From Candidatus Peregrinibacteria bacterium (GTDB taxonomy: Bacteria; Patescibacteriota; Gracilibacteria; UBA1369; 2-02-FULL-48-14): a stretch of 64,000 nt of DNA. Under the pieces are notes generated by a model that worked only from the letters and a program-made list of their open reading frames with translations, ran no database searches and was not told the DNA's origin. Of this stretch, positions 1-64,000 are shown in pieces; within the stretch, counting starts at the first letter, position 1; each line of letters opens with the position of its first letter. Location of the stretch: positions 1 through 64,000 of the forward strand of contig JABHVW010000004.1 in assembly GCA_018658105.1 (NCBI GenBank), given 5' to 3'. Position numbers and translations under genes: made by a program.

Positions 1-602
1 GCAGCTGGAGGTACTGATCCAGGAACTACAGGTGCGCCAGCCGGAACTGGTGCTACAACCGGAGGTACTGATCCAGGAACTGCAGGTGCGCCAGCCGGAA
101 CTGGTGCTACAACCGGAGGTACTGATCCAGGAACTACAGGTGCGCCAGCCGGAACTGGTGCTACTCTAGTCGTTGACTTAGCCTTCGGAGCAGAAGTAGC
201 ACGTGAACGTGGACGTGAACTAGGAGTAGATTTTACAACTCCACGTGTACCAGATTTAGTAACCGCAGTACCTTCAGGACGCATATTCATACGATATGCC
301 TCAGATCCATCAGCACCCAAAAGCACAATTTCTTTACCAAAAGTAATTTTGCCCTTTTCTTCTAATGCATCAGGGTTAAAACCCTTAGAAGCAATATACG
401 TAGCCGTCAAAATTGCCTCTTTTTCTGCTTCAACAGCATTCAAAGCAAACTTACTCTCATAATAATTTCTCAAAAGAGCAACAAGACCATCTCCACGCAC
501 TATATCGTGTGTAGGACTACTTTTCGACTCATGCTCAGCCAAACTCAAAAAATGTGTCTCAGACCCAGTAGACAATTCCTTCATAATATCATCAAAAGCC
601 AT
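1..602 (-). CDS. Unknown protein with Pro/Ala-rich 18-residue repeats, partial at left edge
   Basis: An open frame on the minus strand begins with ATG at 602-600 and runs off the left edge without a stop, so at least 200 codons are present. A purine-rich AAGGA-type ribosome binding site lies about ten bases before the start, which is rare in this window. The first ~145 residues are mixed alpha-helical-looking sequence (starting MAFDDIMKELSTGS), followed by a basic Ser/Pro/Arg stretch and then three tandem 18-residue repeats of the form VAPVPAGAPxVPGSVPPV. No signal peptide or membrane segment is visible. Opposite-strand translation of the repeats gives a Gly/Thr-rich collagen-like text, but only the minus frame has a non-repetitive N-terminal part with a start and an RBS. 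I do not recognise the family. The repeats resemble extended linker or spacer segments. Confidence 0.7.
   Translation of the reverse strand, partial: MAFDDIMKELSTGSETHFLSLAEHESKSSPTHDIVRGDGLVALLRNYYESKFALNAVEAEKEAILTATYIASKGFNPDALEEKGKITFGKEIVLLGADGSEAYRMNMRPEGTAVTKSGTRGVVKSTPSSRPRSRATSAPKAKSTTRVAPVPAGAPVVPGSVPPVVAPVPAGAPAVPGSVPPVVAPVPAGAPVVPGSVPPA
7..168. repeat. Three tandem 54-bp repeats inside the partial minus-strand gene
   Basis: Units at 7-60, 61-114 and 115-168 are nearly identical; the second differs from the first by one base (tgcagg for tacagg), and the third diverges over its last few bases. Because 54 is a multiple of three, copy-number changes would keep the reading frame. More copies may lie left of position 1. 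Confidence 0.95.
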
Positions 603-703
603 CCCAATCTTTTCCTTGAATAGTCATTTGTATGAATTAATCTAATTATTATACCATAAAAGAAGCATTTTTAGCAAGCTCACCTAACCTGTAAGAGAAC
701 CAT

Positions 704-733
704 CTTGCAAAACCTCACCATGCAAGCTATAAT
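704..733 (+). promoter_or_regulatory. vapBC promoter with inverted-repeat operator
   Basis: TTGCAA at 705-710, a 17-base spacer and a perfect TATAAT at 728-733 form a strong sigma70-type promoter. A perfect inverted repeat CTTGCA-N11-TGCAAG (704-709 and 721-726) fills the -35 and spacer, where an AbrB-type antitoxin could bind and repress its own operon. The predicted transcript starts near 740, about 19 bases before the start codon. Confidence 0.65.
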
Positions 734-758
734 ATAAATAATATTTTATCATATAAAA

Positions 759-1010
759 ATGGATCCATCACATATAGAAGTTGCCAAAGTTATGCAAAAT
801 TTCACCATTTGCATACCTAGCAAAATCCGAAAAAAGCTCAAAATTAAGAAAAATGACCAGATGATCGTTCATTTAACCGAAAACGGGACCATCGAATTAA
901 TCAGAACCCCAAGCAATTGGGAAGATTTAATAGGAAGCGGCAAAAATGTATTTAAACAATTTGGTGGTGGCGAAGCATTTCTTAAAGCCGAAAGAGAAGC
1001 ATGGGATTAA
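759..1010 (+). CDS. vapB: Antitoxin, SpoVT/AbrB-like (VapB/MazE type)
   Basis: This 83-residue protein has the AbrB swapped-hairpin pattern near residues 16-50 (ICIPSKIRKKLKIKKNDQ, then a hydrophobic strand and NGTIELIR), as in VapB and MazE antitoxins. It would bind the operator in its own promoter and neutralise the toxin encoded next, with which it overlaps by 10 bases (ATG of the toxin at 1001). The C-terminal part (residues 52-83), containing Trp and Phe, is the likely toxin-wrapping segment. Antitoxin-first order with overlapping frames is typical of type II modules. No Shine-Dalgarno motif precedes the start. Confidence 0.85.
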   Translation: MDPSHIEVAKVMQNFTICIPSKIRKKLKIKKNDQMIVHLTENGTIELIRTPSNWEDLIGSGKNVFKQFGGGEAFLKAEREAWD

Positions 1011-1402
1011 AACACATCGCAATAGACAGCATGATCCTCATCTATCTTCTAGAGGGACATCCAAAATATAAAGAATCCTGCAAAAAACTAATCAAAAATG
1101 CAGAAAGTGTAGTCATATCAAGCCTATCTGTAGGGGAAATTTTAACAGGTTACAAAAAAAACGATAATAAATCGGCTGAAATTCAATTCTTTGCATTTCT
1201 TAAAGCCATACCCAATCTAAGAATTCAAGCATTTAGCATGCAAGAAGCACTACATTTCGCAAACTTAAGAGCTGATTATCCATTCTTAAAAGCTCCAGAC
1301 GCAATCAATATTGCATCTGCCCTAAACAGTCCTGCAGAAGTCTTCATCACAAATGACAAAGAGCTGCAAAAAGTCACACACATACCCGTAAAAACTTTGT
1401 AG
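1001..1402 (+). CDS. vapC: VapC-family PIN-domain ribonuclease toxin
   Basis: A 133-residue PIN domain. The acidic metal-binding set is visible: D9 in IDSMILIYLLEG, E46 in VGEIL, D99 in APDAINIASAL and D118 in TNDKEL. Length and motif order match VapC toxins, which cut tRNA or rRNA under Mg2+. It is translated from an overlapping start inside vapB, so it is probably coupled to antitoxin synthesis. The stop lies nine bases before the -35 box of dnaK. The target RNA cannot be told from sequence. Confidence 0.88.
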   Translation: MGLKHIAIDSMILIYLLEGHPKYKESCKKLIKNAESVVISSLSVGEILTGYKKNDNKSAEIQFFAFLKAIPNLRIQAFSMQEALHFANLRADYPFLKAPDAINIASALNSPAEVFITNDKELQKVTHIPVKTL

Positions 1403-1411
1403 TTTTCACAC

Positions 1412-1452
1412 TTGACACCCTCGCGTTAGCACTCTACACTCTACAGTGCTAA
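1412..1452 (+). promoter_or_regulatory. dnaK promoter with CIRCE operator
   Basis: TTGACA (1412-1417), 17-base spacer and TACACT (1435-1440). Overlapping it is TTAGCACTC-N9-CAGTGCTAA at 1426-1452. This is the CIRCE inverted repeat with one mismatch in the second arm (C for the first G), the binding site of the heat-shock repressor HrcA. The operator covers the -10 box, so HrcA would block transcription until heat or unfolding stress. The leader is about 20 bases. Confidence 0.9.
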
Positions 1453-1467
1453 TTTAACTACAAAACT

Positions 1468-3426
1468 ATGCCTAAGATAATTGGAATCGATCTCGGAACC
1501 ACAAATAGCTGTTTCGCAGTTATGCAAGGTGGCGACCCAACAGTAATCAACAATGCTGAAGGTAAACGAACCACCCCTTCTATTGTTGCCTACAAAGATG
1601 GTGAACGTCTTGTTGGAGAACCTGCAAAACGTCAGGCAGTTATGAATCAAGAAGGAACAATTTACTCTGCAAAACGTCTAATCGGGCGTCAATCAAGCGA
1701 AGTTAAAGAAATAACAGATAGAATGCCTTTCGACACTAAAAAAGGTAAAGATGGTGAAGTTGAAATTGTTCTTGAAGGAAAAGAGCGCAGACCCTCAGAA
1801 ATTGCTGCAATGGTTCTACAAAAGATCAAAGCAGACGCCGAAAAATTCCTCGGCGAAGAGGTAACTCAAGCAGTTATCACTGTTCCTGCATACTTCAACG
1901 ATGCACAGCGTCAAGCTACAAAAGATGCTGGTGAAATCGCTGGTCTAAAAGTAGAAAGAATCATTAACGAGCCTACTGCTGCTGCCCTAGCCTACGGTCT
2001 AGACAAGAGCGATGTAGACAAAAAAATCGCAGTATTTGATCTGGGTGGAGGAACTTTCGATGTGTCTATTTTAGAACTTGGCGACGGTGTTTTCCAAGTA
2101 CTCGCAACAAACGGAGATACTCAACTTGGTGGTGACGATTTCGACGAAGCAGTTATCGACTGGCTAATCGAAGAGTTCAATAAACAAGAAGGAATGGATC
2201 TAAAACAAGACAAAGTTGCACTTCAACGTCTTAAAGAGGGGGCAGAAAAAGCAAAAATCGAACTTTCATCTCAGCACGAAACAGAGATCAATCTGCCATT
2301 CTTAACTGCAGACAAAAGTGGACCTAAACACTTAGTTATCAAACTAAGTCGAAGCAAGCTAGAAGACCTCGTTGCAAAACTTATCGAAAGAACAGTTGAA
2401 CCTTGCCGCAAAGCAATGGAAGATTCTGGCGCTTATGCAAGCGATATCGACGAAGTTGTACTCGTAGGAGGAATGACTCGTATGCCAGCAGTTCAAGAAA
2501 AGGTTAAAGATATTTTCGGTAAAGACCCTCATCAAGGAATCAATCCAGACGAAGTTGTAGCCCTTGGTGCTGCAATTCAAGGTGGTGTACTTCAAGGAGA
2601 TGTCAAAGACATTCTTCTTCTAGATGTAACCCCTCTTAGCCTTGGAATCGAAACTCTTGGTGGAGTTATGACAACAATGATCGAGCGGAATACAACAATT
2701 CCAACCAGTAAATCACAGGTTTTCTCAACTGCCGCAGACAATCAACCTTCTGTAGACGTAAAAGTCGTTCAAGGTGATAGACCAATGGCAGCCGACAACA
2801 AATCTCTCGGTAATTTCCAACTCGACGGAATTCCACCTGCACCTCGCGGAGTGCCTCAAGTAGAAGTTACTTTCAACATCGATGCAAACGGAATCCTAAA
2901 AGTTAGCGCCAAAGACAAAGGCACTGGCAAAGAGCAACACATCACTATTACAGGTTCATCTGGGCTTTCAGATGAAGAGATTGAAAAGATGCGCAAGGAA
3001 GCTGAACTGCACGCAGACGAAGACAAAAAGAAGAAAGACGGAGTTGAAACTCGTATTAAAGCCGAAAGTCTCGTTTCTCAAACAGAGCGCACACTTAAAG
3101 AAAACGGCGACAAAGTCCCAGCCGACGTAAAAGAAGGCATCGAAGCTAAAACAAATGAACTTAAAGAAATTCTTAAAGATGAAAACGCAGACCTCGAACT
3201 GGTGAAGCAAAAAACCGAAGCTCTCGGCGAAGAAATTCAAAAAATCGGCGCTAGCATGTACGAACAACCTGGCTCAGAAGCCGGCGACGCAACTAAATCA
3301 GACGATCCAGATGTTCGCGTAAAAGACGTGAGCGAAGAAAAAAAAGGCGAAACCATCGACGGTGAAGCCGAAGAAGTAAAAGAGGAAGAAAGCGAGGAAA
3401 AGAAAGAGGAGGAAAAATCAGAATAA
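1468..3426 (+). CDS. dnaK: Molecular chaperone DnaK (Hsp70)
   Basis: ATP-dependent cytoplasmic chaperone of 652 residues, normal for the family. The N-terminal nucleotide-binding domain shows [13 protein letters not shown] near residue 6, the phosphate-2 motif [12 protein letters not shown] near 192 and the adenosine motif [11 protein letters not shown]. The substrate-binding beta domain carries [18 protein letters not shown] and [14 protein letters not shown]. The tail after about residue 590 is a charged Glu/Lys low-complexity stretch ending EEEKSE instead of the EEVD of eukaryotes. It stands alone here: grpE, dnaJ and hrcA are not in the window. The CIRCE site predicts HrcA-controlled heat-shock induction. 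The start codon is preceded by A/T-rich leader without a Shine-Dalgarno motif. Confidence 0.98.
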
Positions 3427-3444
3427 TTACTAACAACCACAACA

Positions 3445-3873
3445 ATGTCAGACGAAAAAAAAGACCAACAACCAGAAAAAAAGAAAATCAGGATCAATCC
3501 CGTTGAATTCGCAATGTTCTGCGACCACGCTTCTGTAAGTATGGATGGCAAGCTAAGCCTAAACGGAATTTTCGACAGACTTTTCGCCAAAGAAGTCCCA
3601 GTTACTCACACTCAAATGTTCATCGTGAGCAAACTCATCCTTCCCCCTGGCGACCACAAAGTTACTTTCTCTCTTATGCAGCAAGATAGCGTGCTATCTA
3701 AAGCTTCACTCGAGAAGAAAACAGACAAACTAGGTGTTCACACCCATTTCTGGAACGTAAAAAACCTGAAAATCGACAGCTGGGAACCTATCGAACTTCA
3801 AATCTTAATCGGCGGCAAACAAATCTACGTAAAACGTATGCCAATCGTTAAGGCTGAGGAGAAAAAGAAATAA
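3445..3873 (+). CDS. Uncharacterised small protein (resembles DUF6941)
   Basis: A 142-residue soluble protein starting 18 bases after dnaK, with no promoter between, so probably co-transcribed with it. A charged Lys-rich N-terminus (residues 1-17) leads into a beta-rich core with FAMFCDHASVSMDGKLSLNGIFD near residue 22 and a Lys-rich end. The pattern Cys-Asp-x-Ala, a turn with Gly-Lys-Leu and then Asn-Gly-Ile-Phe-Asp recalls a family of unknown beta-sandwich proteins (DUF6941), but I assign this from memory with low certainty. Pro-Gly-Asp-His in the middle suggests a beta hairpin. No signal peptide or catalytic motif is visible. Confidence 0.75.
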   Translation: MSDEKKDQQPEKKKIRINPVEFAMFCDHASVSMDGKLSLNGIFDRLFAKEVPVTHTQMFIVSKLILPPGDHKVTFSLMQQDSVLSKASLEKKTDKLGVHTHFWNVKNLKIDSWEPIELQILIGGKQIYVKRMPIVKAEEKKK

Positions 3874-4209
3874 TTAAAATCCAAATACAGAATCAAAGAC
3901 AGGCTTCATATTAAGAAGCAGGTCTTTGTGAACCTTACCAAGCTCACCTAAAATCAATCTCTTATCAAGAGTAGCAATTTTATCAAATCTAAAAACAGAA
4001 CTAACTTTCAACCCACTTTTATCAAAGTGTTTATCAGAATCTTTTAAAAGAAAAGACACCTTTTTCGAAGCTACATCCAACTTTGAAGTAATAAAAATCA
4101 CAACAACATCTTCTGTTCCTTTTGAAACAATCATCGCAGGTCTAACCTTTCTAGAACTTAAATCACTAAAAGGAAAAGGAATCAAAACTATTGCACCAAA
4201 TTTAAACAT
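3874..4209 (-). CDS. PemK/MazF-family endoribonuclease toxin
   Basis: This 111-residue protein opens with FGAIVLIPFPFSDLSSRKVR followed by PAMIVSK, the hallmark first strands of the MazF/PemK fold, in which the Arg-Pro and the adjacent basic residue belong to the RNA-binding surface. A central strand VVVIFITSK and the conserved Leu-Gly-Glu-Leu near the end also fit. Such toxins cut mRNA in single-stranded regions. Its start overlaps the end of the upstream antitoxin gene by 8 bases. It converges with the gene after dnaK, whose stop is immediately adjacent. Confidence 0.85.
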   Translation of the reverse strand: MFKFGAIVLIPFPFSDLSSRKVRPAMIVSKGTEDVVVIFITSKLDVASKKVSFLLKDSDKHFDKSGLKVSSVFRFDKIATLDKRLILGELGKVHKDLLLNMKPVFDSVFGF

Positions 4210-4447
4210 ATCTCTTCTTCAAATCATTTAAAGAATAAATATCTGGCTCATCATCTAAAAAATCAAAACTAGGTGAAGCAGCATTAATTTGTGAAATCGG
4301 CAATTCTTCATCTAAATCAGGTTTAGGAATAACATACACTTCTTCTTCATCACGACGACCAATCGCAATGATAACTTTTTTATACTTCACTTCATTCACA
4401 ATCTTACTTAGATTTTTCCTCGCCTCTGTTGTCGTAAAATGTTTCAT
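4202..4447 (-). CDS. Phd/YefM-like antitoxin
   Basis: An 81-residue protein whose N-terminus MKHFTTTEARKNLSKIVNEV matches the Phd/YefM DNA-binding dimer fold (Thr-x-Glu-Ala-Arg, then Leu-x-x-Ile-Val). The C-terminal half is acidic and probably disordered until it meets the toxin. Its partner is a PemK/MazF-type toxin, whereas MazF is more usually paired with MazE-type proteins, so this is a mixed pairing. Its promoter carries a palindrome over the -10 box. Confidence 0.82.
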   Translation of the reverse strand: MKHFTTTEARKNLSKIVNEVKYKKVIIAIGRRDEEEVYVIPKPDLDEELPISQINAASPSFDFLDDEPDIYSLNDLKKRYV

Positions 4448-4466
4448 AGTTATTTTGTTACATTAT

Positions 4467-4501
4467 GTACAAATTGTACCACATATGAAGCAAAGAAGCA
4501 A
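4467..4501 (-). promoter_or_regulatory. Promoter and palindromic operator of the Phd/PemK module
   Basis: Read on the minus strand: TTGCTT (4501-4496), 17-base spacer, TACAAT (4478-4473). The -10 box sits inside a perfect palindrome GTACAAATTGTAC (4467-4479), a good candidate for autorepression by the antitoxin. Confidence 0.6.
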
Positions 4502-4517
4502 TCGAACAGTAATACCA

Positions 4518-4546
4518 TTGCCCCTTCCCCTCGCCTCCGCTAAAAT
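4518..4546 (+). promoter_or_regulatory. serS promoter
   Basis: TTGCCC (4518-4523), 17-base spacer, TAAAAT (4541-4546), then CAGCGC and the ATG at 4553. Transcription would begin at or within a base or two of the start codon, so the mRNA may be leaderless. Confidence 0.55.
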
Positions 4547-4552
4547 CAGCGC

Positions 4553-5821
4553 ATGTTAGATCCAAAATATATTCTGGAAAATCCAGACGAAGTCAAAGAA
4601 TCTGCCCGTAAAAAAGGTGTGAACTTTGACGTAGATGCATTTATTAAACTCGATGAAAAACGACGCCAACTTCAAACAGAATGCGACGCACTTCGTGCAG
4701 AAAAAAATGCAGCCAACGAAAAAATCGCGAAACTAGATGGCGATGAAAAGCAAAAAGCAATCGCGAAAATGAAAAACAAAGGCGATGAAGAAAAAAAACT
4801 CACTGAAGAGCTAAAAGAAGCAGAATCAAAATGGACCCAACTCCTTCTAACTGCACCAGGTAAAATTTCACCTGAAACGCCAGAAGGAAAAGATGATACC
4901 GAAAACAAAGAACTCTACACCTGGGGCGATCTTCCAAAGCCAGATTTCGAATTTAAAGATCATGTTGCACTCGGCCTAGACCTAGACATATTAGACATAG
5001 AACGCGGTGTGAAAATTGCCGGCTCAAGAAACTACTTCCTTAAAGGTGACGGCGCACTTTTAGAGCTCGCAATTCTTCAATACACTTTGCACAAACTCGC
5101 ATCAAAAGGATTCACAGCTTTCCTTCCACCACTACTCGTAAATTACGAAGCAATGCAAGGAACAAGCTATTTCCCTGGCGGCGAAGAACAAACATACACA
5201 ATCGAATCCGACGACAAATATTTAATTGGAACCAGCGAAGTGCCAGTAGCTTCATATCATTCTGGCGAAATTCTCGACGAAAGTGAACTGCCAAAATTGT
5301 ACGCAGGTTACTCATATTGTTTCCGCCGCGAAGCCGGCACTTACGGAAAAGACACTCACGGCCTATACCGAATCCATCAATTTCAAAAAGTAGAACAAGT
5401 AGTTTTATGTAAAAACGACATGGAAGAAAGCGCAAAAATGCACGAGATGCTACTCAAAAATGCCGAAGAAGTTTTGCAAGATCTAAAACTCCCATATCGA
5501 GTTGTTGCAGTTTGCAGCGGCGACATGGGCCAAGGCCAATACTACAAAAACGACATTGAAACCTGGATGCCATCACGCGATAGCTATGGTGAAACTCACT
5601 CTTGCTCAACTTTTCTCGACTTCCAAAGTCGCAGGCTCAACATTAAATATAAAAACGCAGAAGGTAAAAAACAATTCGTGCACACACTAAACAACACATG
5701 CATCGCCTCACCGCGAATCTTAATACCTCTACTTGAGATGTATCAAAACGCAGACGGAAGTGTAACTATTCCAGAACCACTCCGACCATGGATGGGAGGA
5801 AAAGACAAAATCGAAGCATAA
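4553..5821 (+). CDS. serS: Serine--tRNA ligase
   Basis: Class II aminoacyl-tRNA synthetase of 422 residues, the usual bacterial length. The N-terminal ~110 residues form the antiparallel coiled-coil arm that contacts the long variable arm of tRNA-Ser (long Lys/Glu heptads). The catalytic core follows: motif 2 around YSYCFRREAGTYGKDTHGLY and motif 3 near the end, with NNTCIASPRILIPLLE. It charges tRNA-Ser with serine and also tRNA-Sec where present. There is no Shine-Dalgarno motif, and the promoter's -10 box ends six bases before the ATG. It is flanked by a toxin-antitoxin module on one side and REP-like repeats on the other. Confidence 0.97.
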   Translation: MLDPKYILENPDEVKESARKKGVNFDVDAFIKLDEKRRQLQTECDALRAEKNAANEKIAKLDGDEKQKAIAKMKNKGDEEKKLTEELKEAESKWTQLLLTAPGKISPETPEGKDDTENKELYTWGDLPKPDFEFKDHVALGLDLDILDIERGVKIAGSRNYFLKGDGALLELAILQYTLHKLASKGFTAFLPPLLVNYEAMQGTSYFPGGEEQTYTIESDDKYLIGTSEVPVASYHSGEILDESELPKLYAGYSYCFRREAGTYGKDTHGLYRIHQFQKVEQVVLCKNDMEESAKMHEMLLKNAEEVLQDLKLPYRVVAVCSGDMGQGQYYKNDIETWMPSRDSYGETHSCSTFLDFQSRRLNIKYKNAEGKKQFVHTLNNTCIASPRILIPLLEMYQNADGSVTIPEPLRPWMGGKDKIEA

Positions 5822-5843
5822 TCAGGAAATTCCATAGTTCACT

Positions 5844-5881
5844 TGAGGAAGTCGGGGCGGGAAGCGTAGCGCTCCCGGGGC
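5844..5881. repeat. REP-like GC-rich palindromic repeat, copy 1 (truncated)
   Basis: A 38-base element beginning TGAGGAAGTCGGGG and containing an imperfect hairpin GGGAAGCG-tag-CGCTCCC (one bulged A), ending CGGGGC. It lacks the CGCCGCTTCGACGAA tail of copies 2 and 3. GC content is far above the surrounding DNA. Confidence 0.8.
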
Positions 5882-5887
5882 TTTCGG

Positions 5888-5973
5888 AAATGCTATAGTC
5901 TGCCTGAGGAAGTCGGGGCAGGAAGCGAAGCGCTCCGGGGCCGCCGCTTCGACGAAGGCAGACTATAGCATTT
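5888..5973. repeat. REP-like repeat copy 2 inside a 17-bp perfect inverted repeat
   Basis: The 52-base repeat (5905-5956) runs from TGAGGAAGTC to CGCTTCGACGAA. It is bracketed by AAATGCTATAGTCTGCC (5888-5904) and its exact reverse complement (5957-5973). The whole can fold into a long cruciform or hairpin between serS and the rpoB promoter and could terminate serS transcription, although no T-run follows. Confidence 0.85.
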
Positions 5974-5977
5974 CACA

Positions 5978-6005
5978 TTGACAGTAGACAAAACCCGAGT
6001 AGAAT
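5978..6005 (+). promoter_or_regulatory. rpoB promoter
   Basis: TTGACA (5978-5983), 16-base spacer, TAGAAT (6000-6005), followed by a GC-rich discriminator GAGCGCCG. The predicted leader is about 100 bases. Confidence 0.75.
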
Positions 6006-6058
6006 GAGCGCCGAACAGCTCTCGATTTTGATTGTGTTGTGAATGGGAGCACTTGGAT

Positions 6059-6078
6059 GGTTTTGTCTAGACAGAACC
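6059..6078 (+). promoter_or_regulatory. Palindromic hairpin in the rpoB leader
   Basis: GGTTTTGTCT followed directly by AGACAGAACC forms a 10-bp near-perfect palindrome (one T-G pair) about 38 bases before the rpoB start. Role unknown; it could be an RNA hairpin or a dimer-binding site. Confidence 0.5.
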
Positions 6079-6115
6079 TGTCCTTCTGCTTTTACTCCTA
6101 ACATTTTCAAGACTT

Positions 6116-9100
6116 ATGCCGACAGCAACAGCTAAGAAAAAATCTTCGAAAGTCACTGCGAAAAAGCAGGGGCTTACTTCAACAAAACCTTTAGAAAGGA
6201 AATTTTTCGTTGACAACCAATGGAAAGTTGATCTGCCTAACCTTATTGAGGTTCAAACCAATTCTTACAGATGGTTTTTAGAACAAGGTATCCGCGAATT
6301 ACTTGATGAAGTAACACCAATTACTGATTTTTCAGGTAAAAAACTGGAACTTCACTTTTTAGAACACTCACTTGGTGAGCCTAAATACACGCCAGAAAAA
6401 TGTCGTGTTAAAAACTTATCTTACGAGGCGTCACTAAAAGTGCACGTGCAACTTATCAATAAAGAAAGTGGTGAAATTAAAGAACAAGATGTCTTTTTAG
6501 GTCCAGTACCTTTAATGACAGACAGCGGAAGTTTCATCGTAAATGGAATCGAACGTGTTGTGGTTTCACAAATCGTTCGTTCACCAGGTGTATTCTTCTC
6601 AAAAAATAGTGCTGCCCCTGGCATGCACAGCGCAAAAATCATTCCTAAACGTGGTGCATGGCTAGAAATCGAAACAGACAAAAAAGGAATCATTACAGTT
6701 AAAATCGATCGTAAAAGAAAAATCCCTATTACTGCCCTACTCCGTGTATTCGGTTTTGAGACAGACAAAAAAATCATGGATCTTTTCAAAGAAGAAATTA
6801 CTGATCCAACAAAAGATTTCATCCTTTTCACTCTAGAAAAAGACACATCTAAAACTGTAGACGAAGCATACAAGAGTATTTACAAAAAGATTCGCCCAGG
6901 CGATCTTGCTACTCCAGAAAATGCTAGAGCACTTATCCAATCAATGTTCTTCGACTACAAAAAATACGACATGGGTCCAGTAGCTCGTTACAAAATCAAC
7001 AGACGTTTCAACCTTAAAACGCCAAACGACCACGAACACCACGTGTTCCAAATCGAAGATTTTATTCTCATCTTAAAGCACCTAATCAGATTAAATAACA
7101 GATTAGAATTACCAGATGATATTGATCATCTTTCAAACAGACGTATTCGCCCAGTTGGCGAACTAGTCATCAATAAATTCCGTGTTGGTCTTTTAAGAAC
7201 AGAAAGAATCGCAAAAGATCGTATGACAGTTATGGAGCTAGAAAGCGTAACTCCAACTCAACTTGTTAATTCAAGACCTATTACAGCTGCTCTTAGAGAA
7301 TTCTTCGCGAGCTCACAACTTTCACAGTTTATGGATCAAACAAATCCACTTGCTGAGCTAGCGCACAAAAGACGTCTATCAGCTATGGGGCCTGGAGGTC
7401 TTTCACGTGAACGTGCATCGTTTGATGTTCGTGATGTGCATCCATCTCATTACGGTCGTATTTGTCCAATTGCTACTCCTGAAGGACCAAATATTGGTCT
7501 TGTAGTTCATTTGGCAACTCACGCTCAACTAAATAAATATGGATTTATCGAAACTCCACTGCGCCAAGTTCTTACTAGCGTTAAAAATGATGGTTCTGCT
7601 GCAGTCGGACACAAGGCTGGAGAAGACATCACAGAAGCTGGAAGTAGAAAAATCCTCGTTAAAGCAGGTGAAGAAATCAATTCAAAAACTGCTAAAGCAA
7701 TCGCAAAAAATAAAGAAGAAAAACTTGTACCTATTAGAGCTATCCTTGGTAAAAAGATCGAAACTTTCGATGCCGAAGATGAGCAAGAGGTAGTTTACGC
7801 TCAAGCAAACACTGCCCTGACTGATAAAGGTGAATTCGTAGACAGCGCAATTAGTGCACGTTCAAAAAGCGAACCAGTTAACGTTGAACACAGCGAAGTA
7901 ACTCACATTGATGTATCTCCTCAACAGATCATTTCTGTAACTACTTCACTTATTCCTTTCCTAGAACACGATGATAATACTCGTGCATCCATGGGATCAA
8001 ACATGCAACGTCAAGCTGTACCTCTTCTAAAACCTCAAGCTCCACTTATTGGAACTGGAATGGAAGCAGTAGCTGCTCAAAATACTGGGCAGGTAATTGT
8101 TGCTAAAGAAGACGGAACAGTTTCTTACATGGACGGTAGACAAATCGACGTTATCTACAAATCAGGTAAAAAAGTATCTCACGAACTAGATGTATTCCGC
8201 AGAACTAACCAAGGAACATGTTTCCACCAAAGACCTCTCTGTTCAACAGGTGAGAAAATCAAAAAAGGAGACATTCTTGCTGACGGTGCATCAACTGAAC
8301 AAGGTGACCTAGCGGTTGGTCAAAACCTTCTTGTGGCATATATGCCTTGGCAAGGTTACAACTTTGAGGATGCCGTAATTATTTCTAGTCGTCTGAAAAA
8401 AGAAGATGTATTCAGCTCAATTCACATTCAACAATTTACTGTAGATGTAAGAGACACAAAACTAGGGCCTGAGCTTGTAACACGTGACATCCCAAATGTT
8501 GGTGAAGCAAAACTTAAAGACCTAGATGAAAACGGAATTATCCGTGTTGGAGCATCTGTACGTGAAAGTGCAATTCTAGTTGGTAAAATCACTCCAAAAG
8601 GTGAAACTGAACTAACTCCAGAAGAAAGACTTCTACGTGCAATTTTCGGAGACAAAGCCCGCGACGTAAAAGACACTTCACTTCGCCTACCAGGTGGAGA
8701 AGGTGGAAAAGTTGTAGACGTAAAAATCTTCTCACGCGAAAACGGCGACGAACTTGAAAACGGAGTAATCCAACAAATTCATGTTTCAATCGCTCAAACT
8801 CGTAAGATCTCTGTTGGTGATAAAGTTGCCGGACGTCATGGTAATAAGGGTGTAATCTCAATTATCGTGCCTGAAGAAGACATGCCTTACATGCCAGACG
8901 GAACTCAAGTAGACATCATTTTGAATCCACTTGGTGTATCAAGTCGTATGAATATTGGTCAGATTCTCGAAACCCACTTAGGTTGGGCTGCTCGCGAACT
9001 TGGCATTCATTACGCAACGCCTGCGCTAAACGGAATCAAAAATAAAGATATCCTTGCAGAACTAAAACGTGCTGACTTACCCGAAGACGGTAAAATCCAA

Positions 9101-9652
9101 CTCTTCGATGGTAAATCAGGTGAAGCATTCGATCACAAAACTACAGTCGGAATCACTTACATTCTAAAACTTGCCCATCTCGTTGAAGATAAGATTCACG
9201 CTCGTAGTGTCGGCCCTTACTCACTTGTGACTCAACAGCCACTCGGAGGTAAAGCTCAAAAGGGTGGACAGCGTTTCGGTGAAATGGAGGTATGGGCACT
9301 TGAAGCTTACGGTGCATCTCACACACTTCAAGAAATGCTTACTATCAAATCTGATGATGTTTACGGACGTGCAAAAGCCTACGAATCAATTATCAAAGGT
9401 GAACACATTCGAAAACCTCGTACTCCAGAATCATTCAATGTATTGGTGAAAGAGTTACAATCTCTTGGTCTAAATGTTGACCTTATCGAGCTTGAAGATG
9501 ACAAACCTGACCTGAATGAAGAGGAATTATATTCCCCAGAAGAAGCTGAAGAAAACGATGTAAAACCAGCACCTGATGCAAAAGTTGTTGACGATAAAGC
9601 AGATGAAAAACAAGAAAAAAGTTCAGAAGCTGAAGAAGCTTCAGCAGGATAA
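6116..9652 (+). CDS. rpoB: DNA-directed RNA polymerase subunit beta
   Basis: The 1178-residue beta subunit of RNA polymerase. Conserved segments are intact: the rifampicin region with FMDQTNPL at 405-412 and HKRRLSAMGPGG, the DAVIISSRL region, and C-terminal VDKIHARSVGPYSLVTQQPL-type sequence with GGKAQKGGQRFGEMEVWALE. In the near-universal CPIETPEG motif the Glu is Ala (A453). The last ~50 residues are an acidic Glu/Asp/Lys tail absent from typical beta subunits. The gene has its own promoter and ~100-base leader, and no rplJ/rplL genes precede it. It is followed after 11 bases by an antiporter gene instead of rpoC. Confidence 0.98.
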   Translation: MPTATAKKKSSKVTAKKQGLTSTKPLERKFFVDNQWKVDLPNLIEVQTNSYRWFLEQGIRELLDEVTPITDFSGKKLELHFLEHSLGEPKYTPEKCRVKNLSYEASLKVHVQLINKESGEIKEQDVFLGPVPLMTDSGSFIVNGIERVVVSQIVRSPGVFFSKNSAAPGMHSAKIIPKRGAWLEIETDKKGIITVKIDRKRKIPITALLRVFGFETDKKIMDLFKEEITDPTKDFILFTLEKDTSKTVDEAYKSIYKKIRPGDLATPENARALIQSMFFDYKKYDMGPVARYKINRRFNLKTPNDHEHHVFQIEDFILILKHLIRLNNRLELPDDIDHLSNRRIRPVGELVINKFRVGLLRTERIAKDRMTVMELESVTPTQLVNSRPITAALREFFASSQLSQFMDQTNPLAELAHKRRLSAMGPGGLSRERASFDVRDVHPSHYGRICPIATPEGPNIGLVVHLATHAQLNKYGFIETPLRQVLTSVKNDGSAAVGHKAGEDITEAGSRKILVKAGEEINSKTAKAIAKNKEEKLVPIRAILGKKIETFDAEDEQEVVYAQANTALTDKGEFVDSAISARSKSEPVNVEHSEVTHIDVSPQQIISVTTSLIPFLEHDDNTRASMGSNMQRQAVPLLKPQAPLIGTGMEAVAAQNTGQVIVAKEDGTVSYMDGRQIDVIYKSGKKVSHELDVFRRTNQGTCFHQRPLCSTGEKIKKGDILADGASTEQGDLAVGQNLLVAYMPWQGYNFEDAVIISSRLKKEDVFSSIHIQQFTVDVRDTKLGPELVTRDIPNVGEAKLKDLDENGIIRVGASVRESAILVGKITPKGETELTPEERLLRAIFGDKARDVKDTSLRLPGGEGGKVVDVKIFSRENGDELENGVIQQIHVSIAQTRKISVGDKVAGRHGNKGVISIIVPEEDMPYMPDGTQVDIILNPLGVSSRMNIGQILETHLGWAARELGIHYATPALNGIKNKDILAELKRADLPEDGKIQLFDGKSGEAFDHKTTVGITYILKLAHLVEDKIHARSVGPYSLVTQQPLGGKAQKGGQRFGEMEVWALEAYGASHTLQEMLTIKSDDVYGRAKAYESIIKGEHIRKPRTPESFNVLVKELQSLGLNVDLIELEDDKPDLNEEELYSPEEAEENDVKPAPDAKVVDDKADEKQEKSSEAEEASAG

Positions 9653-9663
9653 TTAATCACTAT

Positions 9664-10620
9664 ATGAATATACTTATTTGGTCACTCATATTCCTGGTAG
9701 CTCTAGCGGGGCTAATCAAATCCGCAGATATTTTCACTACAAACAGTGAAAAGCTAGGTAAAGCCCTGGGTGTACCACAATTCATTATCGGTGTAAGCGT
9801 TGTAGCTCTCGGAACTTCTTTCCCTGAACTAATGACCTCTATAATTGCAACATTCCAAGGCTACTCGTCTATCGTTGCTGCAAATGTAGTTGGATCAAAC
9901 ATCGCAAATATTCTTCTTGTCGGAGGTATAACTGCAATATTCGCAAAAGAAATCGTAGTCGAAAAAAGTCTAATCAAACTAGACCTCCCCCTACTCGGCG
10001 GAATCACAGCATTGCTGATCGTAACCCTTTACGACGGCACATTCACTCTTATAGAGGGAATGATCATGCTCGCTTCTTACATTATTTACGTTGCATACAA
10101 CTGGAGCGAACACAGGGCAAACAAGCTTGAACAGTTAGAAGAAAAAGTCAGAAGAGCAATCGAAAAAAAGCAAGACACCAAAAAGCTAATGCTATTTATT
10201 TTGCTTAGCGCAATTGGAATCTTCCTTGGCTCAAAATACACCATCGACTCAATTATCGAACTTTCAGGCCTTCTGAACTTAGCTCCTGCAGCTATCACAA
10301 TTTCAGCTGTTGCAATTGGAACTTCCCTACCGGAACTTCTTGTTTCAATTAAAGCTGCAAAAAAGAAAAATTTCGAAATGGTAATCGGTAACATTATTGG
10401 TTCCAACATTCTTAATTCAACCCTAGTAATTGGCTTACCTGCTTTCATCAGCCCACTCGTGGTAACTAATGAAGTAATCACAATTGCTATTCCTTTCCTA
10501 ATTATCGCGACTGTACTATTCGCATTCTCAGGAATCGAAAAGAAGGTTTTCTCATTCGAGGGAGCCCTCTACTCAATTTTATATTTTGTATTTATCGGTC
10601 AGCTATTTAGCTTCCTATAA
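9664..10620 (+). CDS. Calcium/sodium antiporter (CaCA family, YrbG-like)
   Basis: A 318-residue membrane protein with about ten hydrophobic helices. The two inverted alpha-repeats that line the ion site are clear: ALGTSFPEL near residue 49 with GSNIANILLVGG after it, and AIGTSLPEL near 217 with GNIIGSNILNS after it. The hydrophilic loop in the middle (residues ~150-170, Glu/Lys-rich) separates the two halves. It would exchange Na+ for Ca2+ (or K+-dependent variants) across the cytoplasmic membrane. It starts 11 bases after rpoB and ends 22 bases before rpoC, with no internal promoter visible, so it is probably co-transcribed with the polymerase genes. That is an unusual position. Confidence 0.92.
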   Translation: MNILIWSLIFLVALAGLIKSADIFTTNSEKLGKALGVPQFIIGVSVVALGTSFPELMTSIIATFQGYSSIVAANVVGSNIANILLVGGITAIFAKEIVVEKSLIKLDLPLLGGITALLIVTLYDGTFTLIEGMIMLASYIIYVAYNWSEHRANKLEQLEEKVRRAIEKKQDTKKLMLFILLSAIGIFLGSKYTIDSIIELSGLLNLAPAAITISAVAIGTSLPELLVSIKAAKKKNFEMVIGNIIGSNILNSTLVIGLPAFISPLVVTNEVITIAIPFLIIATVLFAFSGIEKKVFSFEGALYSILYFVFIGQLFSFL

Positions 10621-10642
10621 AAAATCTTTTTAACCCTTTTTT

Positions 10643-13600
10643 ATGCCAGATTCAAAAAAGAAACCACACGTACTCTTTGATGCCATCGCAATCTCTGTGG
10701 CGTCACCTGAGCAGATCATGTCTTGGTCTAGTGGTGAAGTAAAAAAACCAGAGACTATCAACTACCGTACTCAAAAACCTGAGCGCGACGGTTTATTCTG
10801 CGAACGTATTTTCGGTCCTACAAAGAACTGGGAATGTGCTTGTGGAAAATACAAACGCGTTCGTTACAAAGGTGTAATTTGTGAAAAATGTGGAGTTGAA
10901 GTAACTCGCAGCATCGTTCGTCGTAAAAGAATGGCGCACATCGATCTTGCAGTTCCTGTAACACACATTTGGTTCCTACGTTCAACGCCTAGTCGCCTTG
11001 GACTTCTACTAAATCTTCCTGTTAAAACTCTCGAACAAGTTGTTTACTTTGCGGCATACATTGTAATCAATTTAGACGAAGAGGCACAAATGAATGCAAT
11101 CGAACAACTTGATGAAGAATTCAAACAATTCAAAAAAGACATCATCAAGGAATATAAAGAAAGGTTAGCAAACGGTATTGGTAATAAAAAAGATATTGAA
11201 AAAGAGGAAGCAACTAAAGTTGAAGAACTCGTTGAACAACACGACCAAGCTAAAAAAGATTTGAACTCACTTTCTATGGGTAAAGTACTCACAGAGTTAG
11301 AATACAGAGACCTATCTATGAAATTTGGACACGTTTTCAAAGCTGGAACAGGTGCTGAATCACTTCGCACTATCATCGAAGAAATGGATCTTGAAAAAGA
11401 CCTAGTTCAACTTGAAGCAGACTTGGCAACATCAAGTGGACAAAAGAAAGCAAAACTAATGAAAAGAACAAAACTAGTTGGATCTCTACTTAAAGCAAAG
11501 ATCAAACCTGAATGGATGATTATGAGCGTTCTACCAGTTATTCCACCAGATCTAAGACCTATGGTTCAACTGGATGGAGGTCGTTTCGCAGCTTCAGATC
11601 TAAATGATCTTTACCGTCGCGTAATCAACCGTAACAACCGTCTTAAACGTCTAATTCTTATCGGAGCTCCAGAAGTAATCTGCCGTAATGAAAAACGTAT
11701 GCTTCAAGAAGCAGTAGACACTCTAATCAACAATAGTGCACGTGCGAACAAAACAGTATTCAACTCTGGAGACAAACGAAAACTTCGTTCACTTTCAGAC
11801 ATGCTTAAAGGTAAGCAAGGGCGTTTCCGTCAAAACTTGCTTGGTAAACGTGTGGATTACTCAGGTCGTTCTGTAATTGTGATTGGGCCAAGTCTTAAAC
11901 TAAATGAATGTGGACTGCCAAAATCAATGGCTATGGAACTCTTCAAACCATTTGTTATCGGTCAGCTAATCAGCGACGGATATGCACACAACATCAAGAA
12001 CGCAGAAAAAATGATTCAAGCAAACGAAAAAGCTATTTGGGATATTCTTGAACAAGTAACGAAAGATAGATACGTACTTCTAAATCGTGCTCCAACTCTT
12101 CACAGACTTGGTATTCAAGCTTTCAAACCAGTATTGATTGAAGGTAAAGCGATTCAAATTCACCCTCTCGTATGTGCGGCCTTCAATGCCGATTTCGATG
12201 GAGATCAAATGGCGGTACATGTACCACTTTCAGATCGTGCACAAACAGAAGCAGGTCACTTAATGTCATCTGCACGTAACCTTCTAAAACCATCAGCTGG
12301 AGAACCAATTACAACTCCAACTCAAGATATGGTACTTGGAATTTACTACCTCACATGTGAACGTGATGGGAAAATCGGTGAAGGAAGAGTGTTCGGAAGT
12401 ACAGAAGAAGCAATTCTTGCTCACGACTACAAACACATCCACCTACACTCAAAAATTAAAATCCGAATGGAAGATGGTGAAATGCTAGACACAACAGTTG
12501 GTAGAGCAATCTTCAATCAAACAGTTCCAGATTCAATGCCTTACCAAAACAAGGTATTTAAAAAGAAAGACATCACAAACATTGTTGGTAATGTCTTTGA
12601 AAATGACACTATCGAACGTACTGCTCAATTCTGTGATGACCTAAAAGTACTTGGTTTCAAATTCGCAACCATCTCAGGAATTTCTATGGCAACTTCCGAT
12701 CTTCATATCCCAGATGCAAAATACGAAATCATGGGTGCTTCAGAAGAACACGTTGCAAAAATTCATGACTACTACCAAAGAGGATTCATTACCGAAGACG
12801 AAAGATACAAACTATCAATTCGTGTTTGGGGTAAAACTAAAGGTGAAATCGCTGACTCAATGATTAAAGGCTTCGACAACAAAAACGACGTTTACTACCA
12901 AGTAGACTCTGGAGCCCGTGGTAATTGGGGACAAATCACACAGATGTGTGGAATGAAAGGTCTGGTTGCAAATCCGGCCGGTAAAACAATTGAGCTTCCA
13001 ATTAAATCCAATTTGAAAGAAGGTTTCTCAATCCTTGAGTACTTCATCGCGACGCATGGTGGACGTAAAGGTAAATCTGATACTGCCCTAAAAACTGCGG
13101 AGGCTGGTTACCTAACTCGTCGTCTTGTAGATGCAGTTCAAGATATTATTATCAAAGAAGATGATTGTGGAAGTAAAGACACTCACATTATCAGTCGAGA
13201 AGAATCTGAAGCTATTGGTGAGGCATTCGAAAATAGAATTTTCGGTCGCACACTTGGTGAACACATCAAAGATAAAAAAGATAATGTAGTGGTGAAGAAA
13301 GGAAAGATCATCGACAAATCAGTTATTGAAGCAATCATTGCAAACAAAACTGATCAACTAGCTGTACGATCTGTAATGACTTGTCTAACACTAACTGGTG
13401 TTTGTCAAAAATGTTACGGTAAAGATCTTGGTACAAACGACAAAGTAGATCTTGGAACTGCAGTAGGAATTATTGCTGCTCAATCAATTGGTGAGCCTGG
13501 TACTCAGCTTACTATGCGTACTTTCCATATGGGTGGTGTCGCTTCAGAAGCAGACGATATTACTCAAGGTCTAACACGTGTTGAAGAACTTTTCGAAGCT

Positions 13601-14458
13601 AGAATGCCTAAAAAACCGGCTATTCTTTCAGAAGTTAACGGTAAAGTTAAAGTTAAAACAAAGGGTCACAATACTGTAATTACAGTATTCCCTGCTGAAA
13701 CTCTTACTGAAACTTACGAAGTTCTAGATGAAATGGAAGTTGTAGTTAAGAAGGGTGACAAAGTTGCTCTTAAAGATGTACTCGCTGAAAAAGGACGTAA
13801 GAAAGTCCGCGCTAAAATCGATGGAACAATAATTAGAATCGGTAAAAAGGAAATCGAAATCGAGGCAGACGTACCTGAAGTTGAGTACAAAGTAGACTCT
13901 GGTAAAACTGTTAAAGTTAAGACTGGAGATGTTGTAACTAAAGGTACACCACTTACTAGTGGTCACTTGAACCTTCGATCTCTAATGGTACTTACAAACA
14001 TTTACACGACTCAAAAATACATAATGACTGAAGTACAAAGTATTTATGCTTCACAGGGTCAAAGTATTAATGACAAACACATCGAAATTATTACTCGTCA
14101 AATGTTCTCTAAAGTTCGTATTACAGACCAAGGTGACAGCACTCTCCTTCCAGGTGAAGTTGTAGACAACCAAGCTGTAGTAGACGAAAATGTTAAGCTA
14201 AAGAAAGCGAAGAAAAAATTAGTAGAATCCGAAAGACTATTACTTGGTCTAACTCGTATCGCTCTTCACACTCGAAGTTGGCTATCAGCTGCATCTTTCC
14301 AAGAAACAATCCGTGTTCTTGTAGAAGCATCAACCACTCAACGTGTAGATATGCTAGATGGACTTAAAGAAAACGTTATCATCGGTAGACTAATTCCAGC
14401 AGGTGAAATTTACAGAAAAAGCCTTAAAGGAGAAGTCATCGACACAAGAGAAGATTAA
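10643..14458 (+). CDS. rpoC: DNA-directed RNA polymerase subunit beta'
   Basis: The 1271-residue largest subunit. The N-terminal zinc site (CACGKYKRVRYKGVICEKCG), the catalytic NADFDGD at 515-521 with three Mg2+-binding Asp, the trigger-loop/bridge-helix region and the second Cys cluster (CLTLTGVCQKCYGKDLG) are all present. The sequence GTQLTMRTFHMGG is also conserved. A region of about 130 residues after the zinc site (roughly 155-290) is Lys/Glu-rich and fits the coiled-coil clamp helices and insertions. Separation from rpoB by the antiporter gene is atypical. A GC-rich hairpin follows the stop. Confidence 0.98.
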   Translation: MPDSKKKPHVLFDAIAISVASPEQIMSWSSGEVKKPETINYRTQKPERDGLFCERIFGPTKNWECACGKYKRVRYKGVICEKCGVEVTRSIVRRKRMAHIDLAVPVTHIWFLRSTPSRLGLLLNLPVKTLEQVVYFAAYIVINLDEEAQMNAIEQLDEEFKQFKKDIIKEYKERLANGIGNKKDIEKEEATKVEELVEQHDQAKKDLNSLSMGKVLTELEYRDLSMKFGHVFKAGTGAESLRTIIEEMDLEKDLVQLEADLATSSGQKKAKLMKRTKLVGSLLKAKIKPEWMIMSVLPVIPPDLRPMVQLDGGRFAASDLNDLYRRVINRNNRLKRLILIGAPEVICRNEKRMLQEAVDTLINNSARANKTVFNSGDKRKLRSLSDMLKGKQGRFRQNLLGKRVDYSGRSVIVIGPSLKLNECGLPKSMAMELFKPFVIGQLISDGYAHNIKNAEKMIQANEKAIWDILEQVTKDRYVLLNRAPTLHRLGIQAFKPVLIEGKAIQIHPLVCAAFNADFDGDQMAVHVPLSDRAQTEAGHLMSSARNLLKPSAGEPITTPTQDMVLGIYYLTCERDGKIGEGRVFGSTEEAILAHDYKHIHLHSKIKIRMEDGEMLDTTVGRAIFNQTVPDSMPYQNKVFKKKDITNIVGNVFENDTIERTAQFCDDLKVLGFKFATISGISMATSDLHIPDAKYEIMGASEEHVAKIHDYYQRGFITEDERYKLSIRVWGKTKGEIADSMIKGFDNKNDVYYQVDSGARGNWGQITQMCGMKGLVANPAGKTIELPIKSNLKEGFSILEYFIATHGGRKGKSDTALKTAEAGYLTRRLVDAVQDIIIKEDDCGSKDTHIISREESEAIGEAFENRIFGRTLGEHIKDKKDNVVVKKGKIIDKSVIEAIIANKTDQLAVRSVMTCLTLTGVCQKCYGKDLGTNDKVDLGTAVGIIAAQSIGEPGTQLTMRTFHMGGVASEADDITQGLTRVEELFEARMPKKPAILSEVNGKVKVKTKGHNTVITVFPAETLTETYEVLDEMEVVVKKGDKVALKDVLAEKGRKKVRAKIDGTIIRIGKKEIEIEADVPEVEYKVDSGKTVKVKTGDVVTKGTPLTSGHLNLRSLMVLTNIYTTQKYIMTEVQSIYASQGQSINDKHIEIITRQMFSKVRITDQGDSTLLPGEVVDNQAVVDENVKLKKAKKKLVESERLLLGLTRIALHTRSWLSAASFQETIRVLVEASTTQRVDMLDGLKENVIIGRLIPAGEIYRKSLKGEVIDTRED

Positions 14459-14469
14459 GCTCAATACTA

Positions 14470-14495
14470 GGAAAGCGCGATAACTCGCGCTTTCC
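14470..14495 (+). terminator. Hairpin after rpoC
   Basis: GGAAAGCGCGA-taac-TCGCGCTTTCC is a perfect 11-bp stem 12 bases after the rpoC stop. It lacks a following T-run (CCTTGC), so it may be a weak terminator or an mRNA 3'-end stabiliser. Confidence 0.65.
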
Positions 14496-14497
14496 CC

Positions 14498-14526
14498 TTG
14501 CATTTGCCCATAAAATCAACTAAATT
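14498..14526 (+). promoter_or_regulatory. rpsL promoter
   Basis: TTGCAT (14498-14503), 17-base spacer, TAAATT (14521-14526), directly behind the rpoC hairpin. The str operon would thus have its own start with a leader of about 40 bases. Confidence 0.55.
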
Positions 14527-14536
14527 ACTCCGGCAA

Positions 14537-14556
14537 GTCCGGGTAAAATCCCTGAC
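14537..14556 (+). promoter_or_regulatory. Hairpin in the rpsL leader
   Basis: GTCCGGG-TAAAAT-CCCTGAC forms a stem of three plus three pairs around one mismatch, 16 bases before the S12 start. It is a possible site for autogenous control of the str operon; S7 plays that role in E. coli, but the structure is not the same. Confidence 0.4.
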
Positions 14557-14571
14557 AGCTAAATAAAATAT

Positions 14572-14985
14572 ATGCCTACAATCAATCAACTAGTACGGAA
14601 CGGACGAAAAAAGAAACCCGTTAAGAGTAAATCTCCTGCCCTTCAAACTATATTCAATAGCTTGAAATCTAGGAACAAAACATTATCTGGACCTTTCCGT
14701 CGTGGAGTTTGTACTAAAGTTACAACAATGACTCCTAAAAAACCGAATTCGGCTCTACGTAAAATCGCTAGAGTTCGTCTTACAAACGGAATGGAAGTTA
14801 ACGCATATATTGGTGGTGAAGGTCACAATCTTCAAGAGCATTCAATCGTAATGATTCGTGGAGGACGTGTGAAAGATCTACCTGGTGTACGTTACCATGT
14901 CGTTCGTGGACGTCTTGATACTCAAGGTGTTTCAGACCGAAGACAAGGACGTAGTAAATACGGTGCTAAAAGACCAAAAAACTAA
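14572..14985 (+). CDS. rpsL: 30S ribosomal protein S12
   Basis: Decoding-centre protein of 137 residues. The [16 protein letters not shown] block (with the streptomycin-site Lys) and [10 protein letters not shown]...[14 protein letters not shown] are intact, including the Asp that is beta-methylthiolated in many bacteria. A ~13-residue insertion between SPAL and RRGVCTKV makes it longer than the 124-residue proteobacterial form and like the Firmicute form. Eight bases separate it from rpsG, so the two are one transcription unit. Confidence 0.98.
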
Positions 14986-14992
14986 ATAAATT

Positions 14993-15460
14993 ATGACAGT
15001 TCAAATCACAACTTACATACCACCAAATTCAGATTTAGTTACTGAAAAGTTCATTAACTACATCATGCTTGATGGTAAAAAAAGCATCGCTCGTCGTATC
15101 TTCAACGACATGCTTACTGAAGTTGAAAAACGTGGACACAAAAATGCAAGAGAAATGTTCTTCCGTGCAATCGAAAATACTAAACCTTCAATGGAAGTAA
15201 GACCAAAACGTGTTGGTGGATCAATCTACCAAGTACCATTTGAAGTTAGCCAAAAACGACAACAAATGCTTTCTTTCCGTTGGATTATCAACGCAGCTCG
15301 TGCTCGCAAAAGCTCACCTATCTTCAAAAGACTAACTCAAGAAATTCTTGATGCAGCTGAAAACACAGGTACTGCAGTTAAAAAGAAAGAAGACGTAGAA
15401 AGAATGGCAGCAGCTAACCGTGCATTCGCTCACTACGCTCGCTTCAGCCGACGAAGGTAA
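14993..15460 (+). CDS. rpsG: 30S ribosomal protein S7
   Basis: A 155-residue 16S rRNA-binding protein that nucleates assembly of the 30S head and contacts E-site tRNA. Typical blocks include FINYIMLDGKKSIARRIF, RPKRVGGSIYQVPFEV and the C-terminal basic tail HYARFSRRR. In most bacteria rpsG is followed by fusA and tuf. Here a short hairpin and two unrelated genes come between. Confidence 0.98.
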   Translation: MTVQITTYIPPNSDLVTEKFINYIMLDGKKSIARRIFNDMLTEVEKRGHKNAREMFFRAIENTKPSMEVRPKRVGGSIYQVPFEVSQKRQQMLSFRWIINAARARKSSPIFKRLTQEILDAAENTGTAVKKKEDVERMAAANRAFAHYARFSRRR

Positions 15461-15486
15461 ATCAAAAACTAGCATCACAAACTCTC

Positions 15487-15510
15487 CCCTGTTATAATCT
15501 CAGGGCTTTT
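15487..15510 (+). terminator. Short terminator after rpsG overlapping an extended -10 promoter
   Basis: CCCTG-N9-CAGGG followed by CTTTTT is a small intrinsic-terminator-like hairpin. Its loop contains TGTTATAAT (TATAAT at 15493-15498 with the extended TGN), a good extended -10 promoter for the lipoprotein gene at 15522. The two functions may coexist, with rpsG transcription ending where the next gene's starts. Confidence 0.5.
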
Positions 15511-15521
15511 TATTTCACGCC

Positions 15522-16031
15522 ATGAAAAAATTCGCAATTATAAATGCATTCGCATTGTTAGCCCTCACGCTTTTCACTGCCTGCACTTTCAGATACAGCG
15601 CAGTTGAATACAACAATCGCGTCGTTGAACAAATTAATGAAAGCTCATCTCTAATTGAAGAGAGCGCCGCTTTGTATAACAACGTTATACCCGACACAAT
15701 GACAGAACAAATCGAAATCGATGCTGCCGGAATGCAAGAGCTCTACAGACAATCAACACAAGCATTAACAAGCACCAAGCGCCTATTAAACCTAGAAAGC
15801 CGCCGCGAAGATCAAGCGCTAGACACAAGAGCAGGAATCGACACCTACACAGCTGCAGGCGATTTCTACCTTGGTACCTTCGAAAAAATGCTCGAATACT
15901 ACAGCACCGAAGCCTACAAAGAAGACATCTCACAAGTAGCTACCCTCGATGAAACTCTCCACCAACACTTCACAACTTTCATCGCCGCAAACAACGACCT
16001 AGTCGAAATCCTCGAAACTTTCGTTGAATAA
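15522..16031 (+). CDS. Unknown lipoprotein
   Basis: A 169-residue protein with a short lysine start, a hydrophobic stretch and a lipobox-like LFTAC around residues 17-21, so Cys21 would be lipidated and the protein held on the outer face of the cytoplasmic membrane. The mature part is predicted helical and acidic, without Cys or known motifs; a helical coiled domain is likely. It has its own extended -10 promoter. It sits between rpsG and fusA, where no such gene is usual. Function unknown. Confidence 0.8.
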   Translation: MKKFAIINAFALLALTLFTACTFRYSAVEYNNRVVEQINESSSLIEESAALYNNVIPDTMTEQIEIDAAGMQELYRQSTQALTSTKRLLNLESRREDQALDTRAGIDTYTAAGDFYLGTFEKMLEYYSTEAYKEDISQVATLDETLHQHFTTFIAANNDLVEILETFVE

Positions 16032-16037
16032 AGAAAG

Positions 16038-16050
16038 CCGAGGCCATCAC
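16038..16050. repeat. 13-bp direct repeat, left copy
   Basis: CCGAGGCCATCAC occurs here and at 16541-16553, bracketing the 119-residue gene. The right copy is part of a REP-like fragment. Confidence 0.7.
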
Positions 16051-16063
16051 CACCTCAAGAACC

Positions 16064-16092
16064 TTGACAAGCAAGTCGAACACCCTTATGGT
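16064..16092 (+). promoter_or_regulatory. Promoter of the 119-residue gene
   Basis: TTGACA (16064-16069), 17-base spacer, TATGGT (16087-16092); leader about 17 bases. Confidence 0.55.
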
Positions 16093-16115
16093 ATGCTCTT
16101 ATAAAATATATAAAA

Positions 16116-16475
16116 ATGGAATTCAGACGTACACTTGCAGAATACACAGACATGCTAGCAACAGACTCATCTAATCCTAAACACAGCAATCGTGTAAAAA
16201 ACACACTACATGACTTACTTGCAGGGGCAGAACCAGCTTGTATACCTGTTTGTGAACCACTCGTTATTGTAAATCAATTAGAAATAGCTGTAAGAAATTT
16301 AGAAGATGCAGAAGCTCCAGCTACTGCATCAGAATTACTCGGCTTAGCAAGCCATCTACATGAGTTAGCAAGATCACCATCTTCTAGGTTATGTGCAACC
16401 TGCTCTAATTATGATTGCCCAGTAGCAGTCCAAAGCCTGTGGCGATATGGAAATCGATTTCTAAATAGAGACTAA
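16116..16475 (+). CDS. Unknown 119-residue protein
   Basis: Soluble, mostly helical-looking protein with no signal peptide. It has five Cys: a CIPVC pair near residue 43 and a tighter CATCSNYDC cluster near residues 93-101 that could bind a metal. I do not recognise a family. It has its own promoter and is bracketed by a 13-bp direct repeat, with a REP-like repeat further downstream, which hints at insertion into the str operon. Codon use is similar to its neighbours. Confidence 0.7.
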   Translation: MEFRRTLAEYTDMLATDSSNPKHSNRVKNTLHDLLAGAEPACIPVCEPLVIVNQLEIAVRNLEDAEAPATASELLGLASHLHELARSPSSRLCATCSNYDCPVAVQSLWRYGNRFLNRD

Positions 16476-16532
16476 ATACCACCTACAAGCCAAAGCAGCT
16501 GAAAGTCTTTAGCTTCTTTGTTGATTTTGAGA

Positions 16533-16554
16533 CAGCGCTCCCGAGGCCATCACT
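16533..16554. repeat. Degenerate REP-like fragment with right copy of the 13-bp repeat
   Basis: CAGCGCTCCCGAGGCCATCACT matches 18 of 22 bases of the right half of REP-like copy 3 (16621-16642). It contains the right copy of the 13-bp direct repeat (16541-16553). Confidence 0.6.
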
Positions 16555-16597
16555 CAAACAGGAAGCCCTTCTTAATTTGTTCCTTATTTGTAGTGGT

Positions 16598-16650
16598 TGA
16601 GGAAGCCGGGGCGGGAAGCGCAGCGCTCCCGGGGCCGCCGCTCCGACGAA
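16598..16650. repeat. REP-like GC-rich palindromic repeat, copy 3
   Basis: A 53-base element from TGAGGAAGCC to CGCTCCGACGAA, nearly identical to copy 2 at 5905-5956, including the GGGAAGCG/CGCTCCC hairpin. There is no long flanking inverted repeat here. It lies just upstream of the fusA promoter. Confidence 0.85.
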
Positions 16651-16672
16651 AAAAGTATAAAACAGATGCTAA

Positions 16673-16700
16673 TTGACATTCATGGCTGCTTCCCTATAAT
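16673..16700 (+). promoter_or_regulatory. fusA promoter (consensus)
   Basis: TTGACA (16673-16678), 16-base spacer, TATAAT (16695-16700): both boxes are perfect consensus. The discriminator GCGGGGG is strongly GC-rich, as in promoters under stringent control. The leader is about 21 bases. Confidence 0.85.
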
Positions 16701-16727
16701 GCGGGGGATTTATTTCCCAATTTTTTT

Positions 16728-18800
16728 ATGACTACAACAGACCTATCAATGCTGCGAAACATCGGTATTGCTGCGCATATTGACGCAGGTAAAACAACTA
16801 TTACTGAACGTATCCTTTTTTACACAGGTGTAAGTCACAAAATTGGTGAAGTACATGATGGTGATGCAACTATGGATTGGATGGAACAAGAACAAGAGCG
16901 TGGAATCACAATTACTTCTGCTGCAACAACTTGTAAGTGGAAAGACATTCGTATCAACATTATCGATACTCCAGGTCACGTTGATTTTACTGTTGAAGTA
17001 GAACGTTCAATGCGTGTCCTAGATGGAGCAATCGCAGTATTCGACGGTTCACAAGGTGTAGAACCTCAATCAGAAACAGTATGGAGACAAGCAGACAAAT
17101 ACAACGTACCAAGAATCACATTTGCAAATAAGATGGATAAAACTGGTGCTGATTTTTACATGACTCTTGAATCAGTACACACTAGACTTTCTAAAGAAGC
17201 AGTTGCAATTCAACTTCCTATCGGAGCTGAAAGTGAATTTAAAGGTGTAATCGATCTTGTAGAAATGAAAGCTTACACTTTCGAAGGAGACCACGGTGAA
17301 AATGTGGTTGAAATCGAAATTCCTGTAGACATGATGGAAAAAGCAAAAGAATACCGAGCAACACTTGTAGAAAAAGTTGCAGAAAACAACGATGACCTTC
17401 TAGAAAAATACCTAGAAAACGATGACCTAGAAGTAGAAGATCTTAAAAAAGGAATCCGTAGCGCAACTATCGCAAGTAAAATCTACCCTATGCTTTGTGG
17501 TACTGCCCTAAAGAACATGGGTGTGCAACTTGCACTAGATGCAGTCCGTGCATACCTACCCTCACCTCTGGATGGAGAAGGAATTACAGGTATCAACCCA
17601 GACACTGATGAAGAAGTTACAAGAAAGCCAGATGCAAACGAACCATTCTCAGCTCTTGCCTTCAAAATCGCAACTGATCCATTTGTAGGTAAACTATGTT
17701 TCTTCCGTGTTTACTCAGGAAAGCTTGAGTCAGGAAGTTACGTACACAACTCAACAACAGATGCCAAAGAACGTGTTGGACGAATCGTTCAAATGCACGC
17801 AAACACTCGTGAAGAAATTAAAACTGTAGAAGCTGGAGACATCGCTGCAGCGATCGGTCTAAAAAAGACAACAACAGGTAATACCCTTTGTGACCCAGCT
17901 CACCCTATCGTTCTTGAATCAATGACATTCCCTGAACCAGTAATTCAAATTGCTATTGAGCCAAAAACTAAAGCAGATCAAGAAAAAATGGGTATCGCAC
18001 TTCAAAAACTTGCTGAAGAAGATCCAACTTTCCGAATCAAATCAGACGAAGAAACTGGTCAAACTCTTATCTCAGGTATGGGTGAACTTCATCTAGATAT
18101 CATCGTTGATCGTATGAGACGTGAATTCAAGGTTGAAGCGAACATCGGTGCACCTCAAGTTGCATACCGAGAAACAATTAAAGAAGAAGTTAAGATCGAA
18201 GAGAAATATGTTAAACAAACTGGTGGACGTGGACAATATGGTCACGTACTTATGCGCATTATGCCTCAAGAGGCAGGTGCTGGATTCGAATTTGATAACA
18301 AAATTGTTGGAGGTAAAATTCCTCGTGAATATATCCCAGCTGTAGAAAAAGGTGTTAAGGAAGCAATGACTCGTGGAATTGTTGCCGGTTACGCAATGGT
18401 TGATATTAAAGTTGAACTATATGATGGTTCTTACCATGATGTGGATTCATCTGAAATGGCCTTCAAAATGGCTGGTTCAGTTGCATTCAAAAATGGTGCA
18501 GCAAAAGCAAAACCTATTCTTCTTGAACCAATCATGAAAGTTGAAGTTACAACTCCAGACGATTACTTAGGTGATGTTATGGGTGACGTATCTTCACGTC
18601 GTGGTCAAATTTCTGAAACTACTGAACGTGGAATGGCTAAGATCATTCACTGTACTGTTCCTCTATCTGAACTATTCGGATACTCAACTACGCTTCGTTC
18701 CCTTACTCAAGGGCGAGCTGGTTACGCAATGGAATTCAGTCACTATTCAGAAGTGCCAAGTAATGTAGCTGAAAAAGTTAAGGCTGACCGTGGCAGATAA
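16728..18800 (+). CDS. fusA: Elongation factor G
   Basis: Translocation GTPase of 690 residues. G-domain motifs are AHIDAGKTT (P-loop, near residue 16), [12 protein letters not shown] (switch I), DTPGHVDF (switch II) and NKMD. Domains II-V follow, with [14 protein letters not shown] and the domain IV tip [10 protein letters not shown] conserved. The domain IV/V region [12 protein letters not shown] is also typical. It moves tRNA and mRNA through the ribosome and acts with RRF in recycling. It has its own consensus promoter, so it is uncoupled from rpsL-rpsG. Confidence 0.98.
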
Positions 18801-18802
18801 GC

Positions 18803-18831
18803 TTGCGGCCATGCAATTTTTCGACTAGAAT
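18803..18831 (+). promoter_or_regulatory. tuf promoter
   Basis: TTGCGG (18803-18808), 17-base spacer, TAGAAT (18826-18831), starting right behind the fusA stop. A small CTTTG-CGG-CAAAG hairpin lies in the ~65-base leader. Confidence 0.55.
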
Positions 18832-18902
18832 ACCTGCGCTTTGCGGCAAAGACCGCTATATGCATTAATTATAAATCTCCCTTATCCCTTAAATTCAACC
18901 TT

Positions 18903-20090
18903 ATGGCAGATACGTTTCAAAGAACAAAGCCGCATGTGAACGTTGGAACTATTGGTCACGTTGACCATGGTAAAACAACTCTTACGGCAGCAATCACAAT
19001 GGTAGCAGCCGCTAAATTCGGTGGTGCTAACTCAGGAATCGCTTACGATCAAATCGACAATGCTCCTGAAGAGAAAGCTCGTGGTATTACTATCGCTACT
19101 TCTCATCAAGAATACGAGACAGAAGGAAGACATTACGCTCACGTTGACTGTCCTGGTCATGCTGATTACGTAAAGAACATGATTACTGGTGCCGCTCAAA
19201 TGGATGGTGCAATTCTTGTTGTATCTGCAGCTGACGGACCTATGCCTCAAACTCGTGAACACATCCTACTTGCTCGTCAGGTAAATGTACCTCACATTGT
19301 TGTATTCCTGAACAAAATGGATATGGCAGACCCAGAAATCGCAGAACTTTCAGAAATGGAAGTACGTGAACTTCTTAACAAATACGAATACCCAGGTGAT
19401 GACACTCCGGTTATCAAAGGTTCAGCTCTTAAAGCAACTGAAGATCCTAATGGTCCAGATGCAGAGCCTATCGTTGAACTTCTTAAAGCTCTTGATGAAT
19501 TCATCCCAGAGCCAGTTCGTGAACTAGACAAACCTTTCCTAATGGCTATCGAAGACGTGTTCTCAATTAAAGGACGTGGAACAGTAGCAACAGGACGTAT
19601 CGAACAAGGTGTAGTTAACGTTAATGACGAAGTTGAAATCGTTGGAGTAAAAGACACTCGTAAAGTTATTGTAACTGGAGTTGAAATGTTCAAAAAGACT
19701 CTAGACCGTGGTGAAGCTGGTGATAATGTTGGAATTCTAATCCGTGGTGTTGAACGTGAAGAAATCGAACGTGGACAAGTACTTACTAAACCAGGTGCAA
19801 TTACTCCACATACTAAGTTCGACGCTCAAGTATATGTACTAAACAAAGAAGAAGGAGGGCGACACACACCATTTTTCAAAGGTTACAAACCTCAGTTCTA
19901 CATTCGTACAACTGATGTAACTGGTGAAATCGAACTACCTGCTGGTGTAGAAATGGTAATGCCCGGAGACGACATCTCTATGGTAGTAAGCCTAGGTACT
20001 CCACAAGCTATCGAAGAAGGTACTCGTTTCGCTATCCGTGAGGGTGGACGAACTGTAGGTGCCGGTGTAGTAGCTAAGATTATTGAATAA
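18903..20090 (+). CDS. tuf: Elongation factor Tu
   Basis: A 395-residue GTPase that delivers aminoacyl-tRNA to the ribosome. Visible motifs are GHVDHGKTT (P-loop near residue 18), [20 protein letters not shown] (switch II), NKMDMAD and GSALKA. Switch I reads [14 protein letters not shown] instead of the common RGITINTAHVEYET, a natural variant. Domains II and III are complete, and the tail [13 protein letters not shown] is typical. A strong terminator follows. Only this tuf copy is in the window. Confidence 0.98.
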
Positions 20091-20111
20091 TCTAAGTTCA
20101 AAATTACTATT

Positions 20112-20139
20112 AAAGACCTCGGCATGCCGGGGTCTTTTA
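20112..20139 (+). terminator. Intrinsic terminator of tuf
   Basis: AAAGACCTCGGC followed by GCCGGGGTCTTTT with a tiny loop: a 12-bp stem containing one T-G pair, ending in TTTT, 22 bases after the stop. Confidence 0.85.
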
Positions 20140-20217
20140 AGTAAAAAGCATTTCAGCTTTAATTCAGGACTTTGCTTAGAGCATAGTGCTATTCTTAGCT
20201 TGTACAAAAAACATTAA

Positions 20218-20249
20218 CGCGTTACGATAATATCGCGTTATGATAACAT
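20218..20249. repeat. Tandem 16-bp repeats before higBA
   Basis: CGCGTTACGATAATAT (20218-20233) is followed at once by CGCGTTATGATAACAT (20234-20249), two mismatches apart. They lie 14 bases before the toxin start, in the promoter region, and probably form the operator bound by the HigA antitoxin. Confidence 0.6.
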
Positions 20250-20262
20250 CATCACGCAAAGC

Positions 20263-20544
20263 ATGATCAAAACATTTAACTGCAAAGAAACCGAGAAAAT
20301 CTTCAACAGAAACTTCTCCAGAAAGTTACCAACAAGCATCCAAAGAACCTCACTTAAAAAGTTAAATATAATTCATGCCGCAACATCAATTAATGACTTA
20401 CGAATACCTCCCTCTAATCATTTAGAACGATTAAAAGGTAGTAGAAAAAATCAACATAGTATTAAAATAAACAAGCAATGGAGAATATGTTTCAAGTGGA
20501 AGGAAAACGATGCATATGAACTAGAAATAACAGATTATCATTAA
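20263..20544 (+). CDS. higB: HigB-type RelE-family mRNA interferase toxin
   Basis: A 93-residue protein with the HigB pattern: start MIKTFNCKETEKIF, then LKKLNIIHAATSINDLRIPP, HLERLKGSRKNQHSIKINKQ and WRICFKW near the end. These fit the RelE/HigB fold with basic RNA-binding residues. HigB toxins cut mRNA on the translating ribosome. The toxin precedes the antitoxin, as is normal for higBA. Confidence 0.88.
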   Translation: MIKTFNCKETEKIFNRNFSRKLPTSIQRTSLKKLNIIHAATSINDLRIPPSNHLERLKGSRKNQHSIKINKQWRICFKWKENDAYELEITDYH

Positions 20545-20556
20545 CTACACCTCAAG

Positions 20557-20862
20557 ATGCCCAAAATCAAACCAATTCACCCAGGGGAAATATTATTAGA
20601 GGAATTTCTAACCCCACTTAGCATCTCCCAATACCGCATAGCCAAAGACATCAGTGTTCCAGCAATAAGAATAAATCAAATTGTACATGGTAAAAGATCC
20701 ATCAGTGCAAATAGCGCATTACGCTTAGGTAAATATTTTGGCAACTCAGCAAAGTTTTGGCTAAATCTTCAAACTCACTATGACCTAGAGATCGAGTCAG
20801 ATAAATTAGAAAAAATATTAAAAATAGAAGTAAAGGTACTTCCATCAAAACAAAAAGCTTGA
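20557..20862 (+). CDS. higA: HigA-type antitoxin, XRE helix-turn-helix
   Basis: A 101-residue protein opening with PIHPGEILLEEFLTPLSISQ and carrying a Cro/C1-type helix-turn-helix (SQYRIAKDISVPAIRINQIV, then GKRSISANSALRLGKYFG), exactly the HigA arrangement. It would bind HigB and repress the operon, probably at the tandem repeats upstream. The TGA stop overlaps a candidate -35 box (TTGACC) for the S10 operon. Confidence 0.9.
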   Translation: MPKIKPIHPGEILLEEFLTPLSISQYRIAKDISVPAIRINQIVHGKRSISANSALRLGKYFGNSAKFWLNLQTHYDLEIESDKLEKILKIEVKVLPSKQKA

Positions 20863-20887
20863 CCACTCACCTCTTCCCTGTTAAAAA
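20859..20887 (+). promoter_or_regulatory. Candidate S10-operon promoter
   Basis: TTGACC (20859-20864), overlapping the higA stop, 17-base spacer, TAAAAA (20882-20887). It would give a ~125-base leader to rpsJ. The -10 box is weak, so this is tentative. Confidence 0.4.
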
Positions 20888-20978
20888 GTATGCACAAAAC
20901 GCGACAGAAGTTTTTTTCTTGTCGCCTCGCCTATGGCGGGAAATCACGAAACCTGAAAGCGCAACCTGCGCAATAAGA

Positions 20979-21006
20979 ACCGTGATTAAAGTCACGGTAT
21001 TTTTTA
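20979..21006 (+). terminator. Intrinsic terminator/attenuator in the S10 leader
   Basis: ACCGTGA-TTAAAG-TCACGGT followed by ATTTTTT: a perfect 7-bp stem with T-run ending only 12 bases before the rpsJ ATG. Upstream are smaller hairpins (GCGAC/GTCGC at 20901-20925, CGCC-TAT-GGCG near 20928-20938, GCGC-N5-GCGC at 20959-20971). It either ends higBA transcripts or attenuates the ribosomal operon. Confidence 0.75.
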
Positions 21007-21018
21007 ACTCTCAAACCC

Positions 21019-21351
21019 ATGGCAAACCAGAAAATTCGTATCAAAATTAAAGCTTTTGATCACAAAGTAATCGACGAAGCTGCAAAACGCATCATCGAAA
21101 GCGCAGAAAAAACAGGTGCAATCGTAATTGGACCAATCCCTCTTCCAACTAAAATTGAGAAGTTCACAGTACTAAAATCAACTTTCGTTAACAAAAACGC
21201 TAGAGATCAGTACGAAATGCGAACTCACAAACGTCTAATAGACATAACTCAAACAACTCCTCAAACTATCGAAGAGCTGTCTAACTTGTCTCTTCCATCA
21301 GGAGTAGACATCGAGATCAAGATGATTATCGAAGAAAAGAAAGGAAAGTAG
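21019..21351 (+). CDS. rpsJ: 30S ribosomal protein S10
   Basis: A 110-residue protein of the 30S head, also NusE of antitermination complexes. Typical sequence: [20 protein letters not shown], the loop [20 protein letters not shown] and HKRLIDI. A short Lys/Glu tail makes it slightly longer than usual. It opens the ribosomal supercluster but is separated from rplC by 117 bases holding a new promoter. Confidence 0.97.
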
Positions 21352-21361
21352 ACAAAAAGTA

Positions 21362-21390
21362 TTGACTCAAACTGCCCGTGCCAGTAGACT
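21362..21390 (+). promoter_or_regulatory. rplC promoter and structured leader
   Basis: TTGACT (21362-21367), 17-base spacer, TAGACT (21385-21390), with a GC-rich discriminator GCGCGGG. TGCCCG (21373-21378) and CGGGCA (21394-21399) form an inverted repeat around the -10 box. The following leader can fold CGTCT (21415-21419) with AGACG (21449-21453) around a TCCC-tct-GGGA hairpin. Confidence 0.6.
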
Positions 21391-21468
21391 GCGCGGGCAT
21401 TTATCTTATCAATGCGTCTGAGGCTCCCTCTGGGAAGAAAAGTCCAAAAGACGTCTAAGCAATAAATT

Positions 21469-22053
21469 ATGCCAGGAATTCTCGGCAAAAAAATCGGTAT
21501 GACTCGCCTGATTCAGGATGATGGTCGCGTGATCCCCCTCACAGTAATCTTATGTGAACCCAATACAGTGGTTCAAGTAAAGAGCACTGAAAAGGACGGA
21601 TATCCGGCGTTAGTGCTCGGGTTCGACGCATTAAAAAAACCATCAAAAAACAAGAAATACCGACACCGAAAGGAGTTTCGTACTGCTGAAGGTGAAGAAT
21701 CTTTGAAAACTGGGGACAATGTCAAAGTAGACATCTTCGAACTCGGTGATAAGGCTAGAATCACAAGTGTTTCTAAGGGTAAAGGTTTCCAAGGTGTGAT
21801 CAAACGTCACAACTTCAGCCGAGGTCCTGAAACACATGGTTCACACCATCACAGAGAGCCAGGTTCAATTGGTGCATGTACTCGCCCAGGTAAAGTCCAC
21901 AAAGGTAAAAAGATGCCAGGACGAATGGGTGGAGACACAAAAACATTAAAAGCAGTTGAAGTAGTATACGTAGATGTAGAAAAAAACTTAATCGGATTGA
22001 AAGGTGCCGTTTCAGGCGCTAAGAACACTCTTGTAATCATAGAAAAGAAATGA
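21469..22053 (+). CDS. rplC: 50S ribosomal protein L3
   Basis: A 194-residue large-subunit protein with the globular beta-barrel (ILGKKIGMTRLIQDDGRVIP) and the long extension reaching the peptidyl transferase centre (SRGPETHGSHHHREPGSIG, then GKKMPGRMGG). The Gln that is methylated in E. coli lies in a different context here. The stop TGA overlaps the start of rplD in an ATGA junction, so the two are translationally coupled. Confidence 0.97.
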   Translation: MPGILGKKIGMTRLIQDDGRVIPLTVILCEPNTVVQVKSTEKDGYPALVLGFDALKKPSKNKKYRHRKEFRTAEGEESLKTGDNVKVDIFELGDKARITSVSKGKGFQGVIKRHNFSRGPETHGSHHHREPGSIGACTRPGKVHKGKKMPGRMGGDTKTLKAVEVVYVDVEKNLIGLKGAVSGAKNTLVIIEKK

Positions 22054-22679
22054 AAATAACTCTATACGATCAAACCGGAGCTAAGAAAGGTGATTTAACT
22101 CTAAACAAAGAATTGTTTGAGGTTGAAGCTAGCCAATCATTGGTACATAAATACCTTGTCTACCAACAAGCTAACGCAAGGCAAGCAATTGCTCACGTTA
22201 AAAACCGTGGAGACGTAAGAGGTGGTGGGCGCAAACCTTTCCGACAAAAAGGAACTGGTAACGCTCGTCAAGGTTCAACTACAAATCCACACCAGCGTGG
22301 AGGTGGAAGTGCCTTCGGACCAAAGAAATGGCAAACATTTGCTAAGCAAATGCCTAAGAAAATGAGAAAGAAAGCTCTACTAGGGCTTCTAAGTAACAAA
22401 GCTAAAGAGGGCCAAATCATGGCAATAGACAAATTCGAACTAGACAGCCCAAAGACTAAAGTATTCGCAGATCTAATGGCAAAACTACCAGTTGAAAGAA
22501 ATCTTCTAGTAGTAGCAAGCAGAGAAGAAACTACATTAAGAACATCTTCAAAAAATATTAAAAATGCGAAGACAATTACTAGCGGATACCTAAACCCAGC
22601 AGATCTAACTAAATACAGAGCAGTTCTATTCACAGAAAAAGCTATGCAAGATTTAGAAGCAGCTTACACTAAAAAATAA
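22050..22679 (+). CDS. rplD: 50S ribosomal protein L4
   Basis: A 209-residue exit-tunnel protein. The extended loop is recognisable from NRGDVRGGGRKPFRQKGTG and ARQGSTTNPHQRGGGSAFGP, the part that lines the tunnel constriction. In E. coli L4 represses the S10 operon through the leader RNA. Structured leaders exist here in front of both rpsJ and rplC, so similar feedback is possible. It is coupled to rplC by a 4-base overlap. Confidence 0.97.
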   Translation: MKITLYDQTGAKKGDLTLNKELFEVEASQSLVHKYLVYQQANARQAIAHVKNRGDVRGGGRKPFRQKGTGNARQGSTTNPHQRGGGSAFGPKKWQTFAKQMPKKMRKKALLGLLSNKAKEGQIMAIDKFELDSPKTKVFADLMAKLPVERNLLVVASREETTLRTSSKNIKNAKTITSGYLNPADLTKYRAVLFTEKAMQDLEAAYTKK

Positions 22680-22680
22680 T

Positions 22681-22980
22681 ATGAATTTATCTCAAGTAAT
22701 AGTAAAACCGGTTCTCACTGAGAAAAGTGTACAAGGAAGTACTGTAGGCAAATATAGCTTCGTAGTTCACGAGGACGCTACAAAAGTAGATGTTAAAAAC
22801 GCGATTCAAAGTGCTTACGGAGTAAAAGTTGCAAAGATCAATATGTTAAAAGGTCTACCTAAGTTCCGTTGGGGGCGAAATCGCAGACCTATGCAAAAGA
22901 GAAAAGCAACTAGAAGAGCAATTGTTACCCTAAAACAAGGTGAAAAATTAGACCTAACTAAGTTAAAACCAACTAAATAA
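22681..22980 (+). CDS. rplW: 50S ribosomal protein L23
   Basis: A 99-residue protein at the tunnel exit, the docking site for trigger factor and SRP. Typical motifs are VIVKPVLTEKSV near the start, YSFVVHEDATKVDVKNAIQ and the basic loop RWGRNRRPMQKRKATRRAIV. One base follows the rplD stop, and its TAA overlaps the rplB ATG by one base. Confidence 0.96.
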   Translation: MNLSQVIVKPVLTEKSVQGSTVGKYSFVVHEDATKVDVKNAIQSAYGVKVAKINMLKGLPKFRWGRNRRPMQKRKATRRAIVTLKQGEKLDLTKLKPTK

Positions 22981-23828
22981 TGCCAGTTAAAAAAGTAAAA
23001 AATACGAGCCCGGCTAGACGCCAGATGAGTACCCTCACCTACGAGGAGATCACTAGCAGCAAGCCTCGCAAGCAACTAGTAAAAGGAAAAAAGCAAAATG
23101 CTGGTCGTAACAACGGTACAATTTCTATCCGTCACAGAGGTGGTGGTAGCAAACGTAGACTCCGTGATGTCGACTTCAACAGAGCTTCAAAACTAAATAT
23201 TGAAGGTACAGTTAAGAGCATTGAGTACGATCCAAATCGAAGTGCATTCATTGCATTAACTTGTTACAAAGATGGTGAATACAAATATCACCTATCAGCT
23301 GAAGGAATGGAAGTTGGTGACAAAGTTATGACTGCAGAAAAAACTAAAGCTAAGCGTGGTAACAGAATGCACATTAAAAATATTCCAATCGGTTTCGAAA
23401 TCTACAATGTAGAGCTTAAATTAAACCGTGGCGGACAAACTGCAAAATCTGCAGGTAACTCTGCAAAGCTTGTTTCCCTGGATGGCGAGTACGCTCAAGT
23501 TGAGCTCCCGTCTGGAGAAGTGCGCTTTGTACCTAAAGAATGTTTCGCATCTATCGGACGTGTTTCAAACATCGACCACAATCAAGTGGTGATCGGAAAA
23601 GCAGGTCGTAACAGATGGAAGGGTAAACGACCAACCGTTCGTGGTAAGGTTATGAACCCTTGTGATCACCCCCATGGTGGTGGTGAAGGAGCAAACTCAA
23701 TTGGTATGGCTTACCCAAAAACCCCTTGGGGGATGCCAGCACTTGGTGTAAAAACTAGAAGACGCAAAGACAGCAACCGCTGGATTGTGAAAACTCGTAA
23801 GGGGAAAAACTTATCTAACCTTAAATAA
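22980..23828 (+). CDS. rplB: 50S ribosomal protein L2
   Basis: A 282-residue core protein near the peptidyl transferase centre. The sequence [19 protein letters not shown], the RNA-binding [15 protein letters not shown] and [12 protein letters not shown] (with the conserved His near the active centre) are intact. One-base overlaps (TAATG) join it to rplW before and rpsS after. Confidence 0.98.
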
Positions 23829-24088
23829 TGTCTAGAAGTAGTTACAAAGGACCGTATGTAGATGCAAAGCTCCTCAAAAAGGTGCAAAAGCTAGAGCAAA
23901 GCAAGATTATAAAGACTTGGGCTAGAGCTTCACAGATACCACCTGAATTCGTAGGTAGAACCTTCGCGGTTCACAACGGTAAAGAGCACACTCCTGTGTT
24001 CGTAACTGAGGCAATGGTTGGACACAGACTCGGAGAATTTGCTCCAACTCGTAAGTTCAGAAGTCACCCACTTAAAAAAGCTGCATAA
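23828..24088 (+). CDS. rpsS: 30S ribosomal protein S19
   Basis: An 86-residue 30S-head protein that contacts the A-site finger and pairs with S13. [16 protein letters not shown] opens the protein, and [20 protein letters not shown] with [16 protein letters not shown] closes it. Standard length. Confidence 0.97.
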
Positions 24089-24106
24089 GCAGAATAATCA
24101 AAAACA

Positions 24107-24547
24107 ATGAAAGCAATACTAAGAAACTCATCAATCTCATCTAAAAAAGCGAATTTGGTCGCTGGATTGGTTCGTGGCGCAATGGTAGAAGATGCACTAG
24201 CACAACTTAGGTTCACACCTAAGAAGGCAGCAGCAATCCTATCTAAAGTGATAAAATCAGCAGCTGCTAATGCAGAAACAAACTTCAAGCAGAAAAGGGA
24301 ACGTTTATATATCAAAGAAATTATCGTAACAGAAGGAAGAACAAACAAGAGAAGTATGCCACGATCAAGAGGTCGTGCTAATCCAATCAAGAAAAGGCAT
24401 GCTCACATCACAGTTCATGTGGATGTAAAAGCGGCACCTAAAGCTAAAGCTGAACCAAAAGCCAAAGCAGCAGAGCCAAAAGCTAAAGTAGCAGCACCTA
24501 AAGTTGAAACTGTTCCTAAGAAAGTATCTAAACCTAAACAATCTTAA
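24107..24547 (+). CDS. rplV: 50S ribosomal protein L22 with Lys/Ala tail
   Basis: Exit-tunnel protein; the core (residues 1-107) shows NSSISSKKANLVAGLVRGAM, a helix with AAAILSKVIKSAAANAE and the tunnel hairpin EIIVTEGRTNKRSMPRSRGR. Residues ~108-146 are an added low-complexity tail of Ala, Lys, Pro and Glu (APKAKAEPKAKA type). The usual length is ~110, so the tail is a lineage feature seen on several ribosomal proteins here. Confidence 0.96.
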   Translation: MKAILRNSSISSKKANLVAGLVRGAMVEDALAQLRFTPKKAAAILSKVIKSAAANAETNFKQKRERLYIKEIIVTEGRTNKRSMPRSRGRANPIKKRHAHITVHVDVKAAPKAKAEPKAKAAEPKAKVAAPKVETVPKKVSKPKQS

Positions 24548-24550
24548 ATT

Positions 24551-25198
24551 ATGGGAAGTAAAGTAAATCCTGTCGGAATGCGAACTGGTATCATCAAAAC
24601 TTGGGATTCAAGTTGGTACGCTGGTAAACGCACATACGCAAAAGTCCTAAAAGAGGATATTGCTATCCGTAAATTCATCATGGTTAAACTCAATGATACT
24701 GGGATTGCTAAATTAGAGCTCGAAAGGAACGCGAAAGATATTACTATCAACATTCACTCTTCAAAACCTGGTGTTATCATCGGTCGTCAAGGAGCTGGAG
24801 TTGAAGGTCTAAAAGCTGAACTAGAAAAGAAATTTGGTCACAAATTTACACTGAATGTAAAAGAAGTTAAAAAACCTGAATTAGTTGCTTCACTTGTAGC
24901 AGAAAATATTGCTATGCAAATTGAAAGACGTGTTTCATACCGTCGAGCAGCTAAGATGGCAGTACAAAAAGCAATGGATGCTGGAGCGAAAGGTATTAAG
25001 ATCCGCGTTGGCGGACGTCTAAATGGAGTTGAGATCGCACGTAGTGAATTCTACAGCGAAGGTCAAATTCCTCTTCATACTTTTCGTGCCGACATCGATT
25101 ATGCAGGTCACCCTGCACGAACGACATACGGAATCATAGGTGTAAAAGTCTGGGTTAACCGCGGAATGGTCTATAACAAACAAAATGCTTCTACCTAA
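24551..25198 (+). CDS. rpsC: 30S ribosomal protein S3
   Basis: A 215-residue protein of the mRNA entry channel. It starts [20 protein letters not shown], contains the KH domain ([20 protein letters not shown]) and ends with the domain carrying [20 protein letters not shown] and [12 protein letters not shown]. It overlaps rplP by 14 bases. Confidence 0.97.
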
Positions 25199-25601
25199 AA
25201 AAATGAAATTTCGGAAGTGGCATAGGCTCAGAGGTAGTTTCAAAGGAAACACTAAGGGCGGAGCTACACTTGCATTCGGCAGCTATGGTCTCAAAGCCAT
25301 GGGTACAGCTGAACTAACTTCAAGACAGATTGAAGCAGCTCGTCGTGCAATGACTAGACACGTTAAACGTGGCGGTAAAATCTGGATTCGTATCTTCCCT
25401 CACAAGCCTATTACAGGTAAATCTGCGGAAGTACCTATGGGATCTGGTAAAGGTGCTGTAGACAGATACACTGCACTAGTGCGTCCAGGTACAATGTTGT
25501 TTGAAATGGATGGAGTAACAGAAGAACTAGCTCGCGAAGCGATCTACCTGGCAGCTCAAAAACTACCAATCAAAACTAAGTTCGTAACCAACAATGACTA
25601 A
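25185..25601 (+). CDS. rplP: 50S ribosomal protein L16
   Basis: A 138-residue protein of the tRNA corridor. The first Met is favoured because [14 protein letters not shown] aligns with the conserved L16 start (MLxPKKxKYRK), although it overlaps rpsC by 14 bases. The region [20 protein letters not shown] and the MGSGKGAV motif are intact. Confidence 0.97.
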
Positions 25602-25603
25602 AA

Positions 25604-25858
25604 ATGGCTGATATAACTAAACATACCGTTAAAGAGCTTAGAAAAATGAGCAAAAAAGACAGAGATGAACTGCTTAAAAAAGCCCTACCTCAAAAAGGTC
25701 ATGTAAATTTGCACCTTAAGGCAGGAGAAAAGAAGACACCGCACGAAAAAGCTAAACTTAAAAAACTTATTGCTAGAATTCACACATTAAACAGTGAAAT
25801 ACCTCTAACAAAAGAAACTAAACCAACAGAAACTAACCCAACAGAAAATGAGAAGTAA
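25604..25858 (+). CDS. rpmC: 50S ribosomal protein L29 (extended)
   Basis: A small helical tunnel-exit protein. VKELRKMSKKDRDELL at the start and AKLKKLIARIHTLNSE at residues ~49-64 make the two helices, while the loop between (KGHVNLHLKAGEKK) is longer than usual. A Thr/Glu/Asn-rich tail follows, giving 84 residues against the usual 60-70. It overlaps rpsQ by 11 bases. Confidence 0.9.
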   Translation: MADITKHTVKELRKMSKKDRDELLKKALPQKGHVNLHLKAGEKKTPHEKAKLKKLIARIHTLNSEIPLTKETKPTETNPTENEK

Positions 25859-26111
25859 AAAAGGAACCGTAGTATCGAAATCTGGAAACAAATCAATTGT
25901 GGTTGCTGTTCATACTTACAAGCAACACGAAAAGTACAAAAAAAGATTCCGAGTAACTAAAAAGTTTCACGCACACGATGAAGATAACAAAGCCCAGGTT
26001 GGAGACGATATTACTATCTACGAAACAAAACCACTATCTAAACTAAAAAGATGGTCAGTAGAAGCCCCTAAGGCTGAAACTGAAGCCCCTAAAGCTAACA
26101 CTAAAGAATAA
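25848..26111 (+). CDS. rpsQ: 30S ribosomal protein S17
   Basis: An 87-residue OB-fold primary binder of 16S r[21 protein letters not shown] opens the fold, and [20 protein letters not shown] then [18 protein letters not shown] follow. A short Ala/Glu/Lys/Pro tail is added. The start lies within the end of rpmC. Confidence 0.95.
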
Positions 26112-26112
26112 A

Positions 26113-26481
26113 ATGATTCAAACTCAAAGTAAATTATCGGTTGCTGACAACAGTGGAGCAAAAGAAGTTATGTGCATCAAGGTGCTAGGTGGCTCAAAAC
26201 GCCGCTATGCAAGAATTGGTGACACAATTGTAGTCAGTATTAAAAAAGCAGCTCCAAAGGGCGCTGTGAAGAAGAAAACGGTACAAAGAGCTGTAGTTGT
26301 AAGAACAAAGAGCAAGCAAAAACGTAAAGATGGTTCATACATAAAATTCGATGAAAATTCAGTAGTAATCATCAATAAGGATGGACAACCGAAAGGAACT
26401 CGTGTATTTGGTCCTGTAGCTCGTGAACTACGAGACAAAGGATTCCAAAAAATTATCTCTTTAGCTCCTGAAGTACTATAA
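26113..26481 (+). CDS. rplN: 50S ribosomal protein L14
   Basis: A 122-residue subunit-interface protein. Typical sequence: [20 protein letters not shown] at the start, [17 protein letters not shown], and [20 protein letters not shown] near the end. This is the binding surface for ribosome silencing factor RsfS. Standard length. Confidence 0.98.
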
Positions 26482-26482
26482 T

Positions 26483-26788
26483 ATGAAAATCAAAACTGGA
26501 GACAATGTCGTTGTGATCACTGGGAAGAACAAAAGCATGACTGGAAAAGTTATGAAAGTTCTACTCAAGTCAAATAAAGTAGTAGTAGAGGGCGTAAACA
26601 AAGTTACTCGCCATGTTAAGAAGACTAAGGAGCGTGCAGGGCAAAAGATTCAATTCGAAGCTCCAATCCACGTATCAAACGTTATGCTAATCGACCCAAA
26701 AGACAAAAAGAGATCAAAGATCGGATACGCAGTAGATTCAAAAGGTAAAAAATCAAGAATATCTAAAAAAAGTAATACTCAACTATGA
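26483..26788 (+). CDS. rplX: 50S ribosomal protein L24
   Basis: A 101-residue KOW-domain assembly initiator. MKIKTGDNVVVITGKNKSMT and GKVMKVLLKSNKVVVEGVN form the KOW motif, and the C-terminal half with APIHVSNVMLIDPKDKK is typical. It overlaps rplE by 4 bases. Confidence 0.96.
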   Translation: MKIKTGDNVVVITGKNKSMTGKVMKVLLKSNKVVVEGVNKVTRHVKKTKERAGQKIQFEAPIHVSNVMLIDPKDKKRSKIGYAVDSKGKKSRISKKSNTQL

Positions 26789-27357
26789 CAGCACCATTAA
26801 AAGCAAAATTCGACGCTAAAATAAGTGGAGAGCTAGCAAAAGCTCTAAACAAGAAAAGTGCACTAAATGCACCTAGATTAGTGAAGGTTGCTCTAAATAT
26901 TGGAATCGGAAGCCGAATTACATCAGGTAATAAGGACTATAGTTTCATTGAAGAGAACCTAATAAGTATTGCAGGTCAAAAACCTAACGTAAGAAAGGCA
27001 AGAATGTCAGTATCGAACTTCAAATTAAGAGAAGGAATGCCAGTTGGACTATCTGTAACGCTAAGAGGAAGGTTAATGTATGACTTCGTTGAAAGACTGG
27101 TTAACGTTGCACTGCCCCGCGTTAGAGATTTCCAAGGAATAACTGTTAAAGGTTTCGATGGCAAAGGTAACTTCTGTCTAGGAATCAAAGATGTAACAAT
27201 CTTCCCTGAAATCAATCACGAAAATCTTTCACAAGCACATGGGCTTCAAATAAATGTCTGCACTACTGCAGAGACTGACCATGAAGCTTATATGCTTCTG
27301 AAAGCTCTCGGCTTCCCTTTCAAGGGTGAAGTATCAGCTAAAGAATCTAACAAATAA
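26785..27357 (+). CDS. rplE: 50S ribosomal protein L5
   Basis: A 190-residue 5S rRNA-binding protein. The block GQKPNVRKARMSVSNFKLRE and PVGLSVTLRGRLMYDF match the family, as does GIKDVTIFPEINHE. Its partners are 5S rRNA and L18 (rplR, downstream). Standard length. Confidence 0.97.
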   Translation: MTAPLKAKFDAKISGELAKALNKKSALNAPRLVKVALNIGIGSRITSGNKDYSFIEENLISIAGQKPNVRKARMSVSNFKLREGMPVGLSVTLRGRLMYDFVERLVNVALPRVRDFQGITVKGFDGKGNFCLGIKDVTIFPEINHENLSQAHGLQINVCTTAETDHEAYMLLKALGFPFKGEVSAKESNK

Positions 27358-27363
27358 ATACCC

Positions 27364-27594
27364 ATGGCAAAGAAATCCATGATCGTAAAACAAGATCGTC
27401 GTAAAAGACAACTTATGCACCGTCTTGCTCTCGGTTTAGACCCTAAACCAGGACAAGCAGGAAGATGCCGTAATCGTTGTAGCTTATGTGGCCGCCCTCG
27501 TGGTTACATGCGAAAATTCGACATCTGTCGTATTTGCTTCAGAGAATTCGCTAGTAAAGGACAACTCATGGGTGTCAAAAAATCCTCATGGTAA
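27364..27594 (+). CDS. rpsN: 30S ribosomal protein S14, zinc-binding type
   Basis: A 76-residue type Z S14. Two CxxC pairs (CSLC near residue 40 and CRIC near residue 57) bind zinc, and [20 protein letters not shown] with the KKSSW end is diagnostic. The N-terminal half has a ~15-residue insertion relative to the 61-residue form (around [14 protein letters not shown]). Confidence 0.96.
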
Positions 27595-27612
27595 AACATT
27601 AATAACTTACAA

Positions 27613-27999
27613 ATGACTGTAACAGACCCAATCGCCGACCTACTGACTCGCATTAGAAATGCTGCTCGTGCAAACAAAAACATGGTGCACATGCCTCATT
27701 CAAAATTGAAAGAGTCTATAAGCAAAGTTCTTGTTGAAAACGACTACGTAATAAGTGCTAAAAGTATAGGCGAAGGAATCAATAAAGAGTTAGCAATTGA
27801 ACTTAAGGAAGATATGCAGAAATTGCATTTGAAACGGATCAGCAAGCCTGGTCAAAGAATCTACCTTAAATCACGAGAAATTCCTCGAGTTTTAGATGGC
27901 CTAGGTATCGCTATCGTCTCTACTCCAAAAGGAGTTATGACTGGAAAGCAAGCTAGAAAATCAAAAATGGGAGGAGAATACTTATGTGAAGTTTACTAA
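27613..27999 (+). CDS. rpsH: 30S ribosomal protein S8
   Basis: A 128-residue primary binder of the 16S central domain; S8 is also the spc-operon repressor in E. coli. DPIADLLTRIRNAARANK at the start, RISKPGQRIY and the C-terminal STPKGVMTGKQAR with GGEYLCEVY are typical. A 41-base gap with a possible promoter follows. Confidence 0.97.
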   Translation: MTVTDPIADLLTRIRNAARANKNMVHMPHSKLKESISKVLVENDYVISAKSIGEGINKELAIELKEDMQKLHLKRISKPGQRIYLKSREIPRVLDGLGIAIVSTPKGVMTGKQARKSKMGGEYLCEVY

Positions 28000-28020
28000 T
28001 AATATCAAGCAGGATATAAT
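27992..28020 (+). promoter_or_regulatory. Possible internal promoter before rplF
   Basis: TTTACT (27992-27997), 17-base spacer, perfect TATAAT (28015-28020). The -10 box lies in the loop of GCAGG (28009-28013) and CCTGC (28022-28026). Confidence 0.5.
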
Positions 28021-28040
28021 CCCTGCCCAAACACTATAAT

Positions 28041-28595
28041 ATGTCTAGAATAGGAAAAAAACCGGTAATCATTTCAAGCGGAGTAACAATTACTCAAGCT
28101 GATGGTGTAGTTACAGTTAAAGGCCCTAAAGGGGAATTAACTATAACTCTTCACCCACTAATTAAAATTGAAATCACAGAAAGTGAAGTGAACATACTAA
28201 GAGATGGTGAAGAATCACAAAAAAGAGCACTTCAAGGTCTAACTCGTAGCCTAATTCAAAACATGGTTACTGGTGTTACTGAAGGATTCATCAAAAGATT
28301 AGAGATCAACGGTGTAGGTTACAGAGCTCAACCACAAGGTAAAAAACTCGTACTAAGCCTTGGTTACTCTCACCCGATTGAATACGCAGTACCAGATGGA
28401 GTAGAAGTTACTCAGGATGCAGAAAAGAAAAATGTATTAATTGTAAGTGGAATCGACAAACAAAAAGTCGGTCAAACAGCAGCAGAAATCCGCAGCTTCA
28501 GAAAGCCAGAACCATACAAAGGAAAAGGTATCAAATACGAAGATGAATACATCAAACGTAAAGCAGGTAAAACTGCAGCTAAGGCAGGCGCATAA
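28041..28595 (+). CDS. rplF: 50S ribosomal protein L6
   Basis: A 184-residue protein of the factor-binding region. MSRIGKKPVIISSGVTI at the start, GPKGELTITLHP, and the C-terminal repeat ending with FRKPEPYKGKGIKYEDEYIK and RKAGKTAAKAG are characteristic. Standard length. Confidence 0.98.
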   Translation: MSRIGKKPVIISSGVTITQADGVVTVKGPKGELTITLHPLIKIEITESEVNILRDGEESQKRALQGLTRSLIQNMVTGVTEGFIKRLEINGVGYRAQPQGKKLVLSLGYSHPIEYAVPDGVEVTQDAEKKNVLIVSGIDKQKVGQTAAEIRSFRKPEPYKGKGIKYEDEYIKRKAGKTAAKAGA

Positions 28596-28614
28596 TAAAT
28601 TTCTATAAAACACC

Positions 28615-28965
28615 ATGAAAAAAACAGTTAACAAAGAGGAGAAAAGACAAAGACGTCACGTACGCAGCAGCTCACGTATGTCTGGTAGCGCAAGTCGCCC
28701 AAGACTAATCGTGTTCCGAAGCCTACGTTTCATCTATGCTCAACTCCTAGACGATAAAACTGGGAAAACACTTGCATCAGCTCACGATATGAAAGTTACT
28801 AAAGGAACTAAAGTAGAAAGAGCAGAAGCAGTTGGAAAAGAGCTCGGTGAAAAAGCAAAAAAAGCTGGCATTGAAACTTGTGTATTCGACAGAAATGGTT
28901 ATAAATACCATGGTCGTGTAAAAGCATTAGCTGATGGTGCACGTAGCGCAGGCCTTAAATTCTAA
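28615..28965 (+). CDS. rplR: 50S ribosomal protein L18
   Basis: A 116-residue 5S rRNA-binding protein. [20 protein letters not shown] followed by [15 protein letters not shown], then [20 protein letters not shown] and AR, fit the family closely. It starts 19 bases after rplF. Confidence 0.97.
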
Positions 28966-28979
28966 TTAATAAAGACACT

Positions 28980-29678
28980 ATGTCAAAACCTCCTAGAAAA
29001 TTCCAAAAAAGACGAAAAGAACCAAAAGAGTTCGAAGAAGAAGTAATTCAAATCGATCGTGTAACTCGTGTGGTTAAAGGAGGTAGACGTCTTCGTTTCC
29101 GAGCTACAGTTGTAATCGGTGACAAAAAAGGACGCGTTGGTTACGGAATTGGTAAATCAACAGAAGTACAAGCGGCAATTCAAAAAGCTGTAAGTAAAGC
29201 CAAAAACAACCTAATCGAAGTACCACTTTACAGCGGAAGTATACCTCATACTATCCAAGTGAAATTCAAAGCTGCTATTGTTTTCTTAAGACCAGCTGGC
29301 GAAGGTACAGGTATTATCGCAGGTGGTGCAGTACGAAAAATGCTAGATCTTGCCGGAGTACGTAACGTACTTTCTAAATCAATCGGATCAAACAACCGTT
29401 TGAACACAACAAAAGCAACATTCAAAGCATTAAGCGAACTAAGAAGAAGACCAGAAAAAGAAACAGACAAAGAAAAAGCGAATAGTGAAAAAGCTTCAAT
29501 GAGCGCTAAATCAGATCCAAACTTCAAGAAAATGTCTAAGAAAGAAGCTAGAGAAAAAGTAGAAGCAAACCAAAGAGGAAGCAATGTTAAGAAAAAACCA
29601 GCAGCTAAAAACCCTACTGATAAAAAAACAGAAGCTAAAAAAGCTCCTGCTAAAAAAGCTAAAACTACTAAAGAATGA
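28980..29678 (+). CDS. rpsE: 30S ribosomal protein S5 with long basic tail
   Basis: A 232-residue protein; the S5 core (about residues 15-160) has [33 protein letters not shown], and [20 protein letters not shown]. The final ~65 residues are a Lys/Ala/Glu/Asn low-complexity tail not found in usual S5 (~165 residues). It is a decoding-fidelity protein at the mRNA entrance. rplO follows with a 4-base ATGA overlap; the rpmD (L30) gene usually found here is absent. Confidence 0.96.
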
Positions 29679-30214
29679 AACAACATACATTAAAACCAGC
29701 AGCCGGAAGTACTAAAGCAAGACGTCGCGTTGGACGCGGTGGAAACCACGGTACTTACTCAGGAAGAGGAATGAACGGTCAAAACGCTCGCTCAGGCGGA
29801 GGTGTAAGACCAGGATTTGAAGGTGGACAAACTCCCCTTCTACGCCGTATTCCAAAATTAAAAGGATTCAAAAATCCAAACAGAGTAAACTATTTTGCTC
29901 TAAATGTTGGTAAACTTGAAGCAGTATTCGAAGATGGCGCAAATGTAGATGCTGCTACTCTAATCGAGAAGGGTCTTCTGAAAAAAGCTATTCCACTAAA
30001 ACTTCTTGGAACTGGTGAAATAAAGAAAAAACTAAACATCACAGTAAATCTAGCTTCAAAAAGTGCAGTTAAAAAAGTTGAAAAAGCAGGTGGTACAGTA
30101 AAAATACTACAAGTAAAAAAGACTGAAGAAACTAAAGGAGCAGCTAAAAAGAGAATTAAAAAAGAAGAAGAAGCTGCTAGAAAAGGAACAAATGTAGAGA
30201 CAAAGGAATCATAA
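29675..30214 (+). CDS. rplO: 50S ribosomal protein L15
   Basis: A 179-residue late-assembly protein. The RNA-binding N-terminus [20 protein letters not shown] followed by [19 protein letters not shown] is intact, and the globular part ends with [18 protein letters not shown]-type sequence. A Lys/Glu tail of ~30 residues is added. It is coupled to rpsE by the ATGA overlap and followed by secY. Confidence 0.96.
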
Positions 30215-30224
30215 ATAATAATTC

Positions 30225-31529
30225 ATGCTTAAGTACCTACGCCAAATCTGGCATTCAAAAGACTTACGAAACAAGATTATTTTCACAATCTTGATGATCG
30301 TGCTTTACAGGGTTATGACTCACATCACTATCCCTGGTGTAAACAAAGAAGCTCTTCAATTCGTATTCGACCGAAACGCCCTACTAGGCGCATTTAGCAT
30401 GCTAACCGGAGGAAGCGCAGAAAACTTCTCAATCGTACTTATGGGACTTTCCCCATACATCAATGCATCGATTATCATGCAGCTATTAACAGTAATTATT
30501 CCAAGACTAGAAGAACTATCAAAAGAAGGTGAATCAGGAAGAAAAACAATCAACAAATGGACAAGATGGATCACACTCCCTCTTGCTTTCGTACAATCTT
30601 ACGGAATGATCGCACTTATCAACGCACAAGCAAGTGTGCCAATTATCGACAATATCGGCGACCCACTAACTATCCTTCCTATCATGTTGATTATCTCAAC
30701 AGGAACAGTTGTACTTATGTGGATTGGTGAAGTTATGACTGAAAAAGGTATTGGAAACGGAATCTCGATTTTGATCCTTGCAAGTATTTTGGCATCAGTG
30801 CCACCACTTCTTGGGCCAAGTTTCGCACTCGCACAAAATGAAACTGAACGTTTAATCCCAATGGTTGCAGTAATGCTAATCACTCTAATTCTTACTCTCA
30901 TAGTGGTTCTTTTCACAGAGGGCCAAAGAAGAATTCCCGTTACTTATGCAGGGCGTAAAGTTAAAGCAAAGGCTGAGCAATCTTTCTTACCAATTCGTGT
31001 GAACCAAGCCGGAATGATTCCTATCATCTTCGCAGTTTCACTCGTTACCTTCCCTTCGATTATCGGACAATTCCTTCTATACGCTCAAGCTCCTTGGGTA
31101 CAAGCAATTGGCCGTTTCACAACAACACAATTTACACACACAAGTTGGCTATACATTTTATCTTACTTCCTACTTGTAATTGCATTTACATTCTTCTACG
31201 TAAGTATCACTTTCAACACTGAACAAGTTGCAGACAACATTCAAAAACGTGGAGGATTTATTCCAGGTCTAAGACCAGGAAAAGAAACTGCAGAATACCT
31301 AGCAAAAGTTTCAAACCGTATGAATTTATTCGGTGGAGCAATGATCGGTGGAATCGCAGTTTTACCACTCATTATTCAAATTCTTTTCACTGAACTCGGA
31401 GTAAGCGGAGTACCACTAGTAGTTGGAGGCGCTGGAATCATTATCGTTGTGGGAGTAGTCCTAGACATCGTTCGCCGCATCAATGCACAACTTCTTGTGC
31501 AACATTACGATCGATTTTATAAAGGATAA
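30225..31529 (+). CDS. secY: Protein translocase subunit SecY
   Basis: The 434-residue channel subunit of the Sec translocon, with ten hydrophobic segments. RVMTHITIPGVN and the early AENFSIVLMGLSPYINASII, which forms the plug region and TM2, are conserved. EGQRRIPVTYA precedes the cytosolic loop, and the loop with NIQKRGGFIPGLRPGKETAE is typical. It inserts and exports proteins with SecA, SecE and YidC. It sits after rplO as in most bacteria. Confidence 0.97.
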   Translation: MLKYLRQIWHSKDLRNKIIFTILMIVLYRVMTHITIPGVNKEALQFVFDRNALLGAFSMLTGGSAENFSIVLMGLSPYINASIIMQLLTVIIPRLEELSKEGESGRKTINKWTRWITLPLAFVQSYGMIALINAQASVPIIDNIGDPLTILPIMLIISTGTVVLMWIGEVMTEKGIGNGISILILASILASVPPLLGPSFALAQNETERLIPMVAVMLITLILTLIVVLFTEGQRRIPVTYAGRKVKAKAEQSFLPIRVNQAGMIPIIFAVSLVTFPSIIGQFLLYAQAPWVQAIGRFTTTQFTHTSWLYILSYFLLVIAFTFFYVSITFNTEQVADNIQKRGGFIPGLRPGKETAEYLAKVSNRMNLFGGAMIGGIAVLPLIIQILFTELGVSGVPLVVGGAGIIIVVGVVLDIVRRINAQLLVQHYDRFYKG

Positions 31530-31532
31530 ATT

Positions 31533-32168
31533 ATGGATATCATTTTATTTGGAATGCAAGGCAGTGGTAAAGGTACCCAAGCCAAAAGAATTGCAGAGGC
31601 TTTGTCTTTAGAAATCTTTGAAGCCGGTGCTGCCCTTAGAAAACTTTCTCAAGAAGATAGTGAATTAGCTCAAAAAGTTAAAAGTATTATGGAGGCTGGA
31701 AACTTAGTTCCAACCGAAGTGGTAATGGAAATCATCCAAGATTTTATAAGCAAACTACCTGAAGGAAAGTCAGTTCTATTTGATGGAATTCCACGAAGTA
31801 ACGACCAAAAAGAACAACTCGATGAAATTATGAATTCATCAGGTCGTAATTTCACTGGAATACTAATTGATATCACAGAGCAAGAAGCACTTCGAAGACT
31901 AACAACAAGAAAAATTTGTACTGGCTGTAAAGCAGTTTACGCATCTTTTTACGACAAAGAAAAATGTGAAGCCTGTGATGGCGAACTAGGAACAAGAAAA
32001 GACGATACACCAGATGCAATTCGTGTAAGACTCGATACTTTCCAAGCAAAAACACTTCCAGTAATTCAAGATTACGAAAAGGAAGGAAAGATGATAAAAG
32101 TAAACGGTGAACAATCGATACAAGAAGTAAACGATGCTATAATGATCGTGCTTAAAGACAATATGTAA
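31533..32168 (+). CDS. adk: Adenylate kinase, zinc-type lid
   Basis: A 211-residue nucleoside monophosphate kinase catalysing AMP + ATP to 2 ADP. The P-loop GMQGSGKGTQAKRI is at residues 7-20, with DGIPRSNDQKEQL for AMP binding. The lid has two Cys pairs (CTGCKAVYAS, CEAC) that would bind zinc, as in Gram-positive adenylate kinases. An AAGGA sequence overlapping the end of secY stands seven bases before the ATG. One base overlaps map (TAATG). Confidence 0.96.
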   Translation: MDIILFGMQGSGKGTQAKRIAEALSLEIFEAGAALRKLSQEDSELAQKVKSIMEAGNLVPTEVVMEIIQDFISKLPEGKSVLFDGIPRSNDQKEQLDEIMNSSGRNFTGILIDITEQEALRRLTTRKICTGCKAVYASFYDKEKCEACDGELGTRKDDTPDAIRVRLDTFQAKTLPVIQDYEKEGKMIKVNGEQSIQEVNDAIMIVLKDNM

Positions 32169-32938
32169 TGGCAATTAATATAAAAACCGAAGCTGAAATT
32201 GCTTCAATGCGACGTGGAGGGAAAATACTCGGCGAGATTTTGCATACTCTAGTCAGCGAACTTAAGCCTGGCATGACAACAAAAGATCTCGATAATCGGG
32301 CAAATGAACTTTTTGAAAAATATAATGTTCTCCCAGGTTTCAAAGGCTATCACGGCTTCCCTGCTTCACTTTGTACGCCTGTTAATAACGAAGTTGTTCA
32401 TACAATTCCAAATGACACACCACTCAAAAAAGGCGACGTCCTTTCTATCGACTGCGGTGTAATTTTAGACAAACTAAACACAGACTCTGCAATAATGTTT
32501 GTTGTTGGTGGCGAAACTTCACCTGAAGCTCAACGCTTTGTAGACACTTGCAAACGATCAACATGGGCAGGAATAAGAGAAATTAAACCAGGAAATCATA
32601 TTGGAGACATTGGTTACGCGATCAGCAAAGTTGTAAAAGATGGCGGCTACAGCGTAGTGCCTGAACTAACCGGCCACGGTATTGGATACACTTTGCACGA
32701 AGAACCTCATGTATATAATTTTGGTAAACGCGGAAGCGGCGCAGTATTAAAACCAGGAATGACAATCGCCATTGAACCAATCGTTGCAATGGGCAATTCA
32801 AAAATCATTACCCTAGAAGACGACTGGAACATCGTAACTGCAGATGGAAGCTTAGGCGGCCAACACGAGCACACCGTACTCGTAACAGAAAGCGGCTACG
32901 AAGTACTCACCCTCCGCCCAGGCGAAATTCCCCTTTAA
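32168..32938 (+). CDS. map: Methionine aminopeptidase, type I
   Basis: A 256-residue metalloprotease that removes the initiator Met. The pita-bread fold is marked by GFPASLCTPVNNEVVHTIPN, the metal ligands Asp in SIDCGVILD and NTDSA, His in GHGIGYTLHEEPHV, Glu in AIEPIV and Glu in the final EHTVLVTESGYEVLT. It ends the supercluster; a convergent AT-rich terminator follows. Confidence 0.97.
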   Translation: MAINIKTEAEIASMRRGGKILGEILHTLVSELKPGMTTKDLDNRANELFEKYNVLPGFKGYHGFPASLCTPVNNEVVHTIPNDTPLKKGDVLSIDCGVILDKLNTDSAIMFVVGGETSPEAQRFVDTCKRSTWAGIREIKPGNHIGDIGYAISKVVKDGGYSVVPELTGHGIGYTLHEEPHVYNFGKRGSGAVLKPGMTIAIEPIVAMGNSKIITLEDDWNIVTADGSLGGQHEHTVLVTESGYEVLTLRPGEIPL

Positions 32939-32939
32939 T

Positions 32940-32964
32940 ATTTTTTGTTGTAACTGCAAAAAAT
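32940..32964. terminator. Bidirectional terminator between map and the LCP gene
   Basis: ATTTTTTG (32940-32947) pairs perfectly with CAAAAAAT (32957-32964) around a 9-base loop. The A- and T-runs on both sides suit termination in either direction, though the stem is AT-rich. Confidence 0.5.
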
Positions 32965-33785
32965 TATAGTTGATTACTCACGAACCAGTGTATTGCATCC
33001 CAATTATCATCAAGTGGACGCAAGGTATAAATGGCATATGTCTCACTACAAGTATCAGGATTTGCAGGATCTAAACATTGCTCAACAACAAGCGAAGTTA
33101 AAAAATTAACTGGCTCTTTTACAGTTTTCAAAACATTTCCAGTAGATAAAACTGCCCCATGCGCTAAGTCAAAATTCTGATATCTAAAGTAATAACGCAA
33201 AGCTTCATCAACAGTAATATTCGTTTCAGTCGCAGTAACTGCACGTGAAATGATTTTCAAAACTGCATTGGCATCACCCAAACCCAAACTCTGCGCCTTG
33301 TTTTTCATAGCATCCAAAATGAGCTGCTGCCTCGCTGCCCTATCATAATCCGAAGTTGTATATCGCGAACGAGCCACCCTCAAAGATGCAGTCCCATCCA
33401 AATGATAATCCCCAGCCTCATAATATAAAGTCGAACATACATCACCCTCACAAACTTTATAAGTAGGATCAATCAAATCCTGCTCTAAAGTAACATCGAC
33501 TCCTCCCATCAAATTCACAATATCTTCAAAAGCAAACATATCAATCAATGCAAATTTATGAATTTTATAACCTAAAATTTCCTCCACCCACTTCACCTGC
33601 TCAGTCACACCATAATCGGCATATACACTATTAATCTTTCGCCCCTTCACATATAAATCACGCGGCACACTTACCAATGTAATTTTGCGAGTCGAAGAAT
33701 TTATATTCGCAAAAATCATCGTATCCACATTTGTCCCCTGCCTCCCCATCAACAAAATATTGAAAAAGTCAGGCTCATCAACCAA
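32964..33785 (-). CDS. LytR-CpsA-Psr (LCP) domain, probable C-terminal part of a frame-split gene
   Basis: A 273-residue reading from TTG at 33785, carrying an LCP phosphotransferase domain: FFNILLMGRQGTN, DTMIFANINSSTRKITLVSV with the PRD motif (VSVPRDLYV), a central DYDRAARQQL with the conserved Arg, and RVARSRYTT. LCP enzymes attach wall polymers to peptidoglycan or surface protein and act outside the membrane. This piece has no transmembrane anchor or plausible start; in its frame the reading is open from 33874 back through the A-run. A -1 shift at ten A (33832-33823) joins it to the upstream 422-residue frame and would give one 698-residue anchored protein. Confidence 0.85.
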   Translation of the reverse strand: MVDEPDFFNILLMGRQGTNVDTMIFANINSSTRKITLVSVPRDLYVKGRKINSVYADYGVTEQVKWVEEILGYKIHKFALIDMFAFEDIVNLMGGVDVTLEQDLIDPTYKVCEGDVCSTLYYEAGDYHLDGTASLRVARSRYTTSDYDRAARQQLILDAMKNKAQSLGLGDANAVLKIISRAVTATETNITVDEALRYYFRYQNFDLAHGAVLSTGNVLKTVKEPVNFLTSLVVEQCLDPANPDTCSETYAIYTLRPLDDNWDAIHWFVSNQL

Positions 33786-33790
33786 AGCAT

Positions 33791-35059
33791 TTAAGCTAGG
33801 AATATAATCCGGGAGCGTAAAGTTTTTTTTTTGAAACCAATCTCTAAAGATTGAATTGCCGAAACCAGAGATTCACTCCCCTCACCTGGCCAATCCACAT
33901 TTACTTCACCCGTAGCTTTATCAATATAAAGCATTCTTAAAGTTTCACCTTCTCCATTCAAAATCGGATAAGACAACCGATCCCCAGTCTCAATCAAATC
34001 ACCAATTGTAAATCCAACCTGTTCTAAAGTTTTATTAAATGCACGATCACCCATCAAATCTTCAAACTCTTTTCTACGATCATCTACCAAAATTTGCAAA
34101 TTCGTCCTCAAATCTAAAGTCAAAACATGCGTAATCAATGCATTCAAACCAGCTGGACTCGCAGCAAACTCAGTCTCTTCCCCTTCAACCTCAAGTGTTA
34201 TGCGGCCATCTTCCTTATAAATCAGCAAACTCCCTATTAATCTGCCATCATAATTTTGTACATTAAATCGTCCATCAATAGGAGTTTCAATGAAATCAGA
34301 GAGCAATAAGCCATGTTCATCCAAAAAGCCAAGGAACTCATCATTCAAAACTTCATTTCTAAATAGCTCAACCTGAGCTCTAAAAAAGTCAGCAGCCGAA
34401 CTCTGTCTAGCCAAATCGTCCGTCAAAAATAAATCCAAAGCTGTTAAAGTCACTTCTGCATCTGATGTAGTCTCAAAACCATCAAATGGCATAAATGTAT
34501 CAAATGTAAAATCTCCATCATAATTCAAAGAAACTTTTAGCAAATCTTCAGATAAAGGCTCAGCCCCATAAAAAGTATAAGAAAGTGAATCCTCACTATA
34601 TACCCCCTCAGGAGACAAAAGATGAAGGCCAGAATTTGTCCAATCCTTATCTGTTACATATGTTTTTAAAGCAGCTTCATTAGTAGAAAATAAAGTTTTA
34701 TTATTTTCGTACTCCCCCAGCCTGTCTACATATTGAAAGACTAAAGAAGTTAAGTTTTGGCTTTGCGCAGGCACCAAATCGCCAAGTTCACTAAAATCAT
34801 ACTCTTGCGTAGGTAAAAGCAAAAAAGAACGGATCTGATTCAAATCATTCCCGAAACCTGTTAAATAGTCTTTAGCCTGACTAACTTCAGATATAACCTG
34901 ACTATTGCTCGACTCAATAGAGTCAATAAAAGTCAAACGGTGCCTCATTTCATAAAGCTGGTGCATCTGAAACGCAAGCAGCCCCGCCATGAGCAAAAAG
35001 CCCAAAAACATAAGAGGATTATCTAAAACTTTCTGAAATATATTGCGGCGTTTAGACAT
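33791..35059 (-). CDS. Membrane-anchored protein, probable N-terminal part of the LCP gene
   Basis: A 422-residue frame starting MSKRRNIFQKVLDNPLM with one transmembrane segment (about residues 14-28, FLGFLLMAGLLAFQ) followed by an extracellular region rich in Asp, Glu, Ser and Leu. No Cys and no known enzymatic motif is seen. Two similar short beta patterns (residues ~260-285 NYDGRLIGSLLIYKEDGRIT and ~368-390 NGEGETLRMLYIDKATGEVN) suggest a repeated domain. The frame ends 11 residues after the run of ten A, and switching to the -1 frame there leads straight into the LCP domain. It is therefore best read as the anchor half of the LCP protein. The function of the extracellular part is unknown. 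Confidence 0.8.
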   Translation of the reverse strand: MSKRRNIFQKVLDNPLMFLGFLLMAGLLAFQMHQLYEMRHRLTFIDSIESSNSQVISEVSQAKDYLTGFGNDLNQIRSFLLLPTQEYDFSELGDLVPAQSQNLTSLVFQYVDRLGEYENNKTLFSTNEAALKTYVTDKDWTNSGLHLLSPEGVYSEDSLSYTFYGAEPLSEDLLKVSLNYDGDFTFDTFMPFDGFETTSDAEVTLTALDLFLTDDLARQSSAADFFRAQVELFRNEVLNDEFLGFLDEHGLLLSDFIETPIDGRFNVQNYDGRLIGSLLIYKEDGRITLEVEGEETEFAASPAGLNALITHVLTLDLRTNLQILVDDRRKEFEDLMGDRAFNKTLEQVGFTIGDLIETGDRLSYPILNGEGETLRMLYIDKATGEVNVDWPGEGSESLVSAIQSLEIGFKKKTLRSRIIFLA

Positions 35060-35128
35060 ATAGACAGATCAATGTGAACCCGCACACTATAACGAAAAGC
35101 CACCATCAAAACAAATTCAAAAAAACTC

Positions 35129-35157
35129 TTGCGTAGAAATGTCTAGACGTGTAGACT
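35129..35157 (+). promoter_or_regulatory. infA operon promoter
   Basis: TTGCGT (35129-35134), 17-base spacer, TAGACT (35152-35157). GTCTA (35141-35145) and TAGAC (35152-35156) form an inverted repeat touching the -10 box. The leader is about 50 bases. Confidence 0.55.
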
Positions 35158-35213
35158 TTCCCAGCTTTTATCTAAATTCTTAGATTTAACAGCTTAATGG
35201 CCGTCCATTACTT

Positions 35214-35585
35214 ATGGCAAAACAAGTTATCCAAGTCCAAGGCATAGTTGTAGAATGTCTACCAAATGCAACCTTTAAGGTTAGACTAGATGACCCGGCC
35301 TATCCAACCGACCACGAAGTGCTTTGTCACCTCTCGGGCAAGATGAGAATAAATTACATTCGAATCATCCCAGGAGATGCGGTTACGGTTGAACTGACAC
35401 CTTACGATCTTTTCAAAGGACGTATTGTGTTCCGTCACAAAAAAGGCCAACGGCCAGTGACAGTAGTTAAAGAAGCACCTGCAGAAACCGAAGCTGCTCC
35501 TGAGGAAGAAACATCCGAAGAGAAAGCTGAGGAAGAAGCACCTGAAGAAACACCATCTGATAACACAGAGAAAAATGAAAGTTAG
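35214..35585 (+). CDS. infA: Translation initiation factor IF-1 with acidic tail
   Basis: A 123-residue protein. The S1-like OB fold (residues 1-80) shows [35 protein letters not shown] and [14 protein letters not shown]-1 blocks the A site during initiation. The usual length is ~72; the last ~40 residues are an added acidic Glu/Ala/Pro stretch. The end overlaps rpmJ by 11 bases. Confidence 0.95.
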
Positions 35586-35706
35586 AGCATCAGTAAAACC
35601 TATGTGTATTAATTGCCGCGTTATACGACGTGGAAAAAAAGGAGGTACTAAAGTTATCCGCGTGATATGTAGTGCTGATAAAAGACATAAACAAAGACAA
35701 GGCTAA
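35575..35706 (+). CDS. rpmJ: 50S ribosomal protein L36
   Basis: A 43-residue protein beginning [20 protein letters not shown] and ending with Lys/Arg-rich sequence (HKQRQG). The pattern C-x2-C, then a later Cys and His, fits the zinc ribbon of L36. It starts within the last codons of infA, in another frame, and is followed 12 bases later by rpsM, the usual order. Confidence 0.96.
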
Positions 35707-35718
35707 CCTAATATTATT

Positions 35719-36093
35719 ATGGCAAGACTCTGTGGAGTGCAAATACCGAATGAAAAGCGAATTGTGATCGCACTAACCTATATCTATGGTATTGGTAAGC
35801 CAGCTTCACAACGTATCCTCAAAGAGCTAAACATCAATGAGAACGTAAAAACGAAAGATTTAACTGAAGGCGACCTAGCTAAGCTACGTGACGCACTTGC
35901 AAAAGAGCAAACAGAAGGTGACCGACGAAGAAAGGTACAAATGGACGTTAAACGTCTACAGGAAATTGGCTCATACCGTGGTTACCGCCACCGAAGACGT
36001 CTACCTGTAAGAGGTCAACGAACTAAGACTAATGCTCGAACTAAACGTGGTAGAAAGGTAGCAGTAGCAGGTAAGAAAACTGAAACTAAATAA
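35719..36093 (+). CDS. rpsM: 30S ribosomal protein S13
   Basis: A 124-residue 30S-head protein that contacts P-site tRNA and the 50S bridge. ARLCGVQIPNEKRIVIALTY and IYGIG open it; IGSYRGYRHRRRLPVRGQRT with KTNARTKRG forms the C-terminal RNA-binding arm. Standard length. Confidence 0.97.
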   Translation: MARLCGVQIPNEKRIVIALTYIYGIGKPASQRILKELNINENVKTKDLTEGDLAKLRDALAKEQTEGDRRRKVQMDVKRLQEIGSYRGYRHRRRLPVRGQRTKTNARTKRGRKVAVAGKKTETK

Positions 36094-36110
36094 TAACTAA
36101 TTAAGTCACA

Positions 36111-36572
36111 ATGACTGACGACAAATCAAAAAAAGACGATAAGAAGGTAGCAAAAGCAGCAGATGCTGCAAAAACTACTGAAGAAACCGAGGCTAAGCCA
36201 AAGGTAAGGCGTAGCAAAAGGAAAACTGTCCTTTCTGGACGTATTTACATCGAAGCAAGTTTCAATAACACTCTCGTTACTATTACAGATGACGAAGGTA
36301 AAACAGTTGCTTGGCACACTGCCGGAGCAGCTGGATTCAAAGGTTCAAAGAAATCAACACCATATGCAGCTCAAATGGCAGCAGAAGGTGCAGCAGAAAA
36401 AGCTAAAACTTATGGCTTCGAAAAAGGCGATGTATACATCAAAGGAGTAGGTCACGGACGCGAACAAGCATTACGTGGACTAATCGCACAAGGAATATCT
36501 ATCCAAAACATTTACGACGTAACACCCATTCCTCACAATGGATGTCGTAAACCTAGAACTAGACGTGTTTAA
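36111..36572 (+). CDS. rpsK: 30S ribosomal protein S11 with charged N-terminal extension
   Basis: A 153-residue platform protein. The core starts near residue 42 ([18 protein letters not shown]) and continues with [20 protein letters not shown] and [13 protein letters not shown]-like sequence; the end [15 protein letters not shown] is diagnostic. The first ~40 residues, rich in Lys, Asp, Ala and Thr, are an extension relative to most S11 (~129). Confidence 0.97.
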
Positions 36573-36582
36573 CCAATAATTT

Positions 36583-37200
36583 ATGTCTCGATACACTGGC
36601 GCAAAAGGACGACTTGTTAGAAGGTTCGGAGTTAATATCTTCGGATCAGATAAATTCGACAAGCTTCTAAATAAAAGGCCACACGGACCTGGTATGCACG
36701 GAAACACGCGTCGTCGTGGTAAAGATTCCGAATATAAAAAGCAACTTTTGGAAAAACAAAAGCTACGTTTCATGTACGGAATCACAGAAAGACAGCTTCG
36801 TAATTACTACAAAAAAGCTGCTTCAAGCAAAGAAACAACTGGTTCAGCTCTACTCAAACTTCTAGAAAGACGTCTAGATAATGCAGTTTACAGAGCAGGA
36901 CTTGCAAAAACTAGATCACAGGCTCGCCAAATGGTTAACCATGGTCTATTCCTACTAAATGGACGTCGTGTAAGTATCCCATCTATTCAAATTAGACCTG
37001 GAGACGTATTCGAAGTTCGCACTAAATCAAGCTCAAGCCCTCTTTTTACAGATGTAAAAGAGAATAAAGAATTCGACCATGCTAGATGGTTGAAATCAGA
37101 TCAAAAAGCCCTAAAGGCGGAAATCTCTGAACTTCCAGGTGAAGACGATTTCGACAAACTCATTGCAACACATCTTATCATTGAGTTTTACTCTAAGTAA
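36583..37200 (+). CDS. rpsD: 30S ribosomal protein S4
   Basis: A 205-residue primary 16S binder and, in E. coli, repressor of the alpha operon. HGPGMHGNTRRRGKDSEYKK, the conserved LRFMYGITERQLRNYYKKA, and the S4 domain with LERRLDNAVYRAGLAKTRSQ then ARQMVNHGLFLLNGRRV are present. The N-terminal zinc Cys cluster of some S4 proteins is absent. Confidence 0.97.
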   Translation: MSRYTGAKGRLVRRFGVNIFGSDKFDKLLNKRPHGPGMHGNTRRRGKDSEYKKQLLEKQKLRFMYGITERQLRNYYKKAASSKETTGSALLKLLERRLDNAVYRAGLAKTRSQARQMVNHGLFLLNGRRVSIPSIQIRPGDVFEVRTKSSSSPLFTDVKENKEFDHARWLKSDQKALKAEISELPGEDDFDKLIATHLIIEFYSK

Positions 37201-37218
37201 TTCCTTAACCTTCTTCGC

Positions 37219-38193
37219 ATGCATATTATTCAAGAAGAGATAGGCCTTCCTAAAATCTCAGAAGAGAAACTAGGAGCTTTCCATTCTATGTTCACAATTA
37301 GTCCCCTACCACAAGGTTATGGAACAACTGTTGGTAACGGGCTACGTAGAGTTATGCTCTCTTCATTACCTGGCGCTGCCGTTACAGGTATTAAAATTAA
37401 AGGTATCACACATGAATATGCAGTTCTTAAGGGTATGAAAGATAGCGTCCTAAATATGATGCTAAACCTTAAGCAACTAGCCGTTTCAATGGATCAAACA
37501 GAAGCAGTAATGCTAACCCTTAAAGCGAAAAAGACTGGGGTAGTTACTGCAAAAGATATTGAAACTCCAACAGGAGTAGAAATCCACAATCCTGATTTAT
37601 ATATCACTACTCTTGAAAAAGCAGGTGCACTAGACATGCAAATCAGAGTAGAAAAAGGAGTTGGATACCGTGCAACAATTATCGGAGACCAAGAAGACCC
37701 AGAAATGATTGAAATCGATGGAGTTTTCTCTCCACTAAGCAAAATCCACTACACTGTAGAGGCAACTCGTGTGGGTCAAAAAACAGATCTAGACAAATTA
37801 ATCCTAGAAATTAAGACAAACGGATCACTCAAACCAGATGAAGCAGTTAAATTTGCAGCTGGAGTACTTGAATCTTACTTCAACATTTTCAACAGAGATG
37901 CTGATGCAGTTGAACCTGAATTCATGAGCGATTTTGAAAAGATCGCAGCTAAAGCAAAAGAAGAAGAAGAGAATCTGAAGCCAAAACAAGTATCTTACAC
38001 ACCTATCGAAATTCTAGGTCTATCACCTAGAACACTAAACGCTCTTATCAATGGAGACATCGGATCTATTGAAGAACTAGTTAAATGCAATCCTGCAAAA
38101 CTAGGAAACCTAAGAGGTTTCGGTAAAAAAGCACTTAACGAGGTAGCAGATGCACTCGAAAAACGCGGATTGACCATGATAGAGGAGGAATAA
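37219..38193 (+). CDS. rpoA: DNA-directed RNA polymerase subunit alpha
   Basis: A 324-residue subunit. The N-terminal domain has PLPQGYGTTVGNGLRRVMLS, the dimerisation and beta-binding region, and the C-terminal domain has LGLSPRTLNALINGDIGSIE and LRGFGKKALNEVADAL, the helix-hairpin-helix that contacts UP elements and activators. The linker between them (about residues 230-260) is Glu/Lys-rich. It follows rpsD by 18 bases. Confidence 0.98.
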   Translation: MHIIQEEIGLPKISEEKLGAFHSMFTISPLPQGYGTTVGNGLRRVMLSSLPGAAVTGIKIKGITHEYAVLKGMKDSVLNMMLNLKQLAVSMDQTEAVMLTLKAKKTGVVTAKDIETPTGVEIHNPDLYITTLEKAGALDMQIRVEKGVGYRATIIGDQEDPEMIEIDGVFSPLSKIHYTVEATRVGQKTDLDKLILEIKTNGSLKPDEAVKFAAGVLESYFNIFNRDADAVEPEFMSDFEKIAAKAKEEEENLKPKQVSYTPIEILGLSPRTLNALINGDIGSIEELVKCNPAKLGNLRGFGKKALNEVADALEKRGLTMIEEE

Positions 38194-38248
38194 ACTTTAC
38201 AGTTCCCCTTAAAAGCTATATAAAGAATCACCATTAGAATCACTACAA

Positions 38249-38602
38249 ATGAGACATAAAGTAAAAAGAAAAAAACTGAACATGCAGCGAGATCATCGCA
38301 AGGCACTGCTACGCAACCTCGCGACCTCAATCATCCTGTTTGAAAACGTTAAGACTACTAGCGCTAAAGCTAAACAAGTTAGACCTATCGTTGAGAGACT
38401 GATTACTAAAGCAAAGACTAAAGATACAGTTACTGCTATCAGACAAATCGAAAGAGTAGTATTTGATGACAAAGCAGGTAAAAAGCTTATCGAAGTACTA
38501 AAAGATCGTTATAAAGACCGCCCAGGTGGTTATACTCGCATCATCAAGCTCGGACACCGTGCTGGAGATGCAGCCGAAATGGTTCAAATTCAACTAGTAT
38601 AA
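38249..38602 (+). CDS. rplQ: 50S ribosomal protein L17
   Basis: A 117-residue tunnel-exit protein. The RNA-binding start MRHKVKRKKLNMQRDHRKAL and LRNLATSIILFENVKTT, then RPGGYTRIIKLGHRAGDAAE, are typical. It follows rpoA as usual, after a 55-base gap. Confidence 0.97.
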   Translation: MRHKVKRKKLNMQRDHRKALLRNLATSIILFENVKTTSAKAKQVRPIVERLITKAKTKDTVTAIRQIERVVFDDKAGKKLIEVLKDRYKDRPGGYTRIIKLGHRAGDAAEMVQIQLV

Positions 38603-38603
38603 A

Positions 38604-39041
38604 ATGAAAACTTATCACCCAAAACTCGCAGACGTACAAGGGAAACGCAAATGGTTTATAATCGATGCAAATAACATTGTACTCGGTCAACTAGCTACAA
38701 AAGCTGCTGTAATCCTTCGTGGAAAAAGCAAAGCAATTTGGCACCCTTCAATCGATTGTGGTGACAATGTAATTGTTATCAACGCAGAAAAAGTAGTACT
38801 AACAGGTCAAAAAGAACTGCATAAGAAATACTACAGTCACTCTGGTTACCCAGGTGCACTGAAAACAACTACAGCTAAAGAAATGCGTGAAAAACACCCA
38901 GAACGTATTGTAGAAAAGGCAATCGGAGGAATGATTCCTCGCAATAAGCTTAAAAAAATCGTCCTCGGTAAACTTTATGTTTACGTAGGATCTGAACACC
39001 CACACTCTGGGCAAACTCCTGAAACTCTAACTATTAAATAA
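38604..39041 (+). CDS. rplM: 50S ribosomal protein L13
   Basis: A 145-residue early-assembly protein. KWFIIDANNIVLGQLATKAA, the region DCGDNVIVINAEKVVLTGQK and MIPRNKLKK...LYVYVGSEHPHSGQ are conserved. One base separates it from rplQ, and it overlaps rpsI by one base (TAATG). Confidence 0.97.
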   Translation: MKTYHPKLADVQGKRKWFIIDANNIVLGQLATKAAVILRGKSKAIWHPSIDCGDNVIVINAEKVVLTGQKELHKKYYSHSGYPGALKTTTAKEMREKHPERIVEKAIGGMIPRNKLKKIVLGKLYVYVGSEHPHSGQTPETLTIK

Positions 39042-39451
39042 TGAGCGAAGCAACAAAATTCACTGGAACTTACTTCTACGCGAACGGAAAACGTAAACGC
39101 TCAGTAGCTCGTGTTCGTCTATACAAAGGTACAGGCCGAATCATAGTTAACGAGATGGATGCAAAAGCTTACTTTGGCGAACAAGAGCCGGTAAACGTAC
39201 TTGTTTCACCTCTTATCCTTACTAAGCAAGAAAAACAGTTTGATATTTCAGTTAAAGTAATTGGTGGAGGAAAAAGCAGCCAAGCACAATCAATTCGCCA
39301 TGGTATTTCTAAGGCACTTGTAGTGGCAGATGCTGAGAACAGAGCAATCCTCAAACCAGAAGGTTACCTAACACGTGATAGCCGTATCCGTGAACGTAAG
39401 AAATTTGGTCTACGTCGAGCTCGTCGTGCACCACAATTCAGCAAGAGATAA
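39041..39451 (+). CDS. rpsI: 30S ribosomal protein S9
   Basis: A 136-residue protein whose C-terminal tail reaches P-site tRNA. GKRKRSVARVRLYKGTGRII at the start, GGGKSSQAQSIRHGISKALV in the middle, and the end RERKKFGLRRARRAPQFSKR including the conserved terminal Lys-Arg are all present. Confidence 0.98.
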   Translation: MSEATKFTGTYFYANGKRKRSVARVRLYKGTGRIIVNEMDAKAYFGEQEPVNVLVSPLILTKQEKQFDISVKVIGGGKSSQAQSIRHGISKALVVADAENRAILKPEGYLTRDSRIRERKKFGLRRARRAPQFSKR

Positions 39452-39479
39452 CATTTCAGAAAAATTTCAGCTTTATTAT

Positions 39480-39505
39480 GTAAGACTCTATTTAATGAGT
39501 CTTAC
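39480..39505 (+). terminator. Hairpin after rpsI
   Basis: GTAAGACTC-tatttaat-GAGTCTTAC: a perfect 9-bp stem 28 bases after the stop, but followed only by TTGAGTTT. It is probably a weak terminator of the ribosomal run. Confidence 0.6.
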
Positions 39506-39534
39506 TTGAGTTTCACATCAAAATATGATAAAAT
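39506..39534 (+). promoter_or_regulatory. Promoter of the Phd/VapC module
   Basis: TTGAGT (39506-39511) directly after the rpsI hairpin, 17-base spacer, TAAAAT (39529-39534). Confidence 0.55.
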
Positions 39535-39547
39535 ATAACCATTAAAT

Positions 39548-39790
39548 ATGACCATAGTCACAATGCAAATAAAAGCAGGCGAGTTTAAAGCAAAATGTCT
39601 CAAACTAATGGATGAAGTAAATCATAAGAAAGAAACATATATAATAACTAAACATGGCAAAGCAGTGGCCAAATTGGTGCCAATAGAAACAGAGCCTCAA
39701 AAAGAATTATTCGGAGCACTAAAAGGGTACATCACAATTAAAGATGACCTCACAAAACCCACTAAAGAAACCTGGAACGCAGAATTATGA
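39548..39790 (+). CDS. Phd/YefM-family antitoxin
   Basis: An 80-residue antitoxin. MQIKAGEFKAKCLKLMDEVN and the strand YIITKHGKAVAKLVPIE are the signature of the Phd/YefM DNA-binding half, with the acidic tail as toxin binder. The start is uncertain: the sixth codon is a second ATG (39563), where the conserved sequence begins. Given the promoter, that start would leave a leader of ~20 bases, like other genes here. It overlaps the toxin gene by 4 bases. Confidence 0.88.
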   Translation: MTIVTMQIKAGEFKAKCLKLMDEVNHKKETYIITKHGKAVAKLVPIETEPQKELFGALKGYITIKDDLTKPTKETWNAEL

Positions 39791-40194
39791 TTATACTAGA
39801 TACACATTCGCTAATATGGTTAATGGAAGGTGACAAAAAAATCAAACCATACCTGCCAAAGATCAAAAACGCACAAAAAAAGGGTGGCATCATTATTTCA
39901 AATATTTCCATTTGGGAACTTGCCATGTTAGAAAGCAGAGGAAGAATTTCATTAAATACAGATATTAAAAAGTGGGTAAATACCTGTTTAAATTTACAAG
40001 GAATCAAGCTACAAGAAATCACTCCAGAAATAGCAATAGATAGCTGTAATTTACCAGATAACTTTCACGGCGATCCAGCTGACAGAATAATAAGTTCAAG
40101 CGCAAGAATTCTAAACGCAAAACTTCTCACCTTTGACAAAGAAATCTTGAAATATGCAAAAAAGGGCCATTTAAAGGTAGTGAGCACAGATTAA
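39787..40194 (+). CDS. vapC: VapC-like PIN-domain toxin
   Basis: A 135-residue PIN-domain ribonuclease. The acidic residues are visible in MIILDTHSLIWLMEGD (D5), SIWELAML (E43 region), GDPADRIISSSARI and LLTFDKEIL. This subclass (DTHxLIW start, WE, GDPxDR) is the one commonly paired with Phd-type antitoxins. It is translated from an ATGA overlap with the antitoxin. Confidence 0.9.
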   Translation: MIILDTHSLIWLMEGDKKIKPYLPKIKNAQKKGGIIISNISIWELAMLESRGRISLNTDIKKWVNTCLNLQGIKLQEITPEIAIDSCNLPDNFHGDPADRIISSSARILNAKLLTFDKEILKYAKKGHLKVVSTD

Positions 40195-40214
40195 ATAAGC
40201 TAGAATCAAATCAT

Positions 40215-40868
40215 ATGCGATTCGACATCTTAACAATATTTCCAAACCTAGTCCTTCCCTATTTTGAGGACTCAATTTTAAAACGTGGCAAAGACTCCGG
40301 CGACATTGAGTTTCACGTTCACAATATTCGTGACTACAGCAAAGATAAACATAATAAAGTCGACGACACACCTTACGGTGGAGGTGCAGGAATGCTTATG
40401 ACCTGTCAACCACTCTTCGACGCAATTCGTGCAGTGAAAAAAGAAAACAAAGGCCCAGTAATTTTTATGAGCCCACAGGGTAAACGCTTTAATCAAGAAA
40501 AGGCAAACGAACTCAGCAAGTTAAATGAAATCATTCTGCTTTGTGGCCGGTACGAAGGAATCGATCAAAGAGTCCGCGACGAACTCGTCGACATAGAAAT
40601 TTCCACAGGTGATTTTGTATTAACCGGCGGCGAACTTCCTGCCCTAACAATTATCGACGCAGTCTCTCGCCTAATACCCGGTGTACTCGGCGCCGAAGAT
40701 AGTGCACACGACGATTCATTCAGCGAAGGCATGGATGGCATGCTCGAACACCCCCATTACACAAAACCAGCAGAATTTGAGGGCTTAAAAGTCCCAGATG
40801 TATTAATTTCCGGCGATCACGGTAAAATTGCCGAATGGCGAAAAACAAACCGCAAAAATCCCAATTAA
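40215..40868 (+). CDS. trmD: tRNA (guanine-N1)-methyltransferase TrmD
   Basis: A 217-residue SPOUT-family enzyme that makes m1G37 in tRNAs with G36, preventing +1 frameshifts. MRFDILTIFPNLVLPYFEDS, GGGAGMLM, the trefoil-knot segments SPQGKRFNQEKA and CGRYEGIDQRV, and ISTGDFVLTGGELPALTIID are complete. A TAGAAT lies eight bases before the ATG, but its -35 is poor. In many bacteria trmD is next to rimM and rplS; neither is here. Confidence 0.97.
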   Translation: MRFDILTIFPNLVLPYFEDSILKRGKDSGDIEFHVHNIRDYSKDKHNKVDDTPYGGGAGMLMTCQPLFDAIRAVKKENKGPVIFMSPQGKRFNQEKANELSKLNEIILLCGRYEGIDQRVRDELVDIEISTGDFVLTGGELPALTIIDAVSRLIPGVLGAEDSAHDDSFSEGMDGMLEHPHYTKPAEFEGLKVPDVLISGDHGKIAEWRKTNRKNPN

Positions 40869-40885
40869 ATAAGCCTCCCACGCCC

Positions 40886-43507
40886 ATGAACGACTACCAC
40901 GCACTTACAGCCAAAAACACATTAAAAGAACTTAAAACAAGCCATTCTGGCCTGAAAAATTTAGAGGTAAAAAAACGACAAACAAAATTCGGCCCAAACG
41001 CAATTAAAAGCACTGGCGGAATAAAATGGTGGCAAATTGCAATCGAGCAATTCACAAATATCATGGTAATCATTCTAATTGCCGCAATGGTAGTAAGTGC
41101 ACTCATCGGCGAAGAAATCGACGCCATAGCAATTGGAATAATAATCGCACTCAACGCAATTATCGGTTTTATTCAAGAATTCAAAGCCGAGAAAGCAATC
41201 GAAGCTCTCAAAAAAATGGCCGCTCCACATGCAATTGTAATTAGAAACCAAAAAACTCTAAAAATCCCGGCAAGCGCACTAGTTCCCGGCGACATTATTG
41301 TCATTGAAGAAGGAATGCAAATTCCCGCAGATGCCAGGCTCATCGAACAAACCCAATTAAAATGTAGCGAATCCAGCCTAACCGGCGAAAGTAATCCCGT
41401 TGCAAAAGATATTTCTATAGTTAAAAAATTCAATTCGATTGGAGATCTAAACAATATGGTTTTCATGGGAACAGTCGCTAGCCAAGGGCACGGTCAAGCA
41501 GTTGTTACTAGCATCGGAATGAAAACTGAATTTGGAAAAATCGCCCACATGGTTCAAAGCGAAAAAGACGGAATGACTCCCCTACAAAAACAACTCGACC
41601 ATTTAAGCAAAATTCTCGCTGCACTCGTTTTAGCAATTGCCGCAGGACTTTTCGGGCTCGCTTTCATTACCGGCCGCGACCTTGTTGAAATATTCCTACT
41701 TTCAATCAGCCTTGCCGTCAGCGTAATTCCAGAAGGCTTACCAGCAGTTATAACATTAACACTGGCAATTGGCGTACAAAAAATCGCGAAGAAAAATGCA
41801 ATCATTCGCAAACTTCCCGCAGCAGAAACCCTAGGCAGCACAAGTGTGATTTGCTCAGATAAAACTGGAACACTCACTCAAAACCAAATGACAGTTAAAG
41901 AGATTTTCTTGAACGGCAACACCATTAATATCACAGGAATTGGCTACAATCCAAAAGGGAAAGTAGAAGCAGACAGCAGCAAAGAACTAGATTTATTAAT
42001 GCTTGCGAGCGCACTTTGCAACAATGCAAACTTACTTCAGTCAGGTAGAAAATGGGGCATAAGTGGAGATCCAACAGAAGGTTGCCTACTAACTTTGGCA
42101 AAAAAATCCGGCCTCGACTTACACAAAATAAACAAAGCACATCCACGCTCAGACGAACTCATTTTCGACTCACAAAGAAAACGAATGTCCACACTCAACA
42201 AAGATGTAATGTACACAAAAGGTGCAGCAGATTCTGTTTTATCTATTTGTAGTCACATACAAATCAAAGGCAAAAAAATCAAACTAACAGCTGCAAAAAA
42301 ACGAGAATTAATGACGCAAAACGACACTTATGCAAAAAATGCATATAGAGTTTTAGGTTTCGCATACAAACAAGTTAAAGGTAAGAAATTTAAAGAAGAT
42401 GGCATGGTTTTCATTGGTATGGTTGGAATGATAGATCCAGCAAGGCCAGAAGTTAAACTAGCAATTCAAAAGTGCCACGACGCACACATTAAAGTCATAA
42501 TGATAACCGGAGACCACGCCCTAACAGCAAAAGCTATCGGTGAAGAAATCGGCCTCTACAAAAAAGGCGACAAAATTTTAACCGGTGCAGAACTCGAAAA
42601 AATGACCGCACGTGAACTCAAAAAAATTGTCGAAGATGTAAGAATTTATGCACGAGTAAATCCCGAACATAAAGTTATAATCTTAAAAGCCTTACAAAAA
42701 AAAGGCCACATAGTCGCCATGACTGGTGACGGCGTTAACGACGCACCCGCTTTACAAAGTGCAGACATAGGCGTGGCAATGGGCATAACTGGAACAGACG
42801 TAGCAAAAGAAGCAGCTGAAATGATACTAGTAGACGACAACTTCGCAACCATCGTAAACACAATCGAAAGTGGTCGAGTAATCTACCGAAACATTAAAAA
42901 ATTCGTACGTTTCTTACTTAGCGCAAATTTCGACGAAATAGTTGTAATCAGTGTCGTTTTCTTAATGGGCATGCCTATCCCCTTCCTCCCCCTCCAAATA
43001 CTTTGGGTCAACTTACTTACCGACGCACTACCAGCAATTGCACTCGGAACAGACATCGCAGATGACGATATTATGAAGCTCGAACCAAGAAATCCAAAGG
43101 CAAGCATCTGGAAAGAACTCATAAGTTTCAGCGCTCTAGCCGGCCTAATCGCCGCAGCAATTTCACTCTTCATCTACTTCAAATATGTTGGCCAAACCAG
43201 CATCGAACACACCCGAACCCTCATGTTCACAACCGTAGTAATGTTTGAAATGATGCTTGTATTCTCCGTACGATTCAGCCACCGCCACTACTTTACACAC
43301 TTCTTCAAAAACAAACTCCTGCTCTTCAGCGTCGCCCTCAGCATCGCCTTCCAACTCTTCGCAATCTACTCCCCAATCATGCAACCAATCCTACAAACTG
43401 TTCCACTCACTCAAACCGACTGGCAATGGATTCTCGGACTCTGCGCAGGTGGAATAGCAATAATCGAAATATGGAAAACTTTCCAAAAAGCCCCAACACA
43501 TGTCTGA
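40886..43507 (+). CDS. P-type cation ATPase, SERCA-like (probable Ca2+)
   Basis: An 873-residue P2A-type pump. I chose the ATG at 40886 because the N-terminus MNDYHALTAKNTLKELKT matches the family and avoids the 34-base overlap with trmD that the upstream ATG (40835) would create. Motifs: TGES at 166-169 (A-domain), phosphorylated D325 in SDKTGTLTQNQM, and MTGDGVNDAP with D615/D619. The ion site shows PEGLPAV in M4, N-x-x-E in M5 (ANFDEIVV) and WVNLLTDALPAIALG in M6, as in SERCA and bacterial Ca2+ ATPases. Together with the antiporter near rpoB it would export Ca2+. Confidence 0.94.
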   Translation: MNDYHALTAKNTLKELKTSHSGLKNLEVKKRQTKFGPNAIKSTGGIKWWQIAIEQFTNIMVIILIAAMVVSALIGEEIDAIAIGIIIALNAIIGFIQEFKAEKAIEALKKMAAPHAIVIRNQKTLKIPASALVPGDIIVIEEGMQIPADARLIEQTQLKCSESSLTGESNPVAKDISIVKKFNSIGDLNNMVFMGTVASQGHGQAVVTSIGMKTEFGKIAHMVQSEKDGMTPLQKQLDHLSKILAALVLAIAAGLFGLAFITGRDLVEIFLLSISLAVSVIPEGLPAVITLTLAIGVQKIAKKNAIIRKLPAAETLGSTSVICSDKTGTLTQNQMTVKEIFLNGNTINITGIGYNPKGKVEADSSKELDLLMLASALCNNANLLQSGRKWGISGDPTEGCLLTLAKKSGLDLHKINKAHPRSDELIFDSQRKRMSTLNKDVMYTKGAADSVLSICSHIQIKGKKIKLTAAKKRELMTQNDTYAKNAYRVLGFAYKQVKGKKFKEDGMVFIGMVGMIDPARPEVKLAIQKCHDAHIKVIMITGDHALTAKAIGEEIGLYKKGDKILTGAELEKMTARELKKIVEDVRIYARVNPEHKVIILKALQKKGHIVAMTGDGVNDAPALQSADIGVAMGITGTDVAKEAAEMILVDDNFATIVNTIESGRVIYRNIKKFVRFLLSANFDEIVVISVVFLMGMPIPFLPLQILWVNLLTDALPAIALGTDIADDDIMKLEPRNPKASIWKELISFSALAGLIAAAISLFIYFKYVGQTSIEHTRTLMFTTVVMFEMMLVFSVRFSHRHYFTHFFKNKLLLFSVALSIAFQLFAIYSPIMQPILQTVPLTQTDWQWILGLCAGGIAIIEIWKTFQKAPTHV

Positions 43508-43745
43508 TCCAAAATACATAACGGTCAAAGTAATCCCGAAATCTCAACGCACAGAAATCGTAGAAACAATGAAAGACGGCACCATCAAAATCCGACTAAA
43601 AGCCACACCACAAAAAGGTGAAGCAAACAAAGCTCTCATAAAATTCTTAGCTAAAGAATACGGCATTTCCAAAGATGACATCAAAATAATCAGCGGTCAC
43701 ACTAGCCAGAAAAAACTACTGAGAATCAAAATTCACCTTATGTGA
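43500..43745 (+). CDS. DUF167 / YggU-family protein
   Basis: An 81-residue protein of the UPF0235 (YggU) family: ITVKVIPKSQRTEI, IKIRLKATPQKGEANKALIK and ISGHTSQKKLLRI are the conserved strands and helix. The biochemical role of the family is not established. It overlaps the ATPase gene by 8 bases and so is co-transcribed with it; its end overlaps the minus-strand gene below by 30 bases. Confidence 0.92.
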   Translation: MSDPKYITVKVIPKSQRTEIVETMKDGTIKIRLKATPQKGEANKALIKFLAKEYGISKDDIKIISGHTSQKKLLRIKIHLM

Positions 43746-43946
43746 AGCTGATCGTCGTGTCCACCTATGCATTCTAACTCTATCAATCACATTATCTACT
43801 TCGGAATTATTAAGCTCGTTTCTAAACTTAGCTGCCGTATTCAAACGTCTAACTCTTGCAGCTTGCTCCTCTACTCTTAAATCAGCAGGAGTCATAGCTA
43901 CTAGCTCACAATTACCCCCTCTTTCTGGACCTTGATTCGTAGTCAT
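43716..43946 (-). CDS. Unknown 76-residue protein
   Basis: A small, basic, helical-looking protein (start MTTNQGPERGGNCELVAMTP) with Arg-rich segments (EEQAARVRRLNTAAKFRNEL, then RVRMHRWTRR). No family is recognised. It is supported as a gene by a TTGACA-N16-TAAGAT promoter on the same strand and by lack of any other gene over most of its length. It converges with the DUF167 gene (30-base overlap of ends) and diverges from rsmA. Confidence 0.6.
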   Translation of the reverse strand: MTTNQGPERGGNCELVAMTPADLRVEEQAARVRRLNTAAKFRNELNNSEVDNVIDRVRMHRWTRRSASHKVNFDSQ

Positions 43947-43974
43947 TTTAGATGCAATAATAGGTTAAGAATAA

Positions 43975-44002
43975 ATCTTAGCACAAAAAACACTCATGTC
44001 AA
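43975..44002 (-). promoter_or_regulatory. Promoter of the 76-residue gene
   Basis: On the minus strand, TTGACA (44002-43997), 16-base spacer, TAAGAT (43980-43975). The -35 box overlaps the first codons of rsmA, so polymerase here would interfere with rsmA initiation. Confidence 0.65.
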
Positions 44003-44778
44003 ATCACAGGCCAAAAAAACAATACGGTCAAAACTTCCTAGTAGACGAAGATATCCTTGCACAAATAATTGAAGCAGCCGAGCTCACACCAAATGATCTC
44101 ATACTCGAGATCGGCCCAGGTAAAGGTGCGCTAACTCATGCCCTTTTAAGTAGCGGTGCAAAGGTGACGGCAATCGAAATCGACGAAGACCTCTTGCCAA
44201 TTCTAAAACTCGAATTCGGCCAAGACCCAAATTTCACCCTCACTCATGGAGATGCTCTCAAACTTCCTCCACCAAAAACGCCATATAAAATCGTAGCCAA
44301 CCTTCCCTACTACATCACATCTCCACTCCTCAACCATTACCTGCTCGAACAATTTGAAGGCGGAAATCCACCTGAAACACTAGTAATAATGCTACAAAAA
44401 GAAGTAGCAGAAAAAATCATCGCGAAGAAAAAACACAGCGTACTTTCCCTTCAAGTGCACCTTTTCGGAACCCCAGAAATCATATGCAAAGTACCAGCCA
44501 AAGCCTTTAGACCAGCACCCAAAATAGATTCAGCCGTATTAAAAATAACCGTAGCAGCAAAGCCAAAAATTCAAGCAGATCTAAAAAAACTCTTCTGGCT
44601 TTTCAAAATGAGCTTCGCCCACAAACGCAAAAAACTCGCTAACAATCTCGCCGGCGCTCTCGAAAAAACACCCGCCGAAATCAAAGAAATGCTCACGAAA
44701 CTAAAAATCAACGAAGACGCCCGTGCAGAAAGCCTCACACTTCATGAGTGGGAAACTCTCTTTAACGAACTGAATTAA
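43996..44778 (+). CDS. rsmA: 16S rRNA dimethyladenosine transferase RsmA (KsgA)
   Basis: A 260-residue enzyme that dimethylates A1518 and A1519 of 16S rRNA late in 30S assembly. KKQYGQNFLVDEDILAQIIE and the SAM motif LEIGPGKGALTHALL, then EIDEDLLPILK and the catalytic VANLPYYITSPLL, are intact; the C-terminal FRPAPKIDSAVLKI and FAHKRKKLANNL also match. No clear promoter of its own is seen, so it may depend on read-through from the ATPase genes. Its end overlaps the convergent pyrF by 17 bases. Confidence 0.97.
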   Translation: MSNHRPKKQYGQNFLVDEDILAQIIEAAELTPNDLILEIGPGKGALTHALLSSGAKVTAIEIDEDLLPILKLEFGQDPNFTLTHGDALKLPPPKTPYKIVANLPYYITSPLLNHYLLEQFEGGNPPETLVIMLQKEVAEKIIAKKKHSVLSLQVHLFGTPEIICKVPAKAFRPAPKIDSAVLKITVAAKPKIQADLKKLFWLFKMSFAHKRKKLANNLAGALEKTPAEIKEMLTKLKINEDARAESLTLHEWETLFNELN

Positions 44779-45691
44779 TAGCCTCATTCATCTCCTTCAC
44801 TGCATTAGCAGCAGCCTCAGCATAATGTGAACCATCTGCAGGCCCTTCAACTTTTTCGTATGCAAAGATAATTCCACGTGAGCTATTCACAATCGCACCC
44901 TGTCCATCTTCATTGAAACAAGGCTTCACATCTTCCGCACCACCTCCCTGCGCTCCATAACCAGGAACCAAGAAAATCGCCGTAGGCATCAGTTTTCGAA
45001 GTTTCGCAGCCTCAGCCGGATAAGTCGCTCCTACCACAGCACCCACAGAAGAATATCCACTTTCACCAATCAAATCACTTCCCCAACTATCTACAAAATG
45101 AGCCATCAACTCAGCCACTGAAATATTTTCATCAACAGTAACCCTATCTTGAATATCCCCAGATGACGGATTAGAAGTTTTCACCAAAGTAAAAATTCCC
45201 TTCCCATGCGAATCACATGCATCCATGAATGGCTTAACCCCATCCAGTCCCAAATAAGAATTGATAGTCAAAGCATCTACATCCATTCCTACTTCTTCCC
45301 CACCAAACATGTCCACATCACCCAAAAATGCCCCAGCATAAGCCGCAGCCGTCGAACCAATGTCATTTCTCTTTGCATCTGCAAGAACAAGTAAACCAGC
45401 CTCCTGAGCGTATTTACATGTCTCTTCATAAGCCCAGTAACCATCACTTCCATATTGCTCATAAAAAGCAATCTGTGGTTTAACAATCGGACACAAATCT
45501 TTCACCGTATCAATTATACCTTTATTAAACTCAAGAAAAGCCACCGCAGCAGCCTTACGAGTTCTATCATGCTCAGCAACAGCCTTATCAATTATACAAG
45601 CAGGAATCTGGTTCAAACGTGGATCCAGCCCCACACACACCACAGAATTTTTTGCTTTAATGGCAGCAATCAGCCGGTCAGCGAAGTTCAT
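44762..45691 (-). CDS. pyrF: Orotidine 5'-phosphate decarboxylase, subfamily 2
   Basis: A 309-residue TIM-barrel enzyme that converts OMP to UMP, the last step of the pathway. VCVGLDPRLNQIPACI at the start and the catalytic LADAKRNDIGSTAAAYA (Asp-x-Lys-x-x-Asp-Ile) are present, with GATYPAEAAKLRKLMP and FLVPGYGAQGGGAED for phosphate binding. Length and motif order are those of subfamily 2. It is the last gene of the minus-strand pyr cluster, 88 bases after the methyltransferase. Confidence 0.96.
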   Translation of the reverse strand: MNFADRLIAAIKAKNSVVCVGLDPRLNQIPACIIDKAVAEHDRTRKAAAVAFLEFNKGIIDTVKDLCPIVKPQIAFYEQYGSDGYWAYEETCKYAQEAGLLVLADAKRNDIGSTAAAYAGAFLGDVDMFGGEEVGMDVDALTINSYLGLDGVKPFMDACDSHGKGIFTLVKTSNPSSGDIQDRVTVDENISVAELMAHFVDSWGSDLIGESGYSSVGAVVGATYPAEAAKLRKLMPTAIFLVPGYGAQGGGAEDVKPCFNEDGQGAIVNSSRGIIFAYEKVEGPADGSHYAEAAANAVKEMNEAINSVR

Positions 45692-45779
45692 ATAAAGAAG
45701 TTAGTTGGAATATTTATAACATAAAATCATAAAACAAATCGACTACATATTAACTTTAATGAGTACTAGAAAAAAAGAC

Positions 45780-46697
45780 TTACTTAGTTTTTTCTAAATC
45801 CATAATTAGAAAAGATGGATTAGCAACGTATTCTGGCCCTAATTTCATATTTTCTGCAACTCCAGTATTGTAAGTAGCACGTTCAGATTCAGCCCTAAAA
45901 GAATTCCTGTTAGCTTCAACAACCGTCCATCCTGCTCGTTCAGCAGCTTCAATATATCCAGCAGCAGTATGAAAATTATTATCTACCGCTAAGCCAGGTA
46001 TTCGACGAATAATCGGAGTTCCAGGTCTAACCAAACATTTGTTTTCTTCAGTAACTAAAACAGGTTTTCCATCCCCATCCAAAACAAAAGTAGCACGCAA
46101 AACACTAGCAAAAGAGTGAATCAATCCTTTTACAGCTCGTTCTCCCAGCATCCAACGTCGATCAATTTCAGCTTGAATATCAACAACATCAACATCTCGA
46201 GTAAAAGGGACAAGCAAAGAATCAGGAGCAGTCACCAAAAATCGAGCACCTTTTTGAGCGACCCTAAGCGCTTCTTTAAAATGTGCTTGAAAAGTACCAT
46301 CAGGCAAATTACAACCAACATTAATACTTGCCAGTCGATCAAAAACATCATCATCAAATGGCAAATTATCAACGCTTCCTTCAATAAGAGTAACATTTCC
46401 CCAAAGAGCCTCCATATCGCTTAAACATTTTCTCGCTCTTTCAAGCATAGCTGAACTTAAATCTAAAGCTGTAGCAGAAGTAACACCTTTTTGAAGTGCA
46501 TGTATAGTCCATGGGCCAGCTCCTGCACCAATATCTAAGAAACGAGTACCACTTAAACGGATTTCACTCATCAATCTATACAAGTCTGGATCAAGAAACT
46601 TTGCACCATCAGGGCCATGCTTTGCGAGTGCGTATGCACTAGCAGCATCAGATTCCCAAGTACTTGCATCATCAACAGATCGTCTTACATCTGACAT
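45780..46697 (-). CDS. SAM-dependent methyltransferase, class I
   Basis: A 305-residue protein with a Rossmann methyltransferase core: motif I FLDIGAGAGPWTIHAL (about residues 55-70), the acidic loop ALDLSSAMLERARKCL and motif IV around LASINVGCNLPDG. The C-terminal ~130 residues have no features I recognise. The substrate is unknown. It lies between pyrE and pyrF but has its own consensus promoter, so it is not simply a pyr gene. Confidence 0.88.
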   Translation of the reverse strand: MSDVRRSVDDASTWESDAASAYALAKHGPDGAKFLDPDLYRLMSEIRLSGTRFLDIGAGAGPWTIHALQKGVTSATALDLSSAMLERARKCLSDMEALWGNVTLIEGSVDNLPFDDDVFDRLASINVGCNLPDGTFQAHFKEALRVAQKGARFLVTAPDSLLVPFTRDVDVVDIQAEIDRRWMLGERAVKGLIHSFASVLRATFVLDGDGKPVLVTEENKCLVRPGTPIIRRIPGLAVDNNFHTAAGYIEAAERAGWTVVEANRNSFRAESERATYNTGVAENMKLGPEYVANPSFLIMDLEKTK

Positions 46698-46717
46698 AAA
46701 AATAATTTTAAGGTCAA

Positions 46718-46745
46718 ATTATAGCTAAAATTTAGGTTTTGTCAA
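46718..46745 (-). promoter_or_regulatory. Consensus promoter of the methyltransferase
   Basis: On the minus strand, TTGACA (46745-46740), 16-base spacer, TATAAT (46723-46718): both boxes are perfect. The leader is about 13 bases. It could also supply pyrF. Confidence 0.8.
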
Positions 46746-46746
46746 A

Positions 46747-47385
46747 CTATGAAAGCCCATGCTTCCCTGCCCATTCTGCAGGTGCTGAACCAAAATCTTG
46801 AAGCATAGCCTCTTGTTCTTCAGTAATCACACCGCGTTCACGTGCAACAGCAAAAATAGTCGGCGATGTCGTCACTGTTTCAAGCTCCAAGCCAGCTTCG
46901 GCAAAATTCGCAGTAGCTTTTGCCATTTCATATGTATTAATAGCAACAACCTTAGTCACAACAGCATCACATTCATCTCTCAATGCTTGTACAGTTCGAA
47001 TGCTGCTTCCACCAGTTGAAATAAGATCTTCAATCATAACAACTTTTGCACCATTATCTACAAACCCTTCCACCTGTTTTTTTGCACCATGTTCTTTAGG
47101 TTTGGATCTAACATAAACCATAGGTTTACTCATTTTTTCAGCAACCCAAGCAGCCCAAGAAATCCCTGCAGTCGCAGTTCCAGCAATTACATCTACATCT
47201 TCTGGAACCAATTTAACAAGCTCATCAACAATTAAACGTCTACCTTCAACATCAGCATTTAATGCACGTAGATCACAATAAACAGGTGATTTCAAACCAC
47301 TAGTCCATGTAAAAAGCGGATCCATTGAAACCTTAAAAGCCTTAGCATCTAACAGTGCAGCGGCAACTTGATGTGCAGCATCCAT
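46747..47385 (-). CDS. pyrE: Orotate phosphoribosyltransferase
   Basis: A 212-residue type I phosphoribosyltransferase that joins orotate to PRPP, giving OMP. The PRPP loop VVMIEDLISTGGSSIRTV is near residue 115, and YVRSKPKEHGAKKQVEG is the flexible catalytic loop with its Lys residues. FTWTSGLKSPVYCDLR near residue 26 is the orotate-side motif. It stands 11 bases after pyrK. Confidence 0.96.
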   Translation of the reverse strand: MDAAHQVAAALLDAKAFKVSMDPLFTWTSGLKSPVYCDLRALNADVEGRRLIVDELVKLVPEDVDVIAGTATAGISWAAWVAEKMSKPMVYVRSKPKEHGAKKQVEGFVDNGAKVVMIEDLISTGGSSIRTVQALRDECDAVVTKVVAINTYEMAKATANFAEAGLELETVTTSPTIFAVARERGVITEEQEAMLQDFGSAPAEWAGKHGLS

Positions 47386-47396
47386 ATTAATTGGGG

Positions 47397-48215
47397 TTAA
47401 AAATTATGTTTTTTTCCAAATTCATCTCTATGATATTTTCCAAAATCTTCGATCTTTTTCACTTCCTCCCACGGCATAACCGGCCCTTTCAAACAAACCG
47501 GATCACCAGTTCCATCCACAACACAGTTTCCACAAACACCAAATCCACATTTCATATATCGTTCAACTGAAACAAATGCCTTTGCACCAGCAGCTTCCGC
47601 CGCCTCTGCACCTTTTAGCATCATAATTTCTGGACCAACCGCATAAACCGCTTCAATCCCTCCAGCATCCAAAAGCTCCTGTAAAACCTGCGTATTATAA
47701 CCATGGTGGCCTTTACTTCCATCATCCGTTGAGACATGAACGGTAGCACAATCTAAAGCTGAAATTCTCTCTTCATACAAAACTAAATCTGCAGATCGAG
47801 CACCAACAATAAATTCAACTTTCGCCCCCTTCTTCACGGCTTCATGTGCAAAAAAGTAAAGTGGCGCCGCACCATATCCACCAGCCAAAAGTGCAATATG
47901 TGCACCTTCATCACATTCAAATTCAGTTCCAAATGGCCCACGCACTCCAACAAAATCTCCAACCGAAAGCTCATGCATAGCATTTGAAAACGGACCAACC
48001 GCCGCAACGGTAAAATGCATTTCACTACCATTATCCATCGCCACAGAAATCGGCTTTTCATCGAGACGAGGAATCCAAAGCATTACAAATTGCCCCGGCC
48101 TCGCACCCAAAGAAAAATCTACAACAAAGGTTTTCACCATATCGTTCTCAACGATAATCTCTTTTATCTTAACCGACTTTGGCACTCTATTAAGTATTTG
48201 CATGAACTTTTCCAA
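47397..48215 (-). CDS. pyrK: Dihydroorotate dehydrogenase electron transfer subunit PyrK
   Basis: A 272-residue flavoprotein of the ferredoxin-reductase family. The FAD region shows ARPGQFVMLWIP, the NAD+ region HIALLAGGYGAAPLYF, and a [2Fe-2S] site has Cys at 223, 228, 231 and 241 (C-x4-C-x2-C-x9-C). It passes electrons from the class 1B dihydroorotate dehydrogenase to NAD+. It overlaps pyrD by 26 bases, or 14 if translation starts at Met5. Confidence 0.94.
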   Translation of the reverse strand: MEKFMQILNRVPKSVKIKEIIVENDMVKTFVVDFSLGARPGQFVMLWIPRLDEKPISVAMDNGSEMHFTVAAVGPFSNAMHELSVGDFVGVRGPFGTEFECDEGAHIALLAGGYGAAPLYFFAHEAVKKGAKVEFIVGARSADLVLYEERISALDCATVHVSTDDGSKGHHGYNTQVLQELLDAGGIEAVYAVGPEIMMLKGAEAAEAAGAKAFVSVERYMKCGFGVCGNCVVDGTGDPVCLKGPVMPWEEVKKIEDFGKYHRDEFGKKHNF

Positions 48216-49134
48216 TTATATCAGTAATTTTTTCCACACCATTTTCGTCACACCAATCATTCATTTCCTTCGCAACCTTTCCAAAAACTTCCGGCCCTCT
48301 AAAATGAACCGCCGTCCCCATTCCAATCAAACTAGCACCCGCCATCATCATTTCAATTGCATCGCGACCAGTTGAAATCCCCCCAGTCCCAATAATCGGC
48401 AAATCCTTATGTTTCGCACGAATCTGGTAAACCAAAGCCACAGAAAGCAACTTAAGCATGTGTCCACTAATCCCACCAAATTTATTGTGCAAAACCGGCT
48501 GAGCTGTCTCAATATCAATCACCATCCCCGGCCCCAAAGTATTAATCGCACATATCCCATCCGCTCCAGCTTCAATCACACTATCTGCAATCGTCACAAT
48601 ATTCTCAACATTTGGTGAAAGTTTCACAACAAGTTTCGCATCCGCAGCTCCACCTTCATCCAATTTTGAACGAACCAAACGCGTCACCTCCGCAGACTTC
48701 GAAATACTGCATGCCATAGGCTTCCCAAATTCATCTTTCACATTCGGACAAGAAATATTCAGCTCCACAATTTTCGGCCCCATACCCGCAACCTTCTCTG
48801 CAATCTCACCAAAACCCTCCATCATTCCTCCAACAATATTGAAAATCATCGGCGCATCTGTCTTAGCCCTATATCGAGCCAACTCCTCAGCAGCCTTCTC
48901 TGGCCCCGCATCCGGAATCCCAACCGCATTTATAAACCAATGCTCATTTCCCATCATAGTCGGATTTGGATGCCCTTTATGCTCCTTTGCCCAAAGCGAC
49001 TTAGTAGTCACACCACCAGCCCCATGCTCAATAACTCTTGCCATCCCATCTCCAGTGATTCCTAAAATACCCGACGCAAGCACGAGTGGATTTTCGAACT
49101 TTACACCGAGGAATTCTACTGAAAGGTCTGCCAT
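48190..49134 (-). CDS. pyrD: Dihydroorotate dehydrogenase, class 1B catalytic subunit
   Basis: A 314-residue FMN enzyme that oxidises dihydroorotate to orotate. EFLGVKFENPLVLASGILG near the start, VELNISCPNVKDEFGKP, VKLSPNVENIVTIADSVIEA and GTGGISTGRDAIEMMMAGAS are typical. The adjacent pyrK shows it is the NAD+-linked class 1B form, which needs neither quinone nor oxygen and thus suits an anaerobic fermenter. Confidence 0.96.
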   Translation of the reverse strand: MADLSVEFLGVKFENPLVLASGILGITGDGMARVIEHGAGGVTTKSLWAKEHKGHPNPTMMGNEHWFINAVGIPDAGPEKAAEELARYRAKTDAPMIFNIVGGMMEGFGEIAEKVAGMGPKIVELNISCPNVKDEFGKPMACSISKSAEVTRLVRSKLDEGGAADAKLVVKLSPNVENIVTIADSVIEAGADGICAINTLGPGMVIDIETAQPVLHNKFGGISGHMLKLLSVALVYQIRAKHKDLPIIGTGGISTGRDAIEMMMAGASLIGMGTAVHFRGPEVFGKVAKEMNDWCDENGVEKITDIIGKVHANT

Positions 49135-49174
49135 TTCTTGAATTTAATTCGGCTCAATTAAAGCACAAAAAAAA

Positions 49175-49573
49175 TCAACCAACAAGTAGTCCAACACCAG
49201 TCTCTCTTGCCTCAATTTTAACTAGATCTTCAATCATGTCATCCATCACAGCCAAAGCAGCAGCTTCAACTTCTACTCGCACATCATCTGGTAAACCATA
49301 TGAATCTATATGCTCACAAATCAATGCATGCACATCATCACCATCCTCAAATGTATGAGAAGCATGAATTTCTTTCCTAGGCCTTAAATCTGGAAGACAA
49401 CATAATAACCACATGAGATTTACAGCTAATTCCTTCTGAATATCACCACGGTTTTCAGCAGAAACACCACAAAATACATCCAAATTCTCAACAACTTTAC
49501 CTCTCAACTTGGCAATAGTAATTTCTGGGCCTTCATCACGCTCAAAAGCACCAAACTCAACAATATCACTCAT
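49175..49573 (-). CDS. Unknown 132-residue protein in the pyr cluster
   Basis: An acidic, probably helical soluble protein (starts MSDIVEFGAFERDEGPEITI), with three Cys and the Arg-Pro-Arg-Lys stretch in the middle. No family is recognised. It is tightly placed between pyrC and pyrD (29 and 40 bases), in the same direction, so it must be co-transcribed; a regulatory or assembly role is possible but unsupported. Codon use matches its neighbours. Confidence 0.75.
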   Translation of the reverse strand: MSDIVEFGAFERDEGPEITIAKLRGKVVENLDVFCGVSAENRGDIQKELAVNLMWLLCCLPDLRPRKEIHASHTFEDGDDVHALICEHIDSYGLPDDVRVEVEAAALAVMDDMIEDLVKIEARETGVGLLVG

Positions 49574-49602
49574 ATCTCAATATAAAATTATAAGAACTCA
49601 AA

Positions 49603-50871
49603 CTACAGCAATTTTCCAACTTTAGTCAAATCCTCAGCCAATTCTCCACCCTCCATAACAACTTCCCCATTCACAATCGTCATAACAGGCCAACCCTTCA
49701 AATGACGGCCCTCATAAGGAGACCATCCACATTTAGATTGAACCAAATCCTTGCTAACAACACGCGATAAATCCATATCCACCAAAACCAAATCGGCAAC
49801 CATACCCTCGCGCACAACTCCACGACCCGAAAGCCCAAAAATTCTCGCTGGCTCACTTCCCATCAACCTAGCCAAATCCTCAAGCTCAAGCCTTCCAGCA
49901 TTCACTGCATCAAGCATCAAAGGCAAAGAAAACTCAACACCAGGTACACCAGACGGCGGCCCAGCCACACCCTTTTCCTCAACAGTATGCGGAGCATGAT
50001 CCGTAGCAATACAATTCACAGTTCCATCTTTCATGGCCTCCCAAAGCGCATCAACATCTTCTTGCGCCCGAAGCGGCGGATTCATCTTCAAAAATCCATC
50101 CTTCATTTCATCAGCAGTAAAAAACAAATGATGAGGACAAACCTCACAACTCAAATTCTCATTTTTATTTGCACGCACAATCTCAACTTCTTCCTTACAA
50201 CTCATATGCGCAATGTGCAGTTTATTCCCAATTTTTTCCCGCAAAGCCACAGCAGCACTCGTAGCAATACGCGCACATTCACAATCTCGAATCTCAGTAT
50301 GCACAGTAAATTCCTTCGCCCTCTCTCGTATCCTATCGTCATTCTCTGCATGAACAATCACCGGCAAATTTTTCCGCTCACAAATTTCAAAAATCTTCTC
50401 CCAAGCCGTCGGCTCATCCACAAGCAAATCACCAGTAGAAGCACCCATATAAACTTTCACAGCAGGCGAACCTTCAAGCTCCTCAAGAGCAGCAAAATTC
50501 CCACTACCACCAAAATGAAAACCATAATTACAATAACTTCTTCCCTTCACCAGATCACGCTTACCCTGCAAATGCTCCATAGTTGTAATCGCAGGATTAT
50601 TATTTGGCATATCCAAAACTGTAGTCACTCCACCCAACACAGCCGCCTTACTACCTGTTTCCCAAGTCTCTTTATGCGAAGCCCCCGGCTCTCGAAAGTG
50701 GACATGTGCATCAATCACACCCGGTAACAAAAACTGCCCTGTACCATCAATTACCCGCACATCCTCGCCCTCATCAAAAATAGCGACAATTTTCTCACCA
50801 TCCACAAAAACATCACGGACTTCACGCCCATCAGAATTCACCACCGTTACATTTTTGAAGATTAACTTCAT
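49603..50871 (-). CDS. pyrC: Dihydroorotase, type I
   Basis: A 422-residue zinc amidohydrolase that cyclises carbamoyl aspartate to dihydroorotate. The metal-binding GVIDAHVHFREPGASHKETW, GGVTTVLDMPNNNPAITT, HAENDDRI, IAHMSCKEEVE, CPHHLFFT and CIATDHAPHTVEEK (catalytic Asp) are present. The position of the bridging Lys of some family members is taken by GAS in VKVYMGASTGDL. It overlaps pyrB by 4 bases. Confidence 0.96.
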   Translation of the reverse strand: MKLIFKNVTVVNSDGREVRDVFVDGEKIVAIFDEGEDVRVIDGTGQFLLPGVIDAHVHFREPGASHKETWETGSKAAVLGGVTTVLDMPNNNPAITTMEHLQGKRDLVKGRSYCNYGFHFGGSGNFAALEELEGSPAVKVYMGASTGDLLVDEPTAWEKIFEICERKNLPVIVHAENDDRIRERAKEFTVHTEIRDCECARIATSAAVALREKIGNKLHIAHMSCKEEVEIVRANKNENLSCEVCPHHLFFTADEMKDGFLKMNPPLRAQEDVDALWEAMKDGTVNCIATDHAPHTVEEKGVAGPPSGVPGVEFSLPLMLDAVNAGRLELEDLARLMGSEPARIFGLSGRGVVREGMVADLVLVDMDLSRVVSKDLVQSKCGWSPYEGRHLKGWPVMTIVNGEVVMEGGELAEDLTKVGKLL

Positions 50872-51785
50872 AACCCAAGCAATTTAGTAATTAGTGCCAT
50901 ACGAATAGCAACACCATTCCTAACTTGATCAAAATAAACCGCACGTGGATCGCTATCCACAGCAGGTTGAATTTCGTCAACACGAGGAAGCGGATGCATC
51001 AAAATCGCACTCTCTTTTGCTTTAGACATAAGTTCAGGAGTCATCACATATACACCTTTATATTTCAAATATTCCTCTTCTGACTCAAATCTCTCCTGTT
51101 GAATTCTAGTTTGAGAAATAATATCGCACTCCCCAATCACCGATTCCAAATCTTCAGTCTCTTCAACTTCAAATCCATTTTCCTTAAGCATATCCACAAC
51201 ATCCCGATTCATCTTAAGAGCTTCAGGTGTCACAAAAATAAACTTAAGACCCTTAAAGTGCCTCAAATACTGACATTCAGATCGCACAACACGACTAAAT
51301 TTCATATCTCCAACACATCCAATCGTCAAATTCTCAATTCCTCCAAAGTGCTGCCAGATTGTAAAAATATCCAAAAGACCCTGTGTCGGATGATCAGCCG
51401 CACCATCTCCTCCATTCATTACAGGTGCAATACTTCCCTCAGCAAACTCAGGCACACTACCCGGCTCCGGATGTCGCATCGCAATAATATCTGCATATCT
51501 ACTCACAGTTTGCGCCGTATCATGCAAACTTTCACCCTTCTTCGCAGAAGAAGTTTCTTTCATCATCGCATTCGAAATCACAGTTCCACCTAAACGAAGC
51601 ATCGCAGCCTCAAACGAAAAGCGAGTCCTCGTAGAAGGTTCATAAAACAAAGCCGCAAGAACTTTTCCTTTCGCAATATCTAAACCACGACGCTCTTTCA
51701 AAACTGGCAAGTAAGATTTCGCGTTTTCCAAAAGCTCCATGAGCTCTTCGTAACTCAGATCAGCCGAACGTAATAGATGTTTCAT
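50868..51785 (-). CDS. pyrB: Aspartate carbamoyltransferase catalytic subunit
   Basis: A 305-residue transcarbamoylase that makes carbamoyl aspartate. The carbamoyl-phosphate motif FYEPSTRTRFSFEAAML is near residue 52, with NGGDGAADHPTQGLLDIFTI for the active-site His/Gln/Asp set and MHPLPRVDEI near the end. No pyrI regulatory subunit gene is seen nearby, so allosteric control of the E. coli type is unlikely. It is coupled to pyrC. Confidence 0.97.
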   Translation of the reverse strand: MKHLLRSADLSYEELMELLENAKSYLPVLKERRGLDIAKGKVLAALFYEPSTRTRFSFEAAMLRLGGTVISNAMMKETSSAKKGESLHDTAQTVSRYADIIAMRHPEPGSVPEFAEGSIAPVMNGGDGAADHPTQGLLDIFTIWQHFGGIENLTIGCVGDMKFSRVVRSECQYLRHFKGLKFIFVTPEALKMNRDVVDMLKENGFEVEETEDLESVIGECDIISQTRIQQERFESEEEYLKYKGVYVMTPELMSKAKESAILMHPLPRVDEIQPAVDSDPRAVYFDQVRNGVAIRMALITKLLGL

Positions 51786-51813
51786 GAAATTGGGTTTTAA
51801 AATCCCCTATAAA

Positions 51814-52824
51814 CTACGCAAAAAGATTGTGAATTTCAAGCCCACCATCATCATCTGTAGCTATAAAACCACAAGTAGCTAAACGAACTGGATCCTCACC
51901 AGCACGTCTCAAAATTTCATGATGACTCTGAGTATGTCCAACACGAAGTATATCTCCATCAACATCTGCATCATCAGCAAGCATTTCAGCCACACCACTC
52001 ACCTGCCGCTCATATTCACCTTCCATCAATTTTCCAAGATTTTCTCCATAAACAGCTCCACCACTACCGCTCAAAACACCCTCTAAATCTACCCCATCAA
52101 GCTCTTCATCAGATTTATACGAACCACAATCCAAACGCTCATCCGTTTCAGGCATATTTCCACCATTAATCGCAGCAGCAGTATGAAGTGCACGACCATT
52201 CCTTGAAGATTGAATATCAAAAGTTCCAATTGCCTTAAATAGCAGGCTAAGCATTGCTCCTTGAATCAAGGAAGCATTATCAGTTCCATCCACAATATTT
52301 GCAGGTTCACGCATCATTGTCATTTTTTTAGATGCACCTTCCATTTCCAAAATTGATTTCGCTGAATCTTGCGCACCATGCCTCATCCAAAGAGTTAAAC
52401 GACTACTATTTTGGTACTGTTTTAAAAAGGCTCGCACCTTCTCCAAATCCAATTCTCCAGCTTGAGCAGCAATAACCAGTCCATAAATATTTTTTCCAAT
52501 TCTATTAATTTCGCCTACAAGTCTCTCCGTTGCTTCATCAAAAGACAAAGCCTCTCCCAGTCCAAGCCGTTCTCGCACCCTAGCTCGCTGAGGAACTCTC
52601 CCAATCGCAGCAGTAACTCGACCACTCAGCTTAGGATTATTAGCGACATCTATCCTATCTTCCTGCTGTCGAATATTCGTTAAAGTATGACAAGCAGTAA
52701 CCATTTCGTCAGTATGAACAAAAAGCTCTTCAGCATCCATACCTTCCCAAATCTCATAACCACGTGCTTTCGCAGCATGTAAATTACTAGGAAGTCTTGT
52801 TTTTACTTGTTCAGAAGCAGACAT
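51814..52824 (-). CDS. Unknown 336-residue protein, first gene of the pyr cluster
   Basis: A soluble acidic protein (starts MSASEQVKTRLPSNLHAAKA) with no signal peptide or membrane segment. The N-terminal half looks helical and Arg/Glu-rich; the C-terminal half has acidic stretches (DADVDGDILRVGHTQSHHE, ATDDDGGLEIHNLF) with clustered His. I find no known family motif. It is 28 bases upstream of pyrB and nearest to the pyr promoter, so it is transcribed with the pathway. A regulator of pyrimidine synthesis is one guess without direct support. Confidence 0.75.
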   Translation of the reverse strand: MSASEQVKTRLPSNLHAAKARGYEIWEGMDAEELFVHTDEMVTACHTLTNIRQQEDRIDVANNPKLSGRVTAAIGRVPQRARVRERLGLGEALSFDEATERLVGEINRIGKNIYGLVIAAQAGELDLEKVRAFLKQYQNSSRLTLWMRHGAQDSAKSILEMEGASKKMTMMREPANIVDGTDNASLIQGAMLSLLFKAIGTFDIQSSRNGRALHTAAAINGGNMPETDERLDCGSYKSDEELDGVDLEGVLSGSGGAVYGENLGKLMEGEYERQVSGVAEMLADDADVDGDILRVGHTQSHHEILRRAGEDPVRLATCGFIATDDDGGLEIHNLFA

Positions 52825-52850
52825 AAATATTAAATTAGATTTTGGACAAC

Positions 52851-52879
52851 ATCAAACACCAGAAACCCCCGCATGTCAA
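52851..52879 (-). promoter_or_regulatory. Promoter of the minus-strand pyr cluster
   Basis: On the minus strand, TTGACA (52879-52874), 17-base spacer, TTTGAT (52856-52851). It diverges from the carA promoter in a 104-base gap, so one regulator could reach both. No PyrR-type attenuator is visible. Confidence 0.5.
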
Positions 52880-52883
52880 ACCC

Positions 52884-52912
52884 TTGCACTAAGCCGACTT
52901 TAAAACTATAGT
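52884..52912 (+). promoter_or_regulatory. carA promoter
   Basis: TTGCAC (52884-52889), 17-base spacer, TATAGT (52907-52912). The leader is only about 10 bases. Confidence 0.65.
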
Positions 52913-52928
52913 TCTCAAGATCTTCCCT

Positions 52929-54014
52929 ATGAGCAAAACAATTCTTACATTACAAGACGGAACAAAAATCACCGGCCGCAGTTTCGGAGCAACAAAAGAA
53001 ACTGAAGGTGAAGTGGTTTTCATGACAGGTATGGTTGGTTACCCAGAAAGTTTTACCGACCCGTCTTTTAAAGATCAAATTTTGGTACTCACCTACCCTC
53101 TAGTTGGGAATTACGGCGTGCCGAAAGAAGAACTCGACGATGACAAACTCAGCAGATTTTTCGAAAGTGCAAAAATCCATCTAAAAGGAATTATTGTAAG
53201 CGATTACAGCGAAATCTACTCTCATTGGAATGCAGAAAAAAGCCTTTCAGAATGGCTACGTGAATACGATATTCCAGGAATAACAGGTATAGATACTCGT
53301 GCATTAACGAAAAAACTCCGCGAAAAAGGTTGTATGCTCGGAAGAATTCATTCAGAAGATGCTGAAACAAACAAAGAATTCTACGATCCAAATCAGGTAA
53401 ATCTTGTGGCAAAAGTAAGCATTGAAACTGCAGAAACTTACGGCGAAGGCCGCAAACACATTGCAATTATCGACACTGGAATGAAATTAAATATTTTACG
53501 CAGCTTTTTAGAAAGAGGTGTAAAAGTAACTCGCCTGCCTTGGAACAAAAATCCTTTTGAATATGCAGAAGAAAACGATGTAAAATTTGATGGAATTTTC
53601 TTTTCAAACGGCCCTGGCGACCCAACTATGGTTCCAGAAACAATTGAAATTATGAAAGATTGTTTCGAGAAAAAAATACCAACTTTCGGAATCTGCCTTG
53701 GTAGCCAAATTATGGGCCTCGCTGCAGGAGGAAAAACTAAAAAACTTAAATACGGGCACCGTAGCCAAAATCAACCATGTATAGAACTTGCAACAGGTCG
53801 TTGCTACATCACATCCCAAAATCATGGCTTTGTTTTAGACGCAAGCAAGTTGCCAGACGACTGGGAAGTATCTTTTGAAAACGCAAATGACGGAACTGTT
53901 GAAGGAGTGAAACACAAGAAATTGCCTTTCTTCTCAGTTCAATTCCACCCCGAAGCTGCACCCGGTCCAACAGATACAGCTTATTTATTTGATGAGTTTA
54001 TCTCCATGTTGTAA
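52929..54014 (+). CDS. carA: Carbamoyl-phosphate synthetase small subunit
   Basis: A 361-residue glutamine amidotransferase subunit that feeds ammonia to CarB. The N-terminal CarA domain (TLQDGTKITGRSFGA, MVGYPESFTDPSF) precedes a class I glutaminase domain with C256 in GICLGSQ, H340 and E342 in QFHPEAAPGP. The common GICLGHQ motif has Ser in place of His. It is divergent from the pyr cluster. The large subunit carB does not follow and must be elsewhere. Confidence 0.96.
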   Translation: MSKTILTLQDGTKITGRSFGATKETEGEVVFMTGMVGYPESFTDPSFKDQILVLTYPLVGNYGVPKEELDDDKLSRFFESAKIHLKGIIVSDYSEIYSHWNAEKSLSEWLREYDIPGITGIDTRALTKKLREKGCMLGRIHSEDAETNKEFYDPNQVNLVAKVSIETAETYGEGRKHIAIIDTGMKLNILRSFLERGVKVTRLPWNKNPFEYAEENDVKFDGIFFSNGPGDPTMVPETIEIMKDCFEKKIPTFGICLGSQIMGLAAGGKTKKLKYGHRSQNQPCIELATGRCYITSQNHGFVLDASKLPDDWEVSFENANDGTVEGVKHKKLPFFSVQFHPEAAPGPTDTAYLFDEFISML

Positions 54015-54046
54015 AGTGGTTTTACAAAACCTCTAAACCACATACC

Positions 54047-55291
54047 ATGAGAAAATTCAGCTTAATTATGATTGTCTTTATTTTGAGTACTACTCTGGCT
54101 TTTGCAGCACAAACTGCAACTCCAAGTGTTGACGATCCAGCAACTCCAGTCGACGCTGAAGTAGCACTAATCACCGGTAACAGTGTAGCTGGCGCAAAAA
54201 TCCAAGTTACTGGCGGCCCTCAACAACTTTCCCCTGTTTATGCAGACGACGACGGTGACTTTGAAATCACAGTTGGCCTCGCTCAAGAGAGTGAAAATAG
54301 TTTTTTCATTACAGCAGAAATAGACGGCGAAGACAAAAGTGAAGCAATTCAAGTATTAATTGTTGAAGGAGAAGAAGCAGCACAAGCTTACGAAGAAGAA
54401 TCTGGCGAAGATCTTACAGCTCCAGATCAACCAGAAGTAGATCACGATTCAATCGAAACCGACAAACTTTCATACACAATCGAAGGAACCGGCGAAGAAG
54501 ACACAACAGTTTTAATCAACGGCGAAGATAGCGGCGTAACTGTAGACAGCGATGGAACTTTCGAAATTGAAGTAGATTTAACAGGTAACGGAGTCGAAGA
54601 TACTTTTGACATCCGCCTTCAAGACGATGCTGGAAACATAAGTAGTAAAGTTCGCGTAGAAATTGAAAGTGGCACAGAAAACGATGAAGATGAAGAGGAG
54701 GAGGAAGAGGAAGAGGAGGAAGAAGACGAAGACGATAATGACTTTTCAGACACTAGAGGACATTGGGGACATGGACACATTCAAAGACTGCGAGCGCTTG
54801 GAATCGTAAGTGGACACGACGGCACAAACGAGTTCCGTCCTAATCACTCAATCGGTCGCGATGCTATCTTAAAAATGGCAATTGAAGCCTTTTACGATGA
54901 CGACGAAATAGACACAGATGAAGGCGACGATCTATTTGGTGACGTGCCCCGCGGATCTTGGTTCAGACACTACGTTCGCATTGGTGAAAGAGACGACATT
55001 ATTGATGGTGAATCAGATGGCAAATATCACCCAGAAAGAAATGTAACTCGTGCAGCTGCTCTTAAAATCATTCTTCGAACAGCAAAAATATCAATTATAA
55101 CAGGTGGAAATGGTGACTTTGCAGATGTCCCAACAGATGCATGGTTCGCAGGCTACGTTGATTGGGCTAAAGAAAACGGTGTTGTTGGCGGTTACGACGA
55201 TGGACTATTCCACGGTGAACGCGAAATGACTCGTGCTGAAGTATCAAAAATCATCGCGCTGGTTCTCGACTACTTAGAAGAACAAGAGTAG
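54047..55291 (+). CDS. Secreted S-layer homology (SLH) domain protein
   Basis: A 414-residue exported protein. A signal peptide (residues 1-20, hydrophobic core IMIVFILSTTLAFA, cleavage near AFA-A) is followed by two immunoglobulin-like beta domains (about residues 25-118 and 128-208; the second with DGTFEIEVDL), an acidic Glu/Asp run (about 210-232), then three SLH domains: HWGHGHIQRLRALGIVSGHD, SWFRHYVRIGERDDIIDGES and AWFAGYVDWAKENGVVGGYD, each with a Thr/Gly-Arg-Ala/Asp motif near its end. SLH domains bind wall polymers, often pyruvylated, and anchor surface proteins. The 32-base gap after carA holds two competing hairpins. Confidence 0.93.
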   Translation: MRKFSLIMIVFILSTTLAFAAQTATPSVDDPATPVDAEVALITGNSVAGAKIQVTGGPQQLSPVYADDDGDFEITVGLAQESENSFFITAEIDGEDKSEAIQVLIVEGEEAAQAYEEESGEDLTAPDQPEVDHDSIETDKLSYTIEGTGEEDTTVLINGEDSGVTVDSDGTFEIEVDLTGNGVEDTFDIRLQDDAGNISSKVRVEIESGTENDEDEEEEEEEEEEEDEDDNDFSDTRGHWGHGHIQRLRALGIVSGHDGTNEFRPNHSIGRDAILKMAIEAFYDDDEIDTDEGDDLFGDVPRGSWFRHYVRIGERDDIIDGESDGKYHPERNVTRAAALKIILRTAKISIITGGNGDFADVPTDAWFAGYVDWAKENGVVGGYDDGLFHGEREMTRAEVSKIIALVLDYLEEQE

Positions 55292-55300
55292 TATCGGTCC

Positions 55301-57574
55301 ATGTTTGTATGTTTAGACATTGAAACCACAGGCTTAAGTGCCGAAGACGACCACGTGATTGAAGTCGCAATTGTACGCTTCGATCATGAAAAAATTCTTG
55401 ATGAATGGAGCAGTTTAGTTCGCCCTACCATCAACATTCCTGAGTTCACAACAAGGCTCACAGGAATCGATGATGAGATGGTGAAAGACGCTCCTCGTTT
55501 AAGCGAACTTGAAGATATTATTAAAGAAAAAATTGGAGATGCAGCCATTATGGGTCACTTCATTTTTTTCGATGTTAATTTTCTAAATCACAATAATTTC
55601 GATCTGAAAAACACTCAATTAGACAGCTGCCAACTTGCTCAAATCTTAATGGAAAACGAGGCAAGTTACAGTCTCGAAGTCCTTGCGGAAAAATTTCAAA
55701 TAAAACAAGATTCGGCCCACCGCGCACTCGACGACGTTAAAGCAAACATCGACTTATTATGGCGCCTATCTAGCCACATTAAAGCCTTAACAGCAGAAGA
55801 AAAAGATGACCTGAAACGCATCATGCAAAAGAGCGAGTGGCCTTGGGCAAAATTCATTTTAGAAATTATCGATCAAGATGGAGGCGAACTAATAAACTCA
55901 CCTCGAAGCGAAAAAGCTATAGATAGTGAAAAGCACGCAGATCTAATAAAACTAACTAAAGATTTAAAAACCCCTTTCCTTCTAGAAGAAGCAAGTCACA
56001 CATATTTAGATCTCTTAGAGTATGCAGAAAGTTTAGAAACAAACAGTGTTGTAACTGTCTCAAATCCTCAACTTTTCCCTGTAAATAAAAACATCAGTCT
56101 AATTAAACATCCAAATAAATATTTAGATGAAGAAAGGCTGAAACAAATGCTCAACAAAGACAGTCTAGACAACATTGAAACAATGCTTGGCGCTAAGCTT
56201 AGCCTTTGGCAAAACAAAACTAAAACAGGCGATAAATCTGAGCTTCGTATAATAAAAGAAGAAAACAATCTTTGGAATGAAATTTGCTGCCAAGAATACG
56301 GCGAAGATCAATCATACTTTAAAAAAGCAAAAGAAAGTGCTGGCGAAAAAAAGATCACATTAATAAGTCATGACCACTTTTTAAGAGATCGCGCACGAAA
56401 AAATCCACAAATTACCCTGCCAGAAAACACTATTGTTGGCGAACTAGACAATTTTGTTAGTGCAATCGAGTACTCATGGCACATTCAATTAAGCGAAAGT
56501 AAGTTCCTTACAAATCTCAATGCAATTAAAAAGGATAATCCAGATAGCTCAGAAGTTCTCGACCACATTGCAGGCAAAATTTCTATTTTGTTCGGCTTTC
56601 TCGGCATGGTCATTCAAAAACACGGCGAAGAAAAAGACCCTCGCCATCTGTTAATAGTCGAAGCATTCCACAGAAACACCGAGCAATGGAACAAAGTTAT
56701 CAAATCATCTGAATCAATTTATGCAGCAATCAGCGCCCTTGGCGAAGATATAAAGGCAAGCGGTCCACGAGACGAACTTGAAGGCCACATTCACTATCTG
56801 AACAAAATACTTCTAACAAATGGCCCTGCCCTCTGGATAACTTTGAGCCAAGATCAAAAAATCATAATTCATGCTTTCCCAGAACATACAGATCAGATTT
56901 TTCAAGAAAGGGTATGGAAAACAGATTCAGAGCTACATTTATTTTCACATCATGGCGACACAGGCGACGATTTCAACTTCCTAAAAAGCCAATTAGCAAT
57001 CCCTCTAGACACAAACATCCACAAAAATGACGATGTCTACCCCCTGCCCTTGTTCACACCTGAAAAACCTCTCAGCAATCCAAACGAAAATAGGAACATT
57101 CCAGAGGTTGTAAATGAAATTTCAAAAATGCTCCCAGAAATCGAAGGAAATGCAATGTTGCTAGTCACTTCAAAGAACAGTGCAGAGCAATTCTTTTACA
57201 AATTTCCAAAATTAATGGAAGAAACAGGGCGAAAACTCCTAGTTCAAAACATGGGCGGCGGAATGGGTAAAATCTACAAAATGTCCCAAAAGACAGATGG
57301 CAAAAACTTTTTCATAGGAAATGAATATTTTATGAAGTTCCTATTAAGCGAAGGTGTGAAGCTTAATTTCCTTGGAATGCACAGATTACCATTTTCACAT
57401 CCAAACTCCCCAATGCAAAAAACTCGAAGCAAAAACTTCTCAGATCCATATAAAGAGTTCAGCTTGCCACAAACAAACATAAATTACCGTGGCATTATTC
57501 ACCGTTTTCTTGGGAATGAATGGGAAAATAAGAAGATTTTAGTGCTCGATCCTAGAGTAAGTCGCCTAAACTAG
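55301..57574 (+). CDS. DEDDh exonuclease fused to a degenerate DinG-like helicase region
   Basis: A 757-residue protein. Residues 1-165 form an epsilon-type 3'-5' exonuclease with D6/E8 in LDIETTG, D91 in FFDVNFL and H140/D145 in HRALDDV, all catalytic residues present. The rest follows the layout of the Bacillus DinG-type exonuclease-helicase: FLLEEASHTY stands where the Walker A should be, LISHDHFLRD where the 'NHxLL' segment is, VGELDNF where DEAH is, and GMHRLPFSHPNSP near the C-terminus matches the DinG LPFxxPxxP motif. Walker A and DEAH residues are missing, so the ATPase part is probably inactive. It starts ten bases after the SLH gene. Confidence 0.8.
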   Translation: MFVCLDIETTGLSAEDDHVIEVAIVRFDHEKILDEWSSLVRPTINIPEFTTRLTGIDDEMVKDAPRLSELEDIIKEKIGDAAIMGHFIFFDVNFLNHNNFDLKNTQLDSCQLAQILMENEASYSLEVLAEKFQIKQDSAHRALDDVKANIDLLWRLSSHIKALTAEEKDDLKRIMQKSEWPWAKFILEIIDQDGGELINSPRSEKAIDSEKHADLIKLTKDLKTPFLLEEASHTYLDLLEYAESLETNSVVTVSNPQLFPVNKNISLIKHPNKYLDEERLKQMLNKDSLDNIETMLGAKLSLWQNKTKTGDKSELRIIKEENNLWNEICCQEYGEDQSYFKKAKESAGEKKITLISHDHFLRDRARKNPQITLPENTIVGELDNFVSAIEYSWHIQLSESKFLTNLNAIKKDNPDSSEVLDHIAGKISILFGFLGMVIQKHGEEKDPRHLLIVEAFHRNTEQWNKVIKSSESIYAAISALGEDIKASGPRDELEGHIHYLNKILLTNGPALWITLSQDQKIIIHAFPEHTDQIFQERVWKTDSELHLFSHHGDTGDDFNFLKSQLAIPLDTNIHKNDDVYPLPLFTPEKPLSNPNENRNIPEVVNEISKMLPEIEGNAMLLVTSKNSAEQFFYKFPKLMEETGRKLLVQNMGGGMGKIYKMSQKTDGKNFFIGNEYFMKFLLSEGVKLNFLGMHRLPFSHPNSPMQKTRSKNFSDPYKEFSLPQTNINYRGIIHRFLGNEWENKKILVLDPRVSRLN

Positions 57575-57603
57575 AGTCTCAAAATAAAGTGCTCTTTAGG
57601 GCC

Positions 57604-57632
57604 TTGACTTTTTTGGTGCGCGTCTCTAAACT
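57604..57632 (+). promoter_or_regulatory. V-type ATPase operon promoter
   Basis: TTGACT (57604-57609), 17-base spacer, TAAACT (57627-57632); leader about 17 bases. Confidence 0.65.
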
Positions 57633-57655
57633 CTCCGCGACTAAAATCTCAAATT

Positions 57656-57982
57656 ATGACTACCAAAAGCCCCATAACAGATATTCACGCCGCAGAACAA
57701 AAGGCAAAAAAGCACATCGAGGATGCTAAGCGTAAAGATGACAAGAAAATTGCTGACACAAAAGAAAAAGAAGAGGCAAAGCTTCTTGAACTTGAAGAAA
57801 AGTTAAGAACAGAAGGCAAAGAAAGCTTCGCAACTGCAAAGAAAGCAGCTGCAGAAAAAGCAGATAGCAGATTGAAAACAGGTAAATCAGACAACAAAGG
57901 AATGATGAAAGTAGCTCAAGGAAAAATCGATTCAGCAGTTGAAAAAGCAAGTTCAGCATTCACAGAATACACACAACAATAA
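57656..57982 (+). CDS. ntpF: V-type ATPase peripheral stalk subunit G/H
   Basis: A 108-residue, Lys/Glu/Ala-rich coiled coil (residues ~10-95) typical of the stalk subunit that pairs with subunit E to hold the catalytic head still against rotation. It is first in the operon, the position of ntpF in Enterococcus hirae. Sequence of such coiled coils is poorly conserved, so the call rests largely on context. Confidence 0.82.
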   Translation: MTTKSPITDIHAAEQKAKKHIEDAKRKDDKKIADTKEKEEAKLLELEEKLRTEGKESFATAKKAAAEKADSRLKTGKSDNKGMMKVAQGKIDSAVEKASSAFTEYTQQ

Positions 57983-57992
57983 ACACTTCCCA

Positions 57993-59954
57993 ATGGCAGT
58001 ACTTAAAATGCAAAAAGTTCAAATCCTAGGGATGAGAAAGGACCTCAAAGGTATCCTAAAGCTCATTCAGGAGAAAGCTGTGATGCAAGTTGAAGATGTC
58101 CAAAGTGAAGTTGAGCTAGAAGCAATCAGTGAGGAAAATCACAATACAGATTTTCAAATCGCTGAGTTAGATTTTGCAATTAAATTCTTAAGTGATCATG
58201 CGCCTACACGTAAAATTTGGGAGGGTCGCCCTTCTCACACTATTGATGCGGCACTTAAAAAACTCAAATGTTTCGACCATCAAACAATTATCAACGCATG
58301 TAAAAAACTTGAAGAAGATATCGTAGCTGATCAAAACGCTCAAAACACACTTGTAGAAGAAGCAGCCTTGCTTACAAGCTGGAAAAAACTACCATTTGAT
58401 CTAAATATACCTCGTGAAACAGATTACATTCACATTTTAATTGGACTAGTTTCAGCTGGAGATTACGAAGAAATGAAAAAAGAAATCTGCAATATTGGAG
58501 ATTTAAATGAAATGCACAAAGTAAACGAAGACGGTGGAAAAGTTTATTTCACAATCGTTATTGCAAAATCACAATTAGATAAAACAAAAGCTGTGCTTAA
58601 CACTTACAAATTTCAAACGATTGAACTTCCTTATTTTGAAGGAACAGTTAAAGACCGTCTAAAAGACATCAAAGAGAAACTAGAAAAAATTGAAGAGAAA
58701 TTAGAAAAACATCAAAAAGAAAAAATAGATTTAGCTAAACACTCAGATGATCTAAAAGTTGTCCATGATGTTTTAAGCTGGCAAGACGAAGAAAACGAAA
58801 CAAGAGCAAAACTAAAAGGTGGTTCATATAGCTTTGTAATTGAAGGTTGGATCGCAAAAGTAGAAATTGAAGACTTAAAAACAAGCTTACATAAAATCAG
58901 CGAAAATGTCGCAATTGAAAACATCAAAGCGAAAAAAGGCGAAGAAGCACCAATCAAACTTAGAAACAAAAAAGTCGCTTGGCCATTCGAGTCAGTAACA
59001 ACTCTTTACGGGTTCCCTACTGCAAGCGAAGTAGACCCAACTCCATTCCTCGCAAGTTTCTTCATTGTATTCTTCGCGCTCTGTCTAACAGATTCAGGTT
59101 ATGGATTACTACTTTTCGGATCAATGTTCCTATTCCTTAAATTCTTCAAACTTCCTGAAGAAAGCAAAGGCCTAGTAAAACTATTGATGTGGGGTGGAAT
59201 TCTCACAATGATCGCCGGAATTTTCTTCGGAGGATACTTCGGAATGACCCCAGAACAAGCACCCGGCTTCCTTGTAAGCGACGGTGCTTTCAAATTCCAA
59301 TTAGTAAATGCAACTTCTGGCAACGGCCCCCTCACTTTCCTTGTCCTTGCAATGGTAATTGGAATCGCACACGTACTTTTCGGAAAATTAATCGATGGAT
59401 GGTGGAAAATGAAACAAGGCGACTACCTAGATGCAGTTCTAGATAGCTTCCTATGGGTTGCATACATTCTTGCACTTCTAGGTTTCGGCCTGTCTTCAGT
59501 AGACATGGTTATCCCAGCAAGCCTCTCAACTATATTTATGTGGCTCGCACTTGGTGGAACCGCAGCAATGATCTTAACTCAAGGAAGAAAACAAGAAACA
59601 CTTGCAGGAAAAGCAATCATCGGCGTCCTTTCACTTTACGGACTCGTTGGTTACTTCGGAGACGTGCTTTCATACTCTCGTATTATGGCACTCGGTCTAG
59701 GAACTGGAATTATCGCTTTCGCGGTAAACACAATTGCTGGCCTTGCAATTGATCTAATCCCTTATGTGGGATTCCTCTTTGCAGGATTAGTACTTTTGGT
59801 AGGCCACTTAATGAATTTATTACTGTCAGCTTTAGGAGCTTTTATCCACTCCGCTCGTCTTCAATTTGTTGAATTTTTCGGCAAATTCATGGAAGGCGGT
59901 GGACTACCATTTAAGCCCTTCAAGCGTCACTGTAAATATATTACTCTTAATTAA
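57993..59954 (+). CDS. ntpI: V-type ATPase subunit I (stator membrane subunit a)
   Basis: A 653-residue protein; I chose the ATG at 57993 because MAVLKMQKVQILGMRKDLKG fits the family and the upstream ATG (57939) would overlap the stalk gene. Residues 1-~350 are the cytoplasmic, coiled-coil-rich arm; the rest has seven or eight membrane helices. The half-channel region includes LSYSRIMALGLGTGIIAF, whose Arg is the essential residue facing the rotor, and the end GALGAFIHSARLQFVEFFGK-type sequence is conserved (here SALGAFIHSARLQFVEFFGK). It forms the ion path with the K ring. Confidence 0.94.
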   Translation: MAVLKMQKVQILGMRKDLKGILKLIQEKAVMQVEDVQSEVELEAISEENHNTDFQIAELDFAIKFLSDHAPTRKIWEGRPSHTIDAALKKLKCFDHQTIINACKKLEEDIVADQNAQNTLVEEAALLTSWKKLPFDLNIPRETDYIHILIGLVSAGDYEEMKKEICNIGDLNEMHKVNEDGGKVYFTIVIAKSQLDKTKAVLNTYKFQTIELPYFEGTVKDRLKDIKEKLEKIEEKLEKHQKEKIDLAKHSDDLKVVHDVLSWQDEENETRAKLKGGSYSFVIEGWIAKVEIEDLKTSLHKISENVAIENIKAKKGEEAPIKLRNKKVAWPFESVTTLYGFPTASEVDPTPFLASFFIVFFALCLTDSGYGLLLFGSMFLFLKFFKLPEESKGLVKLLMWGGILTMIAGIFFGGYFGMTPEQAPGFLVSDGAFKFQLVNATSGNGPLTFLVLAMVIGIAHVLFGKLIDGWWKMKQGDYLDAVLDSFLWVAYILALLGFGLSSVDMVIPASLSTIFMWLALGGTAAMILTQGRKQETLAGKAIIGVLSLYGLVGYFGDVLSYSRIMALGLGTGIIAFAVNTIAGLAIDLIPYVGFLFAGLVLLVGHLMNLLLSALGAFIHSARLQFVEFFGKFMEGGGLPFKPFKRHCKYITLN

Positions 59955-59971
59955 TTAATAACCCCTTTATT

Positions 59972-60451
59972 ATGTTCGAATCTGGATTAGCCATTACCGT
60001 TGCAGGTGTATTTATCGCCGTTGTTCTTGGTGGTATTGGATCAGCAGTTGGTGTGAGCACAGCCGGTCAAGCCGGTGCTGGTGTAATCAGCGAAAAACCT
60101 GAACTTTTCGGTAAAGTTCTTGTACTTCAAGCCCTTCCGGGTACTCAAGGAATCTACGGTTTCCTTGCAGGTCTTCTTGTACTTATTCAAGTTGGTCTAC
60201 TTGGTGGAGAAGCTGCAACAGTTAGCGTAAGCACTGCATGGCAACTATTCTTCGCTTGTATGCCAGTTGGATTCACATGTCTTGTATCTGGTATCCAACA
60301 AGGAAAAGCTACTGCAGCTGGTCTTCAAGCCGTTGCAAAAGACCCATCAAACGTTGGTAAAGCAATTATCATGTCAGCTATGGTAGAAACTTACGCTGTA
60401 CTTGGTCTTCTTATCACTATCCTTCTTCTATTCGGAATCGAAATCGCTTAA
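59972..60451 (+). CDS. ntpK: V-type ATPase subunit K (rotor ring), Na+-type
   Basis: A 159-residue proteolipid of two fused hairpins (four membrane helices). The ion site matches E. hirae NtpK: T58 and Q59 in LPGTQGIYGF with Y62, Q109/Q110 in the GIQQGKATAAG segment, and E139 in MVETYAVLG; the first hairpin lacks a carboxylate. This residue set binds Na+ in NtpK, so Na+ coupling is likely. It follows subunit I by 17 bases. Confidence 0.94.
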   Translation: MFESGLAITVAGVFIAVVLGGIGSAVGVSTAGQAGAGVISEKPELFGKVLVLQALPGTQGIYGFLAGLLVLIQVGLLGGEAATVSVSTAWQLFFACMPVGFTCLVSGIQQGKATAAGLQAVAKDPSNVGKAIIMSAMVETYAVLGLLITILLLFGIEIA

Positions 60452-60465
60452 GAAATTCATAAAAT

Positions 60466-61032
60466 ATGTCTACTCAAAACATTATCAATCAGATTGAAAA
60501 CGATGCGGAAGCTGAGGTTAAAAAACTCGGCGAAGCACGTGATCAAGCAATCTACAAAATCCAAAAGGATTATGAGCAAAAGCGTGAAAAAAGCACTGAA
60601 AAGATCAGTGCAAAACTCGCTGATAGCATTGCAAAGGTAGAAGGCCGCGCAGAAACTTTCACTAATATGGAAGTTCGCAACGATTTACTTCGTGGAAAAC
60701 ACGCAGTATTAACTGCAGCTTTCGACCAAACAATCGCAAACCTTTTTGCTTCAAAAGATTACGAGAAAATACTAGTTAAACTTCTTAAAAAAGCCTCTAA
60801 AGAATTCAAAGAAGGAACTGTTGTTCCTGCAAAAGGCAAAGAAGACGAAACTAAAAAGGCTCTAAAAGAATCTGGCGCAGACTTTGAACTCGCTGGAAGA
60901 TCTGCTCACATCAAAGGAGGATTCATCTTGAAAACTCCAAGTGTTGAACTAGATTTCTCATTTGAGTCTATCTTAGGAAAAGAACTTTGGGGCGACCTAG
61001 AGACAGAACTTTCACAACTATTATTCAACTAG
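60466..61032 (+). CDS. ntpE: V-type ATPase subunit E (peripheral stalk)
   Basis: A 188-residue stalk protein. The N-terminal ~75 residues are a Lys/Glu coiled coil that pairs with subunit G/H; the C-terminal half (VLTAAFDQTIANLFASKDYE onward, with GGFILKTPSVELDFSFES) is the globular head that binds subunit B. Length is normal. Confidence 0.92.
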   Translation: MSTQNIINQIENDAEAEVKKLGEARDQAIYKIQKDYEQKREKSTEKISAKLADSIAKVEGRAETFTNMEVRNDLLRGKHAVLTAAFDQTIANLFASKDYEKILVKLLKKASKEFKEGTVVPAKGKEDETKKALKESGADFELAGRSAHIKGGFILKTPSVELDFSFESILGKELWGDLETELSQLLFN

Positions 61033-61034
61033 AA

Positions 61035-62078
61035 ATGAACACTAAGCAATTTACATACGCATCTGCTCGAGTAAGAGCACTAGAAACTAAACTCCTGAAT
61101 TTACCAGAAGTGGAGCGTATACTTGGTGCTTCATCTGCAAAAGATGCTTACAAAATTCTAAACGATCTAGATTATTCAACTCACATTGGTGACATAAATA
61201 ATATTTCAGACTTTCAAGTCGTAGTAGATGCAGGTTTAGAAGATACAAAAACTCTTATTGCACAGATTTGTCCAGACAGTAAGATTTTGGACCTACTTTT
61301 CATTAGTTTCGACTTTCACAATATCAAAACTATCCTAAAAGGAAGCCTTAACGGCAATGACCGAGATTCAATCGAAAGCCAATTACTTTCTTTCGGAATG
61401 ATTCCAAAAGAAACAATTCTTTCATTCATGCTTGATGAAGACAAACCTCTCCTATCAATCCCAACAGAATACATTCAAATAATTCTTGCTGGAATTGAAA
61501 GAGCAAAAAAGAGTTACAAAGCACAAAACAATGACCCTAGATTAATAGATCTAATTCTCGATCAAACTCAAATGGAATTACTGGCTCAAATCGCTGAATC
61601 AACGAGAAACAAATTCATTAGTGACTTTGTTAAAGCATTTATCGACCTAAGTAATATCAAAGCTTTCATCAGAGTAAAAATGCTTAAACAAGAAGCTTAC
61701 TTTGAAGAAATGAACGAAAACATTTTGTTCGCAGAAGGTGGCGTACTTAAACCAAGCCACTTCCTAAGTAAAATGGATGCAGACACTGCAACACTAATTA
61801 ACATGTTCCGTGGAACAAACTATTCAAGCGTTGTGAGTCACGGAATTGAAGCATTCGAAAAACACAAATCTTTTGTTTACCTAGAAAAGTATGCAAACGA
61901 CTATTTACTTGGCTTAGCTAAAAAATCTAAGTTCATCCCATTTGGTCCAGAAGCTTTAATTGCTTACTTTTTCGCTAAACAAAACAATGCTCAAATCATT
62001 CGCATGATTATGGTTGGTAAACTCAATCACATCGAGCAAGATTTACTTCGTGAACGATTAAACACACTTTATGTCTAA
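61035..62078 (+). CDS. ntpC: V-type ATPase subunit C (central-shaft adaptor, d-type)
   Basis: A 347-residue helical protein that docks the central shaft onto the K ring. I start it at 61035 (MNTKQFTYASARVRALETKL, the conserved N-terminus, with the typical YASARVRALE motif) rather than at the ATG 48 bases upstream inside subunit E. FISFDFHNIKTILKG and DLSNIKAFIRVKML are the repeated family motifs. It overlaps subunit F by 8 bases. Confidence 0.94.
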   Translation: MNTKQFTYASARVRALETKLLNLPEVERILGASSAKDAYKILNDLDYSTHIGDINNISDFQVVVDAGLEDTKTLIAQICPDSKILDLLFISFDFHNIKTILKGSLNGNDRDSIESQLLSFGMIPKETILSFMLDEDKPLLSIPTEYIQIILAGIERAKKSYKAQNNDPRLIDLILDQTQMELLAQIAESTRNKFISDFVKAFIDLSNIKAFIRVKMLKQEAYFEEMNENILFAEGGVLKPSHFLSKMDADTATLINMFRGTNYSSVVSHGIEAFEKHKSFVYLEKYANDYLLGLAKKSKFIPFGPEALIAYFFAKQNNAQIIRMIMVGKLNHIEQDLLRERLNTLYV

Positions 62079-62415
62079 ATACGAAATCGCAATTATCGGA
62101 CCAAGAGAAGTAGTTCTCGGATTCAAAGCAATCGGATTGCAAACAGAATTCTCTATGAACGCTGAAGAAACTCTTCAAAAACTAACTGAGCTAAAATCTC
62201 AAAAAGTCGATGAAAGAGAAAAATACGCAATTATATTCATTCTCGAGTCACACGCTAAAAACATTCCTAAAGAGGAATACAAAAAAATCACCAATGACGC
62301 ACTACCTGCAATTATCGCTCTTCCTGGCCCTGAAGGTTCAACCGGATTCGGCATAGAAAGGCTCGGTCAAATTGTAGAAAAAGCAATTGGATCCAATATT
62401 CTTAAAGACAAGTAA
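62071..62415 (+). CDS. ntpG: V-type ATPase subunit F (shaft)
   Basis: A 114-residue Rossmann-like subunit on the rotor shaft. YEIAIIGPREVVLGFKAIGL at the start and PAIIALPGPEGSTGFGIERL near the end are the conserved parts, with YAIIFILESHA between. It is named NtpG in E. hirae. It precedes the catalytic subunit by 12 bases. Confidence 0.95.
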   Translation: MSKYEIAIIGPREVVLGFKAIGLQTEFSMNAEETLQKLTELKSQKVDEREKYAIIFILESHAKNIPKEEYKKITNDALPAIIALPGPEGSTGFGIERLGQIVEKAIGSNILKDK

Positions 62416-62427
62416 CCCAAGTTAAAT

Positions 62428-64000
62428 ATGACAGATAAACCTTCCAGAACTGGAACAATCATCAAAGTAGCCGGCCCACTAGTGGTAGCAACTGGTATGA
62501 AAAATGCAAAAATGTTCGAGGTAGCCAGAATCGGTGACGAACGCCTAGTAGGTGAAATCATCCGTTTAAATGGTGACGAAGCAGCTATTCAAGTATATGA
62601 AGAAACTGCCGGAATCGGACCAGGCGAACCAGTTGAACTTACTGGTGACACAATGACTGTAGACCTAGGCCCAGGTCTTCTAACTTCAATTTACGATGGA
62701 ATCCAACGTCCACTTTCAGCAATTGAAAAGGAAGTAGGACCATTCATCACACGTGGTGTAGAAGTAAAAGCACTAGACCGAGACAAAAAATGGGATCTTA
62801 AAGCAGTAGCAAAAGCAGGAGACAAAGTAACAGGAGGTGACGTACTTGGAACAGTTCAAGAAACAACACTTATTGAACATAAAGTAATGGTTCCACCACA
62901 TATTTCTGGAAAACTTAAAGAAATCACTGGCGGTAAATTCACAATCGAAGATGTATTCGCAAAAATCGAAGATGAAGATGGAAAAACACACGACATTATC
63001 ATGCTACAAAAGTGGCCAATTCGAATTCCAAGACCAATTCAAGAAAAGAAAGTACCGAACATGCCACTAAAAACTGGTGGACGTTCAATCGACACTTTCT
63101 TCACACTTGCAAAAGGTGGAGCAGCTGCGATTCCTGGACCATTTGGTGCAGGTAAAACTGTAACTCAGCAATCACTTGCTAAGTTCTGTGACGCACAAAT
63201 TATTGTCTACATTGGATGTGGAGAACGTGGTAACGAGATGACTGAGGTACTAGTTGAATTCCCTCACCTTGAGGATCCAAACACTGGCGAACCTCTTATG
63301 AAGAGAACAATTCTGATCGCAAACACTTCAAACATGCCTGTTGCGGCTCGTGAAGCATCTGTATATACAGGTATCACAATCGCCGAATATTACAGAGATA
63401 TGGGTTACGACATCGCACTTATGGCTGACTCAACTTCTCGTTGGGCTGAGGCTATGCGTGAAATGGGTGGACGTCTTGAAGAAATGCCAGGTGAAGAAGG
63501 TTACCCTGCTTACCTCGCATCTAAGATTGCAGCCTTTTACGAAAGAGCTGGTTACGTAGACTGTCTTGGTTCAGATAACCGTGAAGGAACACTTTCAGTA
63601 ATTGGAGCCGTTTCCCCTCCTGGTGGAGACTTCTCAGAACCAGTTACTCAAAATACACTTCGTGTTACTAAAACTTTCTGGGGGCTAGATTCAAAACTTG
63701 CTTACGCTCGTCACTACCCTGCTATTAATTGGCTAACTTCGTATACGCTTTACGCGGACAACATTGAAGGCTACCTAAAGAAAGAAGTTGCAGAAGACTT
63801 CCCTCTCTTAAGAAATGAAGCAATGGACCTTCTACAAAAAGAAGCGAAACTCGAAGAACTTGTTAGACTTGTAGGTGCAGATTCACTTTCAAATGCAGAG
63901 CAATTACTACTACTTGTAGCTAAATCTCTACGTGAAGATTTCCTATTCCAAAACGCATTCGATCCAGAAGACGCTCGAACTCCTATTAGAAAACAATATC
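62428..64000 (+). CDS. ntpA: V-type ATPase catalytic subunit A, partial at right edge
   Basis: The first 524 codons of the ~590-residue ATP-hydrolysing subunit, open at the right edge. The N-terminal beta barrel ([16 protein letters not shown]) and the non-homologous region characteristic of A subunits come before the P-loop [11 protein letters not shown] (about residue 235), [11 protein letters not shown] with the catalytic Glu, and [39 protein letters not shown] is also typical. Subunits B and D would be expected next. The start is the ATG at 62428, preceded by an A/T-rich spacer. Confidence 0.96.

Follow-up and report, generated by a model that had tools for sequence, protein, structure and literature searches.

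Whether a gene for an LCP enzyme that is broken at a run of ten A in a Candidatus Peregrinibacteria genome reflects slippage, phase variation or a homopolymer error, the three options left by the original prediction, is the question raised by this locus. The window, that is, the whole stretch of 64,000 nucleotides analyzed here, belongs to a genome of 1.12 Mb (15 contigs, 97% complete) whose named relatives are Candidatus Peregrinibacteria and Peribacteria. We confirmed the A10 run at 33832-33823 on the minus strand, and the frame break noted there earlier was correct. Frame 0 (33791..35059, minus strand), which gives the short form, is an ORF of 422 aa with an ATG start and a TAA at 33793-33791, and it encodes an N-terminal membrane-anchored domain; 411 aa precede the shift, and the frame ends about 10-11 codons past A10, with the tail TLRSRIIFLA (33791..33822, minus strand) and a stop 29 nt beyond the run. 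A transmembrane helix was predicted from a hydrophobic stretch at residues ~15-35 (34955..35017, minus strand), beyond which a long coiled helix extends (the model shows a helix over residues 15-79). The -1 frame (32964..33831, minus strand; TAA at 32966-32964), the C-terminal part of the long form, carries the LCP glycopolymer transferase domain and is open from about 33872, i.e., ~40 nt ahead of the run, with no ATG or GTG ahead of the LCP core and the first TTG at 33785. One extra A in the run would give an uninterrupted protein of 698 aa by conceptual translation, with the predicted junction peptide GFKKKNFTLPDY. The original prediction had claimed the A10 run, the 422-residue anchored frame, the LCP domain in a -1 frame without ATG, GTG or anchor and with one TTG, and a 698-residue fusion with an N-terminal anchor and a C-terminal LCP domain; all of these held, the last as a conceptual translation.

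In a Pfam search, the -1 frame matched PF03816 (E = 7e-31; 107.9 bits against a cut-off of 24.6), meeting the criterion for membership of this family, and it also exceeded the cut-off of TIGR00350 (100 against 62.3). A profile match linked the C-terminal domain to the TagV structure 6uf3 (E 5e-30). Among the homologues, the LCP frame was 42-61% identical and its motif columns were invariant; the invariant Arg and Asp columns of the LCP alignment A2 were D21, R42, D43, R136, R139, R141, R149 and R152, which we take, from what is generally known of the LCP family, to be active-site residues. An LCP domain joined to the N-terminal membrane anchor exists only in the predicted fused protein, and the -1 frame alone is without an anchor. 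One homologue, L010, has lost both the N-domain and the run and carries a short anchor (TM helix) of its own, which agrees with the need of the LCP domain for an anchor. The long form is likely an anchored, extracytoplasmic LCP transferase of ~700 aa, while its transfer of a polymer to the cell wall is inferred, without biochemistry. It has in common with LCP transferases such as Bacillus TagT/U/V the PF03816 C-terminal domain and the extracytoplasmic anchored topology. However, the TagT/U/V-type proteins have a short N-terminal anchor and a single frame, whereas in the window gene an unnamed repeat domain of ~400 aa comes first and the putative slippage site lies between the domains.

Three alpha/beta repeats lie in tandem in the N-domain (33791-35059), and the motif LNEIR-x-FLLLP, which comes after the coiled helix, is conserved. 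Its AlphaFold2 model, built from a 53-row alignment, reached a mean pLDDT of 90.1, and in this prediction the N-terminal helix that includes the anchor continues as a coiled helix before three alpha/beta units. There was no Pfam or NCBIfam match to the domain, and a sequence search found no meaningful match in the PDB. The best PDB match by fold was the YpeB C-terminal domain (5boi), which likewise has repeated alpha/beta units, but the match was weak (E 3e-4, probability 0.66) and the TM-score was just 0.11-0.16, so that we regard it as a lead and not an assignment. A single-sequence AlphaFold prediction of a full-length in-frame homologue (L013) was uninformative (pLDDT 35). We infer that the short form is the anchored N-domain alone, with its TM helix, coiled helix and alpha/beta repeats; the function of both forms is also inferred.

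The window gene lies among housekeeping genes, between a map-type aminopeptidase gene and ribosomal genes. No polymer gene cluster was found in the neighbourhoods inspected (the window, one Peregrinibacteria locus and two from Spirochaetes). The neighbour at the Peregrinibacteria locus is a tRNA methyltransferase gene, and in the two Spirochaetes (L105 and L111) the split LCP gene has, in a stable context, a purH-type gene on one side and on the other a miaB-type radical SAM gene, which begins at the LCP stop. The window's genome carries two further LCP paralogues on other contigs (L001 on C5 and L002 on C14), both single-frame, with open frames of 481 and 420 aa.

The original prediction had proposed comparing homologous genes for one or two frames. 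This check was run, and both kinds were found, with A9-A11 and the layout in two frames kept across the Peregrinibacteria families and in some Spirochaetes. Among 59 related genomes searched, 19 had homologues of the N-domain; the LCP domain was in separate short frames in some genomes and in single frames of 690-750 aa in others, and both junction classes share A9-A11 at the equivalent position. Scanning species genomes with the LCP alignment recovered named Peregrinibacteria and, unexpectedly, Spirochaetes, whose split genes have A9 or A10 followed by CTGA, reading KKN-stop in one frame and KKKL in the other; Spirochaetes also hold in-frame genes with A10-A11 and in-frame genes without a run. 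Searches of 353 genomes of the class and 380 of the phylum turned up the family beyond the window's order in just a few genomes, all of the same class; another order of this class contributed a further three split genes with A9, as well as L207, which is split at T7. We assembled a set of 78 distinct homologous junctions from Candidatus Peregrinibacteria/Peribacteria and their relatives and some Spirochaetes. An A9-A11 run is present at 59 junctions (the window and 58 relatives, two phyla), of which 35 are split, 34 needing -1, equivalent to one more A, and one needing +1, and 24 are in frame. Without such a run, 18 of 19 junctions are in frame and only L207 is split. The frames therefore mismatch at 35/59 junctions with the run vs 1/19 without it (Fisher P 3e-5), showing that the frame disagreement is confined almost wholly to junctions with a long run.

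All five genomes of the window's family that carry the gene have it split; a complete member of this family (G001) lacks the gene, which is therefore not essential there. Two genes from different assemblies (L015 and L017), 94% identical over the gene, both have A10 and are split alike. Several single cases were also observed. In L207 (genome G748), the A-run is lost and the -1 split lies at T7 (GAT TTT TTT CAA TAA), ~60 nt before the LCP core; a stop follows the T7 at once, and possibly one slippery site was replaced here by another. The close sisters L088 and L091 both have A10 but differ in frame state, and what sets them apart appears to be located before the A-run, in the vicinity of a T-run, which may mean that indels in the N-frame close to the junction are tolerated. 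The copy L068 comes from a record titled Nitrospirota, is of Peregrinibacteria type and is nested in that clade, and is probably a mis-binned contig.

In every run-bearing gene, the frame leading on into the LCP domain was set against the frame with one A fewer. In split genes, where the latter is the genomic frame, it stops 1-7 nt past the run in 26/34 cases. In the in-frame genes, where it is hidden, its stop comes no more than 7 nt past the run in 23 of 24, compared with 5.8/24 expected under a synonymous-codon null for the same peptides (P 7e-15); when a single gene stood for each 80%-identity cluster, the count was 15/16 vs 4.3 expected (P 4e-9). This null takes genes, and then clusters, as independent. 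Often the hidden stop arises where a Leu codon has A as its last letter and G comes next (for example, CTC TAG). The immediate stop is not universal, since in the window's family (f1) and in f9 the short form ends 12-42 nt beyond the run. Because early stops occur in both classes, split and in-frame genes encode the same pair of outcomes: in nearly all run-bearing genes, a "short" product of N-domain, Lys run and stop, and a "long" product of N-domain and LCP domain, read with one more A. Neither error nor drift accounts for this shared pair of frames. The original prediction had stated that close relatives with a single intact frame would make the split an assembly error. Such relatives do exist, so that the condition is fulfilled in part, but it has no force here, as they retain the same A-run along with the hidden stop. 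That prediction could not foresee that the arrangement has been conserved or that, in most genomes with a single frame, the short form is what the alternative reading gives.

The composition of the run was also unusual. Among the three Lys codons in it, AAG is never used in any run, while elsewhere in the same genes AAG makes up 34% of Lys codons; in several Spirochaetes it makes up 58-88% elsewhere and is still absent from the run, and one gene of 62% GC also carries A10. In the window, A10 is the sole A/T run of 9 or more, and it is the sole run of 10 or more, and the longest, in the 1.12 Mb genome, where the other seven of the eight A/T runs of at least 9 are exactly 9; the A10 is therefore not a matter of chance. 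Runs of 5-7 in the window were about as frequent as expected and runs of 8 were at a third of expectation, while one run of 9 or more was observed vs ~10-13 expected, runs of 8 or more being about 4-fold rarer than expected; dinucleotide shuffles of the window predict ~22 A9 matches. In a large share of bacterial genomes, selection against slippery A/T runs becomes evident once they reach nine nucleotides (Baranov et al., PMC1088944). Since long runs are rare and A10 is nevertheless kept, the lineage avoids slippage-prone runs but retains its longest one here.

We then placed the frame state on a maximum-likelihood tree built on the LCP domain. The frame state requires 12-13 changes on the tree, at least 8 of them on well-supported branches, and despite these changes almost every Peregrinibacteria branch with a preserved N-domain retains the run. 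Some clades are fixed as split, namely f2, f1 (the window's family) and a group of six rumen Spirochaetes that all have A9. It is likely that selection keeps the run and the two outputs while the genomic default form has switched repeatedly, although that slippage occurs and that both forms function are inferred.

Programmed transcriptional slippage yielding both forms is the best, and a likely, reading of these results, and the comparison supports slippage among the options originally considered. The conserved run, the frame layout, the hidden stops and the conserved LCP frame are shown; the slippage itself, its transcriptional nature and the function of both forms are inferred, without RNA, proteomic or read data. 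In this model, RNA polymerase would slip on the putative site (33823..33832, minus strand, in the window; A9-A11 at the equivalent place in 59 homologous junctions), so that one gene would give mRNAs with n and n+1 (or n-1) A. One class of mRNA would reach a stop soon past the run and produce the short membrane-anchored protein, while the other would be read on into the LCP domain and produce the long anchored enzyme. The window's DNA codes for the short form, and one added A would be required for the long form; in some other species it is the long form that is encoded, and the short form would result from loss of one A. The features expected of slippage genes, a homopolymer of ~9 or more at the frame transition and conservation of the site and of both frames, are met. 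The counter-evidence includes L207, whose T7 is too short for typical polymerase slippage, and the later short-form stops of f1 and f9.

The strongest rival is -1 programmed ribosomal frameshifting on A AAA AAA, in which the long run would serve the ribosome in making the fusion. In its favour, 34/35 run-bearing split genes require exactly -1, every run of A9 or longer contains an in-frame A AAA AAA that meets the heptamer criterion X XXY YYZ, and the T TTT TTT of L207 fits the ribosome better than the polymerase, so that some weight must be left to ribosomal slippage. Against it, seven A would suffice, yet the A-runs of split genes are never shorter than nine. No conserved stimulator was found either: an SD-like motif occurs in only 2/34 split genes and none is conserved, and no 3' RNA structure is conserved (mean fold z -0.33; nested folds only, pseudoknots left out). 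Further, L012 requires +1, a shift that is open to a slipping polymerase but not to -1 ribosomal slippage, and the run with its hidden stop in the 24 in-frame genes remains unexplained, as the short form there needs the opposite shift. We favour the polymerase because the A-run splits all have at least nine A and not seven, no conserved SD-like or 3' element was found, the shift in L012 goes the other way and genes of the in-frame class must lose one A to make the short form; the ribosomal explanation is thus unlikely.

The remaining explanations, sequencing error, phase variation, pseudogene and internal start, were examined and rejected. Phase variation, in which the length of the run in DNA varies between cells and toggles the LCP enzyme on and off, would be suggested by a long homopolymer within a surface-enzyme gene and by a run length of 9-11 that varies among species; but the three frames are used 24:34:1 and not about equally (P 1e-9), whole clades are fixed as split (f2, f1 and the six rumen Spirochaetes), and a conserved LCP frame that was permanently OFF would have to be expressed in some other way, leaving phase variation very unlikely, though no reads were at hand. 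That the true run is A11 in an ordinary one-frame gene, misread because homopolymers are error-prone, draws support from the single-frame relatives, but is all but ruled out by 35 run-bearing split copies with the same run from many independent assemblies, by the five of five split genes in the window's family and by the agreement of L015 and L017. Hardly any room is left for a decayed pseudogene, given the identity and the invariant motif columns of the LCP frame, or for two genes with the LCP domain translated from an internal start such as the TTG at 33785: many split genes (L015, L017, L023, L078, L093, L101, L106, L108 and L112) have no start codon before the core, and the LCP domain would be without an anchor, while L010, the sole homologue without the N-domain, has its own TM helix.

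Taken together, these results indicate that the split is real and conserved and that it is likely a new, unusually well conserved case of a known type of recoding, in which the slippage and its mechanism are inferred. A literature search found no case of recoding for these candidate-phylum bacteria or for LCP enzymes, nor did it return papers on slippage in Patescibacteria or on frameshifting in Peregrinibacteria. A bolder reading of transcriptional slippage, which we can neither favour nor dismiss, is a deeply conserved, genotype-independent two-product gene, in which the run and the frame pair are selected in two phyla, the genomic frame drifts as slippage always gives both products, and the short form would be a ratio-controlled partner or brake of the LCP enzyme; if so, the slippage rate would set the amount of active transferase. 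The natural flips of the default form offer a ready comparative system for asking whether the site, the ratio or the frame is selected, and annotation pipelines will label such genes as frameshifted or drop the LCP enzyme.

Two-product transcriptional slippage is known from scattered genes, while here one family appears to keep it very long in two phyla. In Thermus thermophilus dnaX, transcriptional slippage on A9 gives two length variants from one gene (PMC1088944), but this gene encodes a cytoplasmic DNA polymerase subunit and the long form is the default. Functional proteins are expressed via transcriptional slippage from mxiE, mxiA, spa13 and spa33 of Shigella (cited in PMC4256274); these, however, are secretion-system genes of one organism, with no conserved frame pair shown over deep distance. 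tssM1 of Citrobacter rodentium and tssM3 of Yersinia pseudotuberculosis encode a membrane-anchored envelope protein with a poly-A run just before the stop, and slippage that adds A gives a C-terminal extracytoplasmic domain (PMC4256274). Both lengths and their ratio are needed in C. rodentium tssM1, while Yersinia tssM3 makes the long form by default and the short form through slippage (PMC4256274). By analogy with tssM1, the short and long LCP forms might be a fixed mix of scaffold-only and enzyme-bearing subunits, a possible but inferred role. The proteins are unrelated, and slippage was measured in tssM and is inferred here; the tssM site is reported to be uncommon among tssM genes, whereas the site in the LCP gene is kept in tens of species and two phyla through at least 8 changes of the default form.
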